Source: Humisphaera borealis (GTDB lineage: Bacteria > Planctomycetota > Phycisphaerae > Tepidisphaerales > Tepidisphaeraceae). From it: a stretch of 64,000 nucleotides of DNA. The stretch covers positions 5,394,001 through 5,458,000 of the forward strand of contig NZ_CP063458.1 of the NCBI RefSeq assembly GCF_015169395.1, given 5' to 3'. Below the pieces are notes generated by a model, which was not told the DNA's origin, made no database searches, and saw only the letters and a list, made by a program, of their open reading frames with translations. Positions 1 to 64,000 of the stretch are shown here, in pieces (position 1 is the first letter of the stretch; each line of letters begins with the position of its first letter). The position numbers were made by a program, and so were the translations under genes.

Positions 1-1333
1 TCTTCTCACCGGCGTCGCGCTCGGTGCGGTAGGCTTTCAGATACGTCGCCAGTTCCTCAGGCTTCGCCGGGCGTCGCCAGGCGCGCTCCGCGAAACGCTG
101 CAGATGTTCCGCGACCACTTCCAGGCTGGCGTCATCGGGCGGGAGCAGGCCGTCGCGGCGGGACTTTTCCGCGTCCGTGACGAGCGGTCCTTCCCATTCG
201 ATCCAGTCCAGCAGCACCGTGGAGAACAGGCCGTTCCCCTTGTCGTCGAACATCTGCGGGGCGTTGGGGTTCAGCAGCAGGGTCTCGCTGCTGTGCGTAA
301 AAAGATACTGGGAACTGCTCAGCGCGTTGCGGAAAGCAGCCCCTTTTCTTCGGTCCACGCCATTGGTCGCCACCACGCAGAAATCGAGCGACGTCGGCAT
401 CTCGAGGAACACTTCAAACTCGTAGACCTGGGGCTTCTCTTCCGGTGCGGTCAGGTCGAACTCGATGAGACCATCGACGGTCTCCTCGCCGGTTCTCTTG
501 CCGATGCTCAGGTGCGCCGGCTGGCCGCCTGGCGGGCGGATCCCGCTGGCCTGGATGCGAAATTTGTACAGCCCGCTGTGTTCAGGACCGGTCTTGCCCA
601 GCCAGTTAGGCGACAGCGCGGTCTCCGTTCGACCGGGGAACAGCAGATAGCGCAGCGGCCGTTTGATGCCGAAGCGGTCCAGGGCGGCTTGCTGGTCTTT
701 CCCGGTCCCATAGCGAAGATCGACAGCGGTTTTGCGGACCTTGCGGGCAGTCACCGATGTGGTGGGGAAAGCGCGATCCAGGACGAGTTCCGCCGCCCGG
801 TAGTATCGATCGACATGCGACGGCGACAGCGAAAGTTGCGACCCGATCCTCTCGAAACCGTGCCACAGCGCATCTTCGTTCAACTCGCCGGGCTTGGCCG
901 GATCGTAGCGCACGCCGAGCAGGTCGTAGACGGTGTTCTGATACTCCTTGCGACTCAGACGGTAGTGCGTTACCGGCGGACGGGTTGCCATCCGGGCCGC
1001 CCGGCCCTCCTTGAGCCGCGCGTCCAGGCTGGTGACAAACGCAGCGATCTCCGCCTGCGAGGGTCTCTTCTCCTTCTTCGGCGGCATCTCGCCGGAGTTG
1101 ACCTGCTCGACGACTTCCGCCCAGTGATGTGTGTCGGCACCCTTGGTGAAATCGCGCGAGAGGCGGTCGATCCGCAGGTCGCCTTTCTCCTTGTCCGGGC
1201 CATGGCAGCGGACGCAGTGCGTATCGAGAAACGCCTCAAACGGTTCCGCTCCGCGCGCGGCACCCGCAAGGCCCAGGCCCAGGCTGGCGGCCAGGAGCAG
1301 GCTTGAGCGGGAGAACATTCGAAGGTGAAACAT
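1..1333 (-). CDS. Planctomycete cytochrome / DUF1587-DUF1592 protein, 3' end cut by window edge
   Basis: The visible part is 444 codons. It starts at ATG 1333 ([11 protein letters not shown]) or possibly 1318, then has a signal peptide, then a single class I haem motif CVRCHG with a following methionine-containing MPPKK segment. Next comes a [17 protein letters not shown] stretch typical of DUF1587, and then the conserved beta-rich region of the DUF1592/1595 family. The reading frame is still open at base 1, so the C-terminus is missing. Family knowledge: these large periplasmic proteins are abundant in Planctomycetota and usually pair with DUF1552 or DUF1501 genes; their reaction is not established. 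A paralogue of the same architecture runs off the right edge at 62906. No clear Shine-Dalgarno precedes either start. Confidence 0.85.
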
Positions 1334-1631
1334 GAGTGTTGGTTTGGTGATCAATCCGGACGAATAACCGGCGATAGTTCAACTGAAATGATCGCTCGCG
1401 ATTCACTGGACGTCCGCCCGTCCTCGCCGTCCGAACAACAACAATACCACTCGAAACGATTTGCGCTGCCGAACCATGGATCGGCCGGCGGCGATCAGCA
1501 AACAATCTTCCTCAACGGTTGGTTGGCGCGGCAGGTTTGCGTGACCCTGCGTGACGTGGTTCTAGTCGGAAATGTCGACGATGGCGGGCGTGGCGAGCGG
1601 TGTGCTGGCGGCGCGGTGCATGAACCCTGTC
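1334..1631. other. Intergenic stretch without a recognisable gene
   Basis: About 300 bases lie between the pseudopilin stop and the cytochrome start, both genes being on the minus strand. Short open frames cross it on both strands but show no domain, start signal or plausible composition. It should hold the cytochrome promoter; no convincing -35/-10 pair could be named. Confidence 0.5.
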
Positions 1632-2315
1632 TCAGTTGGCAAGATACCAATCGATCGGGCCGTTGGATCGCCCCCACAGCATCCAGCCGCGGGCCTTGTT
1701 GCGCCATTCGACGCGGTTGTCGCCGAAGAGCATGTTCATCCCCTCAGGCGACTGTCCGTCCGGGCGGTCGTGGTTCCATGCGAGGGGGGCTGCTGGCGTG
1801 GTGTCGGTGCCCAGGTAATCCGCAGCAATCACTGCGTCCCCGTTCGGGCGACGGTAGTCGGGAACCTTGACGAGCCAATAGGACGACTTGAGCCAGAAGG
1901 GGAACTGATAGGTCGCGGCGATCGTGCCGCTCTGGAAGGTCCACCACTCGCTGGGCGTTCGACGCTGGTAATTGCCGGGGCAGTAGAAAACATCCCGGGA
2001 TTCGGCGTACTTCTCCATCGTTTTGGCGACGGAGGCCGTCAGCGACTTGTATTTGAAGACGTGGGGGTTGGTCTGATCGAGCCCGCTGGGGCGAACCGGA
2101 AGCTTGCCGCCGTTGGCCGCGCGGTACGCATTGAGCGCCGTCCCGATCTGTCGGAGATTGCCCGCGCACGCCACTTTCACGGCCGTCGCCTTGGCCTTGC
2201 CAACGGCAGGGATGACCACGCCAGTCAATGCGGCCACGATGCCGACGACAATCAGCAGCTCGACCAGCGTGAATCCTTTATTCCGCCTCTGCAACGGCAC
2301 TCCCGCGTTCCGCAC
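1632..2315 (-). CDS. Type II pseudopilin-like protein (prepilin N-terminal methylation motif)
   Basis: A 227-residue protein. The N-terminus has a short basic leader followed by GFTLVELLIVVGIVAAL, the prepilin peptidase cleavage and N-methylation signal (cut after Gly, Phe becomes residue 1). The hydrophobic helix leads into ACAGNLRQIGTALNAYRAANGG, which is typical of planctomycete type II pseudopilins. Near the C-terminus MNMLFGDNRVEW resembles the family's 'DGHV' end motif, with N-R replacing G-H. Such proteins are made in many copies in Planctomycetota and may assemble in type II secretion-like pseudopili. The start is GTG at 2315; an in-frame TTG a few codons downstream is an alternative. 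Confidence 0.85.
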   Translation of the reverse strand: MRNAGVPLQRRNKGFTLVELLIVVGIVAALTGVVIPAVGKAKATAVKVACAGNLRQIGTALNAYRAANGGKLPVRPSGLDQTNPHVFKYKSLTASVAKTMEKYAESRDVFYCPGNYQRRTPSEWWTFQSGTIAATYQFPFWLKSSYWLVKVPDYRRPNGDAVIAADYLGTDTTPAAPLAWNHDRPDGQSPEGMNMLFGDNRVEWRNKARGWMLWGRSNGPIDWYLAN

Positions 2316-2351
2316 CCGACAGCTACCGATCTAAGGACCTGACCCGTTTAC

Positions 2352-3179
2352 TTAACCTCCGCCGGGAAGCTCTTCTCCCGGTCCCGGTGGCGGCCTTGGT
2401 GTAGGCGGCGGTGGGGGAGTGGGGCTTGGCGTTGGTGGAGGAACCGGCGTGGGTACCGGGACAGGCGGCGTGCTGCCGTCAACCGGAGGACCCGCCGGAT
2501 CGGCCGGGGACGACGGTGAAGACGGTGCCGGCGGGTTCGATCCGTCCGCCGGATCGCCAGGTGCCGGATCGCCGCCCGGATTGGGCATATCCGCAGGTTT
2601 GGGGCCACCACCCGGTGGAGAGTCCGTATGCGGCACGCCCACGGGAACCTCTACCGGCTGCGTCGCCGGCGATGGCTTGACGCCATCGTCAGGCCTGCCC
2701 GGAACCGGGGTGCCAACGGGCGGTACGGTGGTCGAGGGTGTTCCGTTGGTTGAAGTGCCCGGCGTCGTTGTACTGGGGGATGGTGTACCGGGATTCGGCG
2801 TTCCGGTCGACGGCGGCTTTCCCGACGTGGTGTTCGACGGGGTCGTCGGCGTCACGTCCTTAGGATTTACAGGATCTGCCGGTTTGCCCTCGGTTTCCGG
2901 CTTTTTGTCGTCGTCAGACTTCTTCTCGACACCAGGCTTTTTATCGTCGTCGCTCTTCTTGTCGTCGTCCTGATCGGTCGATTTGCTGTCGGTCTTCTTT
3001 TCGTCGTCCTTTGGCTTTGTCGAGTCGTCATCGGTCGAGGCGAGCGATGTCTGCAAGTCCCGCGGCGACGCCCAGGCCTGACCAACACCGATCGATCCTG
3101 CCCACATCGATCCGGCAGCCAGGCCGGCGACCGCCAACCAGCTGGCGACCCCGAGGTTGATGACAGGTTGAAATCGCAT
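2352..3179 (-). CDS. Secreted low-complexity (Asp/Lys, then Pro/Thr/Gly) protein
   Basis: 275 residues starting at ATG 3179, chosen because an AAGGAAG Shine-Dalgarno sits about seven bases upstream; a longer frame to 3224 has none. An N-terminal hydrophobic segment (roughly residues 8-35) with an A-x-A-like end suggests Sec export. The rest is disordered: a DDDKK-type charged block (about residues 45-95), then Pro/Thr/Ser/Gly repeats (SPSTTTPGTST, PPPTPSPTPPPPP) to the end. No enzyme domain is present. The charge-block style recurs in the C-terminal tail of the beta-helix protein at 4987-7053, so a shared cell-wall or matrix role is possible but is inference. Confidence 0.7.
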   Translation of the reverse strand: MRFQPVINLGVASWLAVAGLAAGSMWAGSIGVGQAWASPRDLQTSLASTDDDSTKPKDDEKKTDSKSTDQDDDKKSDDDKKPGVEKKSDDDKKPETEGKPADPVNPKDVTPTTPSNTTSGKPPSTGTPNPGTPSPSTTTPGTSTNGTPSTTVPPVGTPVPGRPDDGVKPSPATQPVEVPVGVPHTDSPPGGGPKPADMPNPGGDPAPGDPADGSNPPAPSSPSSPADPAGPPVDGSTPPVPVPTPVPPPTPSPTPPPPPTPRPPPGPGEELPGGG

Positions 3180-3235
3180 CCGGGCTTCCTTGGCCAATCG
3201 CCATGTTATAACACTATATCTCAAGCCTGCAAAAA

Positions 3236-4207
3236 CTATTGATCGATACCCGCCGGCCGCACCTTGTTCGACCAGTACTCGCCCATATCCTTGCCGGCCG
3301 GATGACCCAGAGTCCCATGGGACTTCTCGGTCGCCACAAACTCACCAGCCGAGACATCCACCGTCGCCCGATCTCGGCCACGCGTCACGCGAACGGTGCC
3401 GTGGCTCACTTCGACAAGGCTCTGTTTTCCGTCGCTCGAAACCCGGAACTGGGTGCCCACAACCCGGACCTCGGCATCAGCGGTGAGAACGGCAAATGTC
3501 GTTCCCGGCTTCTGCGGTGCGACCTGGCACTGAACCGAGCCGCTGAGCAGCCGCACCCGGTGCCCACTGCCCGAAGGCACAATCGCAACCGATGAGCCCG
3601 GGCCGACAAGCACGCTTGTCGCCTCGCCGGCGACATTCAAAGTGGTGCCGTGAGTGTCTCCGGTGCGGATGATGTCGCCGCCGGCAAGCCTGCCCGCGCC
3701 ACCGGCGGCCAGCACTTTTCCGTCTCTTTCGATGCGCAGGTCCGAACCGGCCAGATCGAGTGTGAAGTTGGCACCAGGCGACGGGGAATCGATCGCCAGC
3801 GGCGGGGTGGTGGAGGTGTTACTACCCCCGGTTGTTAACCAGACGCCAGCCCCGACCAGCACGGCCGCCGCAATACCGGCGGCCCACATCACCAGCCGGC
3901 CTCGGCGAACCGGCCGAATATCAGGTACAGTACGATGGGCTGTCGGCGCGGCAGAATCGCTGCCGGCAAGGCGCAATGCCGTTGGAAGCATCGTCTGAAC
4001 GGGCTTCGAAACGGTCGTGGCGGGCGCCGTCGAAACACCCTTTGTCGCAAGCGCATCCTTCAACGCCAGTTCCTGCCGGGTCAACTCCAGAAACGCGATG
4101 GCGGCAGCGGGATCGGACACCAATCGGCGATCCAACTGGGCGCACTCTTCCGGGGTGGCCGAACCGTCCAGGTATCGGGCGGCGAGGTTGTCCAGTTCTT
4201 CAGCCAA
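3236..4207 (-). CDS. FecR-domain anti-sigma factor
   Basis: 323 residues. The start is taken as TTG 4207, which overlaps the sigma-factor stop by eight bases and has an AGAAAGG sequence about nine bases upstream. This arrangement suggests translational coupling. The N-terminal cytoplasmic part (residues 1-100: LAARYLDGSATPEE, a helical anti-sigma segment) is followed by one membrane helix at about 105-124. The periplasmic part carries a FecR beta domain (GDIIRTGDTHGTTLNVAG; GSVQCQVAPQKPGTTFAV; RVVGTQFRV; LVEVSHGTVRV). Family knowledge: such proteins hold an ECF sigma factor and release it on an envelope signal. It is the second gene of the 4769-to-3236 operon. Confidence 0.9.
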   Translation of the reverse strand: MAEELDNLAARYLDGSATPEECAQLDRRLVSDPAAAIAFLELTRQELALKDALATKGVSTAPATTVSKPVQTMLPTALRLAGSDSAAPTAHRTVPDIRPVRRGRLVMWAAGIAAAVLVGAGVWLTTGGSNTSTTPPLAIDSPSPGANFTLDLAGSDLRIERDGKVLAAGGAGRLAGGDIIRTGDTHGTTLNVAGEATSVLVGPGSSVAIVPSGSGHRVRLLSGSVQCQVAPQKPGTTFAVLTADAEVRVVGTQFRVSSDGKQSLVEVSHGTVRVTRGRDRATVDVSAGEFVATEKSHGTLGHPAGKDMGEYWSNKVRPAGIDQ

Positions 4208-4769
4208 GGTGTCTTGCCTTTCTCCCGTCTCCGCTTGCCTGCCACTTCGTTTCAATGCACTGCCGCAACGCCCGACGAGCCCGGACCAGTGCCATCTCCA
4301 CCGCACCGATCTCACGACCCTGTACAGCGGCGATCTGGGCGATTGACTGGCCGTCGGTGTACTTCATTCGGATCGCCTGTTTCGCCGCCGGCGTCAGCCG
4401 CTCTACGCAATCCCGCAGGGTGTCGGCATCGTCGGCTGGCCCGGCGGCCGGTTCGTCGACGGCCCGGACGCACGCGTCGGCCAGCGCCGCTACCGCCTCG
4501 TCCGAGATCGACACCAGTCGGCCCCGCCGCGACGCCTTCTCACGCCACTTGCGGATCTCCATCTGGGCAAACCCTACCGCCCAGGCGGCGAAAGGACGGC
4601 TCGAGTCGTACGTCTCAAACTTCTGCCACAAGACCGTGCCGACCTGCTGCAACAGGTCCTCTGCTTCATGCCCGCTGCGGGTCGCGGCATAAAGAATGGC
4701 ACGAAGCACCGGTCGTGCCGGACTGAACAATTCTTCAAACCGGGCTTGTTCCGTCACAAAGTCGATCAC
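4200..4769 (-). CDS. ECF-type sigma-70 family RNA polymerase sigma factor
   Basis: 189 residues, read from GTG 4769 (VIDFVTEQARFEELF), which has GGGAA a short way upstream; the frame extends much further but the extra part has no family similarity. Region 2 is at about residues 15-75 (LRAILYAATRSGHEAEDLLQQVGTVLW broken by the usual helix; PFAAWAVGFAQMEIRKWR). Region 4 is at about 115-175 (LTPAAKQAIRMKYTDGQS, IAQIAAVQGREIGAVEMALV, a helix-turn-helix). It matches the Planctomycetota-specific ECF subgroup that sits beside FecR or sulfatase genes. It overlaps the downstream FecR gene, so the two should form one regulatory pair. Divergently transcribed from the surface protein at 4987, a plausible target. 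Confidence 0.9.
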   Translation of the reverse strand: MIDFVTEQARFEELFSPARPVLRAILYAATRSGHEAEDLLQQVGTVLWQKFETYDSSRPFAAWAVGFAQMEIRKWREKASRRGRLVSISDEAVAALADACVRAVDEPAAGPADDADTLRDCVERLTPAAKQAIRMKYTDGQSIAQIAAVQGREIGAVEMALVRARRALRQCIETKWQASGDGRKARHLG

Positions 4770-4986
4770 TGCTATTCCCGGGGCTCGATGATTTCCCAAC
4801 AGAAGGTCCGAATCTCGTTCAATCCGACCTCCCAAGCAAATGGGGATATCCCTAATCCGGCTTCGCCCGTGTTGGGATAGTGGGTAACCCCGGGATTTTG
4901 ACAGAGGACGCCGGATCCCCCTGCACAAAGGGACAGAGGATCGCAGCCGGCTCACCGTAAAACACACCATTGATTCCAGGGCACCC

Positions 4987-7053
4987 ATGACCACAACGAC
5001 CGCACGATCGGCCAAAGGCAAACTCCCCCGACCGCTCCAGTCGCCAATCCCCAGCGATCGCATGTTCCAATCCCTCGAAAACCGCAGGCTGTTCGCGGTT
5101 TCGGTGAACGCCGCGGGGTATACGGTCGTCACGCCCGAGGCCGGCGACCGCGTTGTTTACGTCAGCAGTTCCGCCGGCAATGACGCCAACAACGGGCTCT
5201 CGCAGTCGTCCCCGCTCAAAACCCTTGCCGCCGCCAAGGCCCTGGTCCGCACCGGCACCGGCGACCAGCTCCTGCTTCGCCGGGGCGACACGTGGCGTGA
5301 AAGCTTTGGCGTCTGGACCAAGGGCGGCCGCGATACCGCCAGCCCATTGGTTATCGGTGCCTACGGTTCCGGATCTCGCCCCGTCGTCGCCACCGGCTCG
5401 AGCATGGCGATCACCGTCGGCAGCGCCAGCTCGCCGGTCGTCAATCACCTGGCGATCATGGGTATCCGCTTCTACGCCGATACCCGCGACCCTTCCAGCG
5501 CCACCTACACTGGCACCGCCGGCAACGAAGGTGTCCGTCTCATCAGCGGCACCAACAACCTGCTCGTCGAAGACGTCGAGATCGACAGCTACACGACCAA
5601 CCTGACGATCGCCGGCGTCACCGGCACGGCGGGCAACGTCCGCGTCCGCCGGTCCAGCATCCTTGACGCCTACAACACCGCCGGTCACTCCCAGGGCTTG
5701 TACGCCGAGAGCATCAACGGACTGACGCTCCAGCAGAACGTCTTCGACAACAACGGCTGGAACGCCGCGGTCACCGGAGCCGGCCAGACCGTCTTCAACC
5801 ACAACGCCTACATTAAAGAAAGCGTCAACAGCTTCGTCGCCTACGGCAACACCTTCGCCCGCGCCTCCAGCCATGGATTGCAGGCCCGCTCCGGCGGCGT
5901 CATCGAGAGCAACACCTTCATCGACAATCCCATCCACCTGACCTTCGGCCTGGTGAACGGTTCGCCGGTCAAGGCCGGCGGCGTCAGTGGGCGCGTCTGG
6001 AACAACACCTTCATCGGCGGCGGTTCCATCGCCGGCGCTCCGCGCGGCTACGGCATCGACATCAGCAACATCAAGGCCGGCAGCGGCACCTCCATCAAGG
6101 GCAACGTCTTCGCCGGATCGCCGGCCAACTCCGGCTCGGCGATTAACCTCAGCGTCGGCGCGAGTGTCACCAACCCCGCTCAGGCCGTCGGCATCAACGA
6201 CCTGGTCATCGAAGACAACGTCATCTACGACTGGACACGCGCCCTGACCATCACCAACGAACTGGTGTCCGGCGGCACCGGCGCTTCGGGCCTGAACAAC
6301 CTCGTCATCCGCAACAACGACTTCCAGCGCATCCAGAGTCCGACCCTCATGACCGTCGGCGACGACTTCTCCACAACCGAAATCACCCTCAGCGGCAACC
6401 GCTACAGCACCGCCGGCGGGGTGGTGAATGTCAACCTCGGCGGGCCCGCGGTGGCCTGGAGTTCCTGGTCGGCCGGTCGCGACACCAGCCGAATCGTCAC
6501 CGTGAACTACCCCGCGGCCGGCCGAACCGCCGGAACCTACGCCGCGACCCTGAATCTCGGCAGCACCACGTCGGCTTACCTGACGGCGGCCCGGGCTCAG
6601 TCGTCGACGTCGTGGAACCCGGACGTCACCGGTCACAGCCTGGCGGACTTTGTACGTGTCGGTTACGGGTTTACACCGGGCGTCGCCGGGGCATCGTCGA
6701 CACCGACCGGCATTGAAAGCCCGCTGTCGCCGCCTATCTCGCCGCCCATCTCCCCGCCGATTTCGCCGCCCGCATCGCCTCCGGCCTCGCCGCCCGCTTC
6801 GCCGCCGGTTTCACCGCCCCCGCCCACGAAGCCGAAGCCCACGACGCCGCCAGCCCCCAAGCCGTCTGACGACGACAAGGATGACGACGACGACGACAAG
6901 AGCGATTCCGAGAAGCGCCGCCAGGAAGCGGCCCGGGAAGCCGCCAAGAAGGCCGCCGAGAAACAGCGCGAACTGCTCAAGAAGCAGGCCGAGCAGAAGA
7001 AGCGTTCCTCCGAAAAGTCGTGGAAGTCGTCGTCGTGGAAGAAAGACGACTGA
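4987..7053 (+). CDS. Exported right-handed beta-helix surface protein with SPP/Asp/Lys tail
   Basis: 688 residues. The N-terminus is a long basic leader ending in FQSLENRRLFAVSV, a variant of the planctomycete LEPR-XLL export/anchor motif. Residues about 50-520 form a parallel beta-helix: repeated N-x-hydrophobic ladders such as NNLLVEDVEID, NGLTLQQNVFDNNGWNA and NNLVIRNNDF, a fold common in polysaccharide lyases and adhesins. No lyase catalytic set could be assigned. From residue about 590 the protein changes to repeats of SPPIS/SPPAS, then an Asp-run, then a Lys/Glu/Gln coiled-coil-like tail that ends in KKDD. No strong ribosome site precedes the ATG. Divergent from the ECF sigma gene. Function is probably surface attachment or glycan binding, inferred. 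Confidence 0.85.
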   Translation: MTTTTARSAKGKLPRPLQSPIPSDRMFQSLENRRLFAVSVNAAGYTVVTPEAGDRVVYVSSSAGNDANNGLSQSSPLKTLAAAKALVRTGTGDQLLLRRGDTWRESFGVWTKGGRDTASPLVIGAYGSGSRPVVATGSSMAITVGSASSPVVNHLAIMGIRFYADTRDPSSATYTGTAGNEGVRLISGTNNLLVEDVEIDSYTTNLTIAGVTGTAGNVRVRRSSILDAYNTAGHSQGLYAESINGLTLQQNVFDNNGWNAAVTGAGQTVFNHNAYIKESVNSFVAYGNTFARASSHGLQARSGGVIESNTFIDNPIHLTFGLVNGSPVKAGGVSGRVWNNTFIGGGSIAGAPRGYGIDISNIKAGSGTSIKGNVFAGSPANSGSAINLSVGASVTNPAQAVGINDLVIEDNVIYDWTRALTITNELVSGGTGASGLNNLVIRNNDFQRIQSPTLMTVGDDFSTTEITLSGNRYSTAGGVVNVNLGGPAVAWSSWSAGRDTSRIVTVNYPAAGRTAGTYAATLNLGSTTSAYLTAARAQSSTSWNPDVTGHSLADFVRVGYGFTPGVAGASSTPTGIESPLSPPISPPISPPISPPASPPASPPASPPVSPPPPTKPKPTTPPAPKPSDDDKDDDDDDKSDSEKRRQEAAREAAKKAAEKQRELLKKQAEQKKRSSEKSWKSSSWKKDD

Positions 7054-7114
7054 TCCACGCCGCCTGATTCATGCCCGACGTTTGCGCCCGACGACGCCCA
7101 GGCGTCACCCCTCC

Positions 7115-7807
7115 TCAGCCGGCCGGATTGCTGGCGGCTGTGGCGGGGGACGTCGTGGGCGGGCGGAACTGCTCCACCAGCTTCTTCGTCTCCTCGATCA
7201 ACGCTTTCTGGTTCGCGTCCGGCTCGAACTGCGTGCCGTACTGCGCCATCCTCGCGTCATATAACGCCTTATCCGACGCGCTCAGCGGCTTATAGATGCT
7301 GTTGGCCGGCGCGATCTTCTCCCCGGGGAAACTCCGTTCATAGATCTTCTGGCGGATCTCATTGTTCCGCTGCTGCCAGGTCGCCATCACGTGCCGTTCT
7401 TCCAGCACGCGGAGCTCGATCTTCTCGTTCTTCTGCCGCAGGTGGTCCGACCAGATGACGGCATAAATGCCCAGCCCGACAATCCCCAGCAACACCAGCA
7501 CCAGGATGACAACACTCCGCGGCCCGCGGTACTTCCGGCGACCCTTGTCGCCGCTGTAATGCAACGCCGCGAACGCCGCCTCGGTCTCGGCGATCGTCTT
7601 CTCGTCGGGGTGAGCGGGGGTGTCCAGGTCGTCCACGATGGGCTGATCAGCATCGGCGGAGCTGTCGGCCGCCTCCGCCGAGCCCTCGCCCGCTTCGACA
7701 AACGCATCGGGCTGCCGGTCGTCCCCGGCGGCGGGGGAGGGGACATCGGATTCCGGACCAACTCCGGGTTCAGCATTGTTTTTGTCGTAGTTTTTGTCGT
7801 CGCTCAT
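7115..7807 (-). CDS. Single-pass membrane protein, unknown function
   Basis: 230 residues starting at ATG 7807 with GAGGAGCG three bases upstream, an unusually good ribosome site for this region. Residues 1-90 are acidic and disordered (DKNYDKNNAEPG; many D, E, A). A basic stretch RRKYRGPR precedes a membrane helix at about 98-119. The remaining C-terminal half is a charged helical domain with Trp (ATWQQRNNEIRQKIYERSFPG) that ends in a Thr/Ala-rich tail. The positive-inside rule would place the acidic N-terminus in the cytoplasm. No family could be recognised. It is convergent with the beta-helix gene, 60 bases away. Confidence 0.75.
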   Translation of the reverse strand: MSDDKNYDKNNAEPGVGPESDVPSPAAGDDRQPDAFVEAGEGSAEAADSSADADQPIVDDLDTPAHPDEKTIAETEAAFAALHYSGDKGRRKYRGPRSVVILVLVLLGIVGLGIYAVIWSDHLRQKNEKIELRVLEERHVMATWQQRNNEIRQKIYERSFPGEKIAPANSIYKPLSASDKALYDARMAQYGTQFEPDANQKALIEETKKLVEQFRPPTTSPATAASNPAG

Positions 7808-8052
7808 GATCGCTCCTCAGCCAGTCCCCACCCGATCTACCATCGTAACGCCCGCAGGGAACAACGGATAACGACGCCACACCGTTAGCCCGTAAAATCC
7901 AGGACCGCCACGGAGGTCGCCGAGAACACGGAGAAATCGCCGAGAATCTGCCCGAGTTTGATCGTCGCAGCCTGCAAGCCGAATGAAACGTTCAGGTCGT
8001 TCATAGCTCTCGTCTCCGTCTTCATCTTTCGTGACCGCCGTGTCCTGCTCCG

Positions 8053-8177
8053 AAAAGGGTGCGATGAACCGCAGATTGCGCAGATGTCGCAGATTTGGGA
8101 GAAGGCAATCTGCGGCATCTGCGCAATCTGCGGTTCAGTTTTCATTCTCTCGGTGCAAGGCGGACGGCCTCATGATG
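8053..8177 (-). repeat. Dispersed CGCAGATT palindrome element, copy 1
   Basis: A hairpin with 30-base arms (8066-8095 and 8107-8136, one mismatch, 11-base loop). The arms are made of the word GCAGATT at 8-9 base spacing. On the reverse strand the hairpin is bracketed by CATCATGAGGCCGTC (about 8163-8177 read backwards) and TTTTCGGAGCAG (about 8045-8057). The same bracket and order occur at 21303-21445, so this is one dispersed element family in two orientations. Confidence 0.9.
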
Positions 8178-8289
8178 TCCTCCGAATTGAAGCATCCGTT
8201 TTAGAGACGCGTCCGGCGCGCTTCGGCGTTCCGCGGACTGCGGAAAGCACGGACCGTCACATCGTTAACCACGACGCCATCAACCCCTC

Positions 8290-8400
8290 GCCCAGACGAC
8301 GAAACCGAAGATCGCAGCGATTTCGCAAATCGTCTTCCTTTCAATCTGCAGCAACTGTGAAATCTGCGGTTCCTTTCGCTGTTTTCGCAGGTTTACGTTT
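8290..8400. repeat. Degenerate third copy of the CGCAGATT palindrome
   Basis: AGATCGCAGCGATTTCGCAA and, 25 bases on, AATCTGCAGC...GAAATCTGCGGTTCC form a decayed inverted repeat of the same words as at 8066-8136. The 7808-8550 stretch otherwise contains no gene; it is the leader of atpD plus these repeats. Confidence 0.55.
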
Positions 8401-8425
8401 CGTGTTCGCGGGACATCCTCCGAAC

Positions 8426-9972
<1,547 letters not shown>

Positions 9973-9996
9973 GCGGGTGGTGGTTGGCTGGGTGCT

Positions 9997-10034
9997 GGTC
10001 ATTTGTCACTGGTCACTTGTAACTTGTTACTTGT
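9997..10034. repeat. Short tandem words GTCACTTGT
   Basis: Directly after atpD, the 7-9 base words TCATTTGTCAC, GTCACTTGT, AACTTGTTAC and TTGTGATC follow one another. This resembles the periodic arms of the palindromes elsewhere in the window, but no second arm is present here. Confidence 0.6.
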
Positions 10035-10086
10035 GATCGGTCGGTGGCCATTACTCGGTAGCCTTCAGGCAGTCGTCAGAAGGTCG

Positions 10087-10590
10087 CCGAACGAACCCAA
10101 GGCGAGCCCGCCGAACGAACCCAAGGCAAGCAGCCAAACGAACCCAGAATCACCCCCAATCCCCTCCTCCGGTACGCCGGGGGAGGGTTAGGGTGGGGGT
10201 TGTGGCCGCAACGCATTCCCTCGCCACACGCCGCCCGGAAGACATTCCCTCGCCAAACGCCGCCGCCGAACGAACCCAACGCACCTTCGCCAAACGAACC
10301 CAAGGCGGCACTCCGAAACGCTGTCCGTGACACGGCTTTCCAAGCCGTGCGAGCGACGTCACACACCGGCAGCCGTCCATCCTCAACCACGCTGACCGCC
10401 GAACGAACCCGACGACGGCCAAACGAACCCGAGGCTCCGTTGCCATATGGCATGAGCAACTACGCTTGCCCATGGGCGTTGGCCGGACGACACGGGCTTG
10501 CCTACATGCGCATGCAACCGACCAGTCCACCGAACGAACCCAGCGGGAGCCGCCAAACGAACCCAACGCACCTTCGCCGAACGAACCCAA
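10087..10590. repeat. Ten-copy direct repeat CGCCGAACGAACCCAA
   Basis: The core CGAACGAACCCA, or its variant CAAACGAACCCA, recurs near 10087, 10108, 10132, 10264, 10287, 10396, 10416, 10526, 10549 and 10574, usually preceded by CGC. Spacing is irregular (about 20 to 130 bases). Two copies carry the same longer flank ACGCACCTTCGCC. Open frames through this field translate to repetitive Gly-Ser-Phe-Gly strings and are not genes. The 9973-10890 stretch contains no other recognisable coding region. Confidence 0.85.
10152..10200. repeat. G/C-run inverted repeat inside the repeat field
   Basis: ACCCCCAATCCCCTCCTCCG and its near complement ending AGGGTTAGGGTGGGGGT, separated by a short loop around 10173-10176. 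It can fold as an imperfect hairpin of roughly 20 base pairs. Confidence 0.6.
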
Positions 10591-10956
10591 GCTACTTGCA
10601 GCCGTCTGTTCGGCTTCACTAACACCTCCCTCCACGTTCGCCAAAACAAGATCACTCGGCCCGACCCCTCCGGATCGTCCGAGTTCAGCGCCAGCCCGCC
10701 AGTCGAACCACGCCGGCGGATCAGCCCGACCCGCCGGTCGCACAACGTCGATCGAACCACCCGGTGCGACACCCCGACAGGCGACGGATCACACCCGCGC
10801 CAACCAGGCACCAGTCAATGTGAGCCAACCTCCGGCCGAACCCAAAAGGGTCTGACCCGAGGCCGTCAGTTTGTATGGAATATGTTAAGTATAAGCACCA
10901 GGTAATGGTATACTTTCGGAGATTCCTACAATCTACGCAAGTTTTTGACATCGCTG

Positions 10957-10988
10957 ATTTTGGATTCAGTGAATCCAATTTCCAAAAT
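10957..10988. promoter_or_regulatory. Nested palindromes, possible operator
   Basis: A perfect palindrome GGATTCAGTGAATCC (10962-10976) sits inside a second inverted repeat ATTTTGGA (10957-10964) / TCCAAAAT (10981-10988). It lies just upstream of a candidate promoter at 10998 and after a TTGACA at 10945. A dimeric repressor site is a reasonable guess. Confidence 0.4.
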
Positions 10989-10997
10989 CATTTCGAC

Positions 10998-11026
10998 TTG
11001 ACCGACAACAAAACATAGCCGATACT
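10998..11026 (+). promoter_or_regulatory. Candidate promoter upstream of the NYN gene
   Basis: TTGACC (10998-11003), 17-base spacer, GATACT (11021-11026). Transcription would begin near 11033 and meet the terminator at 11077-11102 before the NYN gene. Confidence 0.4.
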
Positions 11027-11032
11027 AGGGGA

Positions 11033-11102
11033 CCTATTCGCCCTGGCGTTCCTTGTGGATGTCAGGCACCAATTAGAGCCGCCGTAACTGGCGGCTTTTT
11101 TT
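11033..11102 (+). ncRNA. Possible short leader or small RNA
   Basis: The promoter at 10998-11026 and the intrinsic terminator at 11077-11102 define a transcript of about 70 bases with no open reading frame of note. It could be a free small RNA or an attenuator leader for the NYN gene starting at 11119. No known RNA family was recognised. Confidence 0.3.
11077..11102 (+). terminator. Rho-independent terminator
   Basis: Stem AGCCGCC (11077-11083) and GGCGGCT (11090-11096) with a six-base loop, followed by a run of seven T (11096-11102). It is a textbook intrinsic terminator on the plus strand, 16 bases before the next start codon. Confidence 0.8.
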
Positions 11103-11118
11103 CTGCTTGGAGCCGGAC

Positions 11119-11661
11119 TTGGGGAGATTTGCTAACTTCATCGATGGTGCGTATCTACAGAACCTGCTCGCCGCTTTTGGAAAGCCGAAGGTTGACTTTG
11201 AAAAGCTAGCTATTCACATGGCGGCGGGCTGCGAAAGGCTGCGAACGTACTACTACGATTGCATGCCATACCAATCAAACCCTCCAACTGCAGAAGAGGC
11301 CGAGCGATTCGGCAAAAAACAGCGATTTATTGCTGCCTTGGGCCACTACTCAAGGCTGCAGCCACGTCTTGGACGGCTGGAACGGCGTGGCGAACGCGGT
11401 GACGGAACGCCGATTTTTCAGCAAAAGCGTGTCGATATTCTTCTGGGCGTGGACTTGGCGATCTTGGCTGCGAAGCACCAAATCACTGACGCTGCGATCT
11501 TGGCTGGCGATAGTGATTTCCTTCCAGCGATTGAGGCCGCGAAGCCCGAGGGTGTAGTTATCCATCTTTTCCACGGCGCGAACGCACATCGCGACCTGCT
11601 GCAAGCGGCAGATGAATGCACGCCAATTGACGAGGGATTCATTGCCGCCATCAAGGCTTAG
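11119..11661 (+). CDS. NYN-domain (LabA/DUF88-type PIN-like) protein
   Basis: 180 residues read from TTG 11119, chosen because GGAG lies six bases upstream and the protein then begins MGRFANFIDGAYL, as expected for this family. Seen: first acidic strand FIDGAYLQNLL; KRVDILLGVDLAILAAK; AAILAGDSDFLPAIEAAK, with the conserved Asp-rich PIN-like active-site strand (GDSDF). The family is a metal-dependent RNase-like fold often linked to RNA decay or defence. The gene sits 16 bases after an intrinsic terminator and overlaps the convergent DDE gene by 11 bases (11651-11661). Its codon use is less GC-biased than that of the chromosomal genes. Confidence 0.85.
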   Translation: MGRFANFIDGAYLQNLLAAFGKPKVDFEKLAIHMAAGCERLRTYYYDCMPYQSNPPTAEEAERFGKKQRFIAALGHYSRLQPRLGRLERRGERGDGTPIFQQKRVDILLGVDLAILAAKHQITDAAILAGDSDFLPAIEAAKPEGVVIHLFHGANAHRDLLQAADECTPIDEGFIAAIKA

Positions 11662-12526
11662 AGGCCTTGTAATCCGTCAGCCGCCCACCAAGTAACTTCT
11701 CTTCCCGCTCCAACAACCGAACGAAGTCCAGCATCGTCCACACGCGATCCGCCACGCCCGCCATAACTGCGGGCGTGGTCTTGATCGTCTGGTGCCTCCG
11801 AATGAAGTTGTAGTTGAAGTAGTGCAGGGAAATCGCGTGCTTGTGGTTCTCGGCACGCTTTGAAAACCCATTCGTAAGGCGGGTAAACCGGCGCATTCCC
11901 ATTCGCATCGTCAGGTTTTGGCGTTCAACGAACGACGTGTTTATGTGCTTTTCGTCGGGGCTTCCAACGATTATTGAAGGTGTCGCGCCGATGCACTCGG
12001 CGGGACTGTAGCGGACCGCGCCGGTACGTTCGTTGGCGTACTGCTTAACGAGCATCGCGTAGTCGATGTTGGTGCCGAACGCCTCTTGAATCGCCTTGCG
12101 GTAAACCTGCCAGCCGTCGCTAGTGAGTTGGACGCGATTCGCCAAACGACCAGCGGTATCGGCAACAAACGCATTGCCGTAGCTGGCATCGCGACCGCCC
12201 ACAAGCCAGTTGATGACCAGCTTGGAATCGGCGTCCATCGCCACCCACGTCCACGTATCGCCGTGCCCCTTGCCCCAGTTCTTCGGGTTCACGTTCTTCT
12301 GTTTGGCGTTTACGAACGACCAGATTTCATCGACCTGCACGCGCTTCGTCTGCAAATCCCAAACGACCAGTTCATGCCAGTTGGCCGCAAGCGTTCCGGC
12401 ATCAGCCAGGAGCCGCAGAACCGTCACCTTGTTCACGCTGAACATGCGGCACGTCGAAGCGATGCTGTTGCCTTCCACGAGGGAGGAAAGGATCGCGGCA
12501 CGGGCTTCGGTGTTCAGCTTGTTCAT
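11651..12526 (-). CDS. IS1-type DDE transposase-like protein
   Basis: 291 residues from ATG 12526. N-terminal helix-turn-helix (residues about 5-45: ILSSLVEGNSIASTCRMF, VNKVTVLRLLADAG). Catalytic core: VQVDEIWSFV (first Asp), WTWVAMDADSKLV, LTSDGWQVYRKAI (second Asp), HINTSFVERQNLTMRMGMRR (Glu region), then HYFNYNFIRRH. This pattern is that of IS1-family transposases. No terminal inverted repeats bracket it: its 3' end overlaps the NYN gene and its 5' end carries a promoter whose spacer holds a perfect palindrome. It may therefore be a resident or domesticated protein rather than a mobile insertion sequence. The start is supported by a leaderless promoter (-10 seven bases from ATG). Confidence 0.85.
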   Translation of the reverse strand: MNKLNTEARAAILSSLVEGNSIASTCRMFSVNKVTVLRLLADAGTLAANWHELVVWDLQTKRVQVDEIWSFVNAKQKNVNPKNWGKGHGDTWTWVAMDADSKLVINWLVGGRDASYGNAFVADTAGRLANRVQLTSDGWQVYRKAIQEAFGTNIDYAMLVKQYANERTGAVRYSPAECIGATPSIIVGSPDEKHINTSFVERQNLTMRMGMRRFTRLTNGFSKRAENHKHAISLHYFNYNFIRRHQTIKTTPAVMAGVADRVWTMLDFVRLLEREEKLLGGRLTDYKASKP

Positions 12527-12533
12527 ACGCCCC

Positions 12534-12561
12534 ATTATGCTTGAGCGGTCAAGCATTGCAA
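12534..12561 (-). promoter_or_regulatory. Leaderless promoter with operator palindrome for the DDE gene
   Basis: Reading the minus strand: TTGCAA (12561-12556), 16-base spacer, CATAAT (12539-12534), then seven bases to the ATG at 12526. The palindrome ATGCTTGA-gcgg-TCAAGCAT (12537-12556) fills the spacer exactly, so a bound dimer would block polymerase. It also lies upstream of the divergent gene at 12637. Confidence 0.55.
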
Positions 12562-12601
12562 GACAAAAGTAATAGGATTGGTAATAGAACTGTGCCGATT
12601 A

Positions 12602-12630
12602 TTGACAGCGTGGGCGAGATCGTCTACTAT
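12602..12630 (+). promoter_or_regulatory. Strong leaderless promoter of the HTH-peptidase operon
   Basis: TTGACA (12602-12607, perfect), 17-base spacer, TACTAT (12625-12630), and the ATG of the next gene six bases later at 12637. Transcription would start on or beside the A of the start codon, so the message would have no leader and no ribosome site; none is visible. Confidence 0.75.
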
Positions 12631-12636
12631 TGGGCC

Positions 12637-13281
12637 ATGGAAATTCCATTTCACAAGGATCAGCAGGCCGAGATCATGGCCGCTCTTGGAAGCGTAGTCC
12701 CTGTCCTACTCCGCGAAGCGGTCGATGAGGGTTTCCATGCTTACAAGGTAAGCCGTGCGCTTGATCCGGTTGGCCATGCTGAGTACGGGGCGTGTTCGCG
12801 AGCGAATATGCTGTACGATCGCATCGCATCTACTGGCCGCGAACTCGTCCGGTTGGCAGCAGATGAAATGCCGGAATTGACGTCCTCCATTCACCCGAAC
12901 AAGCGCTCAACTGAGATTCTTCTTGACCCCTACTTCGCGTTTCGGATTAAGCGGACAAAGGAGAATCGAAAGGGATTGACAACGAGCGTAAGCACGAAGA
13001 GACAGAATCGAATCAAGGCGGAATTCATACCTGCCGCGCAGATGTCTATCGACTTCCCTGGGTACGCGTCCCCGCCAAGCGAAGATCGGTTGTGGCTGAC
13101 AGTTGGCTTTGACCTTGACGAACTGGAAGAGCATCTCACAAAGGTTGCCATCGGTGTCGAAACGAAGAAGAGATTCCTTTGGAAGCAATCACTTCTGGAA
13201 GCCGAAGCAGAGATCATTGCAAGTTTTCCTACCATCCTTGCCGATCGTATTAACGAAATGCGAACTCGCAGAAGCGCCTAA
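12637..13281 (+). CDS. Unknown protein, first gene of the HTH/ImmA-IrrE operon
   Basis: 214 residues from ATG 12637, fixed by the promoter just upstream (TTGACA/TACTAT, leaderless). The sequence begins MEIPFHKDQQAEIMAALGS, has a helical N-terminal half (VVPVLLREAVDEGFHAYKVS), a basic centre (RIKRTKENRK) and a beta strand LWLTVGFDLDELEEHL before a long C-terminal helix. No domain was recognised and no signal peptide or membrane segment is present, so it is probably cytoplasmic. The next gene, an HTH plus M78-peptidase protein, starts 20 bases after its stop, so the two are co-transcribed. By analogy with other HTH-M78 pairs it may be the partner, toxin or substrate; that is inference. Confidence 0.8.
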   Translation: MEIPFHKDQQAEIMAALGSVVPVLLREAVDEGFHAYKVSRALDPVGHAEYGACSRANMLYDRIASTGRELVRLAADEMPELTSSIHPNKRSTEILLDPYFAFRIKRTKENRKGLTTSVSTKRQNRIKAEFIPAAQMSIDFPGYASPPSEDRLWLTVGFDLDELEEHLTKVAIGVETKKRFLWKQSLLEAEAEIIASFPTILADRINEMRTRRSA

Positions 13282-13289
13282 CTTGAACC

Positions 13290-13300
13290 GGAGGTGATCC
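13290..13300 (+). promoter_or_regulatory. Full-length Shine-Dalgarno for the HTH-peptidase gene
   Basis: GGAGGTGATCC is complementary to essentially the entire 16S rRNA anti-Shine-Dalgarno tail and ends one base before ATG 13302. It contrasts with the leaderless first gene of the same operon and suggests the second protein is made at a higher rate per message. Confidence 0.85.
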
Positions 13301-13301
13301 T

Positions 13302-14444
13302 ATGAGCAGCAATATGGATTCTCTGGCGATCGCGCGCGCGCCCAAGGAATCACTCTTTGGAACGTCGTTCAATTCTCGAATGCTGATTACGGCGCGAGAG
13401 GCGAGAACACTTACGCAATCCGATCTTGCGGAAAGGCTTGGGGTCAGCCAAGCACTCGTTGGAAAATGGGAAGCGGACCTTCTGACTCCCGGAATCGATC
13501 AAATCGACGGCATTGCACTAGCACTTGGTGTTCAGAGAGAACTCTTCTTTGTTGATCGCCCTCGCCGCTTGGCGAGCATGTCCGACTTTTATCACCGGGC
13601 GCTATCCAAAGCGCGGCGTGCCGACGTGAAGGCTATCCACGCCCGGTGCAATATCATTGACATTCAGATTGATCGGCTATTGCAGCTTGCGGAGCCGTCG
13701 CCAGACACCATCCCGTCCATTGACCCGGAAAACCACGCCGGAGATATCGAGAAGGTAGCTGCTATGGCCCGCGTTGCTATGAATGTTGCGCCGGGTCCGC
13801 TTCCGAACTTGGTTAGCGTTATCGAAGCCTGTGGTGGGATTGTTGTTGATCGCGAATTGGAGGTCGATGATATCGACGCGCTTTGCCGCTGGGTTCCAGA
13901 ACTCCCGAAGCTGTTTTTCGTCAATGGTGCAAAGCCACCCGATCGCATCCGGTTTAGTCTGGCGCACGAACTCGGACACACAATCATGCACTTTGGCCGG
14001 GACCGGGACTTGGCGGTAGCAGAAAAAGAAGCCAACGCCTTCGCGTCTGCTTTTCTGATGCCTGCGAAAGACTTTCGTCGGGACGTCAGGCCCGACCTTG
14101 GTTTGGCTGACCTTGCCGCACTGAAGAGAAAATGGCGAGTGTCGATGCAGGCGTCGGCGTACCGGGCGAAGGCGGTTAATGGAATTGATGATCGCCGTTA
14201 TGAGTCACTTTACGTTCAGATGTCTCGCAAAGGCTGGCGAAAAACAGAGCCAATCGAGATAGCTGGCGAATCGCCGCAGGTGTTTACGCGATTACTCCAA
14301 AGGCATTTGGAGGCAGGCTACACAAAGTCGGACTTGGCAAAGCTGCTATTCGTTTCCGAGCCAGACATCGACACGATGTTGGCCGACGCGGCCGCGCCTA
14401 CATTCGCAGAGCATGGCGTAAGAATGCGAATGGTCAGGGACTAG
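13302..14444 (+). CDS. XRE-family HTH regulator fused to ImmA/IrrE (M78) metallopeptidase
   Basis: 380 residues. HTH at about 27-85 (ITAREARTLTQSDLAERLGV, SQALVGKWEADLLTPG). The middle is a helical linker. The M78 zinc peptidase core is IRFSLAHELGHTIMHF with HELGH at 222-226 and a third-ligand candidate Glu in EKEANAFASAFLMP (about 241-254). The C-terminus is helical and holds VFTRLLQRHLEAGYTKSDLA, a possible second HTH. Family knowledge: ImmA-type peptidases cleave repressors, and IrrE-type proteins control stress genes; HTH-M78 proteins also occur in two-gene toxin-antitoxin or phage-defence modules. It is co-transcribed with the unknown gene upstream and overlaps the convergent KGG gene by 11 bases. 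Confidence 0.9.
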   Translation: MSSNMDSLAIARAPKESLFGTSFNSRMLITAREARTLTQSDLAERLGVSQALVGKWEADLLTPGIDQIDGIALALGVQRELFFVDRPRRLASMSDFYHRALSKARRADVKAIHARCNIIDIQIDRLLQLAEPSPDTIPSIDPENHAGDIEKVAAMARVAMNVAPGPLPNLVSVIEACGGIVVDRELEVDDIDALCRWVPELPKLFFVNGAKPPDRIRFSLAHELGHTIMHFGRDRDLAVAEKEANAFASAFLMPAKDFRRDVRPDLGLADLAALKRKWRVSMQASAYRAKAVNGIDDRRYESLYVQMSRKGWRKTEPIEIAGESPQVFTRLLQRHLEAGYTKSDLAKLLFVSEPDIDTMLADAAAPTFAEHGVRMRMVRD

Positions 14445-14769
14445 TCTTCCCCCATCGTTTCGCCGCCGCGCGTGCCGCTATCTCCGTTCGCTGAACGGAC
14501 GTGAGTTTGGCGGCACGCGCCTTCCCGCCCTTGAGCCCGCCAAGCTTTCCTAATTCCGCCGCGCCATTGGATGGCTTGGCTTGACGCGCCGCCTCCACGC
14601 CCGCCTCAAACGCCGCTCTAAGCAACGCTGCCGCCCGATCGTCTATTCTCCCCACGCCAGCAGACCACCGCTCCCAAGCCGCTTCCACGTCGGCTGGGAG
14701 CGGTTCTTCTTTTGATGTTGACTCGCGGACGATGCGCGCCGCCACTTGGCTAGGGTCTTCGTTCTTCAT
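14434..14769 (-). CDS. Small KGG-motif protein
   Basis: 111 residues from ATG 14769. The N-terminal two thirds are helical and acidic (VEAAWERWSAGVGRIDDRAA). The C-terminus has GKLGGLKGGKARAAKL followed by EIAARAAAKRWG, a KGG-type basic motif that recurs at the ends of many small bacterial proteins and may bind nucleic acid; the role is unproven. A TATAAT lies six bases before the ATG (minus strand), so the gene appears leaderless, like two other genes in this island. Its stop overlaps the end of the HTH-peptidase gene by 11 bases, so the two transcripts must collide. Confidence 0.75.
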   Translation of the reverse strand: MKNEDPSQVAARIVRESTSKEEPLPADVEAAWERWSAGVGRIDDRAAALLRAAFEAGVEAARQAKPSNGAAELGKLGGLKGGKARAAKLTSVQRTEIAARAAAKRWGKTSP

Positions 14770-14775
14770 GCCAGG

Positions 14776-14781
14776 ATTATA
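14776..14781 (-). promoter_or_regulatory. Leaderless -10 element of the KGG gene
   Basis: On the minus strand a perfect TATAAT ends six bases before ATG 14769. The -35 is weak (an ACTTCC-like sequence 17 bases upstream). The spacing to the start codon is identical to that at 12625-12637. Confidence 0.6.
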
Positions 14782-14937
14782 CGGGAGGGGTACGAATCGG
14801 AAGTGCGACGGCAGGATTCAAAGTATACCAATCGGCTCAAACGGCGTGCCGGATGTGTTTTTGAAAGTATCCCAGTACCAAGCACCAAAATTGCAACCCT
14901 TTTTTGAAGCGTTGCCCGCTTCTGATCGCACTTAAAA

Positions 14938-15035
14938 AGGAGCCGCGCACGAAGCGGTACTCCGCGCAGTAAGCGGGACCACGCCGGTGACCCGTCCCCG
15001 CCTGTCGCACGTCCCCGCTTACTGCGCGGCTCCTT
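14938..15035. repeat. Nested inverted repeat at the right side of the island
   Basis: CCGCGCAGTAAGCGGGAC (14962-14979) pairs with 15011-15029, and outside it AAGGAGCCGCGC (14938-14949) pairs with GCGCGGCTCCTT (15024-15035). The two stems share the base GCGCGG. Confidence 0.75.
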
Positions 15036-15175
15036 CATGCCCTTCGTGCCGTTCGCGCCCGGCGCGAAACTGACGCGAGACAGGACATGCCGCAACGCGC
15101 CATCACCACCCGGTGCGACACACCGACACGCAACCCGCGTCGGCCGCCGGTGTGGTATAACCCTACACGGTCCTT

Positions 15176-15589
15176 GTGATTCCAACGCGGCTCGGCACCC
15201 CGAAGGCGGTTCCCATCTGGTCGCGACTTCCGCACAACCCGACGCCGTACGACGACGACTGGGAAGACCAGCCTGGCCAGGGGCCGTTCTACCAATGGGG
15301 GCTCGGTGTCGTCGTGCCATTAGCGCTCATCGGTTACGGCATCTACGCGATCGTGACGCAGCACATCACGTTAAGTTCACGATCCCCAATGACGCTGCAG
15401 GGCCAGAACGCGACCGCGTTCGGGATAGCGTGGGTTTCCGCGGGCGTCTTTGTCCACTGCCACTACTTCTGGGGAAACATCTTCAATCAGGCATGGTTCG
15501 CCGTCCTGGGTAAAATCCTGTCGGCCTGCGGCTTTATCGGCGGCCTCGCGTTCGTACTCGTGCGCAACGGCGTGCTCGGTATCAGATAA
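15176..15589 (+). CDS. Small membrane protein, unknown function
   Basis: 137 residues if read from GTG 15176; a later start is possible because no ribosome site is visible. After a polar, Pro-rich N-terminus (NPTPYDDDWEDQPGQGPFYQ) there are about three membrane helices: LGVVVPLALIGYGIYAIV, ATAFGIAWVSAGVFVHCHYF and a third near SACGFIGGLAFVLV. No family was recognised. The first 17 bases of the frame (TGATTCCAACGCGGCTC) recur at 15634 just before the next small membrane protein, so the two genes share a duplicated 5' edge. Confidence 0.6.
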   Translation: MIPTRLGTPKAVPIWSRLPHNPTPYDDDWEDQPGQGPFYQWGLGVVVPLALIGYGIYAIVTQHITLSSRSPMTLQGQNATAFGIAWVSAGVFVHCHYFWGNIFNQAWFAVLGKILSACGFIGGLAFVLVRNGVLGIR

Positions 15590-15693
15590 CCCTGCACCGC
15601 TGCAACGGGGGGGCATGGTCTGTTTGATTCCAACGCGGCTCAGTGTTTGGCCGCCCACTCAACGGCATTGATAACGCGTCGGAGGAAACCCGT

Positions 15694-15957
15694 CTGAGAC
15701 GCTGGCTGTTCAACTTCGCGGCGGCAGGATCGCTGGTGCTGTGCGTGGTGACCGGCGTGCTCTTGGCGTGCAGCTATTGGCGGTACAACGATGGCTTTGT
15801 CCGCGTGGGGCAGCAATATTTCGCGCTGAACTCCGGCAACGGCCGAATGGTGCTGTACTGGTACACCGGCTACCCCGAAACCAGTCGGTCTTCATGGCGT
15901 GCCCGGCCGGTGGAACCGACCGAGCAACCGACCGGCTGGGCCGACGGGACGGAGTAA
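15694..15957 (+). CDS. Small signal-anchored planctomycete membrane protein, probable CTG start
   Basis: 87 residues when read from CTG 15694. That start is proposed because GGAGGA (15681-15686) lies seven bases upstream and the product then begins (M)RRWLFNFAAAGSLVLCVVTG, which matches a planctomycete family whose members start with Arg-Arg-rich residues and one membrane helix. A GTG at 15643 in the same frame is the conventional alternative but lacks a ribosome site. After the helix come WRYNDGFVRVGQQYFALNSG and a short tail. The protein is shorter than the usual members of this group as I recall them, so it may be C-terminally cut. Confidence 0.55.
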   Translation: MRRWLFNFAAAGSLVLCVVTGVLLACSYWRYNDGFVRVGQQYFALNSGNGRMVLYWYTGYPETSRSSWRARPVEPTEQPTGWADGTE

Positions 15958-16029
15958 AGGGGACGTACGAGATGTCCCCTTTGCATCCTCGTCCCATTTG
16001 CTGCGACCTTTTTCGCCGGCCTGTGCCGA

Positions 16030-16614
16030 TTAGTTCATCGTCTCGACAGGCTTGCCGCTCTGAGCCCAGACCAACGATTTGCCATCTGCTGAGGGGCGCA
16101 GAATCATCTTCCCGCCGTTCCCCTGGATGCCGGCTACGATCATTCCGTCGTGACGAATGCCCCAGACGCCTTCCCTGTCGTGCCAACCGGCCGCGACAGT
16201 GTTGTCGTCCTTCAGCGTAAACCAGCCTCTGTTACCAAACTGGGGATCCATCCACTTGTACTTCCTCCCGATGAACGCCATCCGCACGGCGGCCGGCGGA
16301 GTACGCGGTTCGGAAGTCGGGCGATCGATGATGGCTTAAATTGCGTTCCCCTCCGACAATGCAGACGCGCCACCCGTCTTCAGAACATCGGCCTGCGCTT
16401 TCTTCAGATCAGCCAGCAGTTCTTCCCTCGCCTTTTGCTTCGCCTGTTCGTAAGCACGAGTCGCATCAGCCAATGCCCGTTCATGCCGCGCGATCGCGGC
16501 CAAGGCCGCCGCGGACTTGGGTGCGGCGGGTTTTGGCTCGTCGACGGCCAGGCAGCACGCAGCCAGCAGGGTCACTCCTGCAAGAACCCGGACAAAATGC
16601 TTGCGGTAATGCAT
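16030..16614 (-). pseudogene. Exported coiled-coil protein interrupted by an in-frame TAA
   Basis: The first part (16614 to 16339) encodes a signal peptide (FVRVLAGVTLLAACCLAVDE) and a coiled coil (AIARHERALADATRAYEQ, LLADLKKAQADVLKTG). A TAA at 16336-16338 stops it after SALSEGNAI. The frame then stays open, without shift, to 16030 and encodes a beta domain (YKWMDPQFGNRGWFTL, GVWGIRHDGMIVAGI, MILRPSADGKSLVW). Signal peptide, coiled coil and a Trp/Gly beta domain in this order make one intact planctomycete protein type, so the stop most likely broke a single 195-codon gene. The second part could be re-initiated at ATG 16287. It follows the sulfatase on the same strand, 27 bases away. Confidence 0.65.
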
Positions 16615-16641
16615 CCGTCTCCTTGTTGGAACCCGGCACTC

Positions 16642-18114
16642 TCAGGGGCTCTTCGCCTTGGGTGGTTGGCCGTAGTATGGGAATCGATCGAACGTGTCGT
16701 CCGTCGGATCGACGCGAGGATCGCCGGTCGACTTCATCCATTGCTCCACTTTGGCGCGCAGGGCGGCTTTTCGCTCGTCGTACGCCGGTTCGGACGCGAC
16801 ATTCGTGAGCTGGTGCGGGTCCTTCTGAAGGTCGTACAGTTCCTCGGCCGGCCGTTTCGAGAAGATCAGCTTGATGAAGGGCTGAAACGCGGGATCCGCC
16901 TGCCGCGCAATCAGCACGTCCTTCACAGCGGTGGTGTCGACATCGCCATAAGGCCGTCCCGCCAGGAACAGCACGTCCGGATCACCGGCGGGCCAGCGGT
17001 CGGGTCGTAGATTTCGGATGTAGAGAAAGTCCTTCGTCCGTACCGCGCGAATAGGGTAGCTCTGGTGATCGCGACGCACATCCGCATGGCGTTCGCGCTC
17101 GATGAAGACACAGTCGCGCGCCTGCCCGTCGTCCTTCCCCATCAACAGTTCGGCCAACCCTCGGAAGGTCATCTCGCGCGGCGGCACCTGCCCGGCCAAC
17201 TGCAGGAAGGTGGGGCCCAGCTCGGCCAGGTTGACGAATGCATCCACCTTGCGTCCGGCCTGCAGCTTTTTCCCCCAGCGGATTGCCAAGGGGACGCGCG
17301 AACCCGCGTCGTAACAGTTGGCCAGGCCGCGGGGCATCTGCCAGCCGTTGTCGCTGCAGTAGACCACGACCGTGTCGTCCAGTTCCCCCGCCTTTTCCAG
17401 CAGGGCGATCGCCTGGCCGGCTTGTTCGTCCATCGCGATGATGCCGCCGTAGTAGTTCAACAAGTCCAGCCGCACTTCCGGGCAGTCGGGTAGTTCGGGT
17501 GGGACTGTCAGCTTGCTGGCATCGAGCTTCTGCCGCGCGATTTCAAGGTAGGGATGTTTGCCCCCGCGGGTGGCCGTATCGGTGTTTCCCAACCAGAAGA
17601 AGTACGGGTTGGATTTGTCACGCTGGCGATGAAAGGATGCGAAGTCGGCGAACTTCGGTCCGACGGGGTTTTCCTTCCACCCCGAGACCTCAAAGTTGCC
17701 CGGCCCCCAAGGCTTACCGGCGTAGCCAACCTGATACCCCGCCTGGCGAAGTACTTCCGTGACGACCGGGGTGTCCTTCGGAAACGCGCTCCAGAGACTG
17801 GCCCGCTCGCCGAGCTGGTGGGCATATCTGCCAGTCAGCAGGCAGGCCCGCGTCGGAGAGCAGGAAGGAACGGGATTGAACGTGTGCGTGAACAGCACGC
17901 CTTCGCGGGCAACGCGATCGAAAGCCGGTGTGATCGCCAGAGGATCGCCGAGGATTCCCGCGTTCGGAGAGCGCCAGTTATCCGCCAGGATGAGAAGTAT
18001 GTTGGGCCGCGGCTCGGCCGGACCTTTTGCGATCGCAACGGGCGCGATCGCGGCCCAGGTTACGACGAGTGTGAGCCATCGGACCAGAACGCTTCGCGAG
18101 AGCGGGTAGACCAT
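16642..18114 (-). CDS. Sulfatase (formylglycine type), exported
   Basis: 490 residues from ATG 18114, which has GGGAG about eight bases upstream; the frame extends upstream without similarity. Signal peptide at residues 1-29 ending AIA. Active site CSPTRACLLTGR, where Cys85 would be converted to formylglycine by an enzyme not in this window. The metal site near the N-terminus reads LILADNWRSP, with Asn where most sulfatases have a second Asp. Further conserved parts: GYQVGYAGKPWGPG, VVVYCSDNGWQMPRG, ELYDLQKDPHQLTNVA. Likely a periplasmic hydrolase of sulfate esters on polysaccharides; substrate unknown. The Asn variant groups it with a heparan-N-sulfatase-like branch, inferred. It is transcribed with the broken gene downstream. 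Confidence 0.9.
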   Translation of the reverse strand: MVYPLSRSVLVRWLTLVVTWAAIAPVAIAKGPAEPRPNILLILADNWRSPNAGILGDPLAITPAFDRVAREGVLFTHTFNPVPSCSPTRACLLTGRYAHQLGERASLWSAFPKDTPVVTEVLRQAGYQVGYAGKPWGPGNFEVSGWKENPVGPKFADFASFHRQRDKSNPYFFWLGNTDTATRGGKHPYLEIARQKLDASKLTVPPELPDCPEVRLDLLNYYGGIIAMDEQAGQAIALLEKAGELDDTVVVYCSDNGWQMPRGLANCYDAGSRVPLAIRWGKKLQAGRKVDAFVNLAELGPTFLQLAGQVPPREMTFRGLAELLMGKDDGQARDCVFIERERHADVRRDHQSYPIRAVRTKDFLYIRNLRPDRWPAGDPDVLFLAGRPYGDVDTTAVKDVLIARQADPAFQPFIKLIFSKRPAEELYDLQKDPHQLTNVASEPAYDERKAALRAKVEQWMKSTGDPRVDPTDDTFDRFPYYGQPPKAKSP

Positions 18115-18663
18115 TGAATTCACTCCCTGTTGTGACCGCGTAAGCCGCACAGGGGCGATACGACGGCAGCATTGCTTTCGGGCCGTCGACGCTGCAATAC
18201 GACGGCGACAGGTGCGCGTAAAGTAACATTTCCGCCAAGTGCATGACACCACTTTGCGCCGCACGTAGTTTTTCGACCCTGTCGCCAGGATGGTAGGCGA
18301 CGGTTCGCCCCGGCCCAAAGTCGGTGTCGGCGATGGTCCCGCTGCTGCGTAAAGGAGGTCTGTTCGCGAGTGGGTTCAGTCCCATGTTTCGCGATGTGCG
18401 TTCGTGCTGGTCCGTGTCGCGCGACCTCATGGACTCGTGAACACGACCCGAGATACCAACCACTCACGACAGTTGCGCGTGCGCGGCTACCGCCGCTCAA
18501 CGGCATTCCGTTACGTGTCGGCGAAAGCTTTCATTTCCCCACGACGCTTTCCCAACCCGGCGTACAAATCGTTCCGGGCGGCATATCATCGGCGCGATCA
18601 CAGCGTCTCTCGCGGCGATTCCCTTTTGAGTTCCGGCCTGTCCGGCTCAGCTAAAGGTCTCAA
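18115..18663. other. Intergenic stretch with a duplicated leader block
   Basis: No gene was recognised in these 550 bases between the divergent sulfatase and DoxX-like genes. The section 18240-18363 is similar to 19421-19545 (see those entries). The rest shows no clear signal. Confidence 0.5.
18240..18363. repeat. Duplicated ~120-base leader block, copy A
   Basis: GCATGACACCACTTT, then CGGTTC with GGATGGTAGGCGA before it, then TCGGCGAT and AAAGGAGGTCTG occur in the same order and spacing as in 19421-19545. Copy A lies 5' of the sulfatase gene, and copy B lies across the start of the minus-strand DoxX gene. Confidence 0.65.
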
Positions 18664-19014
18664 CTGAAATTCACCATCGTCACCGTTCTCGTGTCGGCCT
18701 CGTTCCTGGGCTTCGGTTGCGGCTATCTGCTAGTGCCCCGAATGCAGGCCGAGTTTGTGCGCTACCAGCTGGCCCACTTGCTGCCGGCCGCCGCCTGGCT
18801 GCAAATCGCCGGCGCGCTGGGGCTGTTGCTGGGGTTGCGATACCCATTGCCGGGCATTATCGCGGCCGGCGGGCTGGCGCTGATGATGGCGGTCGCCGTC
18901 GCAACCCGATTGCGGATCGGCGACCCGCTGTTGCAATGCGTGCCGGCGGTTCTTTACCTGCTGCTCAATGTCTACCTCTGCGCGACATTCATCGGCCAGC
19001 GATCGACTTCGTAA
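18664..19014 (+). CDS. DoxX-like membrane protein (possible CTG start)
   Basis: About 116 residues with four membrane helices: KFTIVTVLVSASFLGFGCGY, then PAAAWLQIAGALGLLLGLRY, IIAAGGLALMMAVAVATRL, and AVLYLLLNVYLCATF. The order and the GALGLLLGLRYP turn fit the DoxX_2/DUF4267-like superfamily. If the annotated start were GTG 18691, the first helix would be cut in half; CTG 18664, preceded by AAAGG, restores it. Its convergent neighbour at 19062-19424 is another DoxX-type protein, so the two may be diverged relatives. Function in this group is poorly defined (quinone or thiosulfate-related in a few cases). Confidence 0.65.
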   Translation: MKFTIVTVLVSASFLGFGCGYLLVPRMQAEFVRYQLAHLLPAAAWLQIAGALGLLLGLRYPLPGIIAAGGLALMMAVAVATRLRIGDPLLQCVPAVLYLLLNVYLCATFIGQRSTS

Positions 19015-19061
19015 CGGGCAATTGGCTGTGTGAAAAGCGATCGCCCAGGCGGCAGCCGTGC

Positions 19062-19424
19062 TCAGAGGACGGCCGCGACGATCGACAACGCGAGCATGCA
19101 GGTCGCGGGCAGGGCCTTCAACGGCGGGTCGCCGGCTTTGACGTGCATTCCGATCGCGCCGACCATCAGCACAGCCATGCCGATCGCCGCCGGCATCACC
19201 AGCACCGGCACCCAGATTCCCACGACCAGCGCGATCGCCAGGGCGATCTTGAGCCCGCCGATCAGGCACATCACGCCATAGGACAACCCGTACGCTGCGA
19301 ACTCCTCGCGCATGTTGCGGGCCGATCCCCCGCGGTAAGCCGTCGGCTTGCCGTAGCGCAAGACCCACACGTTAAAGATGCCCAATGCGATCACAACCTG
19401 CGCGACGACGCCGAGAGAATGCAT
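19062..19424 (-). CDS. DoxX family membrane protein
   Basis: 120 residues. Four membrane helices: VVAQVVIALGIFNVWVLRYG, YGVMCLIGGLKIALAIALVV, VLVMPAAIGMAVLMVGAIGM, LPATCMLALSIVAAVL. Between the first two is the polar loop YRGGSARNMREEFAAYGL, and the third is followed by HVKAGDPPLKALPA, the usual place of the 'H-x-K-x-x-D-P' segment of DoxX-like proteins. The start at ATG 19424 lies inside a duplicated leader block shared with the region upstream of the sulfatase gene. Convergent with the DoxX-like gene at 18664. Confidence 0.75.
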   Translation of the reverse strand: MHSLGVVAQVVIALGIFNVWVLRYGKPTAYRGGSARNMREEFAAYGLSYGVMCLIGGLKIALAIALVVGIWVPVLVMPAAIGMAVLMVGAIGMHVKAGDPPLKALPATCMLALSIVAAVL

Positions 19425-19545
19425 GACTTCACTTTCGAGAAAGGGGAACGACTTGTTCGAACTTGCCGCCCGGATAGTAGGCGTCGGTTCAGCCCGGACA
19501 TAATCCGGCGTTGGCGATTGTGATGCGGCAGGGAAAGGGAGGTCT
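19421..19545. repeat. Duplicated ~120-base leader block, copy B
   Basis: Matches 18240-18363 over its whole length, with GCATGACTTCACTTT at one end and AAAGGGAGGTCTG at the other. It covers the first codons and the upstream region of the minus-strand DoxX gene. Confidence 0.65.
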
Positions 19546-19633
19546 GCTTTGGTGAGTGCTTGGGCTAGCGTGCTACCATGTGCCTTCGCACGCGTCGCAT
19601 TGGGAAGCAGGACGCCTTCTGAACGGACGAACG

Positions 19634-20230
19634 ATGGGCATTGATATCAGCATGTACGCCGAAGTACGGCGTCAGGAGGGATGGCAACTCGCTGAGCCAT
19701 TGGCGCGGAATCCCTATCGTTATGATGAAGACGAACCGGAATGGATTCCGACAGCCCTTTATTCAAGTCGGAGCTACGAACTTTTTGCGGTTCTCGCCAA
19801 CATTCGTAATCCCATCCGTGCAATGGCTCCATTCGAGTATCTGTCGGAGCCGAGAGGATTGCCGGCCGATGCTTCTCCGCAGCTGCTCGACTACTACCGT
19901 ACGGTCGAATCCGACAGCTTTTCGGAAAGTTGGCTTCTGCTGGAAGAATTGACCGCGTTCGACTGGTACGGCAAGGAGATCATTCGCCGCGGCGTGGTGA
20001 ACCCGGTCGCGTCCCACCTATTCCCGCCGGGTCGCCGAGGCTTTCCCTATGCCGATTGGCCTGGTGGCATACAGATTTCTGTCTCGGAACAGGGTCGTGG
20101 CGCGGAGGTGCAGTGGATCGACACCTATGCAGAAGCCGTAGGGGATGAGTTCATGATTGATGGGCTGAACAGACTGAAGTCGTACGGTACTCCAAAGGAC
20201 GTACGCGTTGTTTTCTGGTTCGACTGCTAA
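19634..20230 (+). CDS. Conserved hypothetical cytoplasmic protein
   Basis: 198 residues from ATG 19634 (MGIDISMYAEVRRQEGW), where recognisable sequence begins; the frame extends upstream without support. The N-terminal MG-D-I pattern with EVR and a Trp is shared by a family of small uncharacterised proteins found in many phyla. The body alternates acidic and aromatic segments (NPYRYDEDEPEWIPTALYSS, LLLEELTAFDWYGKEIIRRG) and ends in a beta-rich part (DVRVVFWFDC). No signal peptide or membrane helix. Its stop is 50 bases from the convergent SOUL gene. Function unknown. Confidence 0.7.
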   Translation: MGIDISMYAEVRRQEGWQLAEPLARNPYRYDEDEPEWIPTALYSSRSYELFAVLANIRNPIRAMAPFEYLSEPRGLPADASPQLLDYYRTVESDSFSESWLLLEELTAFDWYGKEIIRRGVVNPVASHLFPPGRRGFPYADWPGGIQISVSEQGRGAEVQWIDTYAEAVGDEFMIDGLNRLKSYGTPKDVRVVFWFDC

Positions 20231-20279
20231 ATCTTCCGCGAAACCTTTGCCCGCGTTCGGCGGAAATGGTCTCGCTCGA

Positions 20280-21215
20280 CTACTTCCTGCGAATCGGGAT
20301 CTGCACTTCGCCGTAGCGCACCCACGGTAGCACGAACGGACTGTTGTAGCCCAGGTAGCGGGCATCGCCGGCGGGTTCGTACGTGGCGGCGTTGTCGGCG
20401 AGCCAGCGATTGAGCGTTGCCATCGCTGTTGCCATGCGCTCGTCGGTGTAGCTTCCCCGGATGCCGACGCTGACAACGGTCATCGCCGGCACGTCCACGA
20501 CCTCGACCGCGCCCTGCTGGCCGACGTTGCCCTGCTTCGTCGATCGATACAGGAACGCCATATCGCGTGCCGCCACCTTCTGGTTGGCGGCGGTGTAGGT
20601 CATCTCCACCGGCGCGGTCATGGCGATCTGGTTGGCTTCGATGTGTTTGAAGAGCGTCCAGAACGGCTTGTTCTGGTCGCCGCCGGACATTGGCGTGCGG
20701 GCCAGGCGATAGCCCGGATACGCCTTGACGATGGCCCTGCCGATCGGGCCCGGCGACGGAAAGCCTTCGGGCAGGGGCGCTTCCATGGTCGGCTTGTAGT
20801 CCATCGCGAGGATCGCCTCGGCGATCGCGCCCTGCAGCCGATCAACCGCTTCGCGGTCGTCTCGCATCGCCGAGACGTCGGCCAGCGCGCGGCGCAAGGT
20901 GAGGGCGGGGTCCGATTCGTCGCCGATGACGGCGATCGCCTCCGAGATCTTCAGGGCCAGCCGCTTACGCGCCGCCGCGTCCAGATTGCCACGCAGCTGC
21001 CGCTGCGACTCTTCGACCGCGGACCGGAGTTTGATCTTGACCGGGGCCGAACGTTCGGCGGGCACGGCGGGGAAGTATTCCGGCGCCGGTTCTGAGGCCG
21101 GGCGTGTGGTCTCGGGTTGGGTCGTCGCTGCGGCCGCCGCGAGATGCTCTGCGCCGAACAGAGTCATCGACAAAGCGACGACGGTCCCGATCCGCCTGGA
21201 GGTAGGGTGGGTCAT
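20280..21215 (-). CDS. SOUL-family haem-binding-like protein, exported
   Basis: 311 residues. A signal peptide (TVVALSMTLFGAEHLAAAAA) is followed by a 130-residue helical insert (KLRSAVEESQRQLRGNLDAA). The SOUL domain follows from about residue 155: GRAIVKAYPGYRLART, FWTLFKHIEANQIAMTAPVE, AFLYRSTKQGNVG, VVSVGIRGSYTDERM. The IAMTAPVEM segment is the family signature. In animals the SOUL/HBP fold binds haem or tetrapyrrole; in bacteria the function is open. A siroheme-pathway gene occurs at 59479 but is far away. The start ATG 21215 leads straight into the signal peptide. Confidence 0.88.
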   Translation of the reverse strand: MTHPTSRRIGTVVALSMTLFGAEHLAAAAATTQPETTRPASEPAPEYFPAVPAERSAPVKIKLRSAVEESQRQLRGNLDAAARKRLALKISEAIAVIGDESDPALTLRRALADVSAMRDDREAVDRLQGAIAEAILAMDYKPTMEAPLPEGFPSPGPIGRAIVKAYPGYRLARTPMSGGDQNKPFWTLFKHIEANQIAMTAPVEMTYTAANQKVAARDMAFLYRSTKQGNVGQQGAVEVVDVPAMTVVSVGIRGSYTDERMATAMATLNRWLADNAATYEPAGDARYLGYNSPFVLPWVRYGEVQIPIRRK

Positions 21216-21302
21216 GATGACTGAATGGTAGGCCGGTGGATTGCCATTGTTTTAGCGCCACCGATGGCATCCGTCGTGCCGGGCAGAACAATCACCACGG
21301 AG

Positions 21303-21445
21303 TTCATCATGAGGCCGTCGGCCTCTCACCGAGATGACGACAACGCAACCGCAGATTTCGCAGATTGCGCAGATTGTTTGGACCAATCTGCGAAATCTGC
21401 GCAATCTGCGGTTTCCTCCCGTATTTTCGGAGCAGCTCATCATGA
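21303..21445 (+). repeat. Dispersed CGCAGATT palindrome element, copy 2
   Basis: Hairpin arms 21347-21376 and 21384-21414 (about 30 bases, two or three mismatches, short loop) made of GCAGATT words at 8-9 base period. It is bracketed by CATCATGAGGCCGTCGGCC upstream and TTTTCGGAGCAG downstream, as in the inverted copy at 8053-8177. A further CATCATGAGGCCGACGGGCC follows at 21438. Confidence 0.9.
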
Positions 21446-21497
21446 GGCCGACGGGCCTTTGTGCGGAATACTCTCCCTCTCCCGACGTTTAGCGAGC

Positions 21498-22997
21498 GTG
21501 AACCACACCTACCCGCCCGCCGTGACTTTCAGGCTGCTTGCCGCGGTCCTTCTCGCTGTCTTCTGTCAGGCGTTGATCGCCGGCCGGGCCGGTGCGGCCG
21601 AGGCTGGGGGCAACACAGCCCGACCCAACGTGGTGCTGGTGATGGCCGACGACCAGGGGTTCGGCGATACGGGCTACAACGGGCACCCCAACCTGAAGAC
21701 GCCAAACCTCGACGCGCTCGCGCGTGAGGGGCTTCGGCTCAATCGGTTTTACACCGCCCACTTCAACTGCTCCCCGACGCGGGCGAGCATCATGACCGGC
21801 CGACATCCTGATCGTATGGGCACATTCAATCCTGGTGCGCCCATCAGGGCACAGGAACTAACGGTGGCAAAGGTCCTCCAGTCGGCCGGCTACGCCACGG
21901 GGCACTTCGGCAAGTGGCACCTCAACGGCAAGAACGGCGACAAGAACACCAAGGACCTGCCCGGCCGGGCGATCCTCGCGACAGACCCGCTTTCGCCGGG
22001 CAAAATGGGGTTCGACCAGTGGGTGTCGGCGGACAACTTCTTTGACCTGGACCCGGTGCTGGGCCGCAACGGCGTGCCGGAAAAGTTTCACGGCGACAGC
22101 TCCGACGTCACCACCGACGAGGCGCTGAAGTTCATCCGCGCACAGGCCGCCGCGGGCAAACCGTTCTTCGCGGTCGTCTGGTTCGGGTCGCCGCACGTTC
22201 CGCACGAGGCGCTGGCGGCCGACAAGGCGCTGTATGCCTCGCTGTCCGAGAGCGAGCAAAACTACTACGGCGAGCTGACGGCCGTCGATCGCAGCCTTGG
22301 CCGGGTGCGGGCGGCGCTGCGGGAACTGAAAGTCTCGGAGAACACGCTGCTCTGGTACAACAGCGACAACGGCGGGGCGGCGGGGCCGAAATCGACCGGC
22401 AACCTGCGCGGGTCGAAATCAACCCTGTGGGAGGGCGGCGTGCGGGTACCCGGGCTGGTCGAATGGCCGGCGCGGATCGCCAAGCCTTTTGTCAGCGAGA
22501 TGCCCTGCTCCACGCTCGACATGTACCCCACGATACTCGCCGCCACCGGGGCCGTCGCCGAGAAGCAGATCCAGCCGCTGGACGGCGTGAACCTGCTGCC
22601 AATGTTCGACGGGAAGATGGAATCGCGCGGCAAGTCGATCCCATTCTGGAACCGCGCCGGCGGCCGCGACGGCCACGCGGCCCTGATCGACTGGCCGTAC
22701 AAGCTGCACACGAACGCGGCGGCTGCGAAACCCAAAGGCAAGAAAGCCGCTCCCGATGCCGGCGAAGCAGCACCCGGATCATCGATCCAACTCTACGACG
22801 TCTCCAAAGACCCCCGCGAGACCACCGACCTCGCGAAAGAACAGCCCGACCGCGTCGCAAAGATGACGGCGGAACTCGAGGCGTGGAAGAAGTCCGTCGA
22901 GAAGAGCCTGGACGGCGCCGATTACGGAACGGCGGCAGCGACGGAGGCAAAGAGTGACGCGCCGCCAACCCGCAAGAAGAAGCCGAAGCAAGAGTAG
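21498..22997 (+). CDS. Sulfatase (arylsulfatase-like, formylglycine type), exported
   Basis: 499 residues from GTG 21498, which gives a signal peptide (FRLLAAVLLAVFCQALIAGR) ending before AEAGGN; the frame upstream runs through a repeat element and is not coding. Seen: VVLVMADDQGFGDTGYNGHP with the metal Asp pair (50-51), CSPTRASIMTGRHP with formylglycine Cys91, SAGYATGHFGKWHL (Lys/His site), VWFGSPHVPHEA, LLWYNSDNGGAAG (metal Asp-Asn) and LYDVSKDPRETTDLAKE. All catalytic positions are present, so it is probably active. The C-terminus is a Lys-rich tail KKKPKQE. It likely removes sulfate from algal or other polysaccharides in the periplasm; substrate not determinable. Confidence 0.93.
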   Translation: MNHTYPPAVTFRLLAAVLLAVFCQALIAGRAGAAEAGGNTARPNVVLVMADDQGFGDTGYNGHPNLKTPNLDALAREGLRLNRFYTAHFNCSPTRASIMTGRHPDRMGTFNPGAPIRAQELTVAKVLQSAGYATGHFGKWHLNGKNGDKNTKDLPGRAILATDPLSPGKMGFDQWVSADNFFDLDPVLGRNGVPEKFHGDSSDVTTDEALKFIRAQAAAGKPFFAVVWFGSPHVPHEALAADKALYASLSESEQNYYGELTAVDRSLGRVRAALRELKVSENTLLWYNSDNGGAAGPKSTGNLRGSKSTLWEGGVRVPGLVEWPARIAKPFVSEMPCSTLDMYPTILAATGAVAEKQIQPLDGVNLLPMFDGKMESRGKSIPFWNRAGGRDGHAALIDWPYKLHTNAAAAKPKGKKAAPDAGEAAPGSSIQLYDVSKDPRETTDLAKEQPDRVAKMTAELEAWKKSVEKSLDGADYGTAAATEAKSDAPPTRKKKPKQE

Positions 22998-23050
22998 CGG
23001 CAGACGTCATCGGGCCGTCGGGCGGTCTCGCCGCGCGGCCTCGGTCCGCT

Positions 23051-25771
23051 TCACGGGCTGATCACCAGTTCCGGCCGCTGGGCGGCCGCCTCGTCGCTTT
23101 GGAACGCTGCAGCGTTCGCCGTGACCGTCGGTGCCAGAAGCCCCAGCGAAACGGAAGTCTTCCCGGCGGCCTTCTCGCTCGTGAGCCAGGATGTGACATC
23201 CAGTTCGTACCACTTGGCCGTCCGGCCCACGACGGTGATCGTGCCGAGCGCTGCACCTATCGTAGACGGCTTGCTGGCCCAGGTGATCGCGGTTTCGCTC
23301 CATGCGCTCGCCACGGAATAGACGCGCACGTCGCCGGTGGCGGCACGATCGTCCACGAGGTTGCCGTAAAGGCGAATTTTGGCGGACGACACGGACGTTA
23401 CGCGGGTCAGGTCGAACGAGAGGTAGCTCGATCGGCTGTATCCTGCAGAGCCGCTGTTGCGGACCTCCAGGGTGGAACTCGTTCCGAAGTTCTGGCCGGC
23501 GAAGGAACCGTCGCGAACGTAGGCGTCCGCGGACGAGCGAAGGGTGACGGCAGTGCCGACCGGCGGGGGAGAAGTCGGCGGGGGAGAAGTAGGGGGCGGC
23601 GGGGGCGGCGGCGAGACGGGGCCGCTTCCTTCAATGATTCGAAGCGTCGGATTGTTCGCTGCGGCTTCGTTGCTCGCAAAATAGATGTGCGGCTTGGACT
23701 CGACAGACGTGGACAGGGCGAACGCAACGCTCGTCGCCCCCTGGCTCCGCCGGGCGGCGACGTAGGCCGATACGTCGAACTCGAACCACTTGCCGGTGCT
23801 GTTGGCGAATGATCCGTTGCCGATCGCCGGCCCGAACAAAAGCCCGGTAGGCCAGTTCAACTGGGCAGCCGTCCACTTCGTATTGTCGACCGGATAAAGC
23901 GTGAAGGACGACGTGCCGGGCTCGCTCAACTTGCCATAGATGCGAAGCTTCGCCGATTGCGTGGGGGCGGCCGCTACACCGAGATTAAACTGAATAAACG
24001 ATCGACGGTTGTATCCGGTGGCGCCTTTCTTCACCTGAAGTTCGGTGGATGTCGAGAACTGCTGGTACTGGTAGGCACCGTCGCGGATGTAGCCATCCTG
24101 GGACGGTCGCAAGGTACGGTCGGTGCTGGTCGGCGGCGGCGGTGGGTCGTTATCCAGCTCGCGAACGACCACCGACTTTCCGTTGACCCAGAGGCTCGCC
24201 GAACTGCTGACGGCGTCGGCGTCTTCGGCCGCCGAGATCACGAACGTCTGCGGCACGTTCCAGTTGTCGCGCGTGAAGACAAAATTGCCGGGCGTCTGAA
24301 CGCCGGGCCGCGTGAACGACAAGCTCGGCTCCGGCAGATCCCAGTAGATCGACGCGCCGAACTCGCCCACAACTTGCTTGGACACGCTGACCGACACCGT
24401 GACGGAGCCGCCTTCTGGGACAACGAGGCTCGACGGCGTCAACACGACCTGCGGCGATACCGGATCCTTGTTCTGAATCCAACGCAGCTTCGGTCCCTTG
24501 CCCGATTCGTCGCTGTCGATGATGACATATTTGTTGGTGGTGTTCATGCTCGGCAGGGCGAAGGTGATGCTGGTCTGACCGGCACTGATGGCGTTTCGGA
24601 CGTAGCTGGTGACGTTAAAGTCGTAAATCCGAGCCGCGGCACCGAACACTTCGGCATAAGGGTAGTTCTGTCCGGCAGGCGGAACTGGACGGTTCGAATA
24701 CGTCAGCGCGTTCTCCGTCCAGGCACCGGTGGTTGGGATCGCATAAATGCCAACGAACGATCCATCGACTGACCGCGCCCGAAGTCGCAGAAGCGCCCTG
24801 GCATCTGCCGCGTCAGGATTAATCCCCGACAGGTCGAACTTCACGTAAGCGATGCGGGCCTCGTTGGCCGTGGTGTTCCAGCCGGTCTCGAGCGTCTGCG
24901 ACTGGCCGAAATTGGTGTTGGTGTAGGTGCCGTACCGGACGTACGAATCGTCGGTCGCTGCGCGATCAGTGACGTAGCTGCCGCCGTCCACGATTTCCCA
25001 GTCCCACACCAGGTCGTTGATCATCGTTTCGCCACCCGGCCCGACGATGCCGCTCGATTTCGGCAGGACCAGTTTGTAACGGCCGGGCTCGGTGTTGTAG
25101 GGTGACAGGTCGGCGATGTCGTAGTGGTAACCGGGATCCCGGCCTGCATACGTCTCAATGTCATTGCCCAGCGGGATCTCGACCCCGTCCTTGAACAGGT
25201 GCAGGTCAGACGCTTCAAACCCGGTCACAACCTTGTAGGAATGCGGCGTGTAGAAAAGCACGGGCAGATCCGCGACTGGGGTCACCCGCGGGTTCGGATA
25301 GATGGAACCGCCGACAGCCTGCGCCTCCAGATGCCACAGTGACTGGTAGGAGCCTTCGAGGGTTGCCGCGACGGCGGTCCCCCCGGCGTCGGTGATCGTT
25401 GCATCGGCCGCCATCTGGAATCGGAAAAACGCACCCGACTTCAGCACCGACGAAAGACCCGAAATTCGATAGGTAGCGGGGCTGATCGCTTCGAGCACCA
25501 CGCTCGGGAAGAAGTGCAGCATCACCCGGTTCGCGCTGTTCTCCGCGGTCGCGGTGAGATTGATATCGGCCAGATCGAACCCTTGTACCGGCTGATCGAA
25601 CTGCACGGTGACTTGTTCGACCGGTTGCGACGTCGGAGCGGCGGGCAAACCGACGACCTGTCCGAGGACCGTATCGGACAGCAGAACGCGACTTTCAATC
25701 ACTTCAACCGCCACGCGACTGTCGCTACGGCGCGAAACAAGACCGGGCAACGCGAAGGGACGGTAGCTCAT
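23051..25771 (-). CDS. Large surface protein with three DNRLRE domains
   Basis: 906 residues from ATG 25771, supported by AGGAG about eight bases upstream. The N-terminus has a basic leader and AVEVIESRVLLSDT, a LEPR-XLL-like export motif. Residues about 45-265 are Ig-like/beta sandwich (VEQVTVQFDQPVQGFDL). The first DNRLRE domain spans about 268-440 (DDSYVRYGTYTNTNFGQSQT), then an Ig-like spacer (VVPEGGSVTVSVSVS). The second is at about 545-730 (QDGYIRDGAYQYQQFSTSTE) and the third at about 745-906 (ADAYVRDGSFAGQNFGTSST), joined by a poly-Pro linker. DNRLRE modules (CBM96-like) are known as glycan binding or adhesion modules. No catalytic domain. Likely an outer-surface glycan-binding protein. 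Confidence 0.9.
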   Translation of the reverse strand: MSYRPFALPGLVSRRSDSRVAVEVIESRVLLSDTVLGQVVGLPAAPTSQPVEQVTVQFDQPVQGFDLADINLTATAENSANRVMLHFFPSVVLEAISPATYRISGLSSVLKSGAFFRFQMAADATITDAGGTAVAATLEGSYQSLWHLEAQAVGGSIYPNPRVTPVADLPVLFYTPHSYKVVTGFEASDLHLFKDGVEIPLGNDIETYAGRDPGYHYDIADLSPYNTEPGRYKLVLPKSSGIVGPGGETMINDLVWDWEIVDGGSYVTDRAATDDSYVRYGTYTNTNFGQSQTLETGWNTTANEARIAYVKFDLSGINPDAADARALLRLRARSVDGSFVGIYAIPTTGAWTENALTYSNRPVPPAGQNYPYAEVFGAAARIYDFNVTSYVRNAISAGQTSITFALPSMNTTNKYVIIDSDESGKGPKLRWIQNKDPVSPQVVLTPSSLVVPEGGSVTVSVSVSKQVVGEFGASIYWDLPEPSLSFTRPGVQTPGNFVFTRDNWNVPQTFVISAAEDADAVSSSASLWVNGKSVVVRELDNDPPPPPTSTDRTLRPSQDGYIRDGAYQYQQFSTSTELQVKKGATGYNRRSFIQFNLGVAAAPTQSAKLRIYGKLSEPGTSSFTLYPVDNTKWTAAQLNWPTGLLFGPAIGNGSFANSTGKWFEFDVSAYVAARRSQGATSVAFALSTSVESKPHIYFASNEAAANNPTLRIIEGSGPVSPPPPPPPTSPPPTSPPPVGTAVTLRSSADAYVRDGSFAGQNFGTSSTLEVRNSGSAGYSRSSYLSFDLTRVTSVSSAKIRLYGNLVDDRAATGDVRVYSVASAWSETAITWASKPSTIGAALGTITVVGRTAKWYELDVTSWLTSEKAAGKTSVSLGLLAPTVTANAAAFQSDEAAAQRPELVISP

Positions 25772-26076
25772 GGAGCGGACTCCTAAGGATCCCTGAAGCC
25801 GGGAAACACCAACACGGCGCGCGGCCCGTTTCAGTTGGCAGCAAGACAGGAATCCCCTAGAGGCCCTCCCTTTTGCACCCGCGGGAGTATCGCCATCCCC
25901 CGGCGGGTCGGCAAGTCTATTTCCTACCCGCCGCAAGACTCGGTACTCGCGTTTCGCAGCATATTCATGCGATTCAGGGCTTCCGCATGACCAAGCCAGG
26001 TAGTCTTTGCCATCAAAGGCAGAACGGTCGACAGATACGTGTATGGCCACGACTCTGGCGACGCCATCGGCATGGC
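25772..26076. other. Intergenic stretch, no gene seen
   Basis: About 300 bases between divergent genes. It must carry both promoters. Frames here lack start signals and family similarity. Confidence 0.45.
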
Positions 26077-26724
26077 ATGATTATGATGCCGGCCATGCTC
26101 GGCTCAGACCTGGACCCGATTGATCCCGCAAAGGACACCCCTCGCGCGCGAGCGGAGCGAAACGCCCGGCTGAACGCCGCGGGGTGGGGCATCTTCTTTA
26201 TCCCGGTGTTCGGCTTCATCCTGCTGTTCGTGATCTACCCGGGGTTCGTCGCGGTGGTCGCCGGCACGATCTTGATTATGTCCGAGGTGGTGGACGCGTG
26301 GAGACCTTCGATGGTCAACGACAACACCGACTTTGCGATCATCCTTTCCCCGGCGGTCATCCTTGGCTTTATCGCGATTCGCCTCGAACAGCGCCTCGGT
26401 GCCCGTTCCGGCGTCTATCGTTTTCTACGGCACCTGGTGCGGGTGGTCATGCTGGGGGCGGTGGTGAACTGGGGTGCGCGGACGGAAATGGGGCTGCCGG
26501 AAGCGTTCGACCCGCTCACGCTTGTCGCCGACGTGCTATCCCGGCCCAAGCTCGCGCTGATCACGATCATTCCGATGCTGCTATACCACCTGATCCTGAT
26601 CAAATGGCAGCAGGTGCGCGAGTTCTGGCATGGCGTTTTGAGGTTCTTCTATCTTCGGTCGACGTCACTGGGCGAATCATACGGAAGCCGAAACATGTTC
26701 GGTTTTGAGAAGGTCGCGGAATAG
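26077..26724 (+). CDS. Integral membrane protein, unknown function
   Basis: About 215 residues; ATG codons at 26077, 26083, 26086 and 26095 are all in frame and none has a clear ribosome site. After an Asp/Arg-rich cytoplasmic start (LDPIDPAKDTPRARAERNAR) there are about five membrane helices: GIFFIPVFGFILLFVIYPGF, VAVVAGTILIMSEVVDAW, FAIILSPAVILGFIAIRL, LVRVVMLGAVVNWGA, and ALITIIPMLLYHLILIKW. The C-terminus is basic and aromatic. No transporter signature was recognised. It is followed 70 bases later by the lipoprotein gene on the same strand. Confidence 0.7.
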   Translation: MIMMPAMLGSDLDPIDPAKDTPRARAERNARLNAAGWGIFFIPVFGFILLFVIYPGFVAVVAGTILIMSEVVDAWRPSMVNDNTDFAIILSPAVILGFIAIRLEQRLGARSGVYRFLRHLVRVVMLGAVVNWGARTEMGLPEAFDPLTLVADVLSRPKLALITIIPMLLYHLILIKWQQVREFWHGVLRFFYLRSTSLGESYGSRNMFGFEKVAE

Positions 26725-26793
26725 GGTGCGGCAAGCTCAGCAATTGTCGGGGGATGATGATTCCTCTAGGGTAGCGGCAACCCAAGGATAAAC

Positions 26794-27696
26794 ATGCACC
26801 CCCGATCTCTCGGATTGGCCGTATTCTTCGCAGTCATCTCCGGCTGCGATGACGGTAAGTCCGTCGCCGCAGCTCCCGATGCCAAGCCGCCCGTCGCCGC
26901 GGCACCCGCGGCAGTGGCGACGGCGACGGTGGCCGTCCCTGGAACCGCCTCCGGGCGAATCACGCGGCCCGACGGCAAGCCGATCGGGATCGATGGCGTG
27001 AAATACAAGATGGTCGTCAATGGCAACGCCGGCTCGGGGAACGCCATCGCGTACAACCCCAAGCCCAATCCCGACGGCACCTGGAGCACCAAGCTCGCCG
27101 AAGGCATCTATCACGAGCCGCGCGGAACCATGTCGGTCAAGTTCGACGGGGGCCTGTACACCTACGACCTCTATCCGACCGCCGAGCCCGGCGATACCGA
27201 ATCGGCAAAGGGACTTGCGGCTGACTTTCAATGGCGGATCAGCGGCCCGATCAAGCAGTACGAAGACAAGGCCGATCCCAGCAATGCCACCCACTGGTAC
27301 GGCGCTTCGTGCAGGCTCAACTGGAATCCGATCTACGGCATTGGCGAAGGCAAGCAGGGGGTTCACACGGTCGTCGACAAGACGAAGTTCGTTTTCACAG
27401 CCAAGCCGCAGGGAAAGCTGATCGACGGCAGTGACGGCAAGCCGTTGACCTGGACCCTAGAATGGGGCGCGTCCGACTTCAAGCCGAGCCTGCTACATGA
27501 CCTTCCACCGGCGGTCGGTGGATGGCGCGTGAGTGGTACCGAGATCACGCCCGATGGGAAGCAACGGCCGCTCACTATTCGACTCAGCGGCGTGAGCGAC
27601 AAGTTTCTAGCCGAGGTGGATGTGAAGGTGGAGGCCGATCAGTACGGCGGGCCGATCGTCGGGCCGATTCTGATCTTCACGCGCGCCGCGCCCTAA
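26794..27696 (+). CDS. Lipoprotein, unknown function
   Basis: 300 residues. Signal peptide LGLAVFFAVISGC with lipobox I-S-G-C (Cys at about 18), so it should be lipid-anchored. An Ala/Pro/Val linker (about 20-50) precedes a beta-rich domain beginning ASGRITRPDGKPIGIDGVKY, which resembles the carboxypeptidase-regulatory-like (Ig-like) start, then long segments with conserved Trp and Tyr (FQWRISGPIKQYED, ASCRLNWNPIYGIGEGKQG). No enzyme motif was found. Upstream and on the same strand is an uncharacterised membrane protein. Role probably structural or carbohydrate-related, inferred only from fold and location. Confidence 0.7.
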   Translation: MHPRSLGLAVFFAVISGCDDGKSVAAAPDAKPPVAAAPAAVATATVAVPGTASGRITRPDGKPIGIDGVKYKMVVNGNAGSGNAIAYNPKPNPDGTWSTKLAEGIYHEPRGTMSVKFDGGLYTYDLYPTAEPGDTESAKGLAADFQWRISGPIKQYEDKADPSNATHWYGASCRLNWNPIYGIGEGKQGVHTVVDKTKFVFTAKPQGKLIDGSDGKPLTWTLEWGASDFKPSLLHDLPPAVGGWRVSGTEITPDGKQRPLTIRLSGVSDKFLAEVDVKVEADQYGGPIVGPILIFTRAAP

Positions 27697-27816
27697 TGCA
27701 CCGCAGCCGGGCAAGGGAGGCCCTTTCCGGCAGGAGAGCCCGGGCGTTCTCTGTCTCTCCCATTCGCCGTATGATTTGGCCGAGTACGCGACGTTTTTGT
27801 TCAGGGAGAGATACGA

Positions 27817-29061
27817 ATGAATCGCCGACAGTTCCTTCAGGCGGGTCTGGCTTTGGCCGCGTTTCCGTATGTCGCGCCGCATGTCGCGCATGCGCAATCG
27901 GCCAGCCCGCGAAAGCGCATCCTGCTGCGGTCGAGCTGGCAGACGGTCAACATCGGCGACATCGCTCATACGCCGGGCATGCTTCGGCTGCTCGAGCAGC
28001 ATCTGCCGGACTGCCAGATCACGCTTTGGCCAAGCAGTGTCGAGAACGGCGTCGATGAGATGCTTCGCCGTCGGTTCCCGAAACTGCAAATCCTGGCCAA
28101 AGACGCCGCCGCCAAGGCCGAGGCGTTCAAGACGCATGATTTTCTGCTGCACGGTTCGGGACCGTCGATCGTCGGGCAGGCGAGCATCGTCGAATGGGCA
28201 GAGAAGACCGGCAAGCCGTATGGCATCGGCGGGGTGACGTGGACGCATTCCGACGCCGGACTGAAGGTGATCAACGGCGCGAAATTCGCCTTCTTCCGCG
28301 ACTCGGTCTCGCTCGGCGTCGCAAAGGAGCACAAGTCGACCTGCCCCATCCTGGAATTCGGCCCCGACGCCACCTTCGCCTGCGACCTTGTGAACGATGC
28401 CCCCGCGGCGGCCTGGCTCAAAGAGGTTGGGCTGGAAGACGGCAAGTTCATGTGCTGCATTCCGAAGCTGCGGAACTCGCCATACTGGGAAATCAAGAAA
28501 GGCGTCGCCAAGGACGAGAAGAAGCACGCCCGCAACGAAGCGATGAAGGAGCACGACATTGGCCCGCTGCGCGACGCTGTGACGGCGGTGGTCACGCAGA
28601 CGAACATGAAGGTGCTCCTCTGCCCCGAAGACGCCAGCCAGATGAAGCTCAACAAGGAAATGATCTACGACAAGCTGTCGGACGACGTGAAGAAGAAGGT
28701 CGTCTGGCGCGAGCAGTACTGGCTGACGGACTTTGCCCAGAGCGTCTACACCCGCTCGGCCGGCCTGTTCGGCAACGAACAGCACAGCCCGATCATGTGC
28801 ATCGGCCACGGCGTCCCCGCGATCGTCTGCCGCTACAAGGAACAGACGAGCAAGGGCTTCATGTGGAAGGACATCGGCCTGTCGGAATGGCTGTTCGACC
28901 ACGACCTGGACGAAGCCCACAAGGGCCTGACGCCGGCCGTACTGGCGATCGCCAACGACCAGCCCACCGCCCGGGCCAAGGCCGCCAAGGCGAAAGCAGT
29001 CGCGGATGATCGTATGAAGCGGATGATGGACGTGCTGAAGGACGAACTGGGGAAACTCTGA
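27817..29061 (+). CDS. Polysaccharide pyruvyl transferase-like protein with Tat signal
   Basis: 414 residues; ATG 27817 has AGGGAGAG nine bases upstream. N-terminal Tat-type signal: MNRRQFLQAGLALAAFPYVA. The enzyme domain starts RILLRSSWQTVNIGDIAHTP, with the NIGD Gly-Asp turn of CsaB/WcaK-type pyruvyl transferases. Later HDFLLHGSGPSIVG, KPYGIGGVTW, AFFRDSVSLGVA, and SPIMCIGHGVPAIVCRYKEQ fit the second Rossmann-like half. Family knowledge: these enzymes add pyruvate ketals to polysaccharides from PEP in the cytoplasm, so an exported version is unusual. It may have a different substrate or serve as a periplasmic glycan modifier. It ends next to the hairpin at 29071. Confidence 0.8.
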   Translation: MNRRQFLQAGLALAAFPYVAPHVAHAQSASPRKRILLRSSWQTVNIGDIAHTPGMLRLLEQHLPDCQITLWPSSVENGVDEMLRRRFPKLQILAKDAAAKAEAFKTHDFLLHGSGPSIVGQASIVEWAEKTGKPYGIGGVTWTHSDAGLKVINGAKFAFFRDSVSLGVAKEHKSTCPILEFGPDATFACDLVNDAPAAAWLKEVGLEDGKFMCCIPKLRNSPYWEIKKGVAKDEKKHARNEAMKEHDIGPLRDAVTAVVTQTNMKVLLCPEDASQMKLNKEMIYDKLSDDVKKKVVWREQYWLTDFAQSVYTRSAGLFGNEQHSPIMCIGHGVPAIVCRYKEQTSKGFMWKDIGLSEWLFDHDLDEAHKGLTPAVLAIANDQPTARAKAAKAKAVADDRMKRMMDVLKDELGKL

Positions 29062-29070
29062 AGCAAGAAA

Positions 29071-29149
29071 GGTTAGCCGCGACGCGTAGCGGAGCGCGGA
29101 CGCGAAGCGTAACGCATCGCCCGCGCTCCGCTCCGCGTCGCGGCTAACC
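29071..29149. repeat. 29-base-arm palindrome between convergent genes
   Basis: GGTTAGCCGCGACGCGTAGC starts the left arm (29071-29099) and the right arm (29121-29149) is its complement with one mismatch. It lies between two convergent genes, so it can also act as a transcription barrier. Confidence 0.9.
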
Positions 29150-29163
29150 GTTTGCGGAGTTCT

Positions 29164-31626
29164 CTAGAACTGACCGAACGATCCGCCGTTCACGACGGTG
29201 CCGGAGATTGCGACGGGTGCCCAGCCGGTTTCGCCCTCGGTGGTTTCCCAGCCGTTGACGGGGTAGACCCGCACAATATAGGTGCCCGACTCCAGGCCGG
29301 TGAACGTGTACTGGCCCGCGGCGTCGGTATAGACGTACGGATCGCCGCTCACGTAGTGGCCGTTGTTGCCCAGGTCGAGATAGACGATCCAGTTCAGCAG
29401 TCCTGCCTCGGACGGACCGCGGGTGAAGCTTGCGTCCGCGTCATCGTAAACGAAGCCCGTCAGAGTGCCCGATGCAAAGACTTCGCCGAAGGGACTGAAC
29501 TCGGTGTTCTCGCCAGCGGTGACCGTGCCGACCCAGCCGAAGTTTACGCCGGCGGGCTGCGTCTGCGTCCAACCGGACTCCTGAACGACGCGGACGGTAT
29601 AGGTGCCAGGCTGAAGGTCCCCGAAGATGTATTCACCGTTAACGTCGGTCAGCGTGGAGGCCTCGCCGGTGTCGAGCGTTCCGTCATTGTCGGCATCAAG
29701 GTAGACGGTCCAGCCTGTGGAGCCGACTTCACTGCTGTCGAGTGTTCCGTTGGCGTTCTCGTCTTCGTAGACAATACCACTGAGACTGCCAAGGTTTTCG
29801 GCGACGTTGGTCGCCGGGCTGAGCTGGGTGAGATTGGTAAGGTTGTTGCTGAGCTTGAGTTTGTAGTTGCCGGTATCAGCCGTTCCGCCGGCGAAGACGC
29901 CGATCTCGTAGGTTGTCCCTGCCACAGCGGAGAATCGAACGAACGCGGTATTGGCGCTCAAGGCATTCTCGTCCGTGCTGATGACATTGAGCTCGCCACT
30001 TTCATAAACTTCTGCGACCAGGAGTTGCGGCACAAAGGCCGTCGTGTCGACCAGCACACTCGCTTCGCCGGTGGTGGTGGCGGTAAAGGTAAAGACGTCG
30101 AAATTGTCGCCGCCGTCGGTCTGGAAGGAATCCACACCAAGCCGCTCGGCAATACCGTCGGTGATGGTGGGGGTCGGCGTGGGTTCGGGCTCGGGTGTCG
30201 GGTCGATCGTTGTCTGCACGATCGGGACAGTGCCGAACGACAGGCAGCCCATGGATTGCAGTGCGAGGTCACCGTTGACCGTAATGTGGCCGCCACTGCC
30301 GTCATTCGGATTGCCGCGGGTATTGGTCGCCCAGGGATTGCGCAGGGACAACGTGTTGTTGGCAACGTCGGCCGAGATGATGGAATACATGTGGCCGGTA
30401 AACAGGCCGGAGGGAAGTGGTTGTTCCGAGGTCCAGTTTCGCGGGTTGCTCGTGCCGAATTCCAGTGTTTGCCCCTGTTGCAGCCGTGCGGCGATGTCGG
30501 CGACCAGTTGCGGTGCAGTGCGGTACTGCGACGGACCGATATCACCGGCATCGGTGCTGCCGAAGCCTTTAAGGGGCTCAGAGCTGTAGCCCAGATCGAT
30601 CCCGTCGTAGCTACCGGGATTGTTGCTGCTGGGGCGATAGAAGCAGAACGCCTTCTCCAGCAATGCGACCCAGATCGCGCCGCTGGCCGGCTGGCGGGCG
30701 AAGATCAGGTTGCCGGAGGCGTTGACCGGAAGTTTCGCGTCGATCTGCTGTGTGTATTCCTGCCCATTCAGCATGAACCTGACGACATAGTTGCTGTTGG
30801 CCTGCGGGATGATCGACTGCGCGATGAGGCCGGGGTTGGTCCGGGCGATGTTGGAGATGACCGCCATGAAGTAGCAGTCGCCGATACCGCCTTGGATGAC
30901 GTCGTCGCCCTGCGGCCCGGTGGGGGACCAGAGCGGGCTGCCGGAGAAATCGCTGTATTGAAAGAACCCCGACTCGGCGGCCAGCTGAGGGCTGATCGCA
31001 GGCTCTGCAATGGCACCGGTCGCCCCGAACGCGGCCGAGAACTTCGACTGGTACACCGGCTGCTGCGGCGCGACGACCGTTTCGTCCGGCTTGATGCCGG
31101 CGACCGCCAGCGTGAATCCGTCGGTCGGCTTGATGTTGTACTTTTTGACCTTCGCCGCACCGTAGCCGTCTTGCTGTGAGCGATACCCGTGCGAGACATC
31201 GACATAGTAAACGCCGGCGTCGAGGCGCTGCTCGACCTTGAGTGTTGCCGCCTTCCCGCTGGTCCAGCCTTCGCTGATCGGCGTGCCGTCGGCAAACAGG
31301 ACCTTCAGTTCATCCTGCTGCTTCAGCTTTGAAAGGGTCAGCTTGAGGTTGATCGGTTCCGTAACCGTCACCTTGTACAGTTCATCGGTGGCATCAACGC
31401 CCACCGTTCCCTTGGCCGTCGCCTTGGACTTAACGTGAAACGATCCCAGATCGGTCGCGGCGTCGGTAAAACTTCCGCCAACGATTGCCCCGAAGTCGAT
31501 GATGTCGGCGCTCAGCAGGCACCTCGACTCCATGCTCTCGATGCACGGAGTGATACCGCCTCCGAAACTGCTGGGATCTGAACCCTGAACCTGAAAACCC
31601 AATGAAGACCAGAGGCCTGTAAACAT
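29164..31626 (-). CDS. Calpain-type cysteine protease with SdrD-like B repeats, surface
   Basis: 820 residues from ATG 31626. The leader carries ESMESRCLLSAD (about 30-41), a LEPR-XLL-like motif. Residues about 60-180 are a pre-peptidase-type beta domain. Calpain (C2) core: GGIGDCYFMAVISNIA with Cys251, GHMYSIISAD with His412, LRNPWA with Asn430, so the full triad is present. After a Pro/Thr linker, a second pre-peptidase-like domain (about 480-600) precedes two SdrD_B domains: SGIVYEDENANGTLDSSEVG and GFVYDDADASFTRGPSEAGL. SdrD_B domains bind calcium and stack into rods. Suggested role: secreted or surface-attached protease, fold and triad seen, target unknown. Confidence 0.9.
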   Translation of the reverse strand: MFTGLWSSLGFQVQGSDPSSFGGGITPCIESMESRCLLSADIIDFGAIVGGSFTDAATDLGSFHVKSKATAKGTVGVDATDELYKVTVTEPINLKLTLSKLKQQDELKVLFADGTPISEGWTSGKAATLKVEQRLDAGVYYVDVSHGYRSQQDGYGAAKVKKYNIKPTDGFTLAVAGIKPDETVVAPQQPVYQSKFSAAFGATGAIAEPAISPQLAAESGFFQYSDFSGSPLWSPTGPQGDDVIQGGIGDCYFMAVISNIARTNPGLIAQSIIPQANSNYVVRFMLNGQEYTQQIDAKLPVNASGNLIFARQPASGAIWVALLEKAFCFYRPSSNNPGSYDGIDLGYSSEPLKGFGSTDAGDIGPSQYRTAPQLVADIAARLQQGQTLEFGTSNPRNWTSEQPLPSGLFTGHMYSIISADVANNTLSLRNPWATNTRGNPNDGSGGHITVNGDLALQSMGCLSFGTVPIVQTTIDPTPEPEPTPTPTITDGIAERLGVDSFQTDGGDNFDVFTFTATTTGEASVLVDTTAFVPQLLVAEVYESGELNVISTDENALSANTAFVRFSAVAGTTYEIGVFAGGTADTGNYKLKLSNNLTNLTQLSPATNVAENLGSLSGIVYEDENANGTLDSSEVGSTGWTVYLDADNDGTLDTGEASTLTDVNGEYIFGDLQPGTYTVRVVQESGWTQTQPAGVNFGWVGTVTAGENTEFSPFGEVFASGTLTGFVYDDADASFTRGPSEAGLLNWIVYLDLGNNGHYVSGDPYVYTDAAGQYTFTGLESGTYIVRVYPVNGWETTEGETGWAPVAISGTVVNGGSFGQF

Positions 31627-31959
31627 AGCCCGATTCCCGCGAAAAAGATGACAACTCGAATACGGCGTGAAAAAACGTACAACCCCACCGCGATACCAAG
31701 CTTCCCGCAAACGGCCTACAACCTGCTTCGTACCCGGCAGCCCGATACACCTGTGTAGACAGGACTCGGCAATCTGTTGAACGTTTGTGGGCGCGTAGCG
31801 GAATTGGGGCGTGTAGCCGCCATGTTGGTCGGCGACGAGCGCGGGGAGGCGGGGCGTCTGCAGGTGCCAGTACCACCGCCACCGGTATGACGGAGGGCTG
31901 GTACCGACCGTAGGCCTGACTCGCCGACGATCCGGTCGCCGGCGAGTCCACTTTCCGAC
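31627..31959. other. Intergenic stretch, no gene seen
   Basis: About 330 bases upstream of the calpain gene and after the isomerase stop. No convincing promoter pair, repeat or RNA was identified. Confidence 0.45.
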
Positions 31960-32814
31960 CTAAGCCGTCATTTTCCGCAGATTATCCAGGCACTTCTTCA
32001 CCGTCGTGATCGGCGTCTTGCTGGTTTCGTGTTCGATGATGTACCACTCGGTCCCGCCCACCGTCTGGTAGGCTTCGAGCAGCGGTTTCCAGTCGATTTT
32101 GCCTTCGCCGATCGCGGCTTCGGGGCCGCCGCCGAACTCTTTGATGTGGGTGGACTTGGTCTGCCCGGGGTACTTTTTGATCATCGCCAGCGGGTCGCCG
32201 CCGCCGCCGAGGGTATTGCCGGTGTCGATCTGATGGATGACATCCTTGCCGGCGTTGTCGTAGAAGATTTCCCACGAGGTCTTGTCGCCGAACTTCTTGA
32301 AGTCACCGCCGTGGGCGTGGTAGCCGACGAACATGCCGTGCTCTTTCAGCTTCGCGGCGATCTCGGTGAACCGCTTTCCGAGATTGGCCCAGCCTTCGGC
32401 ATCCTTGGCCGACAAGCTGGGGCAGATCAGGAACGAGTTGCCCAGTTCCTTGTGCAGATCCACCGTTGATTTCAGCGCGTCGCCCTGGAGGGTGATCAGT
32501 GGCGTGTGCGTCCCGCAGCATTTCAGTCCGCTGTCGTCGAGCAGTTTCCGAAGTTCCTTCGGCTTCTTGTCCCACGCGTAATAGCCGGCAAACTCGATCC
32601 CTTCGTAGCCCATCTTGCCCACCTGCTGAATCACGCCATTGAAGTCGGTCTTGAGTTCATTCCGCAGCGAGTAGAGCTCCAGTGCGATGGGGATCTTTTT
32701 CTTCGGTGCGTCGGCGGCGCTCGCCAGGGACGGCAGCACACCGGCCAAGGCAAGTCCGGTGGCGGCAAAGGCGGAGCGACGCAGGATGTCACGGCGGGAG
32801 AGCGTGGCGTTCAT
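31960..32814 (-). CDS. Sugar phosphate isomerase/epimerase (TIM barrel, AP endonuclease 2 fold), Tat-exported
   Basis: 284 residues from ATG 32814, with AGGAA upstream. Tat signal: NATLSRRDILRRSAFAATGL ending before AADAPKKK. The TIM barrel then begins IPIALELYSLRNELKTDF, with MGYEGIEFAGYYAW, GLKCCGTHTPLITL, MFVGYHAHGGDF (metal/His region), VIHQIDTGNTLGGGGDP, STHIKEFGGG and EWYIIEHE. These are the strands of the xylose isomerase-like family; the Glu, Asp and His positions used for metal binding are present. Planctomycetes export many of these; the substrate sugar is unknown. It stands alone on the minus strand. Confidence 0.88.
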   Translation of the reverse strand: MNATLSRRDILRRSAFAATGLALAGVLPSLASAADAPKKKIPIALELYSLRNELKTDFNGVIQQVGKMGYEGIEFAGYYAWDKKPKELRKLLDDSGLKCCGTHTPLITLQGDALKSTVDLHKELGNSFLICPSLSAKDAEGWANLGKRFTEIAAKLKEHGMFVGYHAHGGDFKKFGDKTSWEIFYDNAGKDVIHQIDTGNTLGGGGDPLAMIKKYPGQTKSTHIKEFGGGPEAAIGEGKIDWKPLLEAYQTVGGTEWYIIEHETSKTPITTVKKCLDNLRKMTA

Positions 32815-32989
32815 TTGAGGTTCCTGAATTAGTCGGGTCACAATGTGTGGGTGGCTGTCTGGCGATATCGCGGTAACCCCGCGATGTTGACCACCGGTAA
32901 CAATGTCCGGTTAACATGCGGCGGCAGACGCTGTCGGCGGTCCACCTCTGGCCCGCCACGGAGAAAACCTACACGCCCGGTCGATTCCT

Positions 32990-33604
32990 ATGGCTGACAC
33001 CACGCTTTTCGAAGGCAAGTTCATCTCTGTTGTTAAGACCGGCAACTGGGAGTTCGTTCGGCGGCGCAACCTGTCGGGGATTGTCGGCATCGTCGCCGTG
33101 ACGGCCGACGACAAGCTGATCCTGATCGAGCAGTTCCGCCCGCCGGTGGGAAAGTTTGTCATCGAGCTGCCGGCCGGGCTGGCGGGAGACATCGCCGGGA
33201 GCGAGTCGGAAGACCTGTCCGTCGCCGCCCGGCGGGAACTGCTGGAAGAGACGGGGTACGAGGCCAAAACCATGAAGCTGCTGGGCGCGGGTGCCGCCTC
33301 GGCGGGGTTGAGCGACGAAATCATCACCATGTTCCTCGCCAAGGGCCTGAAGAAGACCGGCACCGGCGAAGGGGACGGGCATGAACAGATCACCACCCAT
33401 GAGATACCGCTCGTCAGAGTCGAAGCCTGGCTGAAGAAACAGGTGAAGGCCGGCAAGCTGATCGACCTGAAGGTGTACGGCGGATTGCACTTTGCCAACG
33501 CGGGGCGGAAACCTTCTACCGCACCGGCCGCCAACGCCGGTCCGCGGGCCACGGTAAGCAAGTCCAAGGGGGCATCGCGGAAGAAGACGGTTCGCAAGCG
33601 ATGA
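32990..33604 (+). CDS. NUDIX hydrolase (ADP-ribose pyrophosphatase-like)
   Basis: 204 residues. N-terminal strand exchange-type sequence (FISVVKTGNWEFVRRRNL) is typical of ADP-ribose pyrophosphatases. The core is VAVTADDKLILIEQFRPPVG and ELPAGLAGDIAG, followed by the NUDIX box (residues 70-90: G-x5-E-x7-R-E-x-x-E-E-x-G), read as GSESEDLSVAARRELLEETG. The C-terminus is unusual: a basic low-complexity tail (NAGPRATVSKSKGASRKK) of about 35 residues that could bind nucleic acid or polyphosphate. The reaction is likely hydrolysis of ADP-ribose or another nucleoside diphosphate. Divergent from the isomerase gene and followed by a hairpin at 33629. Confidence 0.9.
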   Translation: MADTTLFEGKFISVVKTGNWEFVRRRNLSGIVGIVAVTADDKLILIEQFRPPVGKFVIELPAGLAGDIAGSESEDLSVAARRELLEETGYEAKTMKLLGAGAASAGLSDEIITMFLAKGLKKTGTGEGDGHEQITTHEIPLVRVEAWLKKQVKAGKLIDLKVYGGLHFANAGRKPSTAPAANAGPRATVSKSKGASRKKTVRKR

Positions 33605-33628
33605 ATGACTGCGCGAAACCCGGCGCTG

Positions 33629-33678
33629 TTGTGGTGCAGCCGTCCGGCTGCATTGCAGGCGGGACGCCTGCACCACAA
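33629..33678. repeat. Imperfect 23-base-arm palindrome after the NUDIX gene
   Basis: TTGTGGTGCAG at 33629 and CTGCACCACAA at 33668-33678 are perfect outer arms; the inner parts pair with a few mismatches around the loop ATTG. The outer word also opens the palindrome at 49751. Confidence 0.75.
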
Positions 33679-33739
33679 TCGCTGGGTTCCGCACCGTCAT
33701 CCAGCATGACGTCGCGGCACGTCAAACGAGGAGATATCT

Positions 33740-35017
33740 ATGATGACGTCCATTTCCGTTCGCCGACTGATCCTGTCGGGATCGATCGCATTCGGCCTGT
33801 ACCACTCGGCCCAAGCCGCCGACTGGACCATGTTCCGTGGCCCGACGCGGGACGGCGTCGTCCCCGCTGGCGAGAAAGCGCCGGCGGAATGGTCTGCGAG
33901 CAAGAACGTCAAGTGGAAGACCGCGCTGCCCCGTCCGGGCAATGCCAGCCCGGTCGTCGTCGGCGGGAAGGTGTTCCTGACGCTCGCGCTGGACGACAAA
34001 GGCACGCAGCGGAGCCTTTCCTGCTTTGATCGCACGGACGGCAAGCAGTTGTGGATCAAAACCGTCATCTACGATACGCCCGAGAAAACCCACGGCACCA
34101 ATCCGTACTGCGCCGCATCGCCGGCGGCGGACAAAGACGTGGTGATCGCCTGGCACGCGTCGGCAGGGCTCGTCTGTTACGACCACGACGGCAAGGAACT
34201 CTGGAAGCGCGACCTGGGGCCCATCCGCCACATCTGGGGCTGGGCGGGGTCGCCGGTCATCCACGGCGATGTGGTGTTCCTGAACGCCGGCCCCGGCGAT
34301 CGGCAGTTCGTTTGCGCGATCGACAAGAAGACCGGTGCCACACTCTGGCAGACGGAAGAACCCGGCGGCGCCGAAGACAAGAGCCCGGTCACCAACGGCT
34401 GGCTGGGTTCGTGGGGTTCACCGCGGGTGGTGGATGTCGCCGGCAAGGAGCAGGTGTGGGTCTTCCAGTCCGGCGGCGTGAAGAGCTATGACCCCAGGAC
34501 CGGCAAAATACTCTGGACGGTCGAGGGTGCCGGGCCGCTGGCGTACAGCGACGTGTATGTGGCGCCAGCCGCCGCGGACGGCAGCCGGCTGGGCTTGGCG
34601 ATCGCTGGTTATGGCGGGGCGGGGATCGGTTTCAAGGTGACGGCCGACGGCGCGAAGCGCACCTGGCAGAACAAGGACAAGCACCCGCAGCGCATCGGCA
34701 CCGGCGTCATCCTCGGCAACCGGGTGATCGTGCCGAATGAGCCCTACATCGGCTGCTACGACCTGGAAACCGGCAAGGAAGTCTGGCGACAGCAGTTCCA
34801 GGGCGCGCGGTTCTGGGGCAGCATCATCCAGCTCGGCGACAGGCTGTACGTCACCAGCCAGCAGGGCACGACCTACGTCTTCGCAGCGGACCCGACGGCG
34901 TACAAGGAAATCGCACAGAACCCGCTCGGCGAGGCCAGCAATTCAACCCCAGCCGTCAGCGACGGGCAGATGTTTCTGCGCACCGCGAAGCATTTGTGGT
35001 GCGTGGAGCAGAAGTAG
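33740..35017 (+). CDS. Exported PQQ-type beta-propeller repeat protein
   Basis: 425 residues. ATG 33740 leads to a signal peptide (RRLILSGSIAFGLYHSAQAA). Propeller blades repeat the pattern A-W-x-G-K-x-L-W: WTMFRGPTRDGVV, SCFDRTDGKQLWIKTV, CYDHDGKELWKRDLG, FVCAIDKKTGATLWQTE, SYDPRTGKILWTVEGAG and CYDLETGKEVWRQQF, which is the Trp docking motif of PQQ-like quinoproteins. Catalytic residues of true PQQ dehydrogenases are not evident, so a structural or assembly role (BamB-like) is as likely. In planctomycetes such proteins are very common and unassigned. Ends at the bidirectional terminator 35060-35098. Confidence 0.88.
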   Translation: MMTSISVRRLILSGSIAFGLYHSAQAADWTMFRGPTRDGVVPAGEKAPAEWSASKNVKWKTALPRPGNASPVVVGGKVFLTLALDDKGTQRSLSCFDRTDGKQLWIKTVIYDTPEKTHGTNPYCAASPAADKDVVIAWHASAGLVCYDHDGKELWKRDLGPIRHIWGWAGSPVIHGDVVFLNAGPGDRQFVCAIDKKTGATLWQTEEPGGAEDKSPVTNGWLGSWGSPRVVDVAGKEQVWVFQSGGVKSYDPRTGKILWTVEGAGPLAYSDVYVAPAAADGSRLGLAIAGYGGAGIGFKVTADGAKRTWQNKDKHPQRIGTGVILGNRVIVPNEPYIGCYDLETGKEVWRQQFQGARFWGSIIQLGDRLYVTSQQGTTYVFAADPTAYKEIAQNPLGEASNSTPAVSDGQMFLRTAKHLWCVEQK

Positions 35018-35059
35018 GCAGTAAGCAGTACGCCGAGAAGACAAGCGAAGACTAAAGAC

Positions 35060-35098
35060 GAAGAACGGCCGACGGGAAGCACCCGTCGGCCGTTCTTC
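35060..35098. terminator. Bidirectional intrinsic-like hairpin
   Basis: A perfect 17-base-pair stem (arm GAAGAACGGCCGACGGG, 35060-35076; complement 35082-35098) with loop AAGCA separates two convergent genes. The wider flanks GCAGTAAGCAGTACGC and GCGTACTGCTGACTGC make an outer arm. No T-run follows, so folding rather than a classical U-tract would do the work. Confidence 0.75.
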
Positions 35099-35137
35099 AA
35101 CCTGTGTCGTCACTGCGTACTGCTGACTGCGTACCGC

Positions 35138-35986
35138 CTACTTCTTCTCCGTATTTTCCCGAATAAACGCCACCGTCGCCGGCCAGGCTTCCTGGGTGGC
35201 TTTGAGGTTCGCGCCGTTCTGGCCGTCCTGCTGGCGGAGGAAGCCGTGACCGGCACCGGTGTACTTCTTGACGATGTACGTCTTGCCCGCCTTCTTGGCG
35301 GCTTCCTCGGCGGCGGGGATGGTGGCGTTCACGCGGGCGTCGTTTTCGCCGTAGTTGCCGAATACGGGGGCCTTCACCTTCTCCACCTGGTCGGCGGGCG
35401 GATTGGTGCCGTAGTAGACGACGGCGGCATTGAGCTCGGGCTGCGCCGCGGCGTAGTTGAAACTCTGGCCGCCGCCCCAGCAGAAGCCGACGGTCGCCGT
35501 CTTGCCGTTGGACGCGGGCAGCTTCATGCCGTAGGCACGGACCGCGTCGAGTTGCTTGACCACCAGTTCGGGCTTGAGACCTCGAATCGCCTGAACGACG
35601 CCGTCGCGGCTATCGAACCCGTCGGTGCCTTTGCCGTCTTTGCCCATGCCGGTAATCAGGTCGGGTGCGATCGCAATAAAGCCGTCGGCGGCCAACTGAT
35701 CGGCGACGGACTTGATCCAGTCCGACAGCCCGTAGATCTCATGAATAACGATAACGACCGGCGCCTTCTCCTTCTTTTCCGGGTAGACGACGTACGACCG
35801 CAGTGCCTTGGACCCGGCCAGCTCGACATCGACGTATTCGCCATGCCGCGGCGATTTCTCAAGGCGTGCCTTGGCGTCGGCTTCGCCGGGCGGCAGGGGG
35901 TCGGCGGCGAGTACGGGCGAAGCACCCATTGCCAGCAGCGGCAACAGGGCAAGCAATCGGCGGTGCAGGGATGTGTTCCAGCGCAT
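35138..35986 (-). CDS. Dienelactone hydrolase family protein, exported
   Basis: 282 residues from ATG 35986, with GGAGG six bases upstream. Signal peptide LLALLPLLAMGASPVLAA. Alpha/beta-hydrolase core: VVIVIHEIYGLSDWIKS (oxyanion Glu-Ile region), nucleophile elbow GFCWGGGQS with Cys as in classic dienelactone hydrolases, acid in YGENDARV, and His in YTGAGHGFLRQQ. All three catalytic residues are seen. The family hydrolyses dienelactones or other ester/lactone bonds; in planctomycetes the exported members have unknown substrates. Convergent to the propeller gene across the hairpin at 35060. Confidence 0.9.
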   Translation of the reverse strand: MRWNTSLHRRLLALLPLLAMGASPVLAADPLPPGEADAKARLEKSPRHGEYVDVELAGSKALRSYVVYPEKKEKAPVVIVIHEIYGLSDWIKSVADQLAADGFIAIAPDLITGMGKDGKGTDGFDSRDGVVQAIRGLKPELVVKQLDAVRAYGMKLPASNGKTATVGFCWGGGQSFNYAAAQPELNAAVVYYGTNPPADQVEKVKAPVFGNYGENDARVNATIPAAEEAAKKAGKTYIVKKYTGAGHGFLRQQDGQNGANLKATQEAWPATVAFIRENTEKK

Positions 35987-36153
35987 CGGTCCTCCGGTCG
36001 GGTAGATTCCGCAGAATTGAACTGGCCGGTCGGCGACAATCGTCCGAACGACCGCTCGCATGAACGCGTTTGAGTGCGCATGCGATGCCGAATCATGCGA
36101 CGGTGCTCAATCGGCCGTCAAGCGTCAAAACCTTCAGGATCGTGGACCTTCAT

Positions 36154-36747
36154 ATGCCCCGAATCATCGACTACCCGATCGTCGCCCGGCAGATGTCAGA
36201 CCAGGGGCTGGTCTGCCTGTATCCCAACAGCGGGGCGTTCGGCTACGCGAAAGAGACACCCGTTCACGCCGTCGGCTGGGTGGCCGGCGACGACCCGACC
36301 ATTCGGCCGGCAGCCCGCGCACTGACGACCGTCGTCGCACCGCCGGCCGAGGCGACGCTGGCGCGTCTCGCCGCCACGGCCTGGCACGACCTGCTGCCGG
36401 GCCCGGTATGGGTGCTGCCCAAGGCGCACTGGGCGTACGAACTGGACTTCGGCAGCGCAGCGTGGATGCCGGGACTTCTACAGAATGTCGGGTTGGACGA
36501 CACAGCGCTTTCGCCACGACATGACGGAACGGCAATCGAGTTCACCGTCGACGAGACACCCGCGTTTGTCACGCTCGTCGAAGGCTTGCTGACACACCTT
36601 CTGGGGAGTGATTTCCAGCTCTGCTTTCCCGCGCGCGATGTCGTCTGCACCGTTCACCATCACAAGCAGCTCTGGTGGATGTCGCGCGATGAGGGAATTG
36701 TCGATCGGCTGAAAAAGCTGGTGGGAACTTCGACAGGCGCACAATAG
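36154..36747 (+). CDS. Conserved hypothetical protein
   Basis: About 197 residues from ATG 36154 (MPRIIDYPIVARQMSDQGLV); another start at 36070 is possible. The sequence alternates small beta strands and Pro/Ala-rich loops (AGDDPTIRPAARALTTVVAP, LLPGPVWVLPKAHWAYELDF). The second half reads like a ligand-binding or enzyme-like fold (TVDETPAFVTLVEGLLTHLL, CFPARDVVCTVHHHKQLWWM) with several His and Cys that could bind metal. No signal peptide or membrane helix is seen. No family could be named. It is divergent from the dienelactone hydrolase gene. Confidence 0.65.
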   Translation: MPRIIDYPIVARQMSDQGLVCLYPNSGAFGYAKETPVHAVGWVAGDDPTIRPAARALTTVVAPPAEATLARLAATAWHDLLPGPVWVLPKAHWAYELDFGSAAWMPGLLQNVGLDDTALSPRHDGTAIEFTVDETPAFVTLVEGLLTHLLGSDFQLCFPARDVVCTVHHHKQLWWMSRDEGIVDRLKKLVGTSTGAQ

Positions 36748-36783
36748 CACGGCCCTGCGGTCGGCGACTGATTGGGTGCAGGA

Positions 36784-36935
36784 ATGAACGCCGAGACGCC
36801 GAGACGCTAAGAGTTGCCGTACCTTGGGCGTCCTTGGCGACTCGGCGTCTTGGCGTCCATCTCATCTTCGAAGGCATCCTGGGTCGCCTGGCACCCCTCC
36901 GTGTCTCCGTGTCTCCGTGGTGATTCTTCCGCCGC
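36784..36935. repeat. GACGCCGA-word palindrome
   Basis: GAACGCCGAGACGCCGAGAC near 36786 and GCGACTCGGCGTCTTGGCGT near 36836 form an imperfect inverted repeat in which the word GCCGAGAC recurs every 8-9 bases. Next to it, CTCCGTGTCTCCGTGTCTCC (about 36899) is a second periodic block of the kind used at 53898-54178. Confidence 0.75.
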
Positions 36936-37007
36936 CCCGGACGCATTGCACCTCGATCGAACTTCGTGCGTTCCCGAAACCGCATGTCGTTGGATACGCT
37001 CCGCCCG

Positions 37008-38006
37008 ATGCCGCAGCAACGTGTATTGATCCTTCTGAACAGCAAGAGCGGAACGCTCGCCAACTCGGCGACGCACGACGAGCCCGAGCGCATTCGCCGG
37101 GGTTTCGCATCGGCCGGCCTCGATGCCGACGTGCAAGACGCCGATCCGGCCAACGCCAAGCGGCAGATCCAGTCGGCACGAGAGTCGGGGTTCTCGGCGG
37201 TCGTCGTGGGCGGCGGCGACGGCACCATTAACGCGATCGCCAATGCCGTCGCCGATACCCACCGCGACGGGAAGCCCGAACTGGTCTTCGCCGTCCTGCC
37301 GCTGGGGACGCACAACCACTTCGCCAAGGAAATGGGCGTTCCCGACGATCTTGAGTCGGCGGTGCCACGCATCGCCCGCGCCGTTGCCGACAACACGGCC
37401 GAGCCGCTGGACATGGCCGAGATCAACGGGACGCTCCTGCTGAACTTCTCCGGCATCGGGCTTCACCCCGAGCTGGTGGAAAGCCGCGACAGGGAACACA
37501 AACAGATCCGCAAGATCCCCTTCGTCAGCACGCTGCTGCGCAAGTTCACCAAGCCGCTATCGATGGCTGTCGCGTTCGCCCGGTCGATCGGGGAGATCCG
37601 GCTGCTGCGGCTGGGCATCGATGCCGACGGCAAACGCAGGACGGTCATCTCGCCGGCGGTCGTGATCGGGAACAATGTGCACCAGATGGAGGTCTTTGGC
37701 GTGTCCGGGATGTCGGTGTGCAGGCGCGACGCCCTCAATGCGTATATTGCGCGGGTGAAAAGGCCGATCGCGCTGGTGCGGCTTCTGATCGCGGCCGCAA
37801 CGGGGAGCCTGGCGAAGATGCGAGAGTTTGAGTGTGTGTCCGGCAAAGCCTTGACGATCCACTATCGCCGACCGACGCTCAAGGTATCGGTCGATGGCGA
37901 GGTGATGAAGTTCAAGACGCCGCTCCGCTACCGGATTCGAAAGAACGCCCTGAAGGTCGTGCAGCTGTCCGAAGTGGCCGCTTCGGCTGCGACGGCTGTC
38001 GCCTGA
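37008..38006 (+). CDS. Diacylglycerol/sphingosine kinase-like protein
   Basis: 332 residues from ATG 37008 (MPQQRVLILLNSKSG), where family similarity begins; 36984 is an alternative. Lipid kinase fold: LLNSKSGTLANSATHDE, nucleotide loop VVVGGGDGTINAIANAV (the GGGDGT motif), VLPLGTHNHFAKEMGVP, which replaces the usual G-T-x-N-D-F with T-H-N-H-F, and MAEINGTLLLNFSGIGLHPE. C-terminal part carries VSVDGEVMKFKTPLRYRI as in DgkB/YegS. It likely phosphorylates a lipid alcohol in the membrane. A metallophosphoesterase begins 10 bases after its stop, so the two form an operon and may act on related substrates. Confidence 0.88.
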   Translation: MPQQRVLILLNSKSGTLANSATHDEPERIRRGFASAGLDADVQDADPANAKRQIQSARESGFSAVVVGGGDGTINAIANAVADTHRDGKPELVFAVLPLGTHNHFAKEMGVPDDLESAVPRIARAVADNTAEPLDMAEINGTLLLNFSGIGLHPELVESRDREHKQIRKIPFVSTLLRKFTKPLSMAVAFARSIGEIRLLRLGIDADGKRRTVISPAVVIGNNVHQMEVFGVSGMSVCRRDALNAYIARVKRPIALVRLLIAAATGSLAKMREFECVSGKALTIHYRRPTLKVSVDGEVMKFKTPLRYRIRKNALKVVQLSEVAASAATAVA

Positions 38007-38016
38007 GATTCGACGT

Positions 38017-38874
38017 ATGCGAACGATCGCCCATATTTCCGACCTGCATTTCGGGCGGCTCGACGCGCCTGTCGCCGAAGGGCTGATCGCCGATCTGGCC
38101 GGTCGCAAGCCCGATCTGCTCGTCGTCAGCGGCGATCTGACGCAGCGGGCCCGCCGGCGGCAATATGCCGACGCGATGGCGTTCCTGAAGCGGCTGCCGT
38201 CGCCGCAACTGGTGGTACCGGGGAACCACGACATTCCGATGTTCAACATGGCGGCTCGGTTTTTCACCCCGGTTCGCAAATACCGGCAGATGGTGACCAG
38301 AGACCTTCGGCCCGTGTACGAAGACGAGCAGATGCTGGTGATCGGCCTGAACTCGGCCCGGTCGTTCACGCGCATCAGCGGTTGGCTGAACCGGGAGCAG
38401 ATGGCGTTCGCCGAGGCGCGGTTCGCGGCGGCGAAAGGTAAGTTCAAGGTGCTGGTGACGCACCATCCGTTCTTCCCGCCACCACGCCGGCCCGACGCCA
38501 ATGTAATTCGCGGCGGCGAGAAGTACCTGGCCGCACTGAGCGCCGTCGAGGTCGATCTGGTGCTCTCGGGGCACCTTCACCTGGCGTATCACGACGACCT
38601 GCGGTCGCACTTCAAGGCATCGCGGCGGGGCGTGCTGTCGATCCAGGCCGGCACCGCCACCAGCACTCGCCGGCGCGGCGAGCCCAACGCGTATAACTGG
38701 ATCACGGTCAGTCCGCAGCTATGCACAGTCGCCGTGCGAGCCTGGGCGGGGAAGGCGTTCGAAGAATCGCTGGTCACTCGATACGAAAGCGACGAGAGCG
38801 GCTGGCACAAAATCCAGCAAGTGCCGATCGACCAGGTCGGGGCGGAAGTGATGTCAGATGTGAACAAGCAATAG
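38017..38874 (+). CDS. Calcineurin-like metallophosphoesterase
   Basis: 285 residues. Metal motifs of the family are all present: D-x-H in TIAHISDLHFGRLDAP, GD in LLVVSGDLTQRARRRQ, GNHD in LVVPGNHDIPMFN, and H in VLVTHHPFFPPPR and VLSGHLHLAYH. It binds two metals (usually Mn or Fe). The substrate may be a lipid phosphate, cyclic nucleotide or nucleotide; the 10-base spacing to the lipid kinase-like gene suggests a coupled lipid role, inferred. The C-terminal part ends NKQ without a signal peptide, so the enzyme is cytoplasmic. Confidence 0.9.
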   Translation: MRTIAHISDLHFGRLDAPVAEGLIADLAGRKPDLLVVSGDLTQRARRRQYADAMAFLKRLPSPQLVVPGNHDIPMFNMAARFFTPVRKYRQMVTRDLRPVYEDEQMLVIGLNSARSFTRISGWLNREQMAFAEARFAAAKGKFKVLVTHHPFFPPPRRPDANVIRGGEKYLAALSAVEVDLVLSGHLHLAYHDDLRSHFKASRRGVLSIQAGTATSTRRRGEPNAYNWITVSPQLCTVAVRAWAGKAFEESLVTRYESDESGWHKIQQVPIDQVGAEVMSDVNKQ

Positions 38875-38934
38875 AGAGGTTTCGGGGCATCTGTGCCCGC
38901 GGGATTGCTTTGGGTGGGGATACTTTGCCCGGGA

Positions 38935-39588
38935 TTATTTTGCAGCCGGCAAGTGCGACAGCACCTGCTGCGCGATCGCGATCATGCGGTTGAACTCGAT
39001 GCCATCGAAGGGGCGGCAGGAAAAGTCCAGGATCATGTAGCGACCCAGCAGCAGAAGCCCGATATCGGCCGGGAGCAGCCCGCGCACGCGGGAGTCGGCC
39101 AGGTGCTTACCGGTGGTACGGTGATCGGTGTGAATGACGAACCGGTGCGATCCAAAGCGCGCCGCCTGGCTCGGCAGCGACAGGATGTCGGACAGTGAGG
39201 TCGCCGCCGCCGCCGGACGCAGCGCGATCGCCGGCCAGTCCGATTCAACCGGCCAGACAAGGACATTGAACCGGTGAGACGGCATGGCGGCAGGGTCGTC
39301 TGCGACGGTCGCCTTCGCCGGTGAATCGACACTGAACTCGACAACAGTCGCTTTCGAACTGACCAGGCAGTTCCGAATGCGAACGCCAGTGCCAAACCGC
39401 TCGAACGGGCGCGGCGGGCGGAGCTTGGCCAGCGGATTGAAATAGAACCCGGTCGCCTGAGCCCACTCGGCCAGCGCCACCGCGCGTCGGGCCGACGTCT
39501 CGCGCCAAACCAGTGCAAAGTAAGTGCAGCCGGCGATCGCGAGCAACAGCAGGAGAATGAAAACCACCAGCGCGGACGGGCCGGCCAT
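38935..39588 (-). CDS. Single-pass membrane protein, unknown function
   Basis: About 217 residues from ATG 39588; a GTG at 39630 in frame is an alternative. One N-terminal membrane helix, SALVVFILLLLLAIAGCTYF, is followed by a soluble domain with beta strands and a conserved FVIHTDHRTTGKHLADS, then LLPADIGLLLLGRYMILDFS. This resembles a group of planctomycete proteins of undefined role. The C-terminus ends HLPAAK. It is divergent from the radical SAM gene and convergent with the phosphoesterase gene. No enzyme motif was found. Confidence 0.65.
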   Translation of the reverse strand: MAGPSALVVFILLLLLAIAGCTYFALVWRETSARRAVALAEWAQATGFYFNPLAKLRPPRPFERFGTGVRIRNCLVSSKATVVEFSVDSPAKATVADDPAAMPSHRFNVLVWPVESDWPAIALRPAAAATSLSDILSLPSQAARFGSHRFVIHTDHRTTGKHLADSRVRGLLPADIGLLLLGRYMILDFSCRPFDGIEFNRMIAIAQQVLSHLPAAK

Positions 39589-39677
39589 GGTCAGTCGTTC
39601 GGCGAGGGTTAATGCAGAAGAAAACCGCACAGTGTTGAGGAAAACTATATCATCTGCGGACGCGAAGCGCGATTTCC

Positions 39678-41303
39678 ATGCCCGACATCGTCCTCACCAC
39701 CCTCAACGCCCGCTACGCCCACTCGGCGTTCGGGCTGCGCTACCTGATGGCCAACCTCGGCCACCTTCAGGATCGCGCCGCGATCGCCGAGTTCGACATC
39801 AGCCAGCGGCCGGTGGACGTGCTGGAGGCGATCCTGGCCCGGTCGCCGCGGATCGTCGGCGTCGGGGTCTACATCTGGAACATCGAGCAGACGACCCGCC
39901 TTGTCGCCGACCTTAAACGCGTCCGTCCGGACATCACCGTCATCCTCGGCGGACCGGAAGTCAGCTACGAGACCGAAGAGCAGGAGATCGTCCGAACGGC
40001 CGACTACGTCATTACCGGAGAGGCCGATCTGCGATTTGCATCGGTCTGCGAGAGCATCCTCGCCGGCACGCCGCCGAGCGAGAAGGTGATCGCATCGGCT
40101 CTGCCGCAGTTCGAGCACAAGCCGACCCGAAGTCTTCTTAACGTGGCCGTCGCTGAACTGGATCGGACGTCAGAGGCGTCCGCCGTCGCGCTTCCCTACG
40201 ACCTCTATACCGATGAAGACATCAAGCAACGGGTGATCTACGTCGAAGCCTCTCGCGGCTGTCCGTTCAAGTGCGAGTTCTGCCTGTCATCGCTCGATGT
40301 GCCGGTTCGGAATGTGCCGACCGATGCATTTTTGGCCTCCATGCAGCGGCTCTTGGATCGCGGCGTGCGGCAGTTCAAGTTCGTCGACCGCACGTTCAAC
40401 CTGAACCTGAACATCAGCCGGGCGATTCTCGATTTCTTCCGTGAACGGTACACGCCGGGGCTCTTCCTGCACTTCGAAATGATCCCCGACCGGCTGCCCG
40501 AGGCATTGCGAGCGCCGATCGCGGCGTTTCCGCCGGGCGTGTTGCAGTTCGAAGTGGGTATTCAGAGCTTCAATGAAGAAATCTGCGACCGCATCAGCCG
40601 GCGTCAGGACGCGGCCAAGGTGGAGCAGAACCTCCGATGGCTTCGGGCCGAGACGGGGGTTCACGTTCACGCCGACCTGATCGTGGGCCTGCCGGGGGAA
40701 GACCTGGCGAGTTTCGGGCGCGGGTTCGATCGGCTGGTCGATCTGGGGCCGCAGGAAATCCAGGTCGGCATTCTCAAACGGCTTCGCGGCACGCCCATCG
40801 TCCGGCACGACGGGCCCTTCGGCATGGTTTATAGCCCGCACGCGCCGTACGAAATCCTTCAGACCGGCGCGATCGGCTTTGCCGATATGCAACGCATGCG
40901 GCGGTTCGCGCGGTTCTGGGACCTGGTCGCCAACAGCGGCAACTTTGCCGGCACCACGCCCATGCTGTGGGAAGGCGGATCGGCGTTCCAGGCGTTTCTG
41001 CGGCTCAGCGACTGGCTGTTCGAGCGGCTTGGCCGGAACCATGCAATCGCCCTGGGCGCGCTGGCCGAGCGGCTGTTCGAGTACCTGACTGAGAGCCTGG
41101 GGCGAGACCGCAAGACCGTCGCCGAGGCCCTGTGGGAAGACGTCCGGCAGGGGGGCCGGCGCGATGGGCCGGACTTCCTTCGACCGTTCGTGTCCGAGGC
41201 GTCGCTGGCCCAGGGCAGGCGGACGGTGACGGCAAAGTCGCTGCCGGCACGACAGGAGCGGCATCTGGCTCGCGAGTTGAAGCGAGAGACCCCGGCAACT
41301 TAG
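39678..41303 (+). CDS. B12-binding radical SAM protein (DUF4080 type)
   Basis: 541 residues. N-terminal B12-binding Rossmann domain (about 1-140: [52 protein letters not shown]). Radical SAM core from about 185: [20 protein letters not shown] with CxxxCxxC at 195, 199 and 202 binding the [4Fe-4S] cluster, then [16 protein letters not shown] and [17 protein letters not shown]. The C-terminal region (about 380-541) matches DUF4080 in layout ([20 protein letters not shown]). Such enzymes occur in many bacteria, and their exact reaction is unknown. The gene is upstream of the rpmA-obgE unit by 170 bases, with a separate promoter between. Confidence 0.92.
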
Positions 41304-41378
41304 TCGGGCCAAGCGGCTGGAAAGGTGCCCGGGAATCTGCAGCGGTATCGGAGGCCACTTTTGGACGACCAGCGTCCC

Positions 41379-41407
41379 TTGCAATTTCCACGCCATTCCG
41401 CTAGCAT
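41379..41407 (+). promoter_or_regulatory. Promoter of rpmA-obgE
   Basis: TTGCAA (41379-41384), 17-base spacer, TAGCAT (41402-41407), 65 bases before the rpmA start. Spacing is ideal, and the site lies after the radical SAM stop. Confidence 0.5.
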
Positions 41408-41471
41408 TCTCGACCCGCTCGACCGAGGGCGGGTTGTCCGTTTGAACTCTTACTGCTGTCAGGAATTTGTC

Positions 41472-41732
41472 ATGGCTCATAAGAAAGGCGGCGGCTCTTC
41501 CAAGAACGGCCGCGACTCCAACCCGCAGTACCGTGGCGTCAAGGCTTACGGTGGTCAGTTCGTCACCGCCGGCTCGATCATCGTTCGGCAGTGCGGCAGC
41601 GTCTTCGCTCCGGGTTTCAACACCAAGAGCGCCAAAGACTGGACCATCTTCGCGCTTAAGGACGGCACCGTCGAGTTCCAGGGCCGTAAGGTCCATGTCC
41701 GCGTCGAAGAAAACGCCGTCGCGACGGTTTGA
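41472..41732 (+). CDS. rpmA: 50S ribosomal protein L27
   Basis: 86 residues, normal length. AGGA lies nine bases before ATG 41472. The sequence [20 protein letters not shown] followed by [20 protein letters not shown] and [20 protein letters not shown] and [13 protein letters not shown] is diagnostic. L27 reaches the peptidyl transferase centre with its N-terminal tail. In most bacteria rplU (L21) lies immediately before it; here it is absent, and a radical SAM gene lies upstream. obgE follows as usual after a repeat-rich gap. Confidence 0.98.
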
Positions 41733-41747
41733 CGCCTTCGGCGTCGG

Positions 41748-42922
<1,175 letters not shown>

Positions 42923-42935
42923 TAGAATCATCACC

Positions 42936-43388
42936 ATGCCTCCGACCATCTTTCTTGGTCGCGTTTATCGCCATTCAATAGCCGACCTCCTGCGCCTCGC
43001 AGGGATCGCGGCCACTGCACTTTCGGCTCTGATCTTCCTCGGACCGAACTGGACCGTCCATTACACCTGGGTTCATCGCACGGAAGAGAGTGCCGTCGCA
43101 CGACGCGAATGGCATAGGTCCGTTTACATCGGTGTCGATCGGTCTGAGTTCAGCGAGCATTCGCGAACTTCGGTGAAATCTCCGGATGGTTTGCTTGTTC
43201 CTTTTTCACGTCTGGGTGGCGTGCACAAAGTTCCGCTTTTTGCATTGAACTGTGCGTGGTTGAAGTTCGTCGTTCTGGGATCGGTGGTCTGCTGGCCGAT
43301 CGGGATTCATTTGCAAGCACGTATCAAGCGTCGAGGTTTTGAAGTGCACCCAGGAAGCTTGCGCGGAAGCTCGTGTCTGCCGCTTTGA
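42936..43388 (+). CDS. Small membrane protein, unknown function
   Basis: 150 residues from ATG 42936, 13 bases after the obgE stop, so likely in its operon. It begins MPPTIFLGRVYRHSIADLLR and then has a membrane helix (LAGIAATALSALIFLGPNW), a polar loop (TWVHRTEESAVARREWHRSV), and a second helix (LKFVVLGSVVCWPIGIHLQA) before a basic end RIKRRGFEVHPG. Two-helix proteins of this outline are frequent in planctomycetes; none has a known role. No ribosome site of note is seen, which fits translational coupling. Confidence 0.65.
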   Translation: MPPTIFLGRVYRHSIADLLRLAGIAATALSALIFLGPNWTVHYTWVHRTEESAVARREWHRSVYIGVDRSEFSEHSRTSVKSPDGLLVPFSRLGGVHKVPLFALNCAWLKFVVLGSVVCWPIGIHLQARIKRRGFEVHPGSLRGSSCLPL

Positions 43389-43460
43389 ACTGTCCACTTG
43401 GCAAGGCAATCAATCAACCAAGGCATTCAACCAAGTCGCCAACTGAGCTACGATTCGCCA

Positions 43461-44036
43461 ATGCTTCCCCCCTCGCTCCATACCGGCCTGAAAGAATGGA
43501 AACTCCTCACCGACGCCCTGGCGTCGGGTCGCCAGATCATGCTGCTGCGCAAGGGCGGCATCATTGAAACCGCCGGCGAGTTCGAACTGGAAAGCCGACA
43601 CTTCGTCTTCTTTCCGACCTACATCCACCAGAACATGGCGATGGTGAAGCCCGGCGATCAGGCCGGGTTTGAGAGCCATGCCGTCGAGCCGAAGAAGGTG
43701 ACGCTTGCGATCGCCGGGGAAGTGACGGATATCGTTCCCGTCGCCCACCGGTCGCAGGTCGATAAGCTGGAAAACGAGCACGTCTGGACCCCGCCGCTGA
43801 TCGATATGCGATTCAGCTACAAACCCGAGAATCCGCTGTATATCGTATTGGTGCGGGCGTATCGGCTGGCGACACCGGTGACGGTCGTTAACTCGCCGGC
43901 CTATGCTGGTTGCAAGAGCTGGGTGCCGCTAATCGAGCCGGTCAATACGGCAGGCGCCACGCCGGCGCTCGATGAGCGTGACTACGCCGCCAAACGAGAC
44001 CGGATTTTGTCGGTAGTTGGTACTGGACTGCGGTAG
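43461..44036 (+). CDS. DUF1802 family protein
   Basis: 191 residues from ATG 43461 (MLPPSLHTGLKEWKLLTDAL). The family's opening, LKEW-x-x-x-x-x-A-L-x-x-G-x-Q-x-x-L-L-R-K-G-G-I, is seen clearly (GRQIMLLRKGGIIETAGEFE). It continues with FVFFPTYIHQNMAMVKPGDQ and LYIVLVRAYRLATPVTVVNS and a final KRDRILSVVG. DUF1802 proteins are small cytoplasmic proteins of unknown function, found in cyanobacteria and planctomycetes. Downstream, on the same strand after a palindrome, is the DUF1501 gene. Confidence 0.9.
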   Translation: MLPPSLHTGLKEWKLLTDALASGRQIMLLRKGGIIETAGEFELESRHFVFFPTYIHQNMAMVKPGDQAGFESHAVEPKKVTLAIAGEVTDIVPVAHRSQVDKLENEHVWTPPLIDMRFSYKPENPLYIVLVRAYRLATPVTVVNSPAYAGCKSWVPLIEPVNTAGATPALDERDYAAKRDRILSVVGTGLR

Positions 44037-44056
44037 ACGAGACGTGCCCGATCTCT

Positions 44057-44123
44057 GTAGGGTCCCGCCTTGGCGGATGCCTAGGCGCGATCACGCCTAC
44101 GCGTCCGCCAAGGCGGACCCTAC
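44057..44123. repeat. GTAGGGTCC palindrome, copy 1
   Basis: Arms 44057-44080 and 44101-44123, starting GTAGGGTCCCGCCTTGGCGG, with a loop of about 20 bases. Two arm positions differ from copies at 48677 and 58749. Right after the right arm, AGCTTCGCCAGCGCAT (44128) matches the end of the esterase gene next to copy 2. Confidence 0.9.
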
Positions 44124-44201
44124 GTCAGCTTCGCCAGCGCATAGGCCACCGACCCCATGGGTGTTACCGTGCCCATGCCACAAGACAGAGGCATCTTCCC
44201 T

Positions 44202-45689
44202 ATGAACCTCCACGACCAAGCAATCAACCTCGAAACTCGCCGGCAGTTCTTCGGTCGCGGGGCCAAGGGCCTCGGCGTTGCCGCGCTGGCCACGCTGCTG
44301 GGCGAATCCGCCGTCCGCGGGGCGACCGCCGGCGAGCAGCCGCATGCGGGCAACTTCGGCGTCTCCGGCATTCCATCGCTGCCGCACCTGGCGCCCAAGG
44401 CTAAGCGGTGCATTTACCTGCACATGGTCGGCGCTCCGCCGCAACTGGATCTGTTCGACTACAAGCCCAAGATGGTCGATTGGTTCGATAAGGACCTTCC
44501 CGCCGAGATCCGCCAGGGCCAGCGGCTGACGACCATGACCAGCGGCCAGGCGCGGTTTCCCATCGCCCCGACCGTCTTCAAGTTTGCCCGTCACGGCAAG
44601 CATGGCGCGTGGATCAGCGAGCTTCTCCCCCACACCGCCCGCATGGCCGACGACATCTGCATCATCAAGTCGATGCACACCGAGGCAATCAATCACGAGC
44701 CGGCGATCACCTTCATGCAGTCTGGGTCGCAGATCGCGGGCAAGCCGTGCATGGGGTCGTGGCTGGCCTACGGCCTGGGCAGCGAGAACCGCAACCTGCC
44801 GACGTTCGTCGTGCTGAACGCCAATCATTCCGACCCGCGCGCGAATGTGCAGGCGATTGGTGCCAAGCTCTGGAGCAGCGGTTTCCTGTCGGCCGAGTAC
44901 GCCGGCGTCAATCTCCGCAGCGTCGGCGACCCGGTGCTGTACATCAAGGATCCCGCCGGCGTCGATCGAAACACCCGCCGGCGGATGCTCGACGGGCTGT
45001 CAGCCCTTAATCAGGCGAAGTACGAACAGCTCGGCGACCCCGAAACACAAACCCGCATTCAGCAGTACGAGATGGCCTTCCGCATGCAGGCCAGCGTGCC
45101 TGAACTGACCAATATCGCCTCCGAATCGGCCGCCACCTACGAGATGTACGGCGAAGAGGCGAAGAAGCCGGGCACATTCGCCAACACCGCGCTGCTGGCC
45201 CGCCGGCTGGTCGAGCGGGGCGTGCGGTTCGTACAGATCTACCACCGCGGCTGGGACGTCCACGGCTCCTTGCCGCAAGTGCTGCCGAGCCAGTGCAAAG
45301 ACATCGACCAGGCCGCCTGGGCCCTGGTGCAGGACCTCAAGAGCCGGGGCATGCTTGAAGACACGCTGGTCATCTGGGGCGGCGAGTTCGGGCGGACGAT
45401 CTACTCGCAGGGCAAGCTCACCAAAGACACCTACGGCCGCGACCATCACCCACGCTGCTTCAGTCTCTGGATGGCCGGCGGCGGCATCAAGGGCGGCCAG
45501 GTCTACGGCGACACCGACGAGTTCTCTTACAACATCACCGAAAACCCCGTCCATCTCCGCGACTGGCACGCGACGATCATGCAGCTCTTCGGCATCGATC
45601 ACGAACGGTTCACGGTCAAGTACCAGGGACTCGATCAGCGCCTGACGGGGGTGGAGAAGGCGAAGATCGTCAAGGCGATCCTTGCCTGA
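44202..45689 (+). CDS. DUF1501 domain protein, Tat-exported
   Basis: 495 residues from ATG 44202. The Tat-type region is [23 protein letters not shown]1501 marks: [20 protein letters not shown] (K-P-x-M region follows), [120 protein letters not shown]. The fold belongs to the alkaline phosphatase/sulfatase superfamily and the Asp, His and Thr-like residues for two metals appear present. In planctomycetes a DUF1549/DUF1553 cytochrome-like gene normally precedes it; here there is none. Substrate unknown. Confidence 0.92.
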
Positions 45690-45692
45690 GCG

Positions 45693-45821
45693 GAATGACG
45701 AATGACGAAATGCGAATGGCGAGTGAAGCCTAAATAACCAATGACGAATCGTTGCGTAGCGCGATTGAAACATTGAGTATTCGAGCTTCATTCGTCATTC
45801 GCATTTCGTCATTCGCCATTC
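45693..45821. repeat. AATGACG-word palindrome before ychF
   Basis: Arms 45693-45729 and 45785-45821 (37 bases, three mismatches) made of the seven-base word AATGACG (left arm starts GAATGACGAATGACGAAATG). It fills the gap between the DUF1501 gene and ychF. Confidence 0.92.
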
Positions 45822-45842
45822 TCCCCCTATATTCCTCGCCCT

Positions 45843-46949
45843 ATGGCATTGGAAGTCGGAATCGTCGGTCTGCCGAACGTCGGCAAGAGCACCATCTTTA
45901 ACGCCCTCACCGCCGCCGGTGCGCTGGCGGCGAATTACCCGTTCGCCACCATCGAGCCCAACGTCGGCGTGGTGGACGTGCCGGACCCCCGGCTGAAGGT
46001 CATTCACGGGTTCATCAAGACCGACAAGGTCATCCCCGCCGCGCTGCGCGTGGTCGATATCGCCGGCATCGTGAAAGGCGCGAGCACCGGCGAAGGGTTG
46101 GGCAACAAGTTCCTGTCGCACATCCGCGAGGTCGACGCCATTCTGCACGTGGTGCGGTGCTTCGTGAATGAAGACATCATGCACGTGGACGGCAAGGTCG
46201 ATCCGATCGGCGACATCGAAACTATCGATACCGAGCTTGCACTGGCCGACATGGAAACTGTCGGCAGCGCGCTCGATCGGGCGGAGCGGACGGCCCGCTC
46301 CGGCGACAAGGAATCGATCGCCCGCGCCGAAGTGCTTAAAAAGTGCAAAGCGCCGCTCGAAGCCGGCCTACCCGTGCGATCGCTCGACCTGAACGCCGAC
46401 GAGCGCAAGCTCGTCCGCAGCTTAGGTCTGATCACGGCCAAGAAGGTGCTGTACGTCGCCAACGTGGACGAGGCCGACATGCACGGCACCGGCCCGCTGG
46501 TGCAGGTCGTCCGCGACCGCGCGGCGAAGGAAGGCGGCACCGTCGTCCCCGTCTGCGGCAAGCTGGAAAGCGAACTGGCCGAGCTCGGCGGCGATGACCA
46601 GAAGGAAATGCTGCAGAGCATGGGCCTGGAAGAGCCCGCCCTGGCCACCCTCGCCCGCGAGGCCTACAAGCTGCTCGGCTATCACAGCTACTTCACCGCC
46701 GGCGAAATTGAAATCCGCGCGTGGGATATTCCCGTCGGCTGGACCGCCCCGCAGGCCGCCGGCCGCATCCACGGCGACCTGGAAAAGAGCTTCATCAAGG
46801 CCGAGGTTTACACCGTCGAAGACCTGGTGAAGCACAAGACCGAGAAGGCGATCAAGGAAGCCGGGCGGCTGCGACTGGAAGGCAAGGAATACATCATGAA
46901 GGACGGCGATATCGTCCACTTCCAGGCGGGCTTGGCGGGGAAGAAGTAG
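45843..46949 (+). CDS. ychF: Redox-regulated ATPase YchF
   Basis: 368 residues. Obg-like fold: P-loop [20 protein letters not shown] (about 6-25), [17 protein letters not shown] (switch), [20 protein letters not shown], and the coiled part [19 protein letters not shown]. The C-terminal TGS-like domain ends [17 protein letters not shown], with the usual DGDI-x-F-x-x. NKxD is replaced in the family by N-V-x-E; here [12 protein letters not shown]. It prefers ATP and binds the ribosome. Its 5' region holds the AATGACG palindrome and no promoter was named. A perfect 37-base hairpin follows at 46989. Confidence 0.97.
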
Positions 46950-46988
46950 GCCGGTTACCGACCAGACGCCAAGCAGACGAAACAGCCC

Positions 46989-47077
46989 TGGTGCCACGGG
47001 TCGCCGGTACTCCGGAGACCCGTGCGCTATCGTGCCGTCGGCACGGGTCTCCGGAGTACCGGCGACCCGTGGCACCA
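46989..47077. repeat. Perfect 37-base-arm palindrome after ychF
   Basis: Left arm 46989-47025 (starts TGGTGCCACGGGTCGCCGGT) and right arm 47041-47077 are exact reverse complements, separated by a 15-base loop. This is the longest perfect hairpin seen in the window and lies between the ends of two convergent genes. Confidence 0.97.
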
Positions 47078-47103
47078 TTATCCCCTGCCGGACTTCAATC
47101 CGA

Positions 47104-47841
47104 TCACTTCAGCAAACGTCCCGACTCGGCATCCAGAAACAACGTGCAGTTCGGGTGCTCCTGCAATGCCGACGCAGGGACGTCCGGCGAAACCGGGCCT
47201 TCCATCGCGGCGGCGACGGCATCGGCCTTTCTGGCATCGGGCACGCTGCAGACGATCGCGTCGGCCGACAGGATCTGGCGGATCGACATCGAGATCGCCT
47301 GCTTCGGCACTGCCGACAGCTTGGGGAACCAGCCTTCGCCGAGTTGCTGCCGGCGGCAGGCCTCATCGAGTTCGACGACGTGGTAGGGCGCTTCGGTCTC
47401 AAAGTCCGCCGGCGGGTCGTTGAACGCCAGGTGGCCGTTCTCGCCGATGCCGCAGAACAGCACATCGATCCGCCGATCGGCGATCAAACCCGACAGCCGG
47501 GCACATTCGGCGGCGGGGTCGGCGTCGCCCTGGATCGGATGAAACGCCAGCGGCGGAACCGGCAGTCGGCTGATGAAACGCTCGGCGAGATACCGTCGAA
47601 ACGACGCCGGATGGGTTGCGGGCAGGCCGACATACTCGTCGAGGTGAAGGACTTCGACCTTCGCCCAGTCGATGTCCGGCTCGGCGACCAGCGCTTCGTA
47701 CATCTCAAACTGAGACGCGCCGGTGGCAACGACGATCGTCGCGTTGCCATTCGCCGCCAGTGCCTCGCGCAGCAGGAATGCCCCCTGGCTGGCGGCACGA
47801 CGGCCGAGATCCTGCTTGGTCTTGCTGATCCAGATTTTCAT
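47104..47841 (-). CDS. nagB: Glucosamine-6-phosphate deaminase
   Basis: 245 residues from ATG 47841 ([20 protein letters not shown]). Family marks: [37 protein letters not shown] (HLDEY), [32 protein letters not shown] ([12 protein letters not shown], with catalytic residues), and [20 protein letters not shown]. The enzyme converts glucosamine-6-phosphate to fructose-6-phosphate and ammonia, opening amino sugars to glycolysis. NagA, NagE or a regulator are not in the window. It overlaps no other gene; a 22-base-arm hairpin lies just upstream at 47846. Cytoplasmic. Confidence 0.93.
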
Positions 47842-47845
47842 GTTG

Positions 47846-47917
47846 TGTAGCCGTCGAGCTTGCTCGCCGCGTTTTCCCCAACGTGTGCAGACGCTGCGAG
47901 CAAGCTCGCTCGCTACA
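47846..47917. repeat. 22-base-arm palindrome between nagB and rfbC
   Basis: TGTAGCCGTCGAGCTTGCTC (47846) pairs with GCGAGCAAGCTCGCTCGCTA (47896) with two mismatches over 22 bases. Confidence 0.85.
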
Positions 47918-47959
47918 CGGGCAGGTTTCACCACCGGCAAGACTCACCAGCGGCAAATC

Positions 47960-48526
47960 TCACCATGCGACGGGGTTGGCCTTGTAGGTGGCGAACGCCA
48001 TCCCCTTTTCGTCACGAGCGCTGATCGTCGGCTTGCCGCCGGGCAGTTCGGCCAGCGGCCAGGCAACAGCCAGTTCCGCGTCGTCCCACTTGATGCCCCC
48101 TTCGCCGGGCGGGTTGTAGGGGTTGGTCACCTTGTAGAGCACGTCGGCCGACTCCGTGCCGAGCACACAAAAGCCGTGGGCGAAGCCTGGCGGAATCCAG
48201 AGGAGTTTGCCGTTCATGTCGCTCAGCTCGACGCCGTAATGCTGACCGTAGGTTTTGCTGCCGGCGCGGACATCCACGGCGACATCCCAGATCCGCCCGC
48301 GAATACATCCGACGAGCTTTCCCTGGGGCGGCGTGTGCTGGTAGTGCAGCCCGCGGAGAACGCCGGGGGCCGAGCGCGAATGGTTGTCCTGTGCGAAGTG
48401 CGTCGGCAGGCCTGCTTCGGCGAAGCGCGCTTCGTGAAAGCGCTCGACGAAGAACCCGCGGGCATCGCCGAAGAGCTTGAGCTCGACCAGGACCAGGCCT
48501 TGGATTTCCAGATGGGTGAACTTCAT
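47960..48526 (-). CDS. rfbC: dTDP-4-dehydrorhamnose 3,5-epimerase
   Basis: 188 residues. The conserved start is KFTHLEIQGLVLVELKLFGD and ARGFFVERFHEARFAEAGLP. FAQDNHSRSAPGVLRGLHYQ carries the catalytic His (H61). KLVGCIRGRIWDVAVDVRAG and LWIPPGFAHGFCVLGTESAD complete the cupin-like site, with FAHGF. It inverts C3 and C5 of dTDP-4-keto-glucose in dTDP-rhamnose synthesis. The other genes of the pathway (rfbA, B, D) are absent from this window, so they must lie elsewhere. On the same strand as nagB, 118 bases away, separated by a hairpin, so separate transcription is possible. Confidence 0.95.
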   Translation of the reverse strand: MKFTHLEIQGLVLVELKLFGDARGFFVERFHEARFAEAGLPTHFAQDNHSRSAPGVLRGLHYQHTPPQGKLVGCIRGRIWDVAVDVRAGSKTYGQHYGVELSDMNGKLLWIPPGFAHGFCVLGTESADVLYKVTNPYNPPGEGGIKWDDAELAVAWPLAELPGGKPTISARDEKGMAFATYKANPVAW

Positions 48527-48676
48527 GCGGCTGTCTCAAATCAGTGGAAGGCGGGCGAATCCGTTGCGCCCGGAACGCGGGAAGATATAGCCGGAAGCAA
48601 AGGCTTTGTCGCGGTGCGCCGCGACGAACGTTGACACTTCCCGCAGGGGGCGCCTTGGCGGTCGCCTGGGTCACAT

Positions 48677-48766
48677 GTAGGGTCCGCCTTGGCGGACGCG
48701 AACACGCGACCGGGACAATTTCGGGAAAGCGCGCGAGCCCAACGCGTCCGCCAAGGCGGACCCTAC
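48677..48766. repeat. GTAGGGTCC palindrome, copy 2
   Basis: Perfect 23-base arms 48677-48699 and 48744-48766, loop of 44 bases. The right arm ends exactly at the last codons of the esterase gene (stop at 48763). Confidence 0.93.
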
Positions 48767-49701
48767 GGGAGCTTTGCCAGCGCATCGACCACCGGCCGTA
48801 CCCAGCCGGTGTTCCAGTGGTGCTTCACGCGAAGGTCGTTGTTGAAGACGTGTTTGATCTTCAGCCGGTCCAGTTCGACGTGGAAGGTTGCGGTGTGCGG
48901 GCGGTCTTTGAAGCGGGCGGGCGGGTTCGGGCCGAACGAGTCTTCGCCGGCGATCACCAGCCGGGTGCGGGTCTGAAAGTCGGGGTCGGCGTTTTCGATC
49001 AACCGCAGGGGGCGGTATTCGGAGAAGACTTCCTTCGTGCCGAAGTGGTCTGCCGTCCCGAACAGGCCCAAGTCACGGTCTTCCATCATCAGCGGGGCAT
49101 CCCACGCACCGGCGCAGCCGAACACCTTCGGGTTGCGAAGGATCAACGACATCGCGCCGAAGCCCGATTTGCTGAAGCCGACCAGCAGCCGCCCGTTGGC
49201 ATCACCGGGGGTGACGTACAGCGATTCGATCGCCGGCACGACGGCGTTCAGCAGGTAGGCCTCGTGGCGAATGCCGGCGTCTTTGGCATGACGTCCGAAC
49301 CAGGGGAGCGTGTCGAACGTGGGGTACACGCAGATCAGGTTGTGCCGGTCGTGGATCTGCGTCTTGATCGCCTCGGCGACCGGATCGCCCCATCGGGTGC
49401 CGAGGCCGGCCTCCACCGGAAGCATGTAGAGCACGCGCGTCGGCTTACCGGCGTCGTGCTTCGCCGGCAACAGGATGCGCACGGGGTTCTGCGCCTGTCG
49501 CAGCCAGGGGCTCTCGATCACGCACTGCAGCACCGGCCCGCCGGCGAGCGGCGTCGGCTTCTCGACGATGCGGAACGGTGCCGGCCCGGCGCTCGTCGGG
49601 CTCGAAGCATCCGCAGCGAACAGACGCTCAGAGCACGGCAAGAGGATGCCGCCTGTTGCCGATGCACAGAGACGCAGAAATCGCCTTCGATGGGTGTTCA
49701 T
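48763..49701 (-). CDS. Exported alpha/beta hydrolase (esterase D-like)
   Basis: 312 residues. Tat-like signal NTHRRRFLRLCASATGGILL. Alpha/beta-hydrolase core: VLYMLPVEAGLGTRWGDPVA, nucleophile elbow LLVGFSKSGFGAMSLILRNP (G-F-S-K-S-G with Ser catalytic), CAGAWDAPLMMED (Asp region) and LRVKHHWNTGWVRPVVDALA with the His near the end. It resembles the S-formylglutathione hydrolase/esterase D group; the export signal makes a xenobiotic or polymer esterase more likely than a formaldehyde enzyme, inferred. Its stop codon is overlapped by the GTAGGGTCC palindrome at 48677-48766. Confidence 0.85.
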   Translation of the reverse strand: MNTHRRRFLRLCASATGGILLPCSERLFAADASSPTSAGPAPFRIVEKPTPLAGGPVLQCVIESPWLRQAQNPVRILLPAKHDAGKPTRVLYMLPVEAGLGTRWGDPVAEAIKTQIHDRHNLICVYPTFDTLPWFGRHAKDAGIRHEAYLLNAVVPAIESLYVTPGDANGRLLVGFSKSGFGAMSLILRNPKVFGCAGAWDAPLMMEDRDLGLFGTADHFGTKEVFSEYRPLRLIENADPDFQTRTRLVIAGEDSFGPNPPARFKDRPHTATFHVELDRLKIKHVFNNDLRVKHHWNTGWVRPVVDALAKLP

Positions 49702-49750
49702 GACGCTGCCTCTAAAGCGGTTCTGACGACGGTGTATCGGGATGGCGCAT

Positions 49751-49812
49751 TTGTGGTGCGGGCTTCAGCCTGCACATTCGGGTGCGGGTGCAGGCTGAAG
49801 CCCGCACCACAA
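49751..49812. repeat. Perfect 25-base-arm palindrome
   Basis: Left arm 49751-49775 (TTGTGGTGCGGGCTTCAGCC...) and right arm 49788-49812 are exact complements with a 12-base loop. It shares the opening TTGTGGTGC with the palindrome at 33629. Confidence 0.96.
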
Positions 49813-49842
49813 CAAGGCCGCTACACCGACCCAAGATCCGGT

Positions 49843-52599
49843 CTACTTGGCCGTTTTCCCGCCCGGCGGACCGGGGTCGGGCTCGAAACCGAAGGCGATG
49901 TCGGACTGCTCGTAGGCGTCCTCGGCGTAGGTCGCCGTGTCGTCGTCTTCCTGGATGACCCACTGGTCGTGGACGACAGACTCCTGGCCGACTTCGCCGG
50001 GCAGCGCCTCATACGGCGACTCGGGATTCGCGGCCTCGGCGGCCGGATGCCCGGCGACTTCCGCGGGGGCCAGGCCGGAAGGCTCGACTTCCGAGACTTC
50101 CGGATAAGGCTGGCCGTCGGCGTACTGTGCCTCAGGCGCGTGTGGTGATTCGACAGCGTATTGCGGCTCGGGATCGTACTGGCCCTGCTCGGCGGCTTCC
50201 GGCTGTTCGTAGCCTTCGACGGCTTGGTCGGCGTACTCGCCGGGGGCGGCGTAACCCTCTTCTGCGTAGCCTTCGGCCGGCTGTTCGTAGGCCGCCTCTT
50301 GCTGCTCCGGGGCTTCCGGCGGCGGGCCGCCGAGGGGTGCCTGAATCAGTTCTTCCAATGGCGCGATCATGTTGCCCAGATGGCCGTCTGCCAGCGGCAG
50401 ATGTGCCAGGGTCTCCGGCAGCGGCGGCAGGGCGCGGAGCGTGGGTGCCTTTCCCTTCCCCAGCCGTTTGGGGTCCTGCAACCGATAGCTGAGCTGCGCC
50501 GCCAGCGATTTAAGCCGTACCGTCGATACCCGCGCCGTCGTGGCACAGGTTTCCTGCAGCTTCATCTCCTCCTGGTACGACCGCGAGTACTTCGGCGGCA
50601 CGACCATGTTGCCGGTCTCGGTGTCCCGACCGGACTTGCTCATGATGTCGGCAACCTTCTTCTTCGACGCGGCGTGCTTCTGCTTGCAGTCGTTGATCGT
50701 CGCCACCAGTTGCGGGATCGTCGCCGAGCAGCGGTGGAGCAAAAAGTAGGTCGCCAGGCGTTCCTTCCAGGTGCTGAGCGCCGCCAGGTCGACGATGATG
50801 TGCCGCCACCGCCGGGCCGCACCGGCGAGTTCCTCCTCCATCGACTTTTTGACTTCCGGTCGCGACAGCACGCGGCAGACCTTGCCGGCCCAGCTTTGCG
50901 AATCGCCGTTGTACGCGGCGAACTTCTGCACCGTTTCGATCGTCGACCGCCGCAGGTATTCCAGCAGGACGACCAGGTCGTCGCAGCGGTCAGTCATCAG
51001 GAACTTGGTGGGGATCGTCCGCTTGACCGGCTGGCCGTGCTCGTCGACCTCGACTTCTTCATCCGGGCCGGGCGGCGGGGCGGGGAGCGCCACCAGCATG
51101 GCGCCGTTGGCGTTGGTCGTCAGGGGCTTGTCACGCTTGTGGTCCCACAGCTCGATCGTTTTGCCGGAATTGTTGCGAATGAGCAGTTCGCCGGCACCGA
51201 GATCGACCGATTGCTCAAACTGATACGGGCCGAACCGGCTGCCCTGTCGCTCGATGTAGTAGGCATGAATGCCTTCGGCGCCGTTCTGGCGGATCAATCG
51301 TTCGATCAGCCGGGCCTTCTCGGCCATGTCCATGTACTCGCGCCAGCGGACGGCGACTTCCAGCGCCGACGCCTCGCTGCCGGCGCGGTTGAGCACCGGC
51401 TCAAAGTCGGCGAGCGTGGCCGCCGCCTCTTTCTTCGCCCCGGCCGCGTCGGATTCGCCGGAATTGATCTCTCGATCCAGCCGCTTGCCCAGCATCGAGT
51501 CCGTCGGAATCAGCGACGGCGGCATCTGCTTTTCAACCGCTTCGACGGCCGACCGGATCGCCGCGAACTTCTTCTCGGCGTCGTCGATCATCTTCGGCAT
51601 CGAGAACTGCAACGGCTGCAGCTTGGCGGCGGGGGGGATTAGCTTGAGCGCGGCCATCGGCTCGTCCGGGTCGGCGGCAGGCACCAGGCCGGCCAGCTTG
51701 TCGATCTCACCGGTCAGCGGCGCTTTGGCTGCCGCTAGCGACTTGACCGCCTGCCGCAGCGCCGCGATCCGCCGGCGTCGTTCGCGGACGTAGTCGTACA
51801 GCGGCGACATCGACACCAGTTCCCGCGCCGCCTCGTCCAGGTCGCTCGCGACCGACTGCAAGTGCTCCGGAACGTCGTTCTCCATGAACAGGTTAAGCGC
51901 CAGACGGGTCTTATTGGCGTAATTCCGGAGTGTCAGCGGGTCGGGCGCCGAGTTGCCGAACAGGGATGACTGCGTCGCCAGGATCGACTGCTTCATCGAT
52001 TCCAGCGATTGCGGCCCGTACTTGCAGATGCGCTCCAGCGGCTCGCCGCCGGCCTGCGGCGACAGGTTCGCCTGTCCGTCGATCGGCAGGATGCTGTGGT
52101 TGGCGGTCAGCCATTCCATTGCCGCGGGGTTCACGGCGTAGTCGGGGTCGTAGCTTCGGTACGCCAGTACGTCGCCGACTTTGCGGATCAGCCCCAGCAG
52201 CGTTTCATTCGGGTGCCAGAGGCCCTCGAGGTAGAGCCCTTCGTACGACACGTTGGGATGGAAGATCGCGGTCATCGGCTTGACGACCGGCGCCTGGTTC
52301 GGAAAGCCCGGCGGCAGCGCGATCTGCACCGAAGCATTGGCGACGTACTCGAGCTGGCTCGTCCGCGGGTTGACGATGACCGTCGTCAAACGGAAGTCCA
52401 CCTGGTACGACGACGGCGGGTCACCTTCGAGGGGCGACAGCGTGACATGCGGGTGGTACGCGAACGCCCGCTGCAATCGCCGCCACTCGTTTTCCATCCG
52501 CGCCAGCTGGTCGGACGACCAGGTGACTTCGGCGTAGGGATCGCCTCCGACTTGGGGGGGAGTTTGACCGTAGGCGTCGTCCTGGGGGTTGTTCCACAT
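49843..52599 (-). CDS. Ubiquitin-conjugating-enzyme (E2)-like protein lacking the catalytic cysteine
   Basis: 918 residues. Residues about 35-168 have an E2/UBC-like layout: an N-terminal helix (RMENEWRRLQRAF), beta strands to ASVQIALPPGFPNQAPVV, then TAIFHPNVSYEGLYLEGLWH with the HPN signature (114-116), ETLLGLIRKVGDVLAYRSY and DYAVNPAAMEWL. In E2 enzymes the active-site Cys lies eight residues after HPN (HPN-x-x-x-x-G-x-I-C-L); here this is G-L-Y-L and no Cys occurs before about residue 193, so conjugation activity is unlikely. The rest is mostly helical (about 200-440) with a GIHAYYIERQGSRFGPYQF module, then an acidic Tyr-rich tail of about 150 residues. No E1, JAB or ubiquitin-like gene is nearby. 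Confidence 0.75.
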   Translation of the reverse strand: MWNNPQDDAYGQTPPQVGGDPYAEVTWSSDQLARMENEWRRLQRAFAYHPHVTLSPLEGDPPSSYQVDFRLTTVIVNPRTSQLEYVANASVQIALPPGFPNQAPVVKPMTAIFHPNVSYEGLYLEGLWHPNETLLGLIRKVGDVLAYRSYDPDYAVNPAAMEWLTANHSILPIDGQANLSPQAGGEPLERICKYGPQSLESMKQSILATQSSLFGNSAPDPLTLRNYANKTRLALNLFMENDVPEHLQSVASDLDEAARELVSMSPLYDYVRERRRRIAALRQAVKSLAAAKAPLTGEIDKLAGLVPAADPDEPMAALKLIPPAAKLQPLQFSMPKMIDDAEKKFAAIRSAVEAVEKQMPPSLIPTDSMLGKRLDREINSGESDAAGAKKEAAATLADFEPVLNRAGSEASALEVAVRWREYMDMAEKARLIERLIRQNGAEGIHAYYIERQGSRFGPYQFEQSVDLGAGELLIRNNSGKTIELWDHKRDKPLTTNANGAMLVALPAPPPGPDEEVEVDEHGQPVKRTIPTKFLMTDRCDDLVVLLEYLRRSTIETVQKFAAYNGDSQSWAGKVCRVLSRPEVKKSMEEELAGAARRWRHIIVDLAALSTWKERLATYFLLHRCSATIPQLVATINDCKQKHAASKKKVADIMSKSGRDTETGNMVVPPKYSRSYQEEMKLQETCATTARVSTVRLKSLAAQLSYRLQDPKRLGKGKAPTLRALPPLPETLAHLPLADGHLGNMIAPLEELIQAPLGGPPPEAPEQQEAAYEQPAEGYAEEGYAAPGEYADQAVEGYEQPEAAEQGQYDPEPQYAVESPHAPEAQYADGQPYPEVSEVEPSGLAPAEVAGHPAAEAANPESPYEALPGEVGQESVVHDQWVIQEDDDTATYAEDAYEQSDIAFGFEPDPGPPGGKTAK

Positions 52600-52722
52600 T
52601 CTGATGCTGCTGCCAGGGGAGGAAGGTTCGATGTCTCGTGCCCGGCGCTGCTTACGCCCGGCTTCTTGGACCGCATCGAGAGTATACCATCGATCGGCGA
52701 GGGGCGAAGACAGAGGTTTGCG

Positions 52723-52803
52723 GATTGAGAATGGAGGATTGAGGATTGAAAACGCCGCTTTGGTGTGCGGCGACCCTCGATCCTCGATCCTCGATCCTCA
52801 ATC
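52723..52803. repeat. GGATTGA-word palindrome
   Basis: GATTGAGAATGGAGGATTGA (52723) and GCGGCGACCCTCGATCCTCG... to CAATC (52803) form an imperfect inverted repeat of about 36 bases per arm; the seven-base word GGATTGA or GGATCGA recurs in both arms. Confidence 0.85.
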
Positions 52804-52828
52804 GTCCAGTTCCCCGCCACGCACTTCC

Positions 52829-53791
52829 TCATCGCCCGATCAGCGCCTTCACTTCCGGCGATCCGAGGTTTTCCTTGGTGATCACGATCACGCCGGTATC
52901 GACATTCGGTTCCACCGGCTTGCCGTCGAGCTTGTTGACGATCACCTTGACCGACTCATACCCCATCTTCTCAGGGTTCTGGGCCACCAGACCCTGGATT
53001 TTGCCCTCCTCCATCGCCTTGAGCAGCGGCACCGACTTGTCGAACCCGACAAACTTCACCTTCTGGCTTTCGCCGGCGAGGCCGGCGCGTTCCAGTGCGT
53101 TCAGCATGCCCTGCGTGCTGGATTCGTTCGGGCAGAAGATGCCATCGGCATCACGAAGCACGTCGAGCATCGACTCGGCCTTCTTCTGGGCGCTGTCGGC
53201 GGTCGCGCCGGCGTATTGGTTGGACGAGATCAGCGTGATGCCGGGCGCTTCCTTCATCGCGTCCATAAAGCCCGCCTCTCGCTCGGCGGTGCTGGCGCTG
53301 TTTTCCTGGTAGCGAAGCAGGACGACCTTGCCCTTGCCCCCGAGCACCTCGGCCAGCCGTTTGCCGCCGAGATAGCCACCCTTCTTGTTGTCGGTGGCGA
53401 CGAGCGAGATGAAGTCCTTGTTCAGTTCGCCGGCCAGGGGCGAATCCATGATGACCACGGGAATCTTCTTACCCGCCGCCTGCTGAACCGGGCGGAGTAG
53501 CGCCTTGTCGTCGAGCGGCGCCAGGACAATGCCGGCGACGCCATCGGTGACCATTTGCTCGACAATCTGGATCTGCCCCGCGCGGTCGTCTTCCTTGAGC
53601 GGGCCTTTCCAAATGATCTCGACGTTCATCTCGGCGGCCGCCTTCTTCGCGCCGGCCTCGACGCCTTTCCAGTGTTCGTGGGTGGTGCCCTTCGGGATGA
53701 CGCCGATCTGCCGTTTGCCGGAGCCGGACTCCTTGCAGCCGACAAACGCGAGAACGGACACACACAGCGAAAGTGCGAGCAGGCGGTTCAT
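52829..53791 (-). CDS. Sugar-binding lipoprotein of ABC transport type (substrate-binding protein)
   Basis: 320 residues from ATG 53791, which has GGAGGAAC three bases upstream, a strong site. Lipoprotein signal RLLALSLCVSVLAFVGCKES with lipobox F-V-G-C. Periplasmic binding fold type 1: QIGVIPKGTTHEHWKGVEAG, IVLAPLDDKALLRPVQQAAG, IPVVIMDSPLAGELNKDF, VATDNKKGGYLGGKRLAEVL, and DGIFCPNESSTQGMLNAL are typical of the ribose/galactose (RbsB-like) family. No permease or ATPase gene is nearby, so it is an orphan that must work with a distant transporter or as a sensor partner. Confidence 0.92.
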   Translation of the reverse strand: MNRLLALSLCVSVLAFVGCKESGSGKRQIGVIPKGTTHEHWKGVEAGAKKAAAEMNVEIIWKGPLKEDDRAGQIQIVEQMVTDGVAGIVLAPLDDKALLRPVQQAAGKKIPVVIMDSPLAGELNKDFISLVATDNKKGGYLGGKRLAEVLGGKGKVVLLRYQENSASTAEREAGFMDAMKEAPGITLISSNQYAGATADSAQKKAESMLDVLRDADGIFCPNESSTQGMLNALERAGLAGESQKVKFVGFDKSVPLLKAMEEGKIQGLVAQNPEKMGYESVKVIVNKLDGKPVEPNVDTGVIVITKENLGSPEVKALIGR

Positions 53792-53897
53792 GATGTTCCT
53801 CCGCGACCGAGATGCCCGGCTGCCACGCCGGTGAGAGGGTGGTTTAGCAGAGGGTCTGCCGGGATGCAATTTCGGGCTTTCGACGGCGGAAGAAGGC

Positions 53898-54178
53898 AGA
53901 TCACCACGGAGGCACGGAGACACGGAGGGCAACTCGACTACGACGTCGTCTGCGAAAAGATTTGGGGAACCACAGATGCACACAGATCTGCACAGATCAG
54001 ATGCGTCGGAGATGCATGAGCCAAAACGGACGGACACGGATGTGCCGCAGCAAATAGTGATTGCTGCCTGTCTCGACTATCTGTGCAGATCTGTGTGCAT
54101 CTGTGGTTCCTCCCGTGTTTGCTCAGAGGACGTCGTAGTCGAGTTGCCCTCCGTGTCTCCGTGCCACCGTGGTGATCT
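53898..54178. repeat. Large palindrome with ~100-base arms
   Basis: AGATCACCACGGAGGCACGG at 53898 is answered by TCCGTGCCACCGTGGTGATC at 54158-54177; the pairing continues through AACTCGACTACGACGTC (53931-53947) and GAACCACAGATGCACACAGA (53967-53986), with internal mismatches. The arms are built of CACGGAG and ACACAGATC words. It fills the gap between the sugar-binding protein and the helicase gene. Confidence 0.9.
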
Positions 54179-54205
54179 CTCCCGCCGTGCATAGAATGCC
54201 ATCCC

Positions 54206-56158
54206 TTGAACGAGCTTTCGAACCAACTCGATTCCCTCTGGCCGCGCGTGGACGACTGCATGCTGCGCGATCGGCCACGCCTGCGATCGCGGCTGCGGGC
54301 GGTGCGGAGCGAGTCGCAGAAAAAAACGTTCGATGCCGCCCGCCTGATCGCGACGGTGCAGTCGATCGGGGAGAGGATCGAAGACTCGTCCGCGGAAGTC
54401 CTCGCCCGGCGGGCCAATCTCCCGAAACCGACTTTTCCCGAAGAACTGCCGGTCGTGCAACGCCGGGAGGACATCAAAAAGGCGATCGCCGAGAACCAGG
54501 TGGTCGTTCTTTGCGGCGAGACGGGCAGCGGCAAGACCACCCAGTTGCCCAAAATTCTGCTCGAACTGGGTCGCGGCGTTACCGGCATGATCGGCCACAC
54601 CCAGCCACGGCGGATCGCCGCCCGTTCGGTGGCGATGCGGATCGCGAGCGAACTCAAATCGCAGCTCGGGCACGCCGTCGGCTACAAGGTGCGGTTCAAC
54701 GACCAGACCCGGCGGGAAACCTACGTCAAGTTGATGACCGATGGCATCCTGCTGGCCGAAGCGCAGGCCGATCGGTTCCTGAACGCCTACGACACGATCA
54801 TCATTGACGAGGCCCACGAGCGAAGCCTGAACATCGACTTCCTGCTCGGCCTGCTCAAAACGCTGCTGCCGCGCCGGCCGGAACTGAAGCTGATCATCAC
54901 CAGTGCCACGATCGACCCACAGCGGTTCGCGACGCACTTCGGCGAGCAGGGCAAGCCGGCGCCGATCCTGGAGATCTCCGGCCGCACCTATCCAGTTGAG
55001 GTGCGCTACCGCGCGCTGGACGACGACACCGATCCCGATTCCGAAGACCTGGCCATCGAAGATGCCATCGTGCAGGCGGCGGGGGAGCTTGCCGCCGAGG
55101 GGCCCGGCGACATGCTGGTCTTCCTCGCCGGCGAACGGGAGATCCGCGAAACCGCCGAGGCGCTGCGCAAACACCACCCGGCGGAAACAGAAATCCTGCC
55201 GCTGTTCAGCCGGCTCAACGCCGACGAGCAGATGAAGGTCTTCCAGCCGCACCAGCGACGGCGGATCGTGCTGGCGACAAACGTCGCCGAGACGTCGCTC
55301 ACCGTGCCGGGCATCCGCTACGTCATCGACCCCGGCTTGGCCCGCATGAGCCGGTACAACGCGCGCACCAAGGTTCAGCGACTGCCGATCGAGCGCATCA
55401 GCCAGGCGTCGGCCGACCAGCGCAAGGGGCGGTGCGGCCGCGTCGGGCCGGGTGTCTGCGTACGGCTTTACAGCGAGGAAGACTTCGCCAGCCGGCCGGT
55501 CTACACCGATCCGGAAATCCTGCGGACGAACCTGTCGGCGGTCATCCTTCAGATGAAGGCGTTCGGCCTCGGCAACGTGCAGGACTTCCCGTTCATCGAA
55601 CCGCCGGACTACCGCGCCGTCCGCGATGGCTACGCGACATTGCACGAACTGGGCGCGATCGACGACCGGAACGAGCTCACGCAACTCGGCCATCAACTGG
55701 CGAGGCTGCCGGTCGACCCGCGCCTCGGCCGCATGGTGCTGGCGGCGATCCACGAGGACTGCCTGGAGGAAGTGCTGGTCATCGCATCGGCACTCGCGAT
55801 CCAGGACCCGCGCGAACGCCCCATGGAAAAAGCCGCCGAGGCCGACACGGCTCACGCGCCGTTCCGTGACCCGCAGTCAGATTTTCTGGGCTTCCTGCGG
55901 CTTTGGGATGCGTTCCACGACCGGCAGAAGCACCTGTCCGGCAGCAAACTTCGCAAGTGGTGCCAGGCGTCGTTCGTCAGCTACGTGCGGATGCGCGAGT
56001 GGCACGACGTGCATTCACAGTTGAAGGAAATCGTGGGGGAGTTGGGATTGCAGCAGGCCCGTCGCGCCGCGCAGCAGGTACAGGTCCGTGAGAGCCCCTC
56101 AGAGGGTTCCTATCGACGACGCAAGAGAGGTCCGCGCGTCGTGGAACGGGGTCGGTGA
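54206..56158 (+). CDS. hrpA: ATP-dependent RNA helicase HrpA, half-length
   Basis: 650 residues, against about 1300 for complete HrpA. Seen: N-terminal RDRPRLRSRLRAVRSE, DEAH-box helicase core with P-loop VVLCGETGSGKTTQLPKILL (about 100-119), TQPRRIAARSVAMRIA, IIIDEAHERSLNIDFLL, TSATIDPQRFATHF, IVLATNVAETSLTVPGIRY and QRKGRCGRVGPGVCVRLYSE, then the winged-helix and HA2/ratchet part (RLPVDPRLGRMVLAAIHEDC; KWCQASFVSYVRMREWHDVH). The reading then ends in a basic tail (YRRRKRGPRVVERGR); the entire C-terminal half (DUF3418 region) is missing, with a repeat at 56220 after it. The motor part should still bind ATP and RNA. Start TTG 54206; ATG codons occur later. Confidence 0.92.
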   Translation: MNELSNQLDSLWPRVDDCMLRDRPRLRSRLRAVRSESQKKTFDAARLIATVQSIGERIEDSSAEVLARRANLPKPTFPEELPVVQRREDIKKAIAENQVVVLCGETGSGKTTQLPKILLELGRGVTGMIGHTQPRRIAARSVAMRIASELKSQLGHAVGYKVRFNDQTRRETYVKLMTDGILLAEAQADRFLNAYDTIIIDEAHERSLNIDFLLGLLKTLLPRRPELKLIITSATIDPQRFATHFGEQGKPAPILEISGRTYPVEVRYRALDDDTDPDSEDLAIEDAIVQAAGELAAEGPGDMLVFLAGEREIRETAEALRKHHPAETEILPLFSRLNADEQMKVFQPHQRRRIVLATNVAETSLTVPGIRYVIDPGLARMSRYNARTKVQRLPIERISQASADQRKGRCGRVGPGVCVRLYSEEDFASRPVYTDPEILRTNLSAVILQMKAFGLGNVQDFPFIEPPDYRAVRDGYATLHELGAIDDRNELTQLGHQLARLPVDPRLGRMVLAAIHEDCLEEVLVIASALAIQDPRERPMEKAAEADTAHAPFRDPQSDFLGFLRLWDAFHDRQKHLSGSKLRKWCQASFVSYVRMREWHDVHSQLKEIVGELGLQQARRAAQQVQVRESPSEGSYRRRKRGPRVVERGR

Positions 56159-56219
56159 AGAGGACCGGGGAACGAATCGGATCGCGACGCGGCCGGGTCT
56201 CAACAGAAAAACAGAGGGA

Positions 56220-56342
56220 GCCACAGAGACACTGAGACACAGAGGGCATTTCGACGGATGCGCTTCATTGCGGGAAGGCGGGATGAATTCATCGAAGCGC
56301 GTCGGAGGCTGTCGGCCCTCTGTGCCTCCGTGTCTCTGTGGC
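56220..56342. repeat. CACAGAGAC-word palindrome after hrpA
   Basis: GCCACAGAGACACTGAGACA (56220) and its complement ending CTCTGTGGC (56342) form 27-base arms with two mismatches. The spacing of about 69 bases between them contains other imperfect pairs. Confidence 0.88.
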
Positions 56343-56589
56343 ATTCTGTAATGCTCGCAGAGAATCTCGTTAGCGGGGCAAAGCCGTGGGATATCAACAA
56401 GGGCATGAAGAAGCCCAACCTCACTGACGCTTTCTTCGCGTTCTCTTCGTGCCTTCGAGCCTTCGTGTTCTCTTCGTTTCGGCAACTGGGCTAGGATTCT
56501 TAAAACGCCGCGAGCCGGTTGCGACGCGTTGGCAACGCATCGTTCCGGCTCGCGATCTCCCTGTGATTCGTGGTCGTGTCTCTAAGCGA

Positions 56590-56865
56590 TCAGACTTCGC
56601 CTTCGCTGTCCTGCGTCTCTTCGAGCATCTTGCGCAGGTAGCCGTTCTCCCGGCGGGTCGCTTCCAGGTCGAACACCAGATACTTGATGCTCAGCCGGAG
56701 GTAATCGAGGCTCTCCTGCAGGCTGCTCACCTGCTGGCGCAGCCGTTCATGACGTTCGCGCGTGTCGGTGGCGACCTTCTGCAGCTTCTGCCGCTCGGCC
56801 ACGGGCAACGTGCTGATCTCCGTCATGAGTTCCGCCAGCTTGGTTTGAAAATCGTTTTCCGACAT
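56590..56865 (-). CDS. Small coiled-coil protein, unknown function
   Basis: 91 residues from ATG 56865 (MSENDFQTKLAELMTEISTL). The heptads run without interruption through VATDTRERHERLRQQVSSLQ, ESLDYLRLSIKYLVFDLEAT and RRENGYLRKMLEETQDSEGE. The whole protein is therefore one coiled coil of about 12 turns with a short acidic end. Similar small coiled-coil proteins are widespread in Planctomycetota; their role is unknown (possibly a transcription or partition accessory). It stands alone in about 1.3 kb of mostly non-coding DNA. Confidence 0.7.
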   Translation of the reverse strand: MSENDFQTKLAELMTEISTLPVAERQKLQKVATDTRERHERLRQQVSSLQESLDYLRLSIKYLVFDLEATRRENGYLRKMLEETQDSEGEV

Positions 56866-57472
56866 GGGCGATCGTGCTCCTGCATGCACGGCGACGCACA
56901 GGCGGGTCAGGCCTGAACTTGCGTTGCCGGCGGACTTCCTAGATCAAACGGCGTTCCACATCCGTGTGCCGATGGCGATCCTTCCCCTCGTTTCCAGCCG
57001 CGAGCCCTTATGCTTTCGCGAGTTACGTGCTCGCAGTCGATCCTGCTTCCGCCCGGCAACCGAAGTCGTCTGCACCAGGGCCGGTTATGCCGAATGTGGC
57101 CTGCGGGCATCGTTCCCCGAAGCCCAAAGCGTTCGACGTTGCCGGATGACCACCGCGTTGCGGCAAGGAAACAGGATTCTCGGACGTAGCCGGCGGTTCT
57201 TTGCCGCCTCGCGTCCGTCCACAACCTCTGACCGGCTTCGGGGCGACGTTGCGTTAAGGCAACACCGTGCGAACTGCCGGCCACTCGCGACGGACGGCAC
57301 CTTAGCGGTTCGTCAAGCGCGGCCACAACGACGACTCACGACGCGATCGGTAAAAAGTTTGGACCGCGCGTCAATTCGCGTAAGATGCTCGGGTTCTTTG
57401 GATTCCGGCGGATGAATGGCCGGCGGATTTGGGTGATTTCCTTAAGTGACGTCGGCGAAGCGGGTGATCGAG
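56866..57472. other. Intergenic stretch with one promoter candidate
   Basis: About 600 bases without a recognised gene; no domain, RNA or repeat was found apart from the promoter at 57359-57386. Confidence 0.5.
57359..57386 (+). promoter_or_regulatory. Promoter of the frameshifted gene
   Basis: TTGGAC (57359-57364), 16-base spacer, TAAGAT (57381-57386), 87 bases before ATG 57473. Confidence 0.35.
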
Positions 57473-58665
57473 ATGAGCAATAGCAACGACGATTTGGCCA
57501 GGGCACTGGCGGGCTTGAGCAGCGGCGAACACCACGAGCCCGAGGAGCACGAGCACTACGAAGACCATGGCCATTACGAAGGCCACCACGAACCCGATGC
57601 GGTTCATCATGAGCAGTCGGCGTACGCGCCTGAACCCGCGCCCCCTGCACCAGTTGCGCCGGTCGCACCCGTAGCGCCCCGGCAGGCGCCGCCCACTGCC
57701 CCACGACAGACGGCTGCCCCGAGGCAGGCCGCCGCCCCTGCGGCGCAACGGCCTGCGACAGGCGGTGCGCCGCGCCGGCCGCTCCTCGCGCCGCCGCCCC
57801 GAAAGCCGCCATCCCTGGTGCTCGTCCCGCGTCGGCGCTCCAGCAGGCGCGGCCGGCAGCGCCCGGCACGCGCCCCGCGGCCCCTGCACAGCAGCGTCCT
57901 GCCGCCCCCGGCGCACCTGCCGCTGGCGCGCCCGCGCTTCCGGCCGCACCGCGAGCAGCGGTTCCCGGGGCGCCGGTCCGTCCCGCCGCCCCGGCGGGGC
58001 AGGCACAGCGTCCGGTCCGTCCGGTGACGCCGGGCAATGTCCCGCCGATGGCGCCGCAGCGGCCGGGACAGCCACCGGCGACCGCCGCGGCCCGGCCCGC
58101 CACACCCGCGCAGGACGCACCGTTCGCGATCAATCGCCCGGCCGCGCCGCCGGTCTCGCGTCCGGCTACGCCTCATGCCGAGATGCCGCCAGCCAATGAA
58201 GAGCCTGCCGGACCGGTGGAAGGGGTTGCCGTTCACCTGGACGGCGCGACAGCCGGCTACCAGGGAACCGATCAGGCGGCCTCAGGACTTGAATCTGTCG
58301 TGGCGGACGACGCCGACGAAGTGAATGTGCCCCCGGCCCCGATCGAATACCTCGGCCATACCCATCATGTGCAGCCGACGAACGGCCCGGCGTTCGTGCC
58401 CAAGTATCAGGCGATGAGCTACAAGCAGACGCTCATCCCCATCCTGCTGACCACGGGCCTGTGCCTGGCGGCGCTGGGGGCCTGCCGCTTCGTTCTGCCG
58501 CGCGACACCCCGCTGGGGAATCTTCCCATCTTCATTCCGATCATTCTGTTTGTCGCCGCGGCCGCGGCGTTGGCGTTCGGCGTGCTGTCGATGCTGCAGG
58601 TGAAGAACGCGCTCGACCAGCAGGCACTGGCCAAGGCGGCCGCCGCTCAGGCCGCCGGGGGATGA
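57473..58665 (+). pseudogene. Proline/alanine-rich membrane protein with an apparent frameshift
   Basis: ATG 57473 follows GGGTGATC. The first frame encodes a cytoplasmic N-terminus (SNSNDDLARALAGLSSGEHH, then His/Glu-rich) and a Pro/Ala region up to about 57775 (PRQTAAPRQAAAPAAQRPAT). From about 57780 the Pro/Ala composition continues in the next frame (positions equal to 1 modulo 3), not in the first, and runs unbroken to 58665: PVRPVTPGNVPPMAPQRPGQ..., MSYKQTLIPILLTTGLCLAA, then a second membrane helix FIPIILFVAAAAALAFGVLS and the tail LDQQALAKAAAAQAAGG. The loss of frame lies in a run of GC repeats near 57765-57785 (a -1 shift). Either a sequencing/assembly slip, a real null mutation, or slippage; the second frame has no start of its own. 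Confidence 0.7.
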
Positions 58666-58748
58666 GCTTTAAGCCAGAGATGTGCGTGTTCTGAGCATGT
58701 AACTGGCCGTCTGGATGGGACGGGTAATCGATGGCGTGGCGAACCCCC

Positions 58749-58819
58749 GTAGGGTCCGCCTTGGCGGACGCGGTGGGTTGGCGCGATCGCGTGCTCGCGT
58801 CCGCCAAGGCGGACCCTAC
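58749..58819. repeat. GTAGGGTCC palindrome, copy 3
   Basis: Perfect 23-base arms 58749-58771 and 58797-58819 with a 25-base loop, same arm sequence as the copy at 48677. It lies between the frameshifted gene and the end of the STAS gene. Confidence 0.93.
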
Positions 58820-58841
58820 GAACCGAATCCCGCACAGTCCG

Positions 58842-59228
58842 TCAGGCCTTTTCGGAATCCCCAACCAGTGCCGCCGGCATCGGACGACCGGCGCTCTCGA
58901 GAGCCTCTGCGAGGCTGCCCCGTACTTCGAAGAGCCCGTCGAGCTTGGCGCGGTGGAAGGCGTCCATCACCTTCGCTGGGGCACCGAACTCGAACATCCG
59001 ACCGTCCCTCCGCCTGATCGTATTGCGCAGATTCACAAACAACGCCATCCCGAGACTGGAAACAAATGTCACCTCGCGCATGTCCAGGATAATCACGCTG
59101 GGCCGGGTGACGGTGATCTTCGTGAACTCGTAGTCCAGGTTGGAGACGGCCAGACCCACTTCGCCACCGAGCTTGACCACCACCAGGCCATTGTCTTCCA
59201 CGACTTCAATCTTCAACGGCGTATTCAT
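58842..59228 (-). CDS. STAS-domain protein (anti-anti-sigma type)
   Basis: 128 residues from ATG 59228, with AGGAG six bases upstream. STAS fold: KIEVVEDNGLVVVKLGGEVG, VIILDMREVTFVSSLGMALF and FEFGAPAKVMDAFHRAKLDG. The phosphorylation site region of classical anti-anti-sigma factors reads D-S-S-G; here it is FVSSLGMA, so a Ser is present. Such proteins bind and release anti-sigma kinases; none is encoded in this window, so partners must be elsewhere. The C-terminus is a short tail (ALVGDSEKA). It is the only gene between two non-coding stretches. Confidence 0.85.
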   Translation of the reverse strand: MNTPLKIEVVEDNGLVVVKLGGEVGLAVSNLDYEFTKITVTRPSVIILDMREVTFVSSLGMALFVNLRNTIRRRDGRMFEFGAPAKVMDAFHRAKLDGLFEVRGSLAEALESAGRPMPAALVGDSEKA

Positions 59229-59478
59229 ACTGACTCCTGAACTAACGTCGGGCATCGCTTCCAGGACGGAAGCCCCGTATGTTTGCAGCAGATTGTCATT
59301 GGAACAATATGCCTAATCAATCCTTAAGATGCGGATTGTCGGACTCGACGATGCCGCGCCGGTCGCGATGTCTGCCCTGTTGAAGTAACTCGCCGATAGA
59401 AGCGATGACAACGCGTGAGAATTGACCCGGGAATGGGCCGCCGACTGGCTCGTCCTCGGCACCCAGCCCATCGGAAAC

Positions 59479-60108
59479 ATGAGCTTCAGTTACCCCGTCA
59501 TGCTCGACCTGACGCAACGCCATGTCGCCGTTTTCGGCGGTGGGGCGGTTGCTGTGCGAAAAGTGCGGGCGCTGCGTCACGCCGGGGTCGCATCGATCGT
59601 CGTCGTATCCCCGGATTTCCACCCCGACCTGCCCGCCGAAGTCCGCCGGCTTACAGACATCTATCGCCCCAGCCATCTGGAAGGCATCGATCTGGCGCTG
59701 GCGGTGACAAACTCCACTGCCGTCAACGACCAGATCGTCCGTGACTGCCTCGATCGGCGCATCTGGGTGAACCGGGCCGATACCTCGGCCGATCTTCCCG
59801 GCGACTTTGTGACGCCCGCCCAACTTCAGAAAGGGCCGGTCATCGTCACCGTATCGGCCGGCAGCGCGTCGCTGACGGCGTCGATCCGTGACGGGCTGGC
59901 TGACCGATGGGACGATCGGTGGACGGTACTGGCCGAGACGATGCAGAAACTACGGCCGCTGGTCGTCGCGTCGGCACACCTGCCGCCGGAGCGAAGATCC
60001 GAAATCCTGCGACGGCTGGCGGGCGACGAAGCGCTGGAGCGGCTGACCCGCGACGGGGTCGAGGGGTTCAAGACTTGGGCCCGCGAACTGATCGGTGCCG
60101 TGAGCTGA
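59479..60108 (+). CDS. Precorrin-2 dehydrogenase / sirohydrochlorin ferrochelatase (CysG N-terminal type)
   Basis: 209 residues from ATG 59479 (MSFSYPVMLDLTQRHVAVFG), which fits the start of the family; TTG 59422 in frame is a weaker option. NAD-binding loop HVAVFGGGAVAVRKVRALRH, HAGVASIVVVSPDFHPDLPA, LALAVTNSTAVNDQIVRDCL, and NRADTSADLPGDFVTPAQLQ are those of Met8p/CysG-B. It oxidises precorrin-2 to sirohydrochlorin and inserts Fe(II), giving sirohaem for nitrite and sulfite reductases. The methylase domain (CysG-A) is not fused and not adjacent. Convergent with the TonB gene. Confidence 0.92.
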   Translation: MSFSYPVMLDLTQRHVAVFGGGAVAVRKVRALRHAGVASIVVVSPDFHPDLPAEVRRLTDIYRPSHLEGIDLALAVTNSTAVNDQIVRDCLDRRIWVNRADTSADLPGDFVTPAQLQKGPVIVTVSAGSASLTASIRDGLADRWDDRWTVLAETMQKLRPLVVASAHLPPERRSEILRRLAGDEALERLTRDGVEGFKTWARELIGAVS

Positions 60109-60161
60109 TCGGCCGCCCGCATCCGGCCAACCCGTCCACTGACTAACGCAGGTAAATCGGA

Positions 60162-61427
60162 CTAACGCAGGTTAAACCGGAACGGCACCACCAGGGTCGA
60201 TCGCACGGCGACGCCATCTTCGGTCGCCGGGCGGAACAGGTGGCCCCGCAGCGATGTAGCCGCGGCCTCGGCCAGGCGGGGGAAGCCGGCATCGGAAACC
60301 ACCTGGATTTGCCCGACAGAACCGTCGGCGAGGATCTCCACGAGCAGTTTCACTTCCCCTCTTTCGCCCCGACGACGGGACATTTCCGGGTAAACCGGAG
60401 TCGGCAGGTGGTCGCCGTCACGAACGCCGGCGGGAATGCCGGGCTTTCCGGTGGCGGCCGAACCGCCGGCGCCGGTCGCCGCGCCACCCTGGCCGTTGGC
60501 GGTGCCGTCGCCGCCGGCAGCTTGCAACGCGGTATTGGCCTGGCCGACGGCGCCGCCAGCGCCGGGCACGTCGGAAAGGGATTGAGCATTGGAAGCCATC
60601 GCCGCACCGGCCGTCGCTTCCCCCGCCACTGAAGGTGGTGGCTCCCCGGTCATCGGCCTTGCATCGGACGGCAGGTCGGACGGCGGAGCCGATGGAGCAG
60701 CGTGTTGTGCCGTTGGTTCGACCGTGGCGGGCCGGATGTCGAGCTTGCGACGGAAATCCGGCAAAGGCGACTCGACCGCCGACTCGACCGATATCCGCCG
60801 TTCCGTCGGCGGCGGCGGCAGGACGACGGACCGTGATGCAATGCCGGCGATTTCCAGAGGTATAGCGGTATCAGTCTCGGGCTGAGTTTCAGTAGCCGCC
60901 ACGGCCGCCACGGCCGGCGGGGAACTACCGACCGGAGCCTGCGTCATGGTGCGGGCCAGGCCGTCCCAGCCCGGGGGTAGATCCTGTGTACCTTCCCGGT
61001 TCTTCAACCCCACTTCCGGACTTGCGTCGCCGAATGCAAGTTCGATGACAGCCGGCCGGCTTTCCCTCACGTACCCGAGGAGCCACCACCCGCCGGCGAC
61101 AGCGGCTCCGTGGATCGCAACCGACAAAAACCACGACAATGCCGCCGAGCAGGTCAGGCGTTGAGCCCAGGTCGCGGCTCGCGGACGGGTTGCGGCGGAT
61201 TCAAATACGAATCCGACATCCTCGTCGGTCGCGCTATCGTCGTGCGCCGGCTGGTCCGATTCCTCCAAGCTCGCATCGGCGAATGAATCTGACGCACAAA
61301 TACAATCGCCGGGACCGCGAAGAGACATCTCTCCTTCGGCCCCGGCGGTGCGAAAATCGAACCGCAGGCAGGTCACGCCGCCAGGCGCCTCGATCGTGCT
61401 TAGAAACTGTTCGGTATCGCTACTCAT
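60162..61427 (-). CDS. TonB C-terminal-domain protein
   Basis: 421 residues from ATG 61427. N-terminal cytoplasmic part (about 1-90), one membrane helix (ALSWFLSVAIHGAAVAGGWW, about 93-117), a long Pro/Ala/Ser linker, and a C-terminal TonB domain: PTPVYPEMSRRRGERGEVKL, LLVEILADGSVGQIQVVSDA and FRPATEDGVAVRSTLVVPFR. The order (anchor, linker, TonB domain) is that of energy-transducing TonB, and the P-V-Y-P-x-x-A-R-like motif is seen. It lies downstream of an outer-membrane protein gene in the same direction (88 bases), so the two may share a transcript. ExbB and ExbD are absent from the window. Two direct repeats GACTAACGCAGGT overlap its 3' end. Confidence 0.88.
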   Translation of the reverse strand: MSSDTEQFLSTIEAPGGVTCLRFDFRTAGAEGEMSLRGPGDCICASDSFADASLEESDQPAHDDSATDEDVGFVFESAATRPRAATWAQRLTCSAALSWFLSVAIHGAAVAGGWWLLGYVRESRPAVIELAFGDASPEVGLKNREGTQDLPPGWDGLARTMTQAPVGSSPPAVAAVAATETQPETDTAIPLEIAGIASRSVVLPPPPTERRISVESAVESPLPDFRRKLDIRPATVEPTAQHAAPSAPPSDLPSDARPMTGEPPPSVAGEATAGAAMASNAQSLSDVPGAGGAVGQANTALQAAGGDGTANGQGGAATGAGGSAATGKPGIPAGVRDGDHLPTPVYPEMSRRRGERGEVKLLVEILADGSVGQIQVVSDAGFPRLAEAAATSLRGHLFRPATEDGVAVRSTLVVPFRFNLR

Positions 61428-61514
61428 CAATTGCCTGCCGCAGCCGAACTTAGGTGCCGCGGCGATGGTCACCGCATGCTACCCAAGCCCGAGCTGCGAC
61501 TGTGCAATTTCTGC

Positions 61515-62567
61515 TCAGAACTCCCAGCCCACGTTCAAAAAGGCGCGGAAGTCCGGCGAATCGTCTGTTACGCCCACCAGCGGCGAAAACGCGATACGCA
61601 GCGGCTCGATCGGACGCCACTGGATCGTCGGCCCGACGAACACGGTATGGCTGAAATTGCCGCGATCTTCCTTAACGTCGGCGAAAAGCCATTGCGCTTC
61701 GAGGCCCAGGGACAGGACCGAGTCGATGACGGCATACGTCACGCCGCCGGTGACCTGGTACTCGTACTCCCGTTCGCCGCCCAGCTCCATCTCGGCGACC
61801 AGATTCACGCCCCAGTGCCAGCGGGGGGTCAGCTCGTCACCCAGGAGGAGCTTGAACTCGAACTGGTCAGGGTCGGCATCCTTCTGAACCCACTCGAAGT
61901 AGAGCGTGGGATTACCCCAGATCTTGCCCCAGTCGGCGACCGCCCAGCGGACCTCGAGCTGCTGGCCGACCTTGGTCTCTTCGCCGTCGCCGCCGGAATC
62001 GGTACGCAGGTAGAAGTCGACCTGAAAGCGGTAGGGGAGGCCGATGCCGATTTCGTAAAGGGTGCGGATTTCGGTGTTTCCATCTTTCTCGATCGTCGGG
62101 CGGAGCCAGTATTCGAACTCGACGACGCCCGGCGGGCGAACGTAGACACGCGTGCCGGGGGTGAAACGACGGGCCGTCCAGCGCGGCTGACCGTAGGGGC
62201 CGATCTTGTCTTCTTCACGGAACGCGCCCAGCGCCTCGCCGGTCACGTTAACGGCCGGCATTTCGTACGACGGCATCCGGCCGGCGAAAGGGTTGCCGGG
62301 GCGGCGCGGGTCGGCCTCCTGGGTGGCGGCGACGTTGCGGGCGCGGTCGGCGGCCTTGTCACCGGGATTCATGATCGCCTGCAGGAACAGCGGACTGACC
62401 TGCTCCGCATCGTCGGATACGCCGGTCGTGTCCAGACCGAAGGGCCGAACTGCCGGGGCCTCGAGCCGGTCGTCTGGTGCGGACTGAGCAAGAGTTGACG
62501 ACGACAGCATCGCAACAGCGCACCCAAAACCGCAGGCAATCGCCCGCGAAAGAACTGAACGTGACAT
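61515..62567 (-). CDS. Outer-membrane beta-barrel-like protein
   Basis: 350 residues from ATG 62567, with GGAG about eight bases upstream. Signal peptide AIACGFGCAVAMLSSSTLAQ. The first 130 residues are a polar exported segment. Alternating strands follow, ending in VEFEYWLRPTIEKDGNTEIR, LYEIGIGLPYRFQVDFYLRT, GVNLVAEMELGGEREYEYQV, TYAVIDSVLSLGLEAQWLFA, HTVFVGPTIQWRPIEPLRIA and FRAFLNVGWEF; the last residue is Phe, which fits BAM insertion of a beta-barrel. Substrate unknown; the TonB protein next in the operon suggests a gated channel, inferred. No TonB-box was identified. Confidence 0.78.
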   Translation of the reverse strand: MSRSVLSRAIACGFGCAVAMLSSSTLAQSAPDDRLEAPAVRPFGLDTTGVSDDAEQVSPLFLQAIMNPGDKAADRARNVAATQEADPRRPGNPFAGRMPSYEMPAVNVTGEALGAFREEDKIGPYGQPRWTARRFTPGTRVYVRPPGVVEFEYWLRPTIEKDGNTEIRTLYEIGIGLPYRFQVDFYLRTDSGGDGEETKVGQQLEVRWAVADWGKIWGNPTLYFEWVQKDADPDQFEFKLLLGDELTPRWHWGVNLVAEMELGGEREYEYQVTGGVTYAVIDSVLSLGLEAQWLFADVKEDRGNFSHTVFVGPTIQWRPIEPLRIAFSPLVGVTDDSPDFRAFLNVGWEF

Positions 62568-62905
62568 AAATGACTCCTCAATTCCCTTTGCCGACCGCTT
62601 GCCCGCGCAGGGCTGAACAACGAACGGCCCGGACATCATGGGAGAATCGACGGCCGACATCGAGTGTGGGCAATAAGTGCGCGCATTACCACCCTTGCCT
62701 CCGGATAACACCGATCCGTGATCTACTGCGGTGAATGTAGGCATCCCCCTATAAGAAGCCTGGGGCGATTACTGCTTGACCGACATGGTCCGCCGTCCCA
62801 GGACCCATGCAACACACGCCAAAGAAGGTCGGTAGAGCCATATGATCGCCTCTACACGAGGCTGGCACGTCGTCTTGGCCGATTGTTCGACCTCCGAGTT
62901 GGCGC

Positions 62906-64000
62906 ATGCGGAAAACCGTCGTTCTTCTCGACCTGCGCAGCTTCAAGCATGCGTCGTTGGTCGCCTTCCTGGGCGCGGTGGCGTTCTGCGTAAACACAGC
63001 CCCGGCCGCCCCGGCGATCGACAAGAGCGTCCGCGCACTCTTCGACACCCACTGCGTCAGTTGCCACGACGCCGATTCGAAGAAGGGAGGCCTCGACCTC
63101 TCCTCGGTCTCCGGCGACTTCAAGACGCAGTTCGACACCTGGCTGAAAATCCACGACCGCATCGAGTCCGGCGAGATGCCCCCGGCCAAGGCCAAACAGC
63201 GGCCGACGGCGGCGGAGACCGAGCCGGTGCTCAAACAACTGAAGTCGCAACTGACCGGCGCCGAAAAGTCCCGCCGTCAGCCCGGCGACGGGCGCGCCGT
63301 TTACCGGCGGCTCAACCGCACCGAATACGAGAACACGCTGCGCGATTTGCTCGCGCTGCCGGGGCTGTCGGTGAAGAACCTGCTTCCCGACGACGGCCGA
63401 GTGAACGGGTACGACAAGCTCGCCGGCGCACTCGATCTGTCGCACGTGCAGTTGTCCAAATATCTAGAAGCGGCCGATGTCGCACTGACCGCCGCCACTG
63501 CCCCCCACGCCGCCTGGCCGCAGGTCTACAAGAACCGCCTGTACGCCGGCGATTCGTACGCGTTCAAGATCGTTCTGACCAACGGCGACGCTATCCCGAT
63601 CAAGGATTTCAAGTACGACGACACGCTGCTTCCCATCATCCGCGAGGACGCCGACCGCCCGAAGCTCGGCGAGATGGAGAAGGAAAAGAAGTTCCCCTAC
63701 ACCGGCTCGGTCGGCCTTTTCCGCCACGAGGACGACGCGTTTCGTCCGAAGTTCAACCCGTTCATCGCGTCGTACGCCGGCCGCTATCGCCTTCGCATCT
63801 CGCTCTGGTCGTTCCAGTACGACAAGGGACAGATCCTGCCGAGCCTGAGGACCGAGCAGGCCTCGCTGCGGGCCGATTCGCGGCTGATCGGCTACTACGA
63901 TGCGCCGTCGCTCAAGCCGACCGTTCATGAAGTCGAAGTCTGGCTGAACGAGGGGGAAGAGATCTGCTACAACGCCGCCTCGCTCTGGCCGGTGCGCGTC
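62906..64000 (+). CDS. Planctomycete cytochrome / DUF1587 protein, 3' end cut by window edge
   Basis: 365 codons visible from ATG 62906. Signal peptide ASLVAFLGAVAFCVNTAPAA, haem motif RALFDTHCVSCHDADSKKGG, then IHDRIESGEMPPAKAKQRPT, VYRRLNRTEYENTLRDLLAL (DUF1587), and a long beta-domain. This is the same architecture as the minus-strand gene at the left edge, so the two are paralogues and bracket the window. A DUF1552 or DUF1501 partner often follows in planctomycetes but would lie beyond the right edge. The reading frame is open at base 64000. Confidence 0.85.
   Translation, partial: MRKTVVLLDLRSFKHASLVAFLGAVAFCVNTAPAAPAIDKSVRALFDTHCVSCHDADSKKGGLDLSSVSGDFKTQFDTWLKIHDRIESGEMPPAKAKQRPTAAETEPVLKQLKSQLTGAEKSRRQPGDGRAVYRRLNRTEYENTLRDLLALPGLSVKNLLPDDGRVNGYDKLAGALDLSHVQLSKYLEAADVALTAATAPHAAWPQVYKNRLYAGDSYAFKIVLTNGDAIPIKDFKYDDTLLPIIREDADRPKLGEMEKEKKFPYTGSVGLFRHEDDAFRPKFNPFIASYAGRYRLRISLWSFQYDKGQILPSLRTEQASLRADSRLIGYYDAPSLKPTVHEVEVWLNEGEEICYNAASLWPVRV

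Follow-up and report, generated by a model that had tools for sequence, protein, structure and literature searches.

Linkage choice and cargo reading in eukaryotic ubiquitin systems are provided by UEVs, which are usually viewed as a eukaryotic elaboration. The UEV domain of TSG101 binds ubiquitin non-covalently, and helix 1 serves both UEV-E2 and E1-E2 contacts in eukaryotes. RWD domains are often plain interaction or structural modules. The E2 fold is reportedly treated by Burroughs et al. 2008, and operons of the planctomycete RING/E2 type discussed below are said to have been described by Burroughs et al. (2011). Inactive E2-like domains have been found in bacterial ubiquitin-like (Ubl) operons (Iyer et al. 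2006, PMC1779556; restated in PMC11354881). The E2 of Bil systems carries a catalytic cysteine (BilB Cys138; PMC11354881).

The window, a stretch of 64,000 nucleotides from Humisphaera borealis, encodes a large protein, E2v, with a UBC domain that lacks this cysteine. Its features are as follows.

49843..52599, minus strand: E2-variant (E2v) gene, 918 aa (open reading frame, coding score; homologues L027/L128 and L028/L129)
52075..52521, minus strand: UBC (E2-fold) domain, residues 27-175 (Pfam UQ_con, PDB profile, AF2 model, fold searches)
52450..52521, minus strand: helix 1 and turn, residues 27-50, the most conserved part of the domain, with 15 of 24 positions invariant in three E2v (conservation, alignment)
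52198..52269, minus strand: HPN and former active-site loop, residues 111-134, with Tyr123 at the position of the catalytic Cys (alignment against Cys-containing E2s)
52012..52074, minus strand: conserved linker with SPxAGGEPLxRI, residues 176-196, 12 of 21 positions invariant (homologue comparison, conservation)
51280..52011, minus strand: region of long helices, bundle or coiled coil, at residues 197-440 (seen in the AF2 model of residues 175-755, for which no fold match was convincing)
50965..51279, minus strand: small beta-rich domain, residues 441-545, with an invariant RCDDL motif containing Cys539 (homologues, AF2 model, conservation)
50395..50964, minus strand: second long helical region, residues 546-735 (AF2 model)
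49846..50334, minus strand: acidic, probably disordered tail, residues 756-918, with 38 D/E and 2 K/R in 163 residues (composition)

The frame is intact from its ATG, and by codon use the coding signal is the strongest among the genes predicted in the window (score 316). Inspection of positions 52600-52640, upstream of the ATG, gave no clear Shine-Dalgarno sequence. Within the order, two further genomes encode near full-length homologues, of 857 aa in G002 (38% identity) and 827 aa in G011 (34%), and the start Met lies at the same place in both. Their public records (JAQGHP010000087.1 and JAQGHM010000291.1) are those of Phycisphaerales bacteria, as anticipated by a sequence-only reading that had placed the gene in a planctomycete. 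A frame or sequencing error that hides the cysteine was considered and rejected, as the three genomes agree and all frames are open.

The same reading had proposed an E2-like fold with a helix followed by four strands, and profile searches, structure prediction and fold searches all recover it. Residues 1-174 match UQ_con (PF00179) with an E-value of 9e-6, at 25.7 bits and hence just below the 27-bit cut-off. A PDB search with the single sequence finds Ubc13 (E 8e-4), and a profile of the three E2v sequences finds plant PEX4 (E 1.3e-7) and Ubc13 (about 2e-6), so that the profile searches assign the region to UQ_con and to E2s in the PDB. The AF2 model of residues 1-200, built on three sequences only (pLDDT 63, pTM 0.57), shows the E2 order of helix 29-46 and strands 52-59, 62-76, 83-94 and 105-108, and then the C-terminal helices. 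Structure prediction and Foldseek comparison, suggested earlier as a check, thus gave a UBC fold with matches to both E2s and UEVs: Foldseek aligned the modelled residues with E2 structures at E 4e-7, and a VIA fold search returned UBE2G1 (Z 12.2), UEV-1 (Z 11.0) and Mms2 (Z 10.8). By profile and UBC fold, E2v is a homologue within the ubiquitin-conjugating family UQ_con, and a UBC fold without the catalytic Cys is a mark that it shares with UEVs; for their other mark, a heterodimer with an active E2 or non-covalent ubiquitin/Ubl binding, the same genome offers a candidate E2 and a candidate Ubl.

HPN is retained at residues 114-116, where it had first been read. At the active site, the alignment shows HPNIDPTTICVGDHW in Cys-containing E2s of the family, HPNVSYEGLYLEGLW in E2v, and HPNVAWEGVYLTNPW and HPNVTMDGIGVNPGW in its homologues. 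The position of the catalytic Cys, seven residues past the Asn of HPN, is occupied in the three E2v by Tyr (Tyr123), Tyr and Gly. The absence of a Cys eight residues after HPN, as noted from the sequence alone, holds true, but the expected spacing does not: in homologous planctomycete E2s the Cys stands at N+7 (HPNIDPTTIC) and aligns with Tyr123. The first Cys of E2v is residue 192, in agreement with the remark that none precedes about residue 193. With no catalytic Cys within a few residues of HPN, E2v falls outside the active E2s. Furthermore, the active-site loops of the three sequences share no Ser, Thr, Cys or Lys, which makes thioester or oxyester chemistry there very unlikely. Judged by these residues, no Ubl thioester can form at the former active site of the E2v UBC domain.

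The UBC part is the best conserved large region of the protein, with 38% of positions invariant as against 16-18% in the helical parts. Constraint is distributed differently within it than in the Cys-containing E2s that these three genomes encode, where 75-80% of positions are invariant in the active-site region and alpha2/3 and 46% in helix 1. In the long E2v the corresponding values are 35-42% and 62%, a contrast that is modest (Fisher P 0.035, from three sequences each and columns that are not independent). Such a shift is what would be expected if catalysis had been lost and an interface at helix 1 retained.

Beyond the UBC domain, the AF2 model confirms the long helical middle that had been described (residues 197-440 and 546-735), and the acidic tail is equally evident from composition. 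Of the cysteines, only Cys539, in the RCDDL motif of the beta domain, is shared by all three E2v. Residues 175-755 have no significant match among PDB sequences, and searches of E2v against NCBIfam, PADLOC and PHROGs returned nothing useful. The fold matches of this part are all helical-bundle and spectrin-like (Z up to 11.5; best Foldseek E 0.047); being within the background for helical models, they were accepted neither as homology nor as proof of a new fold.

E2v is flanked by an esterase-like gene on one side and a sugar-binding-protein gene on the other, and the neighbours in the window, named by eye, are nagB-like, rfbC-like, esterase-like, sugar-binding-protein and helicase genes. These neighbours differ among all three genomes, and in none of them is E2v genetically linked to a Ubl operon. 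The earlier description of the gene as an orphan is therefore apt for its neighbourhood, but not genome-wide. The genome of the window (G000; 7.19 Mb, one contig) carries a complete Ubl-E1-JAB-FHA/RING-E2 operon about 325 kb from E2v, on the minus strand. The proposed genome search for ThiF, JAB and Ubl genes found all of them in this one operon together with a Cys-containing E2, and the distant conjugation system that had been surmised does exist. The genes (L024 10406-17223) are, in operon order:

C1:5777945-5778223, minus strand: Ubl, 92 aa, ending in EITAGSTV (weak match to the Ubl part of EccD, 7e-5)
minus strand: E1 (ThiF, 6e-52)
minus strand: JAB peptidase (8e-8)
minus strand: FHA protein without RING (operon member)
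minus strand: FHA and Prok-RING_1 protein (2e-5)
G000:C1 ~5771.4 kb, minus strand: E2 with zinc ribbon, UBC domain and Cys (UQ_con 2.5e-9)

This gene order recurs, with variations, in other planctomycetes, and the other two E2v genomes likewise encode a Ubl and an E1 of this type. Hydrophobic segments were seen by eye in the JAB, FHA and FHA/RING proteins, and from these segments the operon is suggested to be a membrane-associated system. G011, a MAG with 5% contamination, contains two E1s and two Ubls of the system (L029 3455-4105; C67, C227, C382, C386) and three E2-family proteins, namely an E2 with an N-terminal zinc ribbon, an E2 with a C-terminal zinc ribbon and the long E2v; from this gene content, it perhaps holds two parallel Ubl systems. 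A second type of planctomycete operon (L162 3727-6487, L163 3514-6368, L165 3727-6799) encodes a ThiF-like protein, a short Cys-containing E2-like protein with the motif HPNxxxPxxCLG, and a Ubl of about 95-100 aa that ends in DAG plus a tail.

The operon E2 of the same genome resembles E2v in its UBC domain, HPN, Trp at +12 from the Asn and AAMxW motif, with about 25% identity over the domain. It departs from E2v in its catalytic Cys (TICVGDHW), its operon location and its short length: it carries a zinc ribbon but not the 740 aa of helical, beta and acidic sequence that extend E2v. Eukaryotic UEVs (Mms2/UEV1; TSG101 UEV) share with E2v a UBC fold without the catalytic Cys, but E2v has a large extension of its own, and its sequence is closer to active E2s such as Ubc13. 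To our knowledge, UEVs also lack HPN, whereas E2v keeps it. Bil/Bub systems follow the same E1, E2, JAB and Ubl logic as the operon described here, yet we know of no FHA or RING-like proteins, both present in this operon, from Bil. The operon is not of the Bil/Bub type to which the sequence-only reading had pointed. E2v itself does not belong to Bil/Bub either, as it has no Cys, no E1, JAB or Ubl neighbours in the window and no PADLOC match. The inactive RWD-like E2s of poly-Ubl operons (type 6e, PMC1779556) are, like E2v, bacterial and without Cys. However, these lie in poly-Ubl operons or are fused to their genes, whereas E2v is unlinked and is found by ordinary E2 profiles; it is neither in nor fused within a poly-Ubl/E1/JAB operon, and does not belong to type 6e.

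The phylogenetic profile across Planctomycetota, also suggested earlier, shows the long E2v confined to one order and its wider family spread more broadly. Three of the 26 genomes of the order carry the long form, and searches of 397 genomes of the class and 392 of the phylum yielded no further case. A contig-database scan with the single E2v protein as query produced no match, and one with the E2v alignment and patterns retrieved just the two known homologues and no further species. E2s of the wider family are found in 39 of the 392 phylum genomes, and the E1 of the system in 28. Within the order, about 20 of the 26 genomes have such an E2, so the co-presence of E2v and the pathway is weak evidence for a link; with so high a base rate, it was not accepted as proof of one. 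Descent of E2v from the order's own operon E2 was considered: the tree groups E2v closer to the 'IAPHAIC' E2 clade, but its branch is very long (5.6 changes per site), and no exact parent E2 is named.

Short Cys-less E2-like proteins occur elsewhere in Planctomycetota (genus g298, G718 and G431). These belong to the same wider family as E2v, keep HPN and have the Cys replaced, but differ from E2v in their frames of 183-268 aa without a long helical region and in carrying Tyr, His or other residues at that position. The operon of G718 (L166 4456-9874; C2 ~132.4-137.9 kb) encodes a Cys-containing E2 (IVCLGGYGTHW), an E1, a JAB protein, a Cys-less E2-like paralogue that reads HPNISFAGFLEPVGIGIHW, and a RING-like protein. 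From its gene content this operon is a bacterial candidate E2/UEV pair, and one better suited to testing than E2v. In genus g298 of family f50 (G419, G526 and G579; 99-100% complete), the sole E2 is unlinked and combines a UBC domain with a zinc ribbon, and Tyr or His replaces the Cys (L098 9564-10238, L099 9677-10393, L100 9470-10186). The Ubl of the system was not found in the three g298 genomes, nor was its E1, the best E1 matches being general ThiF-like proteins with about 35% identity; another genus of f50, g320 (G567), has the full operon. Retention of a Cys-less E2 without E1 and Ubl indicates that such a protein need not serve conjugation. An E2-like frame of G431 on a short contig (L161 2873-3421, C187) reads HPNIRPPWISLQ, with no Cys at the usual position, and is perhaps a further independent loss. 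As both the replacing residues and the architectures differ, the Cys has probably been lost several times, and independently, among Planctomycetota E2s, although the long branches keep the tree from settling this.

A Cys-less UBC fold in a genome with a complete Ubl pathway makes E2v probably a non-catalytic helper or reader. The reading we prefer, to which we give an even chance, is that it would be a non-catalytic E2 variant, UEV-like in its working, that acts in trans on the Ubl pathway. In this view a long helical scaffold is fused to a UBC domain that has its relatives among the E2s of the planctomycete Ubl operon, and E2v would serve as a cofactor for a Cys-containing E2 or E2~Ubl, the putative docking partner. 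The docking surface is probably the unusually conserved helix 1, and positioning of the complex or choice of its clients would fall to the rods of helices, the beta domain and the acidic tail. By analogy, this role is supported by the precedent of the G718 pair in one operon. The UEV-like scaffold for a distant conjugation system proposed at the outset has held up as to fold, Cys loss and pathway; its role would follow from that analogy, and a tie between E2v and the operon is what we infer.

The same Cys-less UBC domain and modelled helices would also suit a Ubl reader or adaptor, in which the domain binds Ubl or Ubl-proteins non-covalently, the helices bridge to another machine and an active E2 is not the partner. 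A Ubl is present in all three E2v genomes, and inactive E2-like domains were proposed to bind Ubl moieties (Iyer et al. 2006, PMC1779556). However, the C-terminal part has no sequence or fold match to trafficking or adaptor proteins, and a Ubl-binding surface is not identifiable from three sequences; we consider this reading a serious rival but rather unlikely. We rate equally the possibility that the E2 fold has been exapted as a plain interaction or structural module of a large scaffold that no longer has any tie to Ubl conjugation. The isolated gene with different neighbours in each genome, the very long branch, and the g298 E2 kept with its zinc ribbon after E1 and Ubl were lost all fit such an exaptation, but every long-E2v genome keeps both the Ubl and the E1 of the pathway and the UBC domain is still the best conserved large region. 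The kept HPN and the invariance of Cys539 in RCDDL might hint at an unusual enzyme that still attaches a modifier by way of a different residue, for instance this Cys. This is very improbable, since Cys539 lies in a separate domain about 360 residues past the UBC domain and the former active site is Tyr/Tyr/Gly. Least credible is a decaying duplicate without function: the catalytic residue is lost and the gene is restricted to three genomes of the order, but frames of 827-918 codons remain intact in three divergent genomes, with a strong coding signal and clustered conservation.

What is new here is the architecture of E2v, its coexistence with a full pathway, and the repeated loss of the Cys in Planctomycetota; a literature search that did not include key subscription papers found no report describing a UEV-like protein built in this way, or a pairing of an E2 with a Cys-less E2-like protein in a single bacterial operon. 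The Cys-less E2 alongside a complete bacterial pathway, together with the G718 operon pair, makes bacterial use of the UEV trick directly testable, and g298, which kept an inactive E2 when E1 and Ubl were lost, offers a natural experiment on the E2 fold without conjugation. More tentatively, and with less confidence than in the UEV-like working of E2v itself, we suggest that Planctomycetota may have evolved UEV-type cofactors of their own, Cys-less E2 paralogues that direct a Ubl pathway either within the operon (G718) or as a giant scaffold in trans (E2v). If true, such proteins would parallel the Ubc13-Mms2 arrangement in bacteria and would have originated from the local E2 on more than one occasion.

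Follow-up and report, generated by a model that had tools for sequence, protein, structure and literature searches.

The palindrome at positions 53898-54178 of the window, a term used here for the whole stretch of 64,000 nucleotides analysed from the genome of Humisphaera borealis, is probably a gene-less, MITE-like composite of a word-armed mobile element, and we put the probability of this reading at roughly two in three. Its outer part would be an emptied shell, with terminal inverted repeats of tandem CACGGAGN words that elsewhere enclose a GxxExxY gene, and its centre would be a second palindrome of ACACAGAT words, akin to another GxxExxY element, the composite having apparently been copied as one unit to several sites. 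The sequence traits that suggest mobility of the palindrome itself are three, namely its copy number, its unrelated flanks and its patchy distribution.

Structure and folding of the palindrome

The palindrome has a total length of 281 bp and consists of two 100-nt arms (53898-53997 and 54079-54178), which are complementary at 91 of 100 positions, around a centre that contains no gene. An earlier note, made from the letters of this DNA, had described a very large palindrome with arms of about 100 bases, as this pairing bears out, and a centre of about 75 bases; a centre is present, but its length is 81 nt. The note had also called it the largest palindrome of the window, and it is indeed the longest of the window's 31 inverted repeats among the matches listed (25 of 31). 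The layout is nested, with CACGGAGN words at the ends of an outer hairpin and a central, inner hairpin of ACACAGAT words. Each arm starts with AGATCACC and runs from an outer word array of 32 nt, through a spacer of 36 nt without words, into an inner word array of 32 nt. The view that the arms are built of tandem words of 7-9 bases thus holds for the outer and inner 32 nt, where the words are spaced at 8 nt and at 8-12 nt, respectively, but not for the 36 nt between them. The features of the palindrome and its surroundings are:

52832-53791, minus strand: periplasmic sugar-binding protein gene (PF13407, E = 5e-63), outside the element
53898-53929, plus strand: left outer arm, three CACGGAG words in tandem at 8-nt spacing
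53930-53965, plus strand: left spacer, non-word, pairing mostly with 54111-54146
53966-53997, plus strand: left inner arm, ACACAGAT-type words
53998-54078, no strand: centre, 81 nt, gene-free, common to the composite copies L002, L003 and L004
54079-54110, minus strand: right inner arm
54111-54146, minus strand: right spacer
54147-54178, minus strand: right outer arm, minus-strand CACGGAG words, one with a substitution
54206-56158, plus strand: HrpA-like DEAH helicase gene (Helicase_C, HA2_N, HA2_C and DEAD domains; TTG start as listed), outside the element

A comparison of the folding energy with that of shuffled DNA, which had been proposed as a check, showed the palindrome to be far more stable: its single DNA strand has a folding energy of -137 kcal/mol, whereas 100 dinucleotide shuffles gave -53.2 +/- 4.1 (z = -20.5). 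An assembly artefact is unlikely, since the genome is a single 7.19 Mb contig, the same element occurs elsewhere in unrelated flanks, and the arms recur in other genomes.

Copies and kindred palindromes in the genome

Including the palindrome itself, four copies of the composite (L001-L004) were found, which are 79-85% identical and lie in unrelated flanks. Similarity among them ends at the element, except for a 28-nt arm piece in L003 about 0.9 kb further on. The right arm of this copy (L003, 1725-2684) is interrupted by other sequence of about 0.9 kb, and from the look of the start of an ORF our guess is that an insertion sequence has entered it.

Triple CACNGAG arrays occur 73 times in the 7.19 Mb genome (36 forward, 37 reverse), compared with 5 occurrences of the reversed pattern. 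By our own count, close pairs of these arrays are plus-then-minus in 20 cases and minus-then-plus in none, so the words point inward. The interiors of the CACNGAG elements vary and comprise unique sequence, other palindromes and, in one case, an ORF of 157 aa; the latter lies in a CACGGAG shell of about 590 bp (L043, 515-1040), has a weak, sub-threshold Pfam match to SMI1/KNR4 and is possibly foreign cargo. Across the phylum, 23 of 119 genomes carry the words, the present one among them.

An inverted-repeat census of 464 kb, comprising the window and 20 stretches of 20 kb, yielded 64 inverted repeats with a score of at least 18, versus none in a mononucleotide-shuffled copy. An automatic threshold classed 11 of the 64 as word-type, and inspection by eye added a few; the arms of 10 of the 64 matched a library of arms from gene-bearing elements, versus 0 of 64 shuffled arms. 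The kinship that had been suggested between the palindrome and the other word palindromes of the window is supported by the arm comparisons and this census. An element sits inside the centre of another palindrome in six cases, the palindrome itself being one; a post hoc Fisher test gives p = 6e-5.

Six further word palindromes were observed in the window (8065-8137, 21347-21413, 35014-35134, 36784-36860, 45693-45821 and 56220-56342), with the words CGCAGATTG, GCAGTAC, ACGCCGAG, GAATGAC and CACAGAG; their 7-mers look like those of the S23 class and their 8-9-mers like those of the GxxExxY class, both described below. Across the genome GCAGTA forms 8 inverted pairs, one of which holds an S23 gene, the other 7 being too short for one. 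A second, non-word kind of palindrome (46989-47077, 48677-48766, 49751-49812 and 58748-58820; for example GTAGGGTCCGCC) is repeated across the genome and is REP-like, and the genome has 11 Y1_Tnp matches.

GxxExxY genes lie between word arms

GxxExxY (PF13366) is a protein of about 130 aa that resembles PD-(D/E)XK nucleases, and 62 of 64 such proteins have retained the D...ExK motif, which we take to be catalytic. The outer arm of the palindrome matches the arm of a GxxExxY element from another genus of the family (L265) at 32 of 33 nt, and its inner arm matches that of a GxxExxY element of this genome (L289) at 28 of 32 nt. To detect arms, the 300-nt stretches on the two sides of a gene were compared for their best inverted match (+1/-2), and a score of 14 was taken as the mark. 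Inverted word arms were present at 75 of 90 GxxExxY loci overall: at 27 of 29 loci of the family (one of 30 was skipped; there were 42 gene matches in all), versus 0 of 107 shifted controls; at 28 of 35 loci from other groups, plasmids and this genome (one of 36 was skipped), versus 1 of 122 shifted controls; and at 20 of 26 loci of the phylum (26 of 30 were tested, in a set without shifted controls). Over the sets of GxxExxY and S23/IVP genes with controls, 2 of 1,162 control intervals had arms.

The best word period was 8-10 nt in 45 of 55 GxxExxY arms, and their words are those of the palindrome: CACGGAG, CACAGAG, CACGAAG and ACACAGAT. Four further genomes have full GxxExxY genes enclosed by CACNGAG arms (L238, L364, L365 and L366); L238, from another genome of the phylum, is a 427-bp CACAGAG palindrome whose gene matches PF13366 (E = 3e-39) and TIGR04256 (E = 5e-41). 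The four GxxExxY genes of this genome all have word arms, and none of the four has CACGGAG arms. PF13366 is tied modestly to word-rich genomes: it was present in 9 of 11 genomes with at least 4 word matches and in 14 of 40 without any (p = 0.014), a comparison that left out G051, G078 and G134, which also have at least 4 matches.

The palindrome displays inverted arrays of 8-10-nt words that point inward, the trait of the proposed word-armed GxxExxY element. It contains no GxxExxY gene and no remnant of one was found in it, the four such genes of the genome lying elsewhere, so that it would be a gene-less relative of these elements rather than a full member. The gene-less CACGGAG elements of this genome likewise contained no convincing GxxExxY remnant; over all loci examined, the search gave three hits (E 0.004-0.007), of which two come from this genome and fall outside the arms. 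For GxxExxY elements, no clean empty site was found among the relatives matched, which were remote. One GxxExxY gene lies between fabD and fabG (L292) and another between radA and an FAD-protein gene (L291), which looks like insertion into operons, at an identity too low for reading the junctions.

S23/IVP genes form a second class of word-armed elements

Inverted word arms were also present at 94 of 116 loci of the S23/IVP family (PF05635). Of 87 matches in the bacterial family 33 were tested, and 28 of these reached the mark of 14, versus 0 of 490 controls; in a wider set, made up of 4 plasmids and the 80 best relatives from scanning bacterial and archaeal genomes (one of the 84 was skipped), the mark was reached by 66 of 83 loci, versus 1 of 443 controls. 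The sole archaeal locus scored 13, below the mark. Each of the four PF05635 genes of this genome is enclosed by inverted word arrays, which were recognised by score for two of the genes and by eye only for the other two. The best period in the 94 armed loci was 7 nt in 76, 8 nt in 17 and 6 nt in 1, and of the period-7 arms (n = 73) 56 have AG in three quarters or more of their words, against 20 that have GA. The elements L125, L151 and L192 have tandem 7-mer arms of 150-200 nt or more on both sides, as if the number of words could grow freely.

Alignments indicate that elements of the S23 class have moved in the past. The element L205 of a cyanobacterial plasmid has empty counterparts in three aligned plasmids (L208-L210, 97-98% identity); the empty site contains GTAATTAA a single time, and next to the insert there are one intact copy and one copy matching at 7 of 8 nt. 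Related copies (L214 and L215, 83% and 78%) are located in two other contexts, and S23 genes also occupy the nrdB-nrdA and cas6-cas4 intervals, with one relative each that lacks the insert. Apart from the S23 insertion, no word palindrome was found in four 50-kb stretches of related cyanobacterial plasmids. In another plasmid (L213, 400-720), with flanks 99% identical to those of the S23 element L204, the cas6-cas4 gap holds a different, palindrome-like insert, which raises the question whether this gap is an insertion hot spot.

S23 was considered as the partner of the palindrome and was dropped for the CACGGAG and ACACAGAT families, because the CACGGAG-rich relatives G019 and G003 (genomes 58% and 79% complete) have a GxxExxY gene and no S23 gene, and because the arm words match the GxxExxY class.

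Both gene families might be passengers that merely ride inside word palindromes moved by other machinery. This is the likeliest of the alternatives, though we regard it as unlikely. It would accommodate the gene-less shells of this genome, which far outnumber the gene-bearing ones, the CACGGAG shell around a different ORF of 157 aa, and the Y1 transposase-type matches. It is at odds with the recurrence of both families inside word arms across phyla, with the difference in word length between the two classes, and with the retention of D...ExK in nearly all GxxExxY proteins.

Gene-less derivatives and target duplications

Derivatives that link gene-bearing elements to empty shells were found in two genomes. 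In G076, two CACGGAG palindromes (L361 and L363) retain about 35 codons of the GxxExxY gene, and a full-length relative (L364) is present in the same genome. The two are 91% identical across the element and unrelated outside it, and direct repeats at their ends (8 of 8 nt in L361, 7 of 8 nt in L363) represent 8-bp target duplications. In G153, a CACAGAG palindrome (L362) contains a GxxExxY stub with an in-frame stop. Together with the gene-less GCAGTA pairs, these internal-deletion stubs point to the path by which MITEs arise.

Target duplication was also considered as a general mark of these elements. Direct repeats of at least 6 nt at the same locus had a frequency of 0.20 versus 0.10 in swapped pairs for S23 (n = 96), and of 0.23 versus 0.13 for GxxExxY (n = 75), and the mark is therefore weak for both; for the gene-less elements of this genome (n = 21) the frequency was 0.05 versus 0.09, and no target duplication was seen in these 21 CACGGAG elements.

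The palindromes could instead have been made in place and never have moved, the tandem words arising by slippage and the inverted copy by template switching at replication forks. We consider this improbable as an origin, and it is hard to hold as the sole cause given the empty sites and deletion derivatives: it leaves unexplained the same element in unrelated flanks, the genes between the arms, and the empty sites with their target duplications. The tandem arrangement of the words, the symmetry of the nested parts, arm mismatches without strand bias and a 14-nt difference in word number between the orthologous S23 elements L205 and L212 are in its favour, and slippage or template switching may shape the arms.

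Neighbouring genes

The position upstream of the helicase gene given in the earlier note was corroborated: the palindrome occupies 281 of the 414 bp between the divergent sugar-binding protein and helicase genes, with the gene starts as taken. Among 12 helicase relatives, none has this palindrome beside the helicase start, and its placement there is therefore probably incidental. A relative of the same genus has a different palindrome 162 nt upstream of the helicase gene, and one relative of the family has a CACAGAG palindrome 669 nt upstream. A nucleotide-level empty site for the palindrome was not found among the available relatives, which are too distant for one to be read. The palindrome probably has no specific role for its neighbours.

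The very stable fold would also suit an RNA device, the stem being kept because its transcript acts as a terminator, as an RNase III site or in the regulation of the helicase gene, and RNase III is reported to excise the kindred intervening sequences of 23S rRNA (PMC4990558). On the plus strand, 2 of the 9 arm mismatches of the palindrome are G.U and none is A.C. Selection for an RNA stem finds no support, since arm mismatches read on the strand of the gene show no excess of G.U over A.C, either in S23 elements (72 versus 89, p = 0.21) or in GxxExxY elements (44 versus 45). An Rfam scan of the palindrome gave no family at the gathering score (the best match, at 33.3 bits, was to a microRNA model whose cut-off is 100), and the palindrome is missing at this place in the 12 relatives. 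The explanation thus appears very improbable.

Comparison with known repeats and elements

The palindrome resembles MITEs in being short and gene-less, with inverted terminal repeats and many copies; a further likeness is the occurrence of deletion derivatives of gene-bearing elements that share the same ends. Of these traits, it has four aligned copies in unrelated flanks and gene-bearing relatives (L265 and L289) that share its ends. It differs from MITEs in that its ends are tandem word arrays, the gene of its relatives does not encode a known transposase, and no target duplication was seen in the copies of this genome.

Like the palindrome, the intervening sequences of 23S rRNA have inverted terminal repeats, there around a small PF05635 gene (PMC4990558). 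They reside in rRNA helices, whereas the palindrome is intergenic between protein genes, contains no S23 gene and has the 8-nt words of the GxxExxY class. In Coxiella, heptamers precede the S23p ORF of the intervening sequence, and such sequences are viewed as selfish and perhaps once mobile, earlier suggestions of mobility being reported in the same paper (PMC4990558). The S23 protein of Xanthomonas is described as a homopentamer (PMC4990558), and the structure PDB 2gsc has five chains.

Heptamer repeats described in other bacteria also consist of tandem 7-nt words in intergenic DNA, namely GGGNATC in Xanthomonas and Nostoc, with 70 and 75 inverted pairs in two Xanthomonas genomes (PMC4692102), and TAACTGA in Beggiatoaceae (PMC4679880). 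In these papers they are described as quadruplex-forming or regulatory and not as the ends of elements; the Xanthomonas heptamer pairs and the TAACTGA repeats may be the same phenomenon as the word-armed elements.

REP/BIMEs are likewise dispersed intergenic palindromes and have been reported in Planctomycetes (PMC3733652). That the palindrome is such a repeat, moved by a RAYT (Y1) transposase, is the least credible of the alternatives: the genome has its Y1_Tnp matches and the window its REP-like palindromes, but REP/BIMEs are 20-40 nt in length, carry a GTAG or CGTC tag, have no word arrays and are associated with different genes (RAYT), whereas the palindrome has 100-nt arms with tandem words, lacks either tag at the foot of both arms and matches the arms of GxxExxY elements instead.

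Proposed mechanism and implications

For the preferred reading, a gene-less composite of word-armed elements, we infer that the GxxExxY product, perhaps with host replication or repair, would recognise the word arms and move gene-less shells in trans. Slippage would alter the number of words, and the nesting would result from a tendency of the elements to insert at the centre of hairpins already present.

A broader reading is offered tentatively, at somewhat below even odds. It supposes very small mobile elements without a known transposase in many bacterial phyla, bounded by inverted arrays of tandem words and carrying a single gene, in which GxxExxY or S23 reads the words and mobilises shells in trans, and it would give one origin to word palindromes, some heptamer repeats and the intervening sequences of 23S rRNA. 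Its two classes would be GxxExxY, with words of mostly 8-10 nt, and the four-helix-bundle ring of S23/IVP, with words of mostly 7 nt, usually with an AG in each. Recognition by either protein would perhaps involve one word per subunit, which for S23 is speculation.

A literature search, mainly of open-access papers, found none that links word palindromes with S23 or GxxExxY genes, and GxxExxY is scarcely mentioned by name in the open-access literature. The word-armed elements are apparently a widespread and undescribed group in bacteria. The word arrays around both genes, the past jumps and the shed shells would give the widespread GxxExxY and S23/IVP families a testable job, and part of the puzzling intergenic repeats of bacteria would be explained. 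They would also provide a candidate case in which DNA may be moved by a protein of 120-130 residues in place of a classical transposase.
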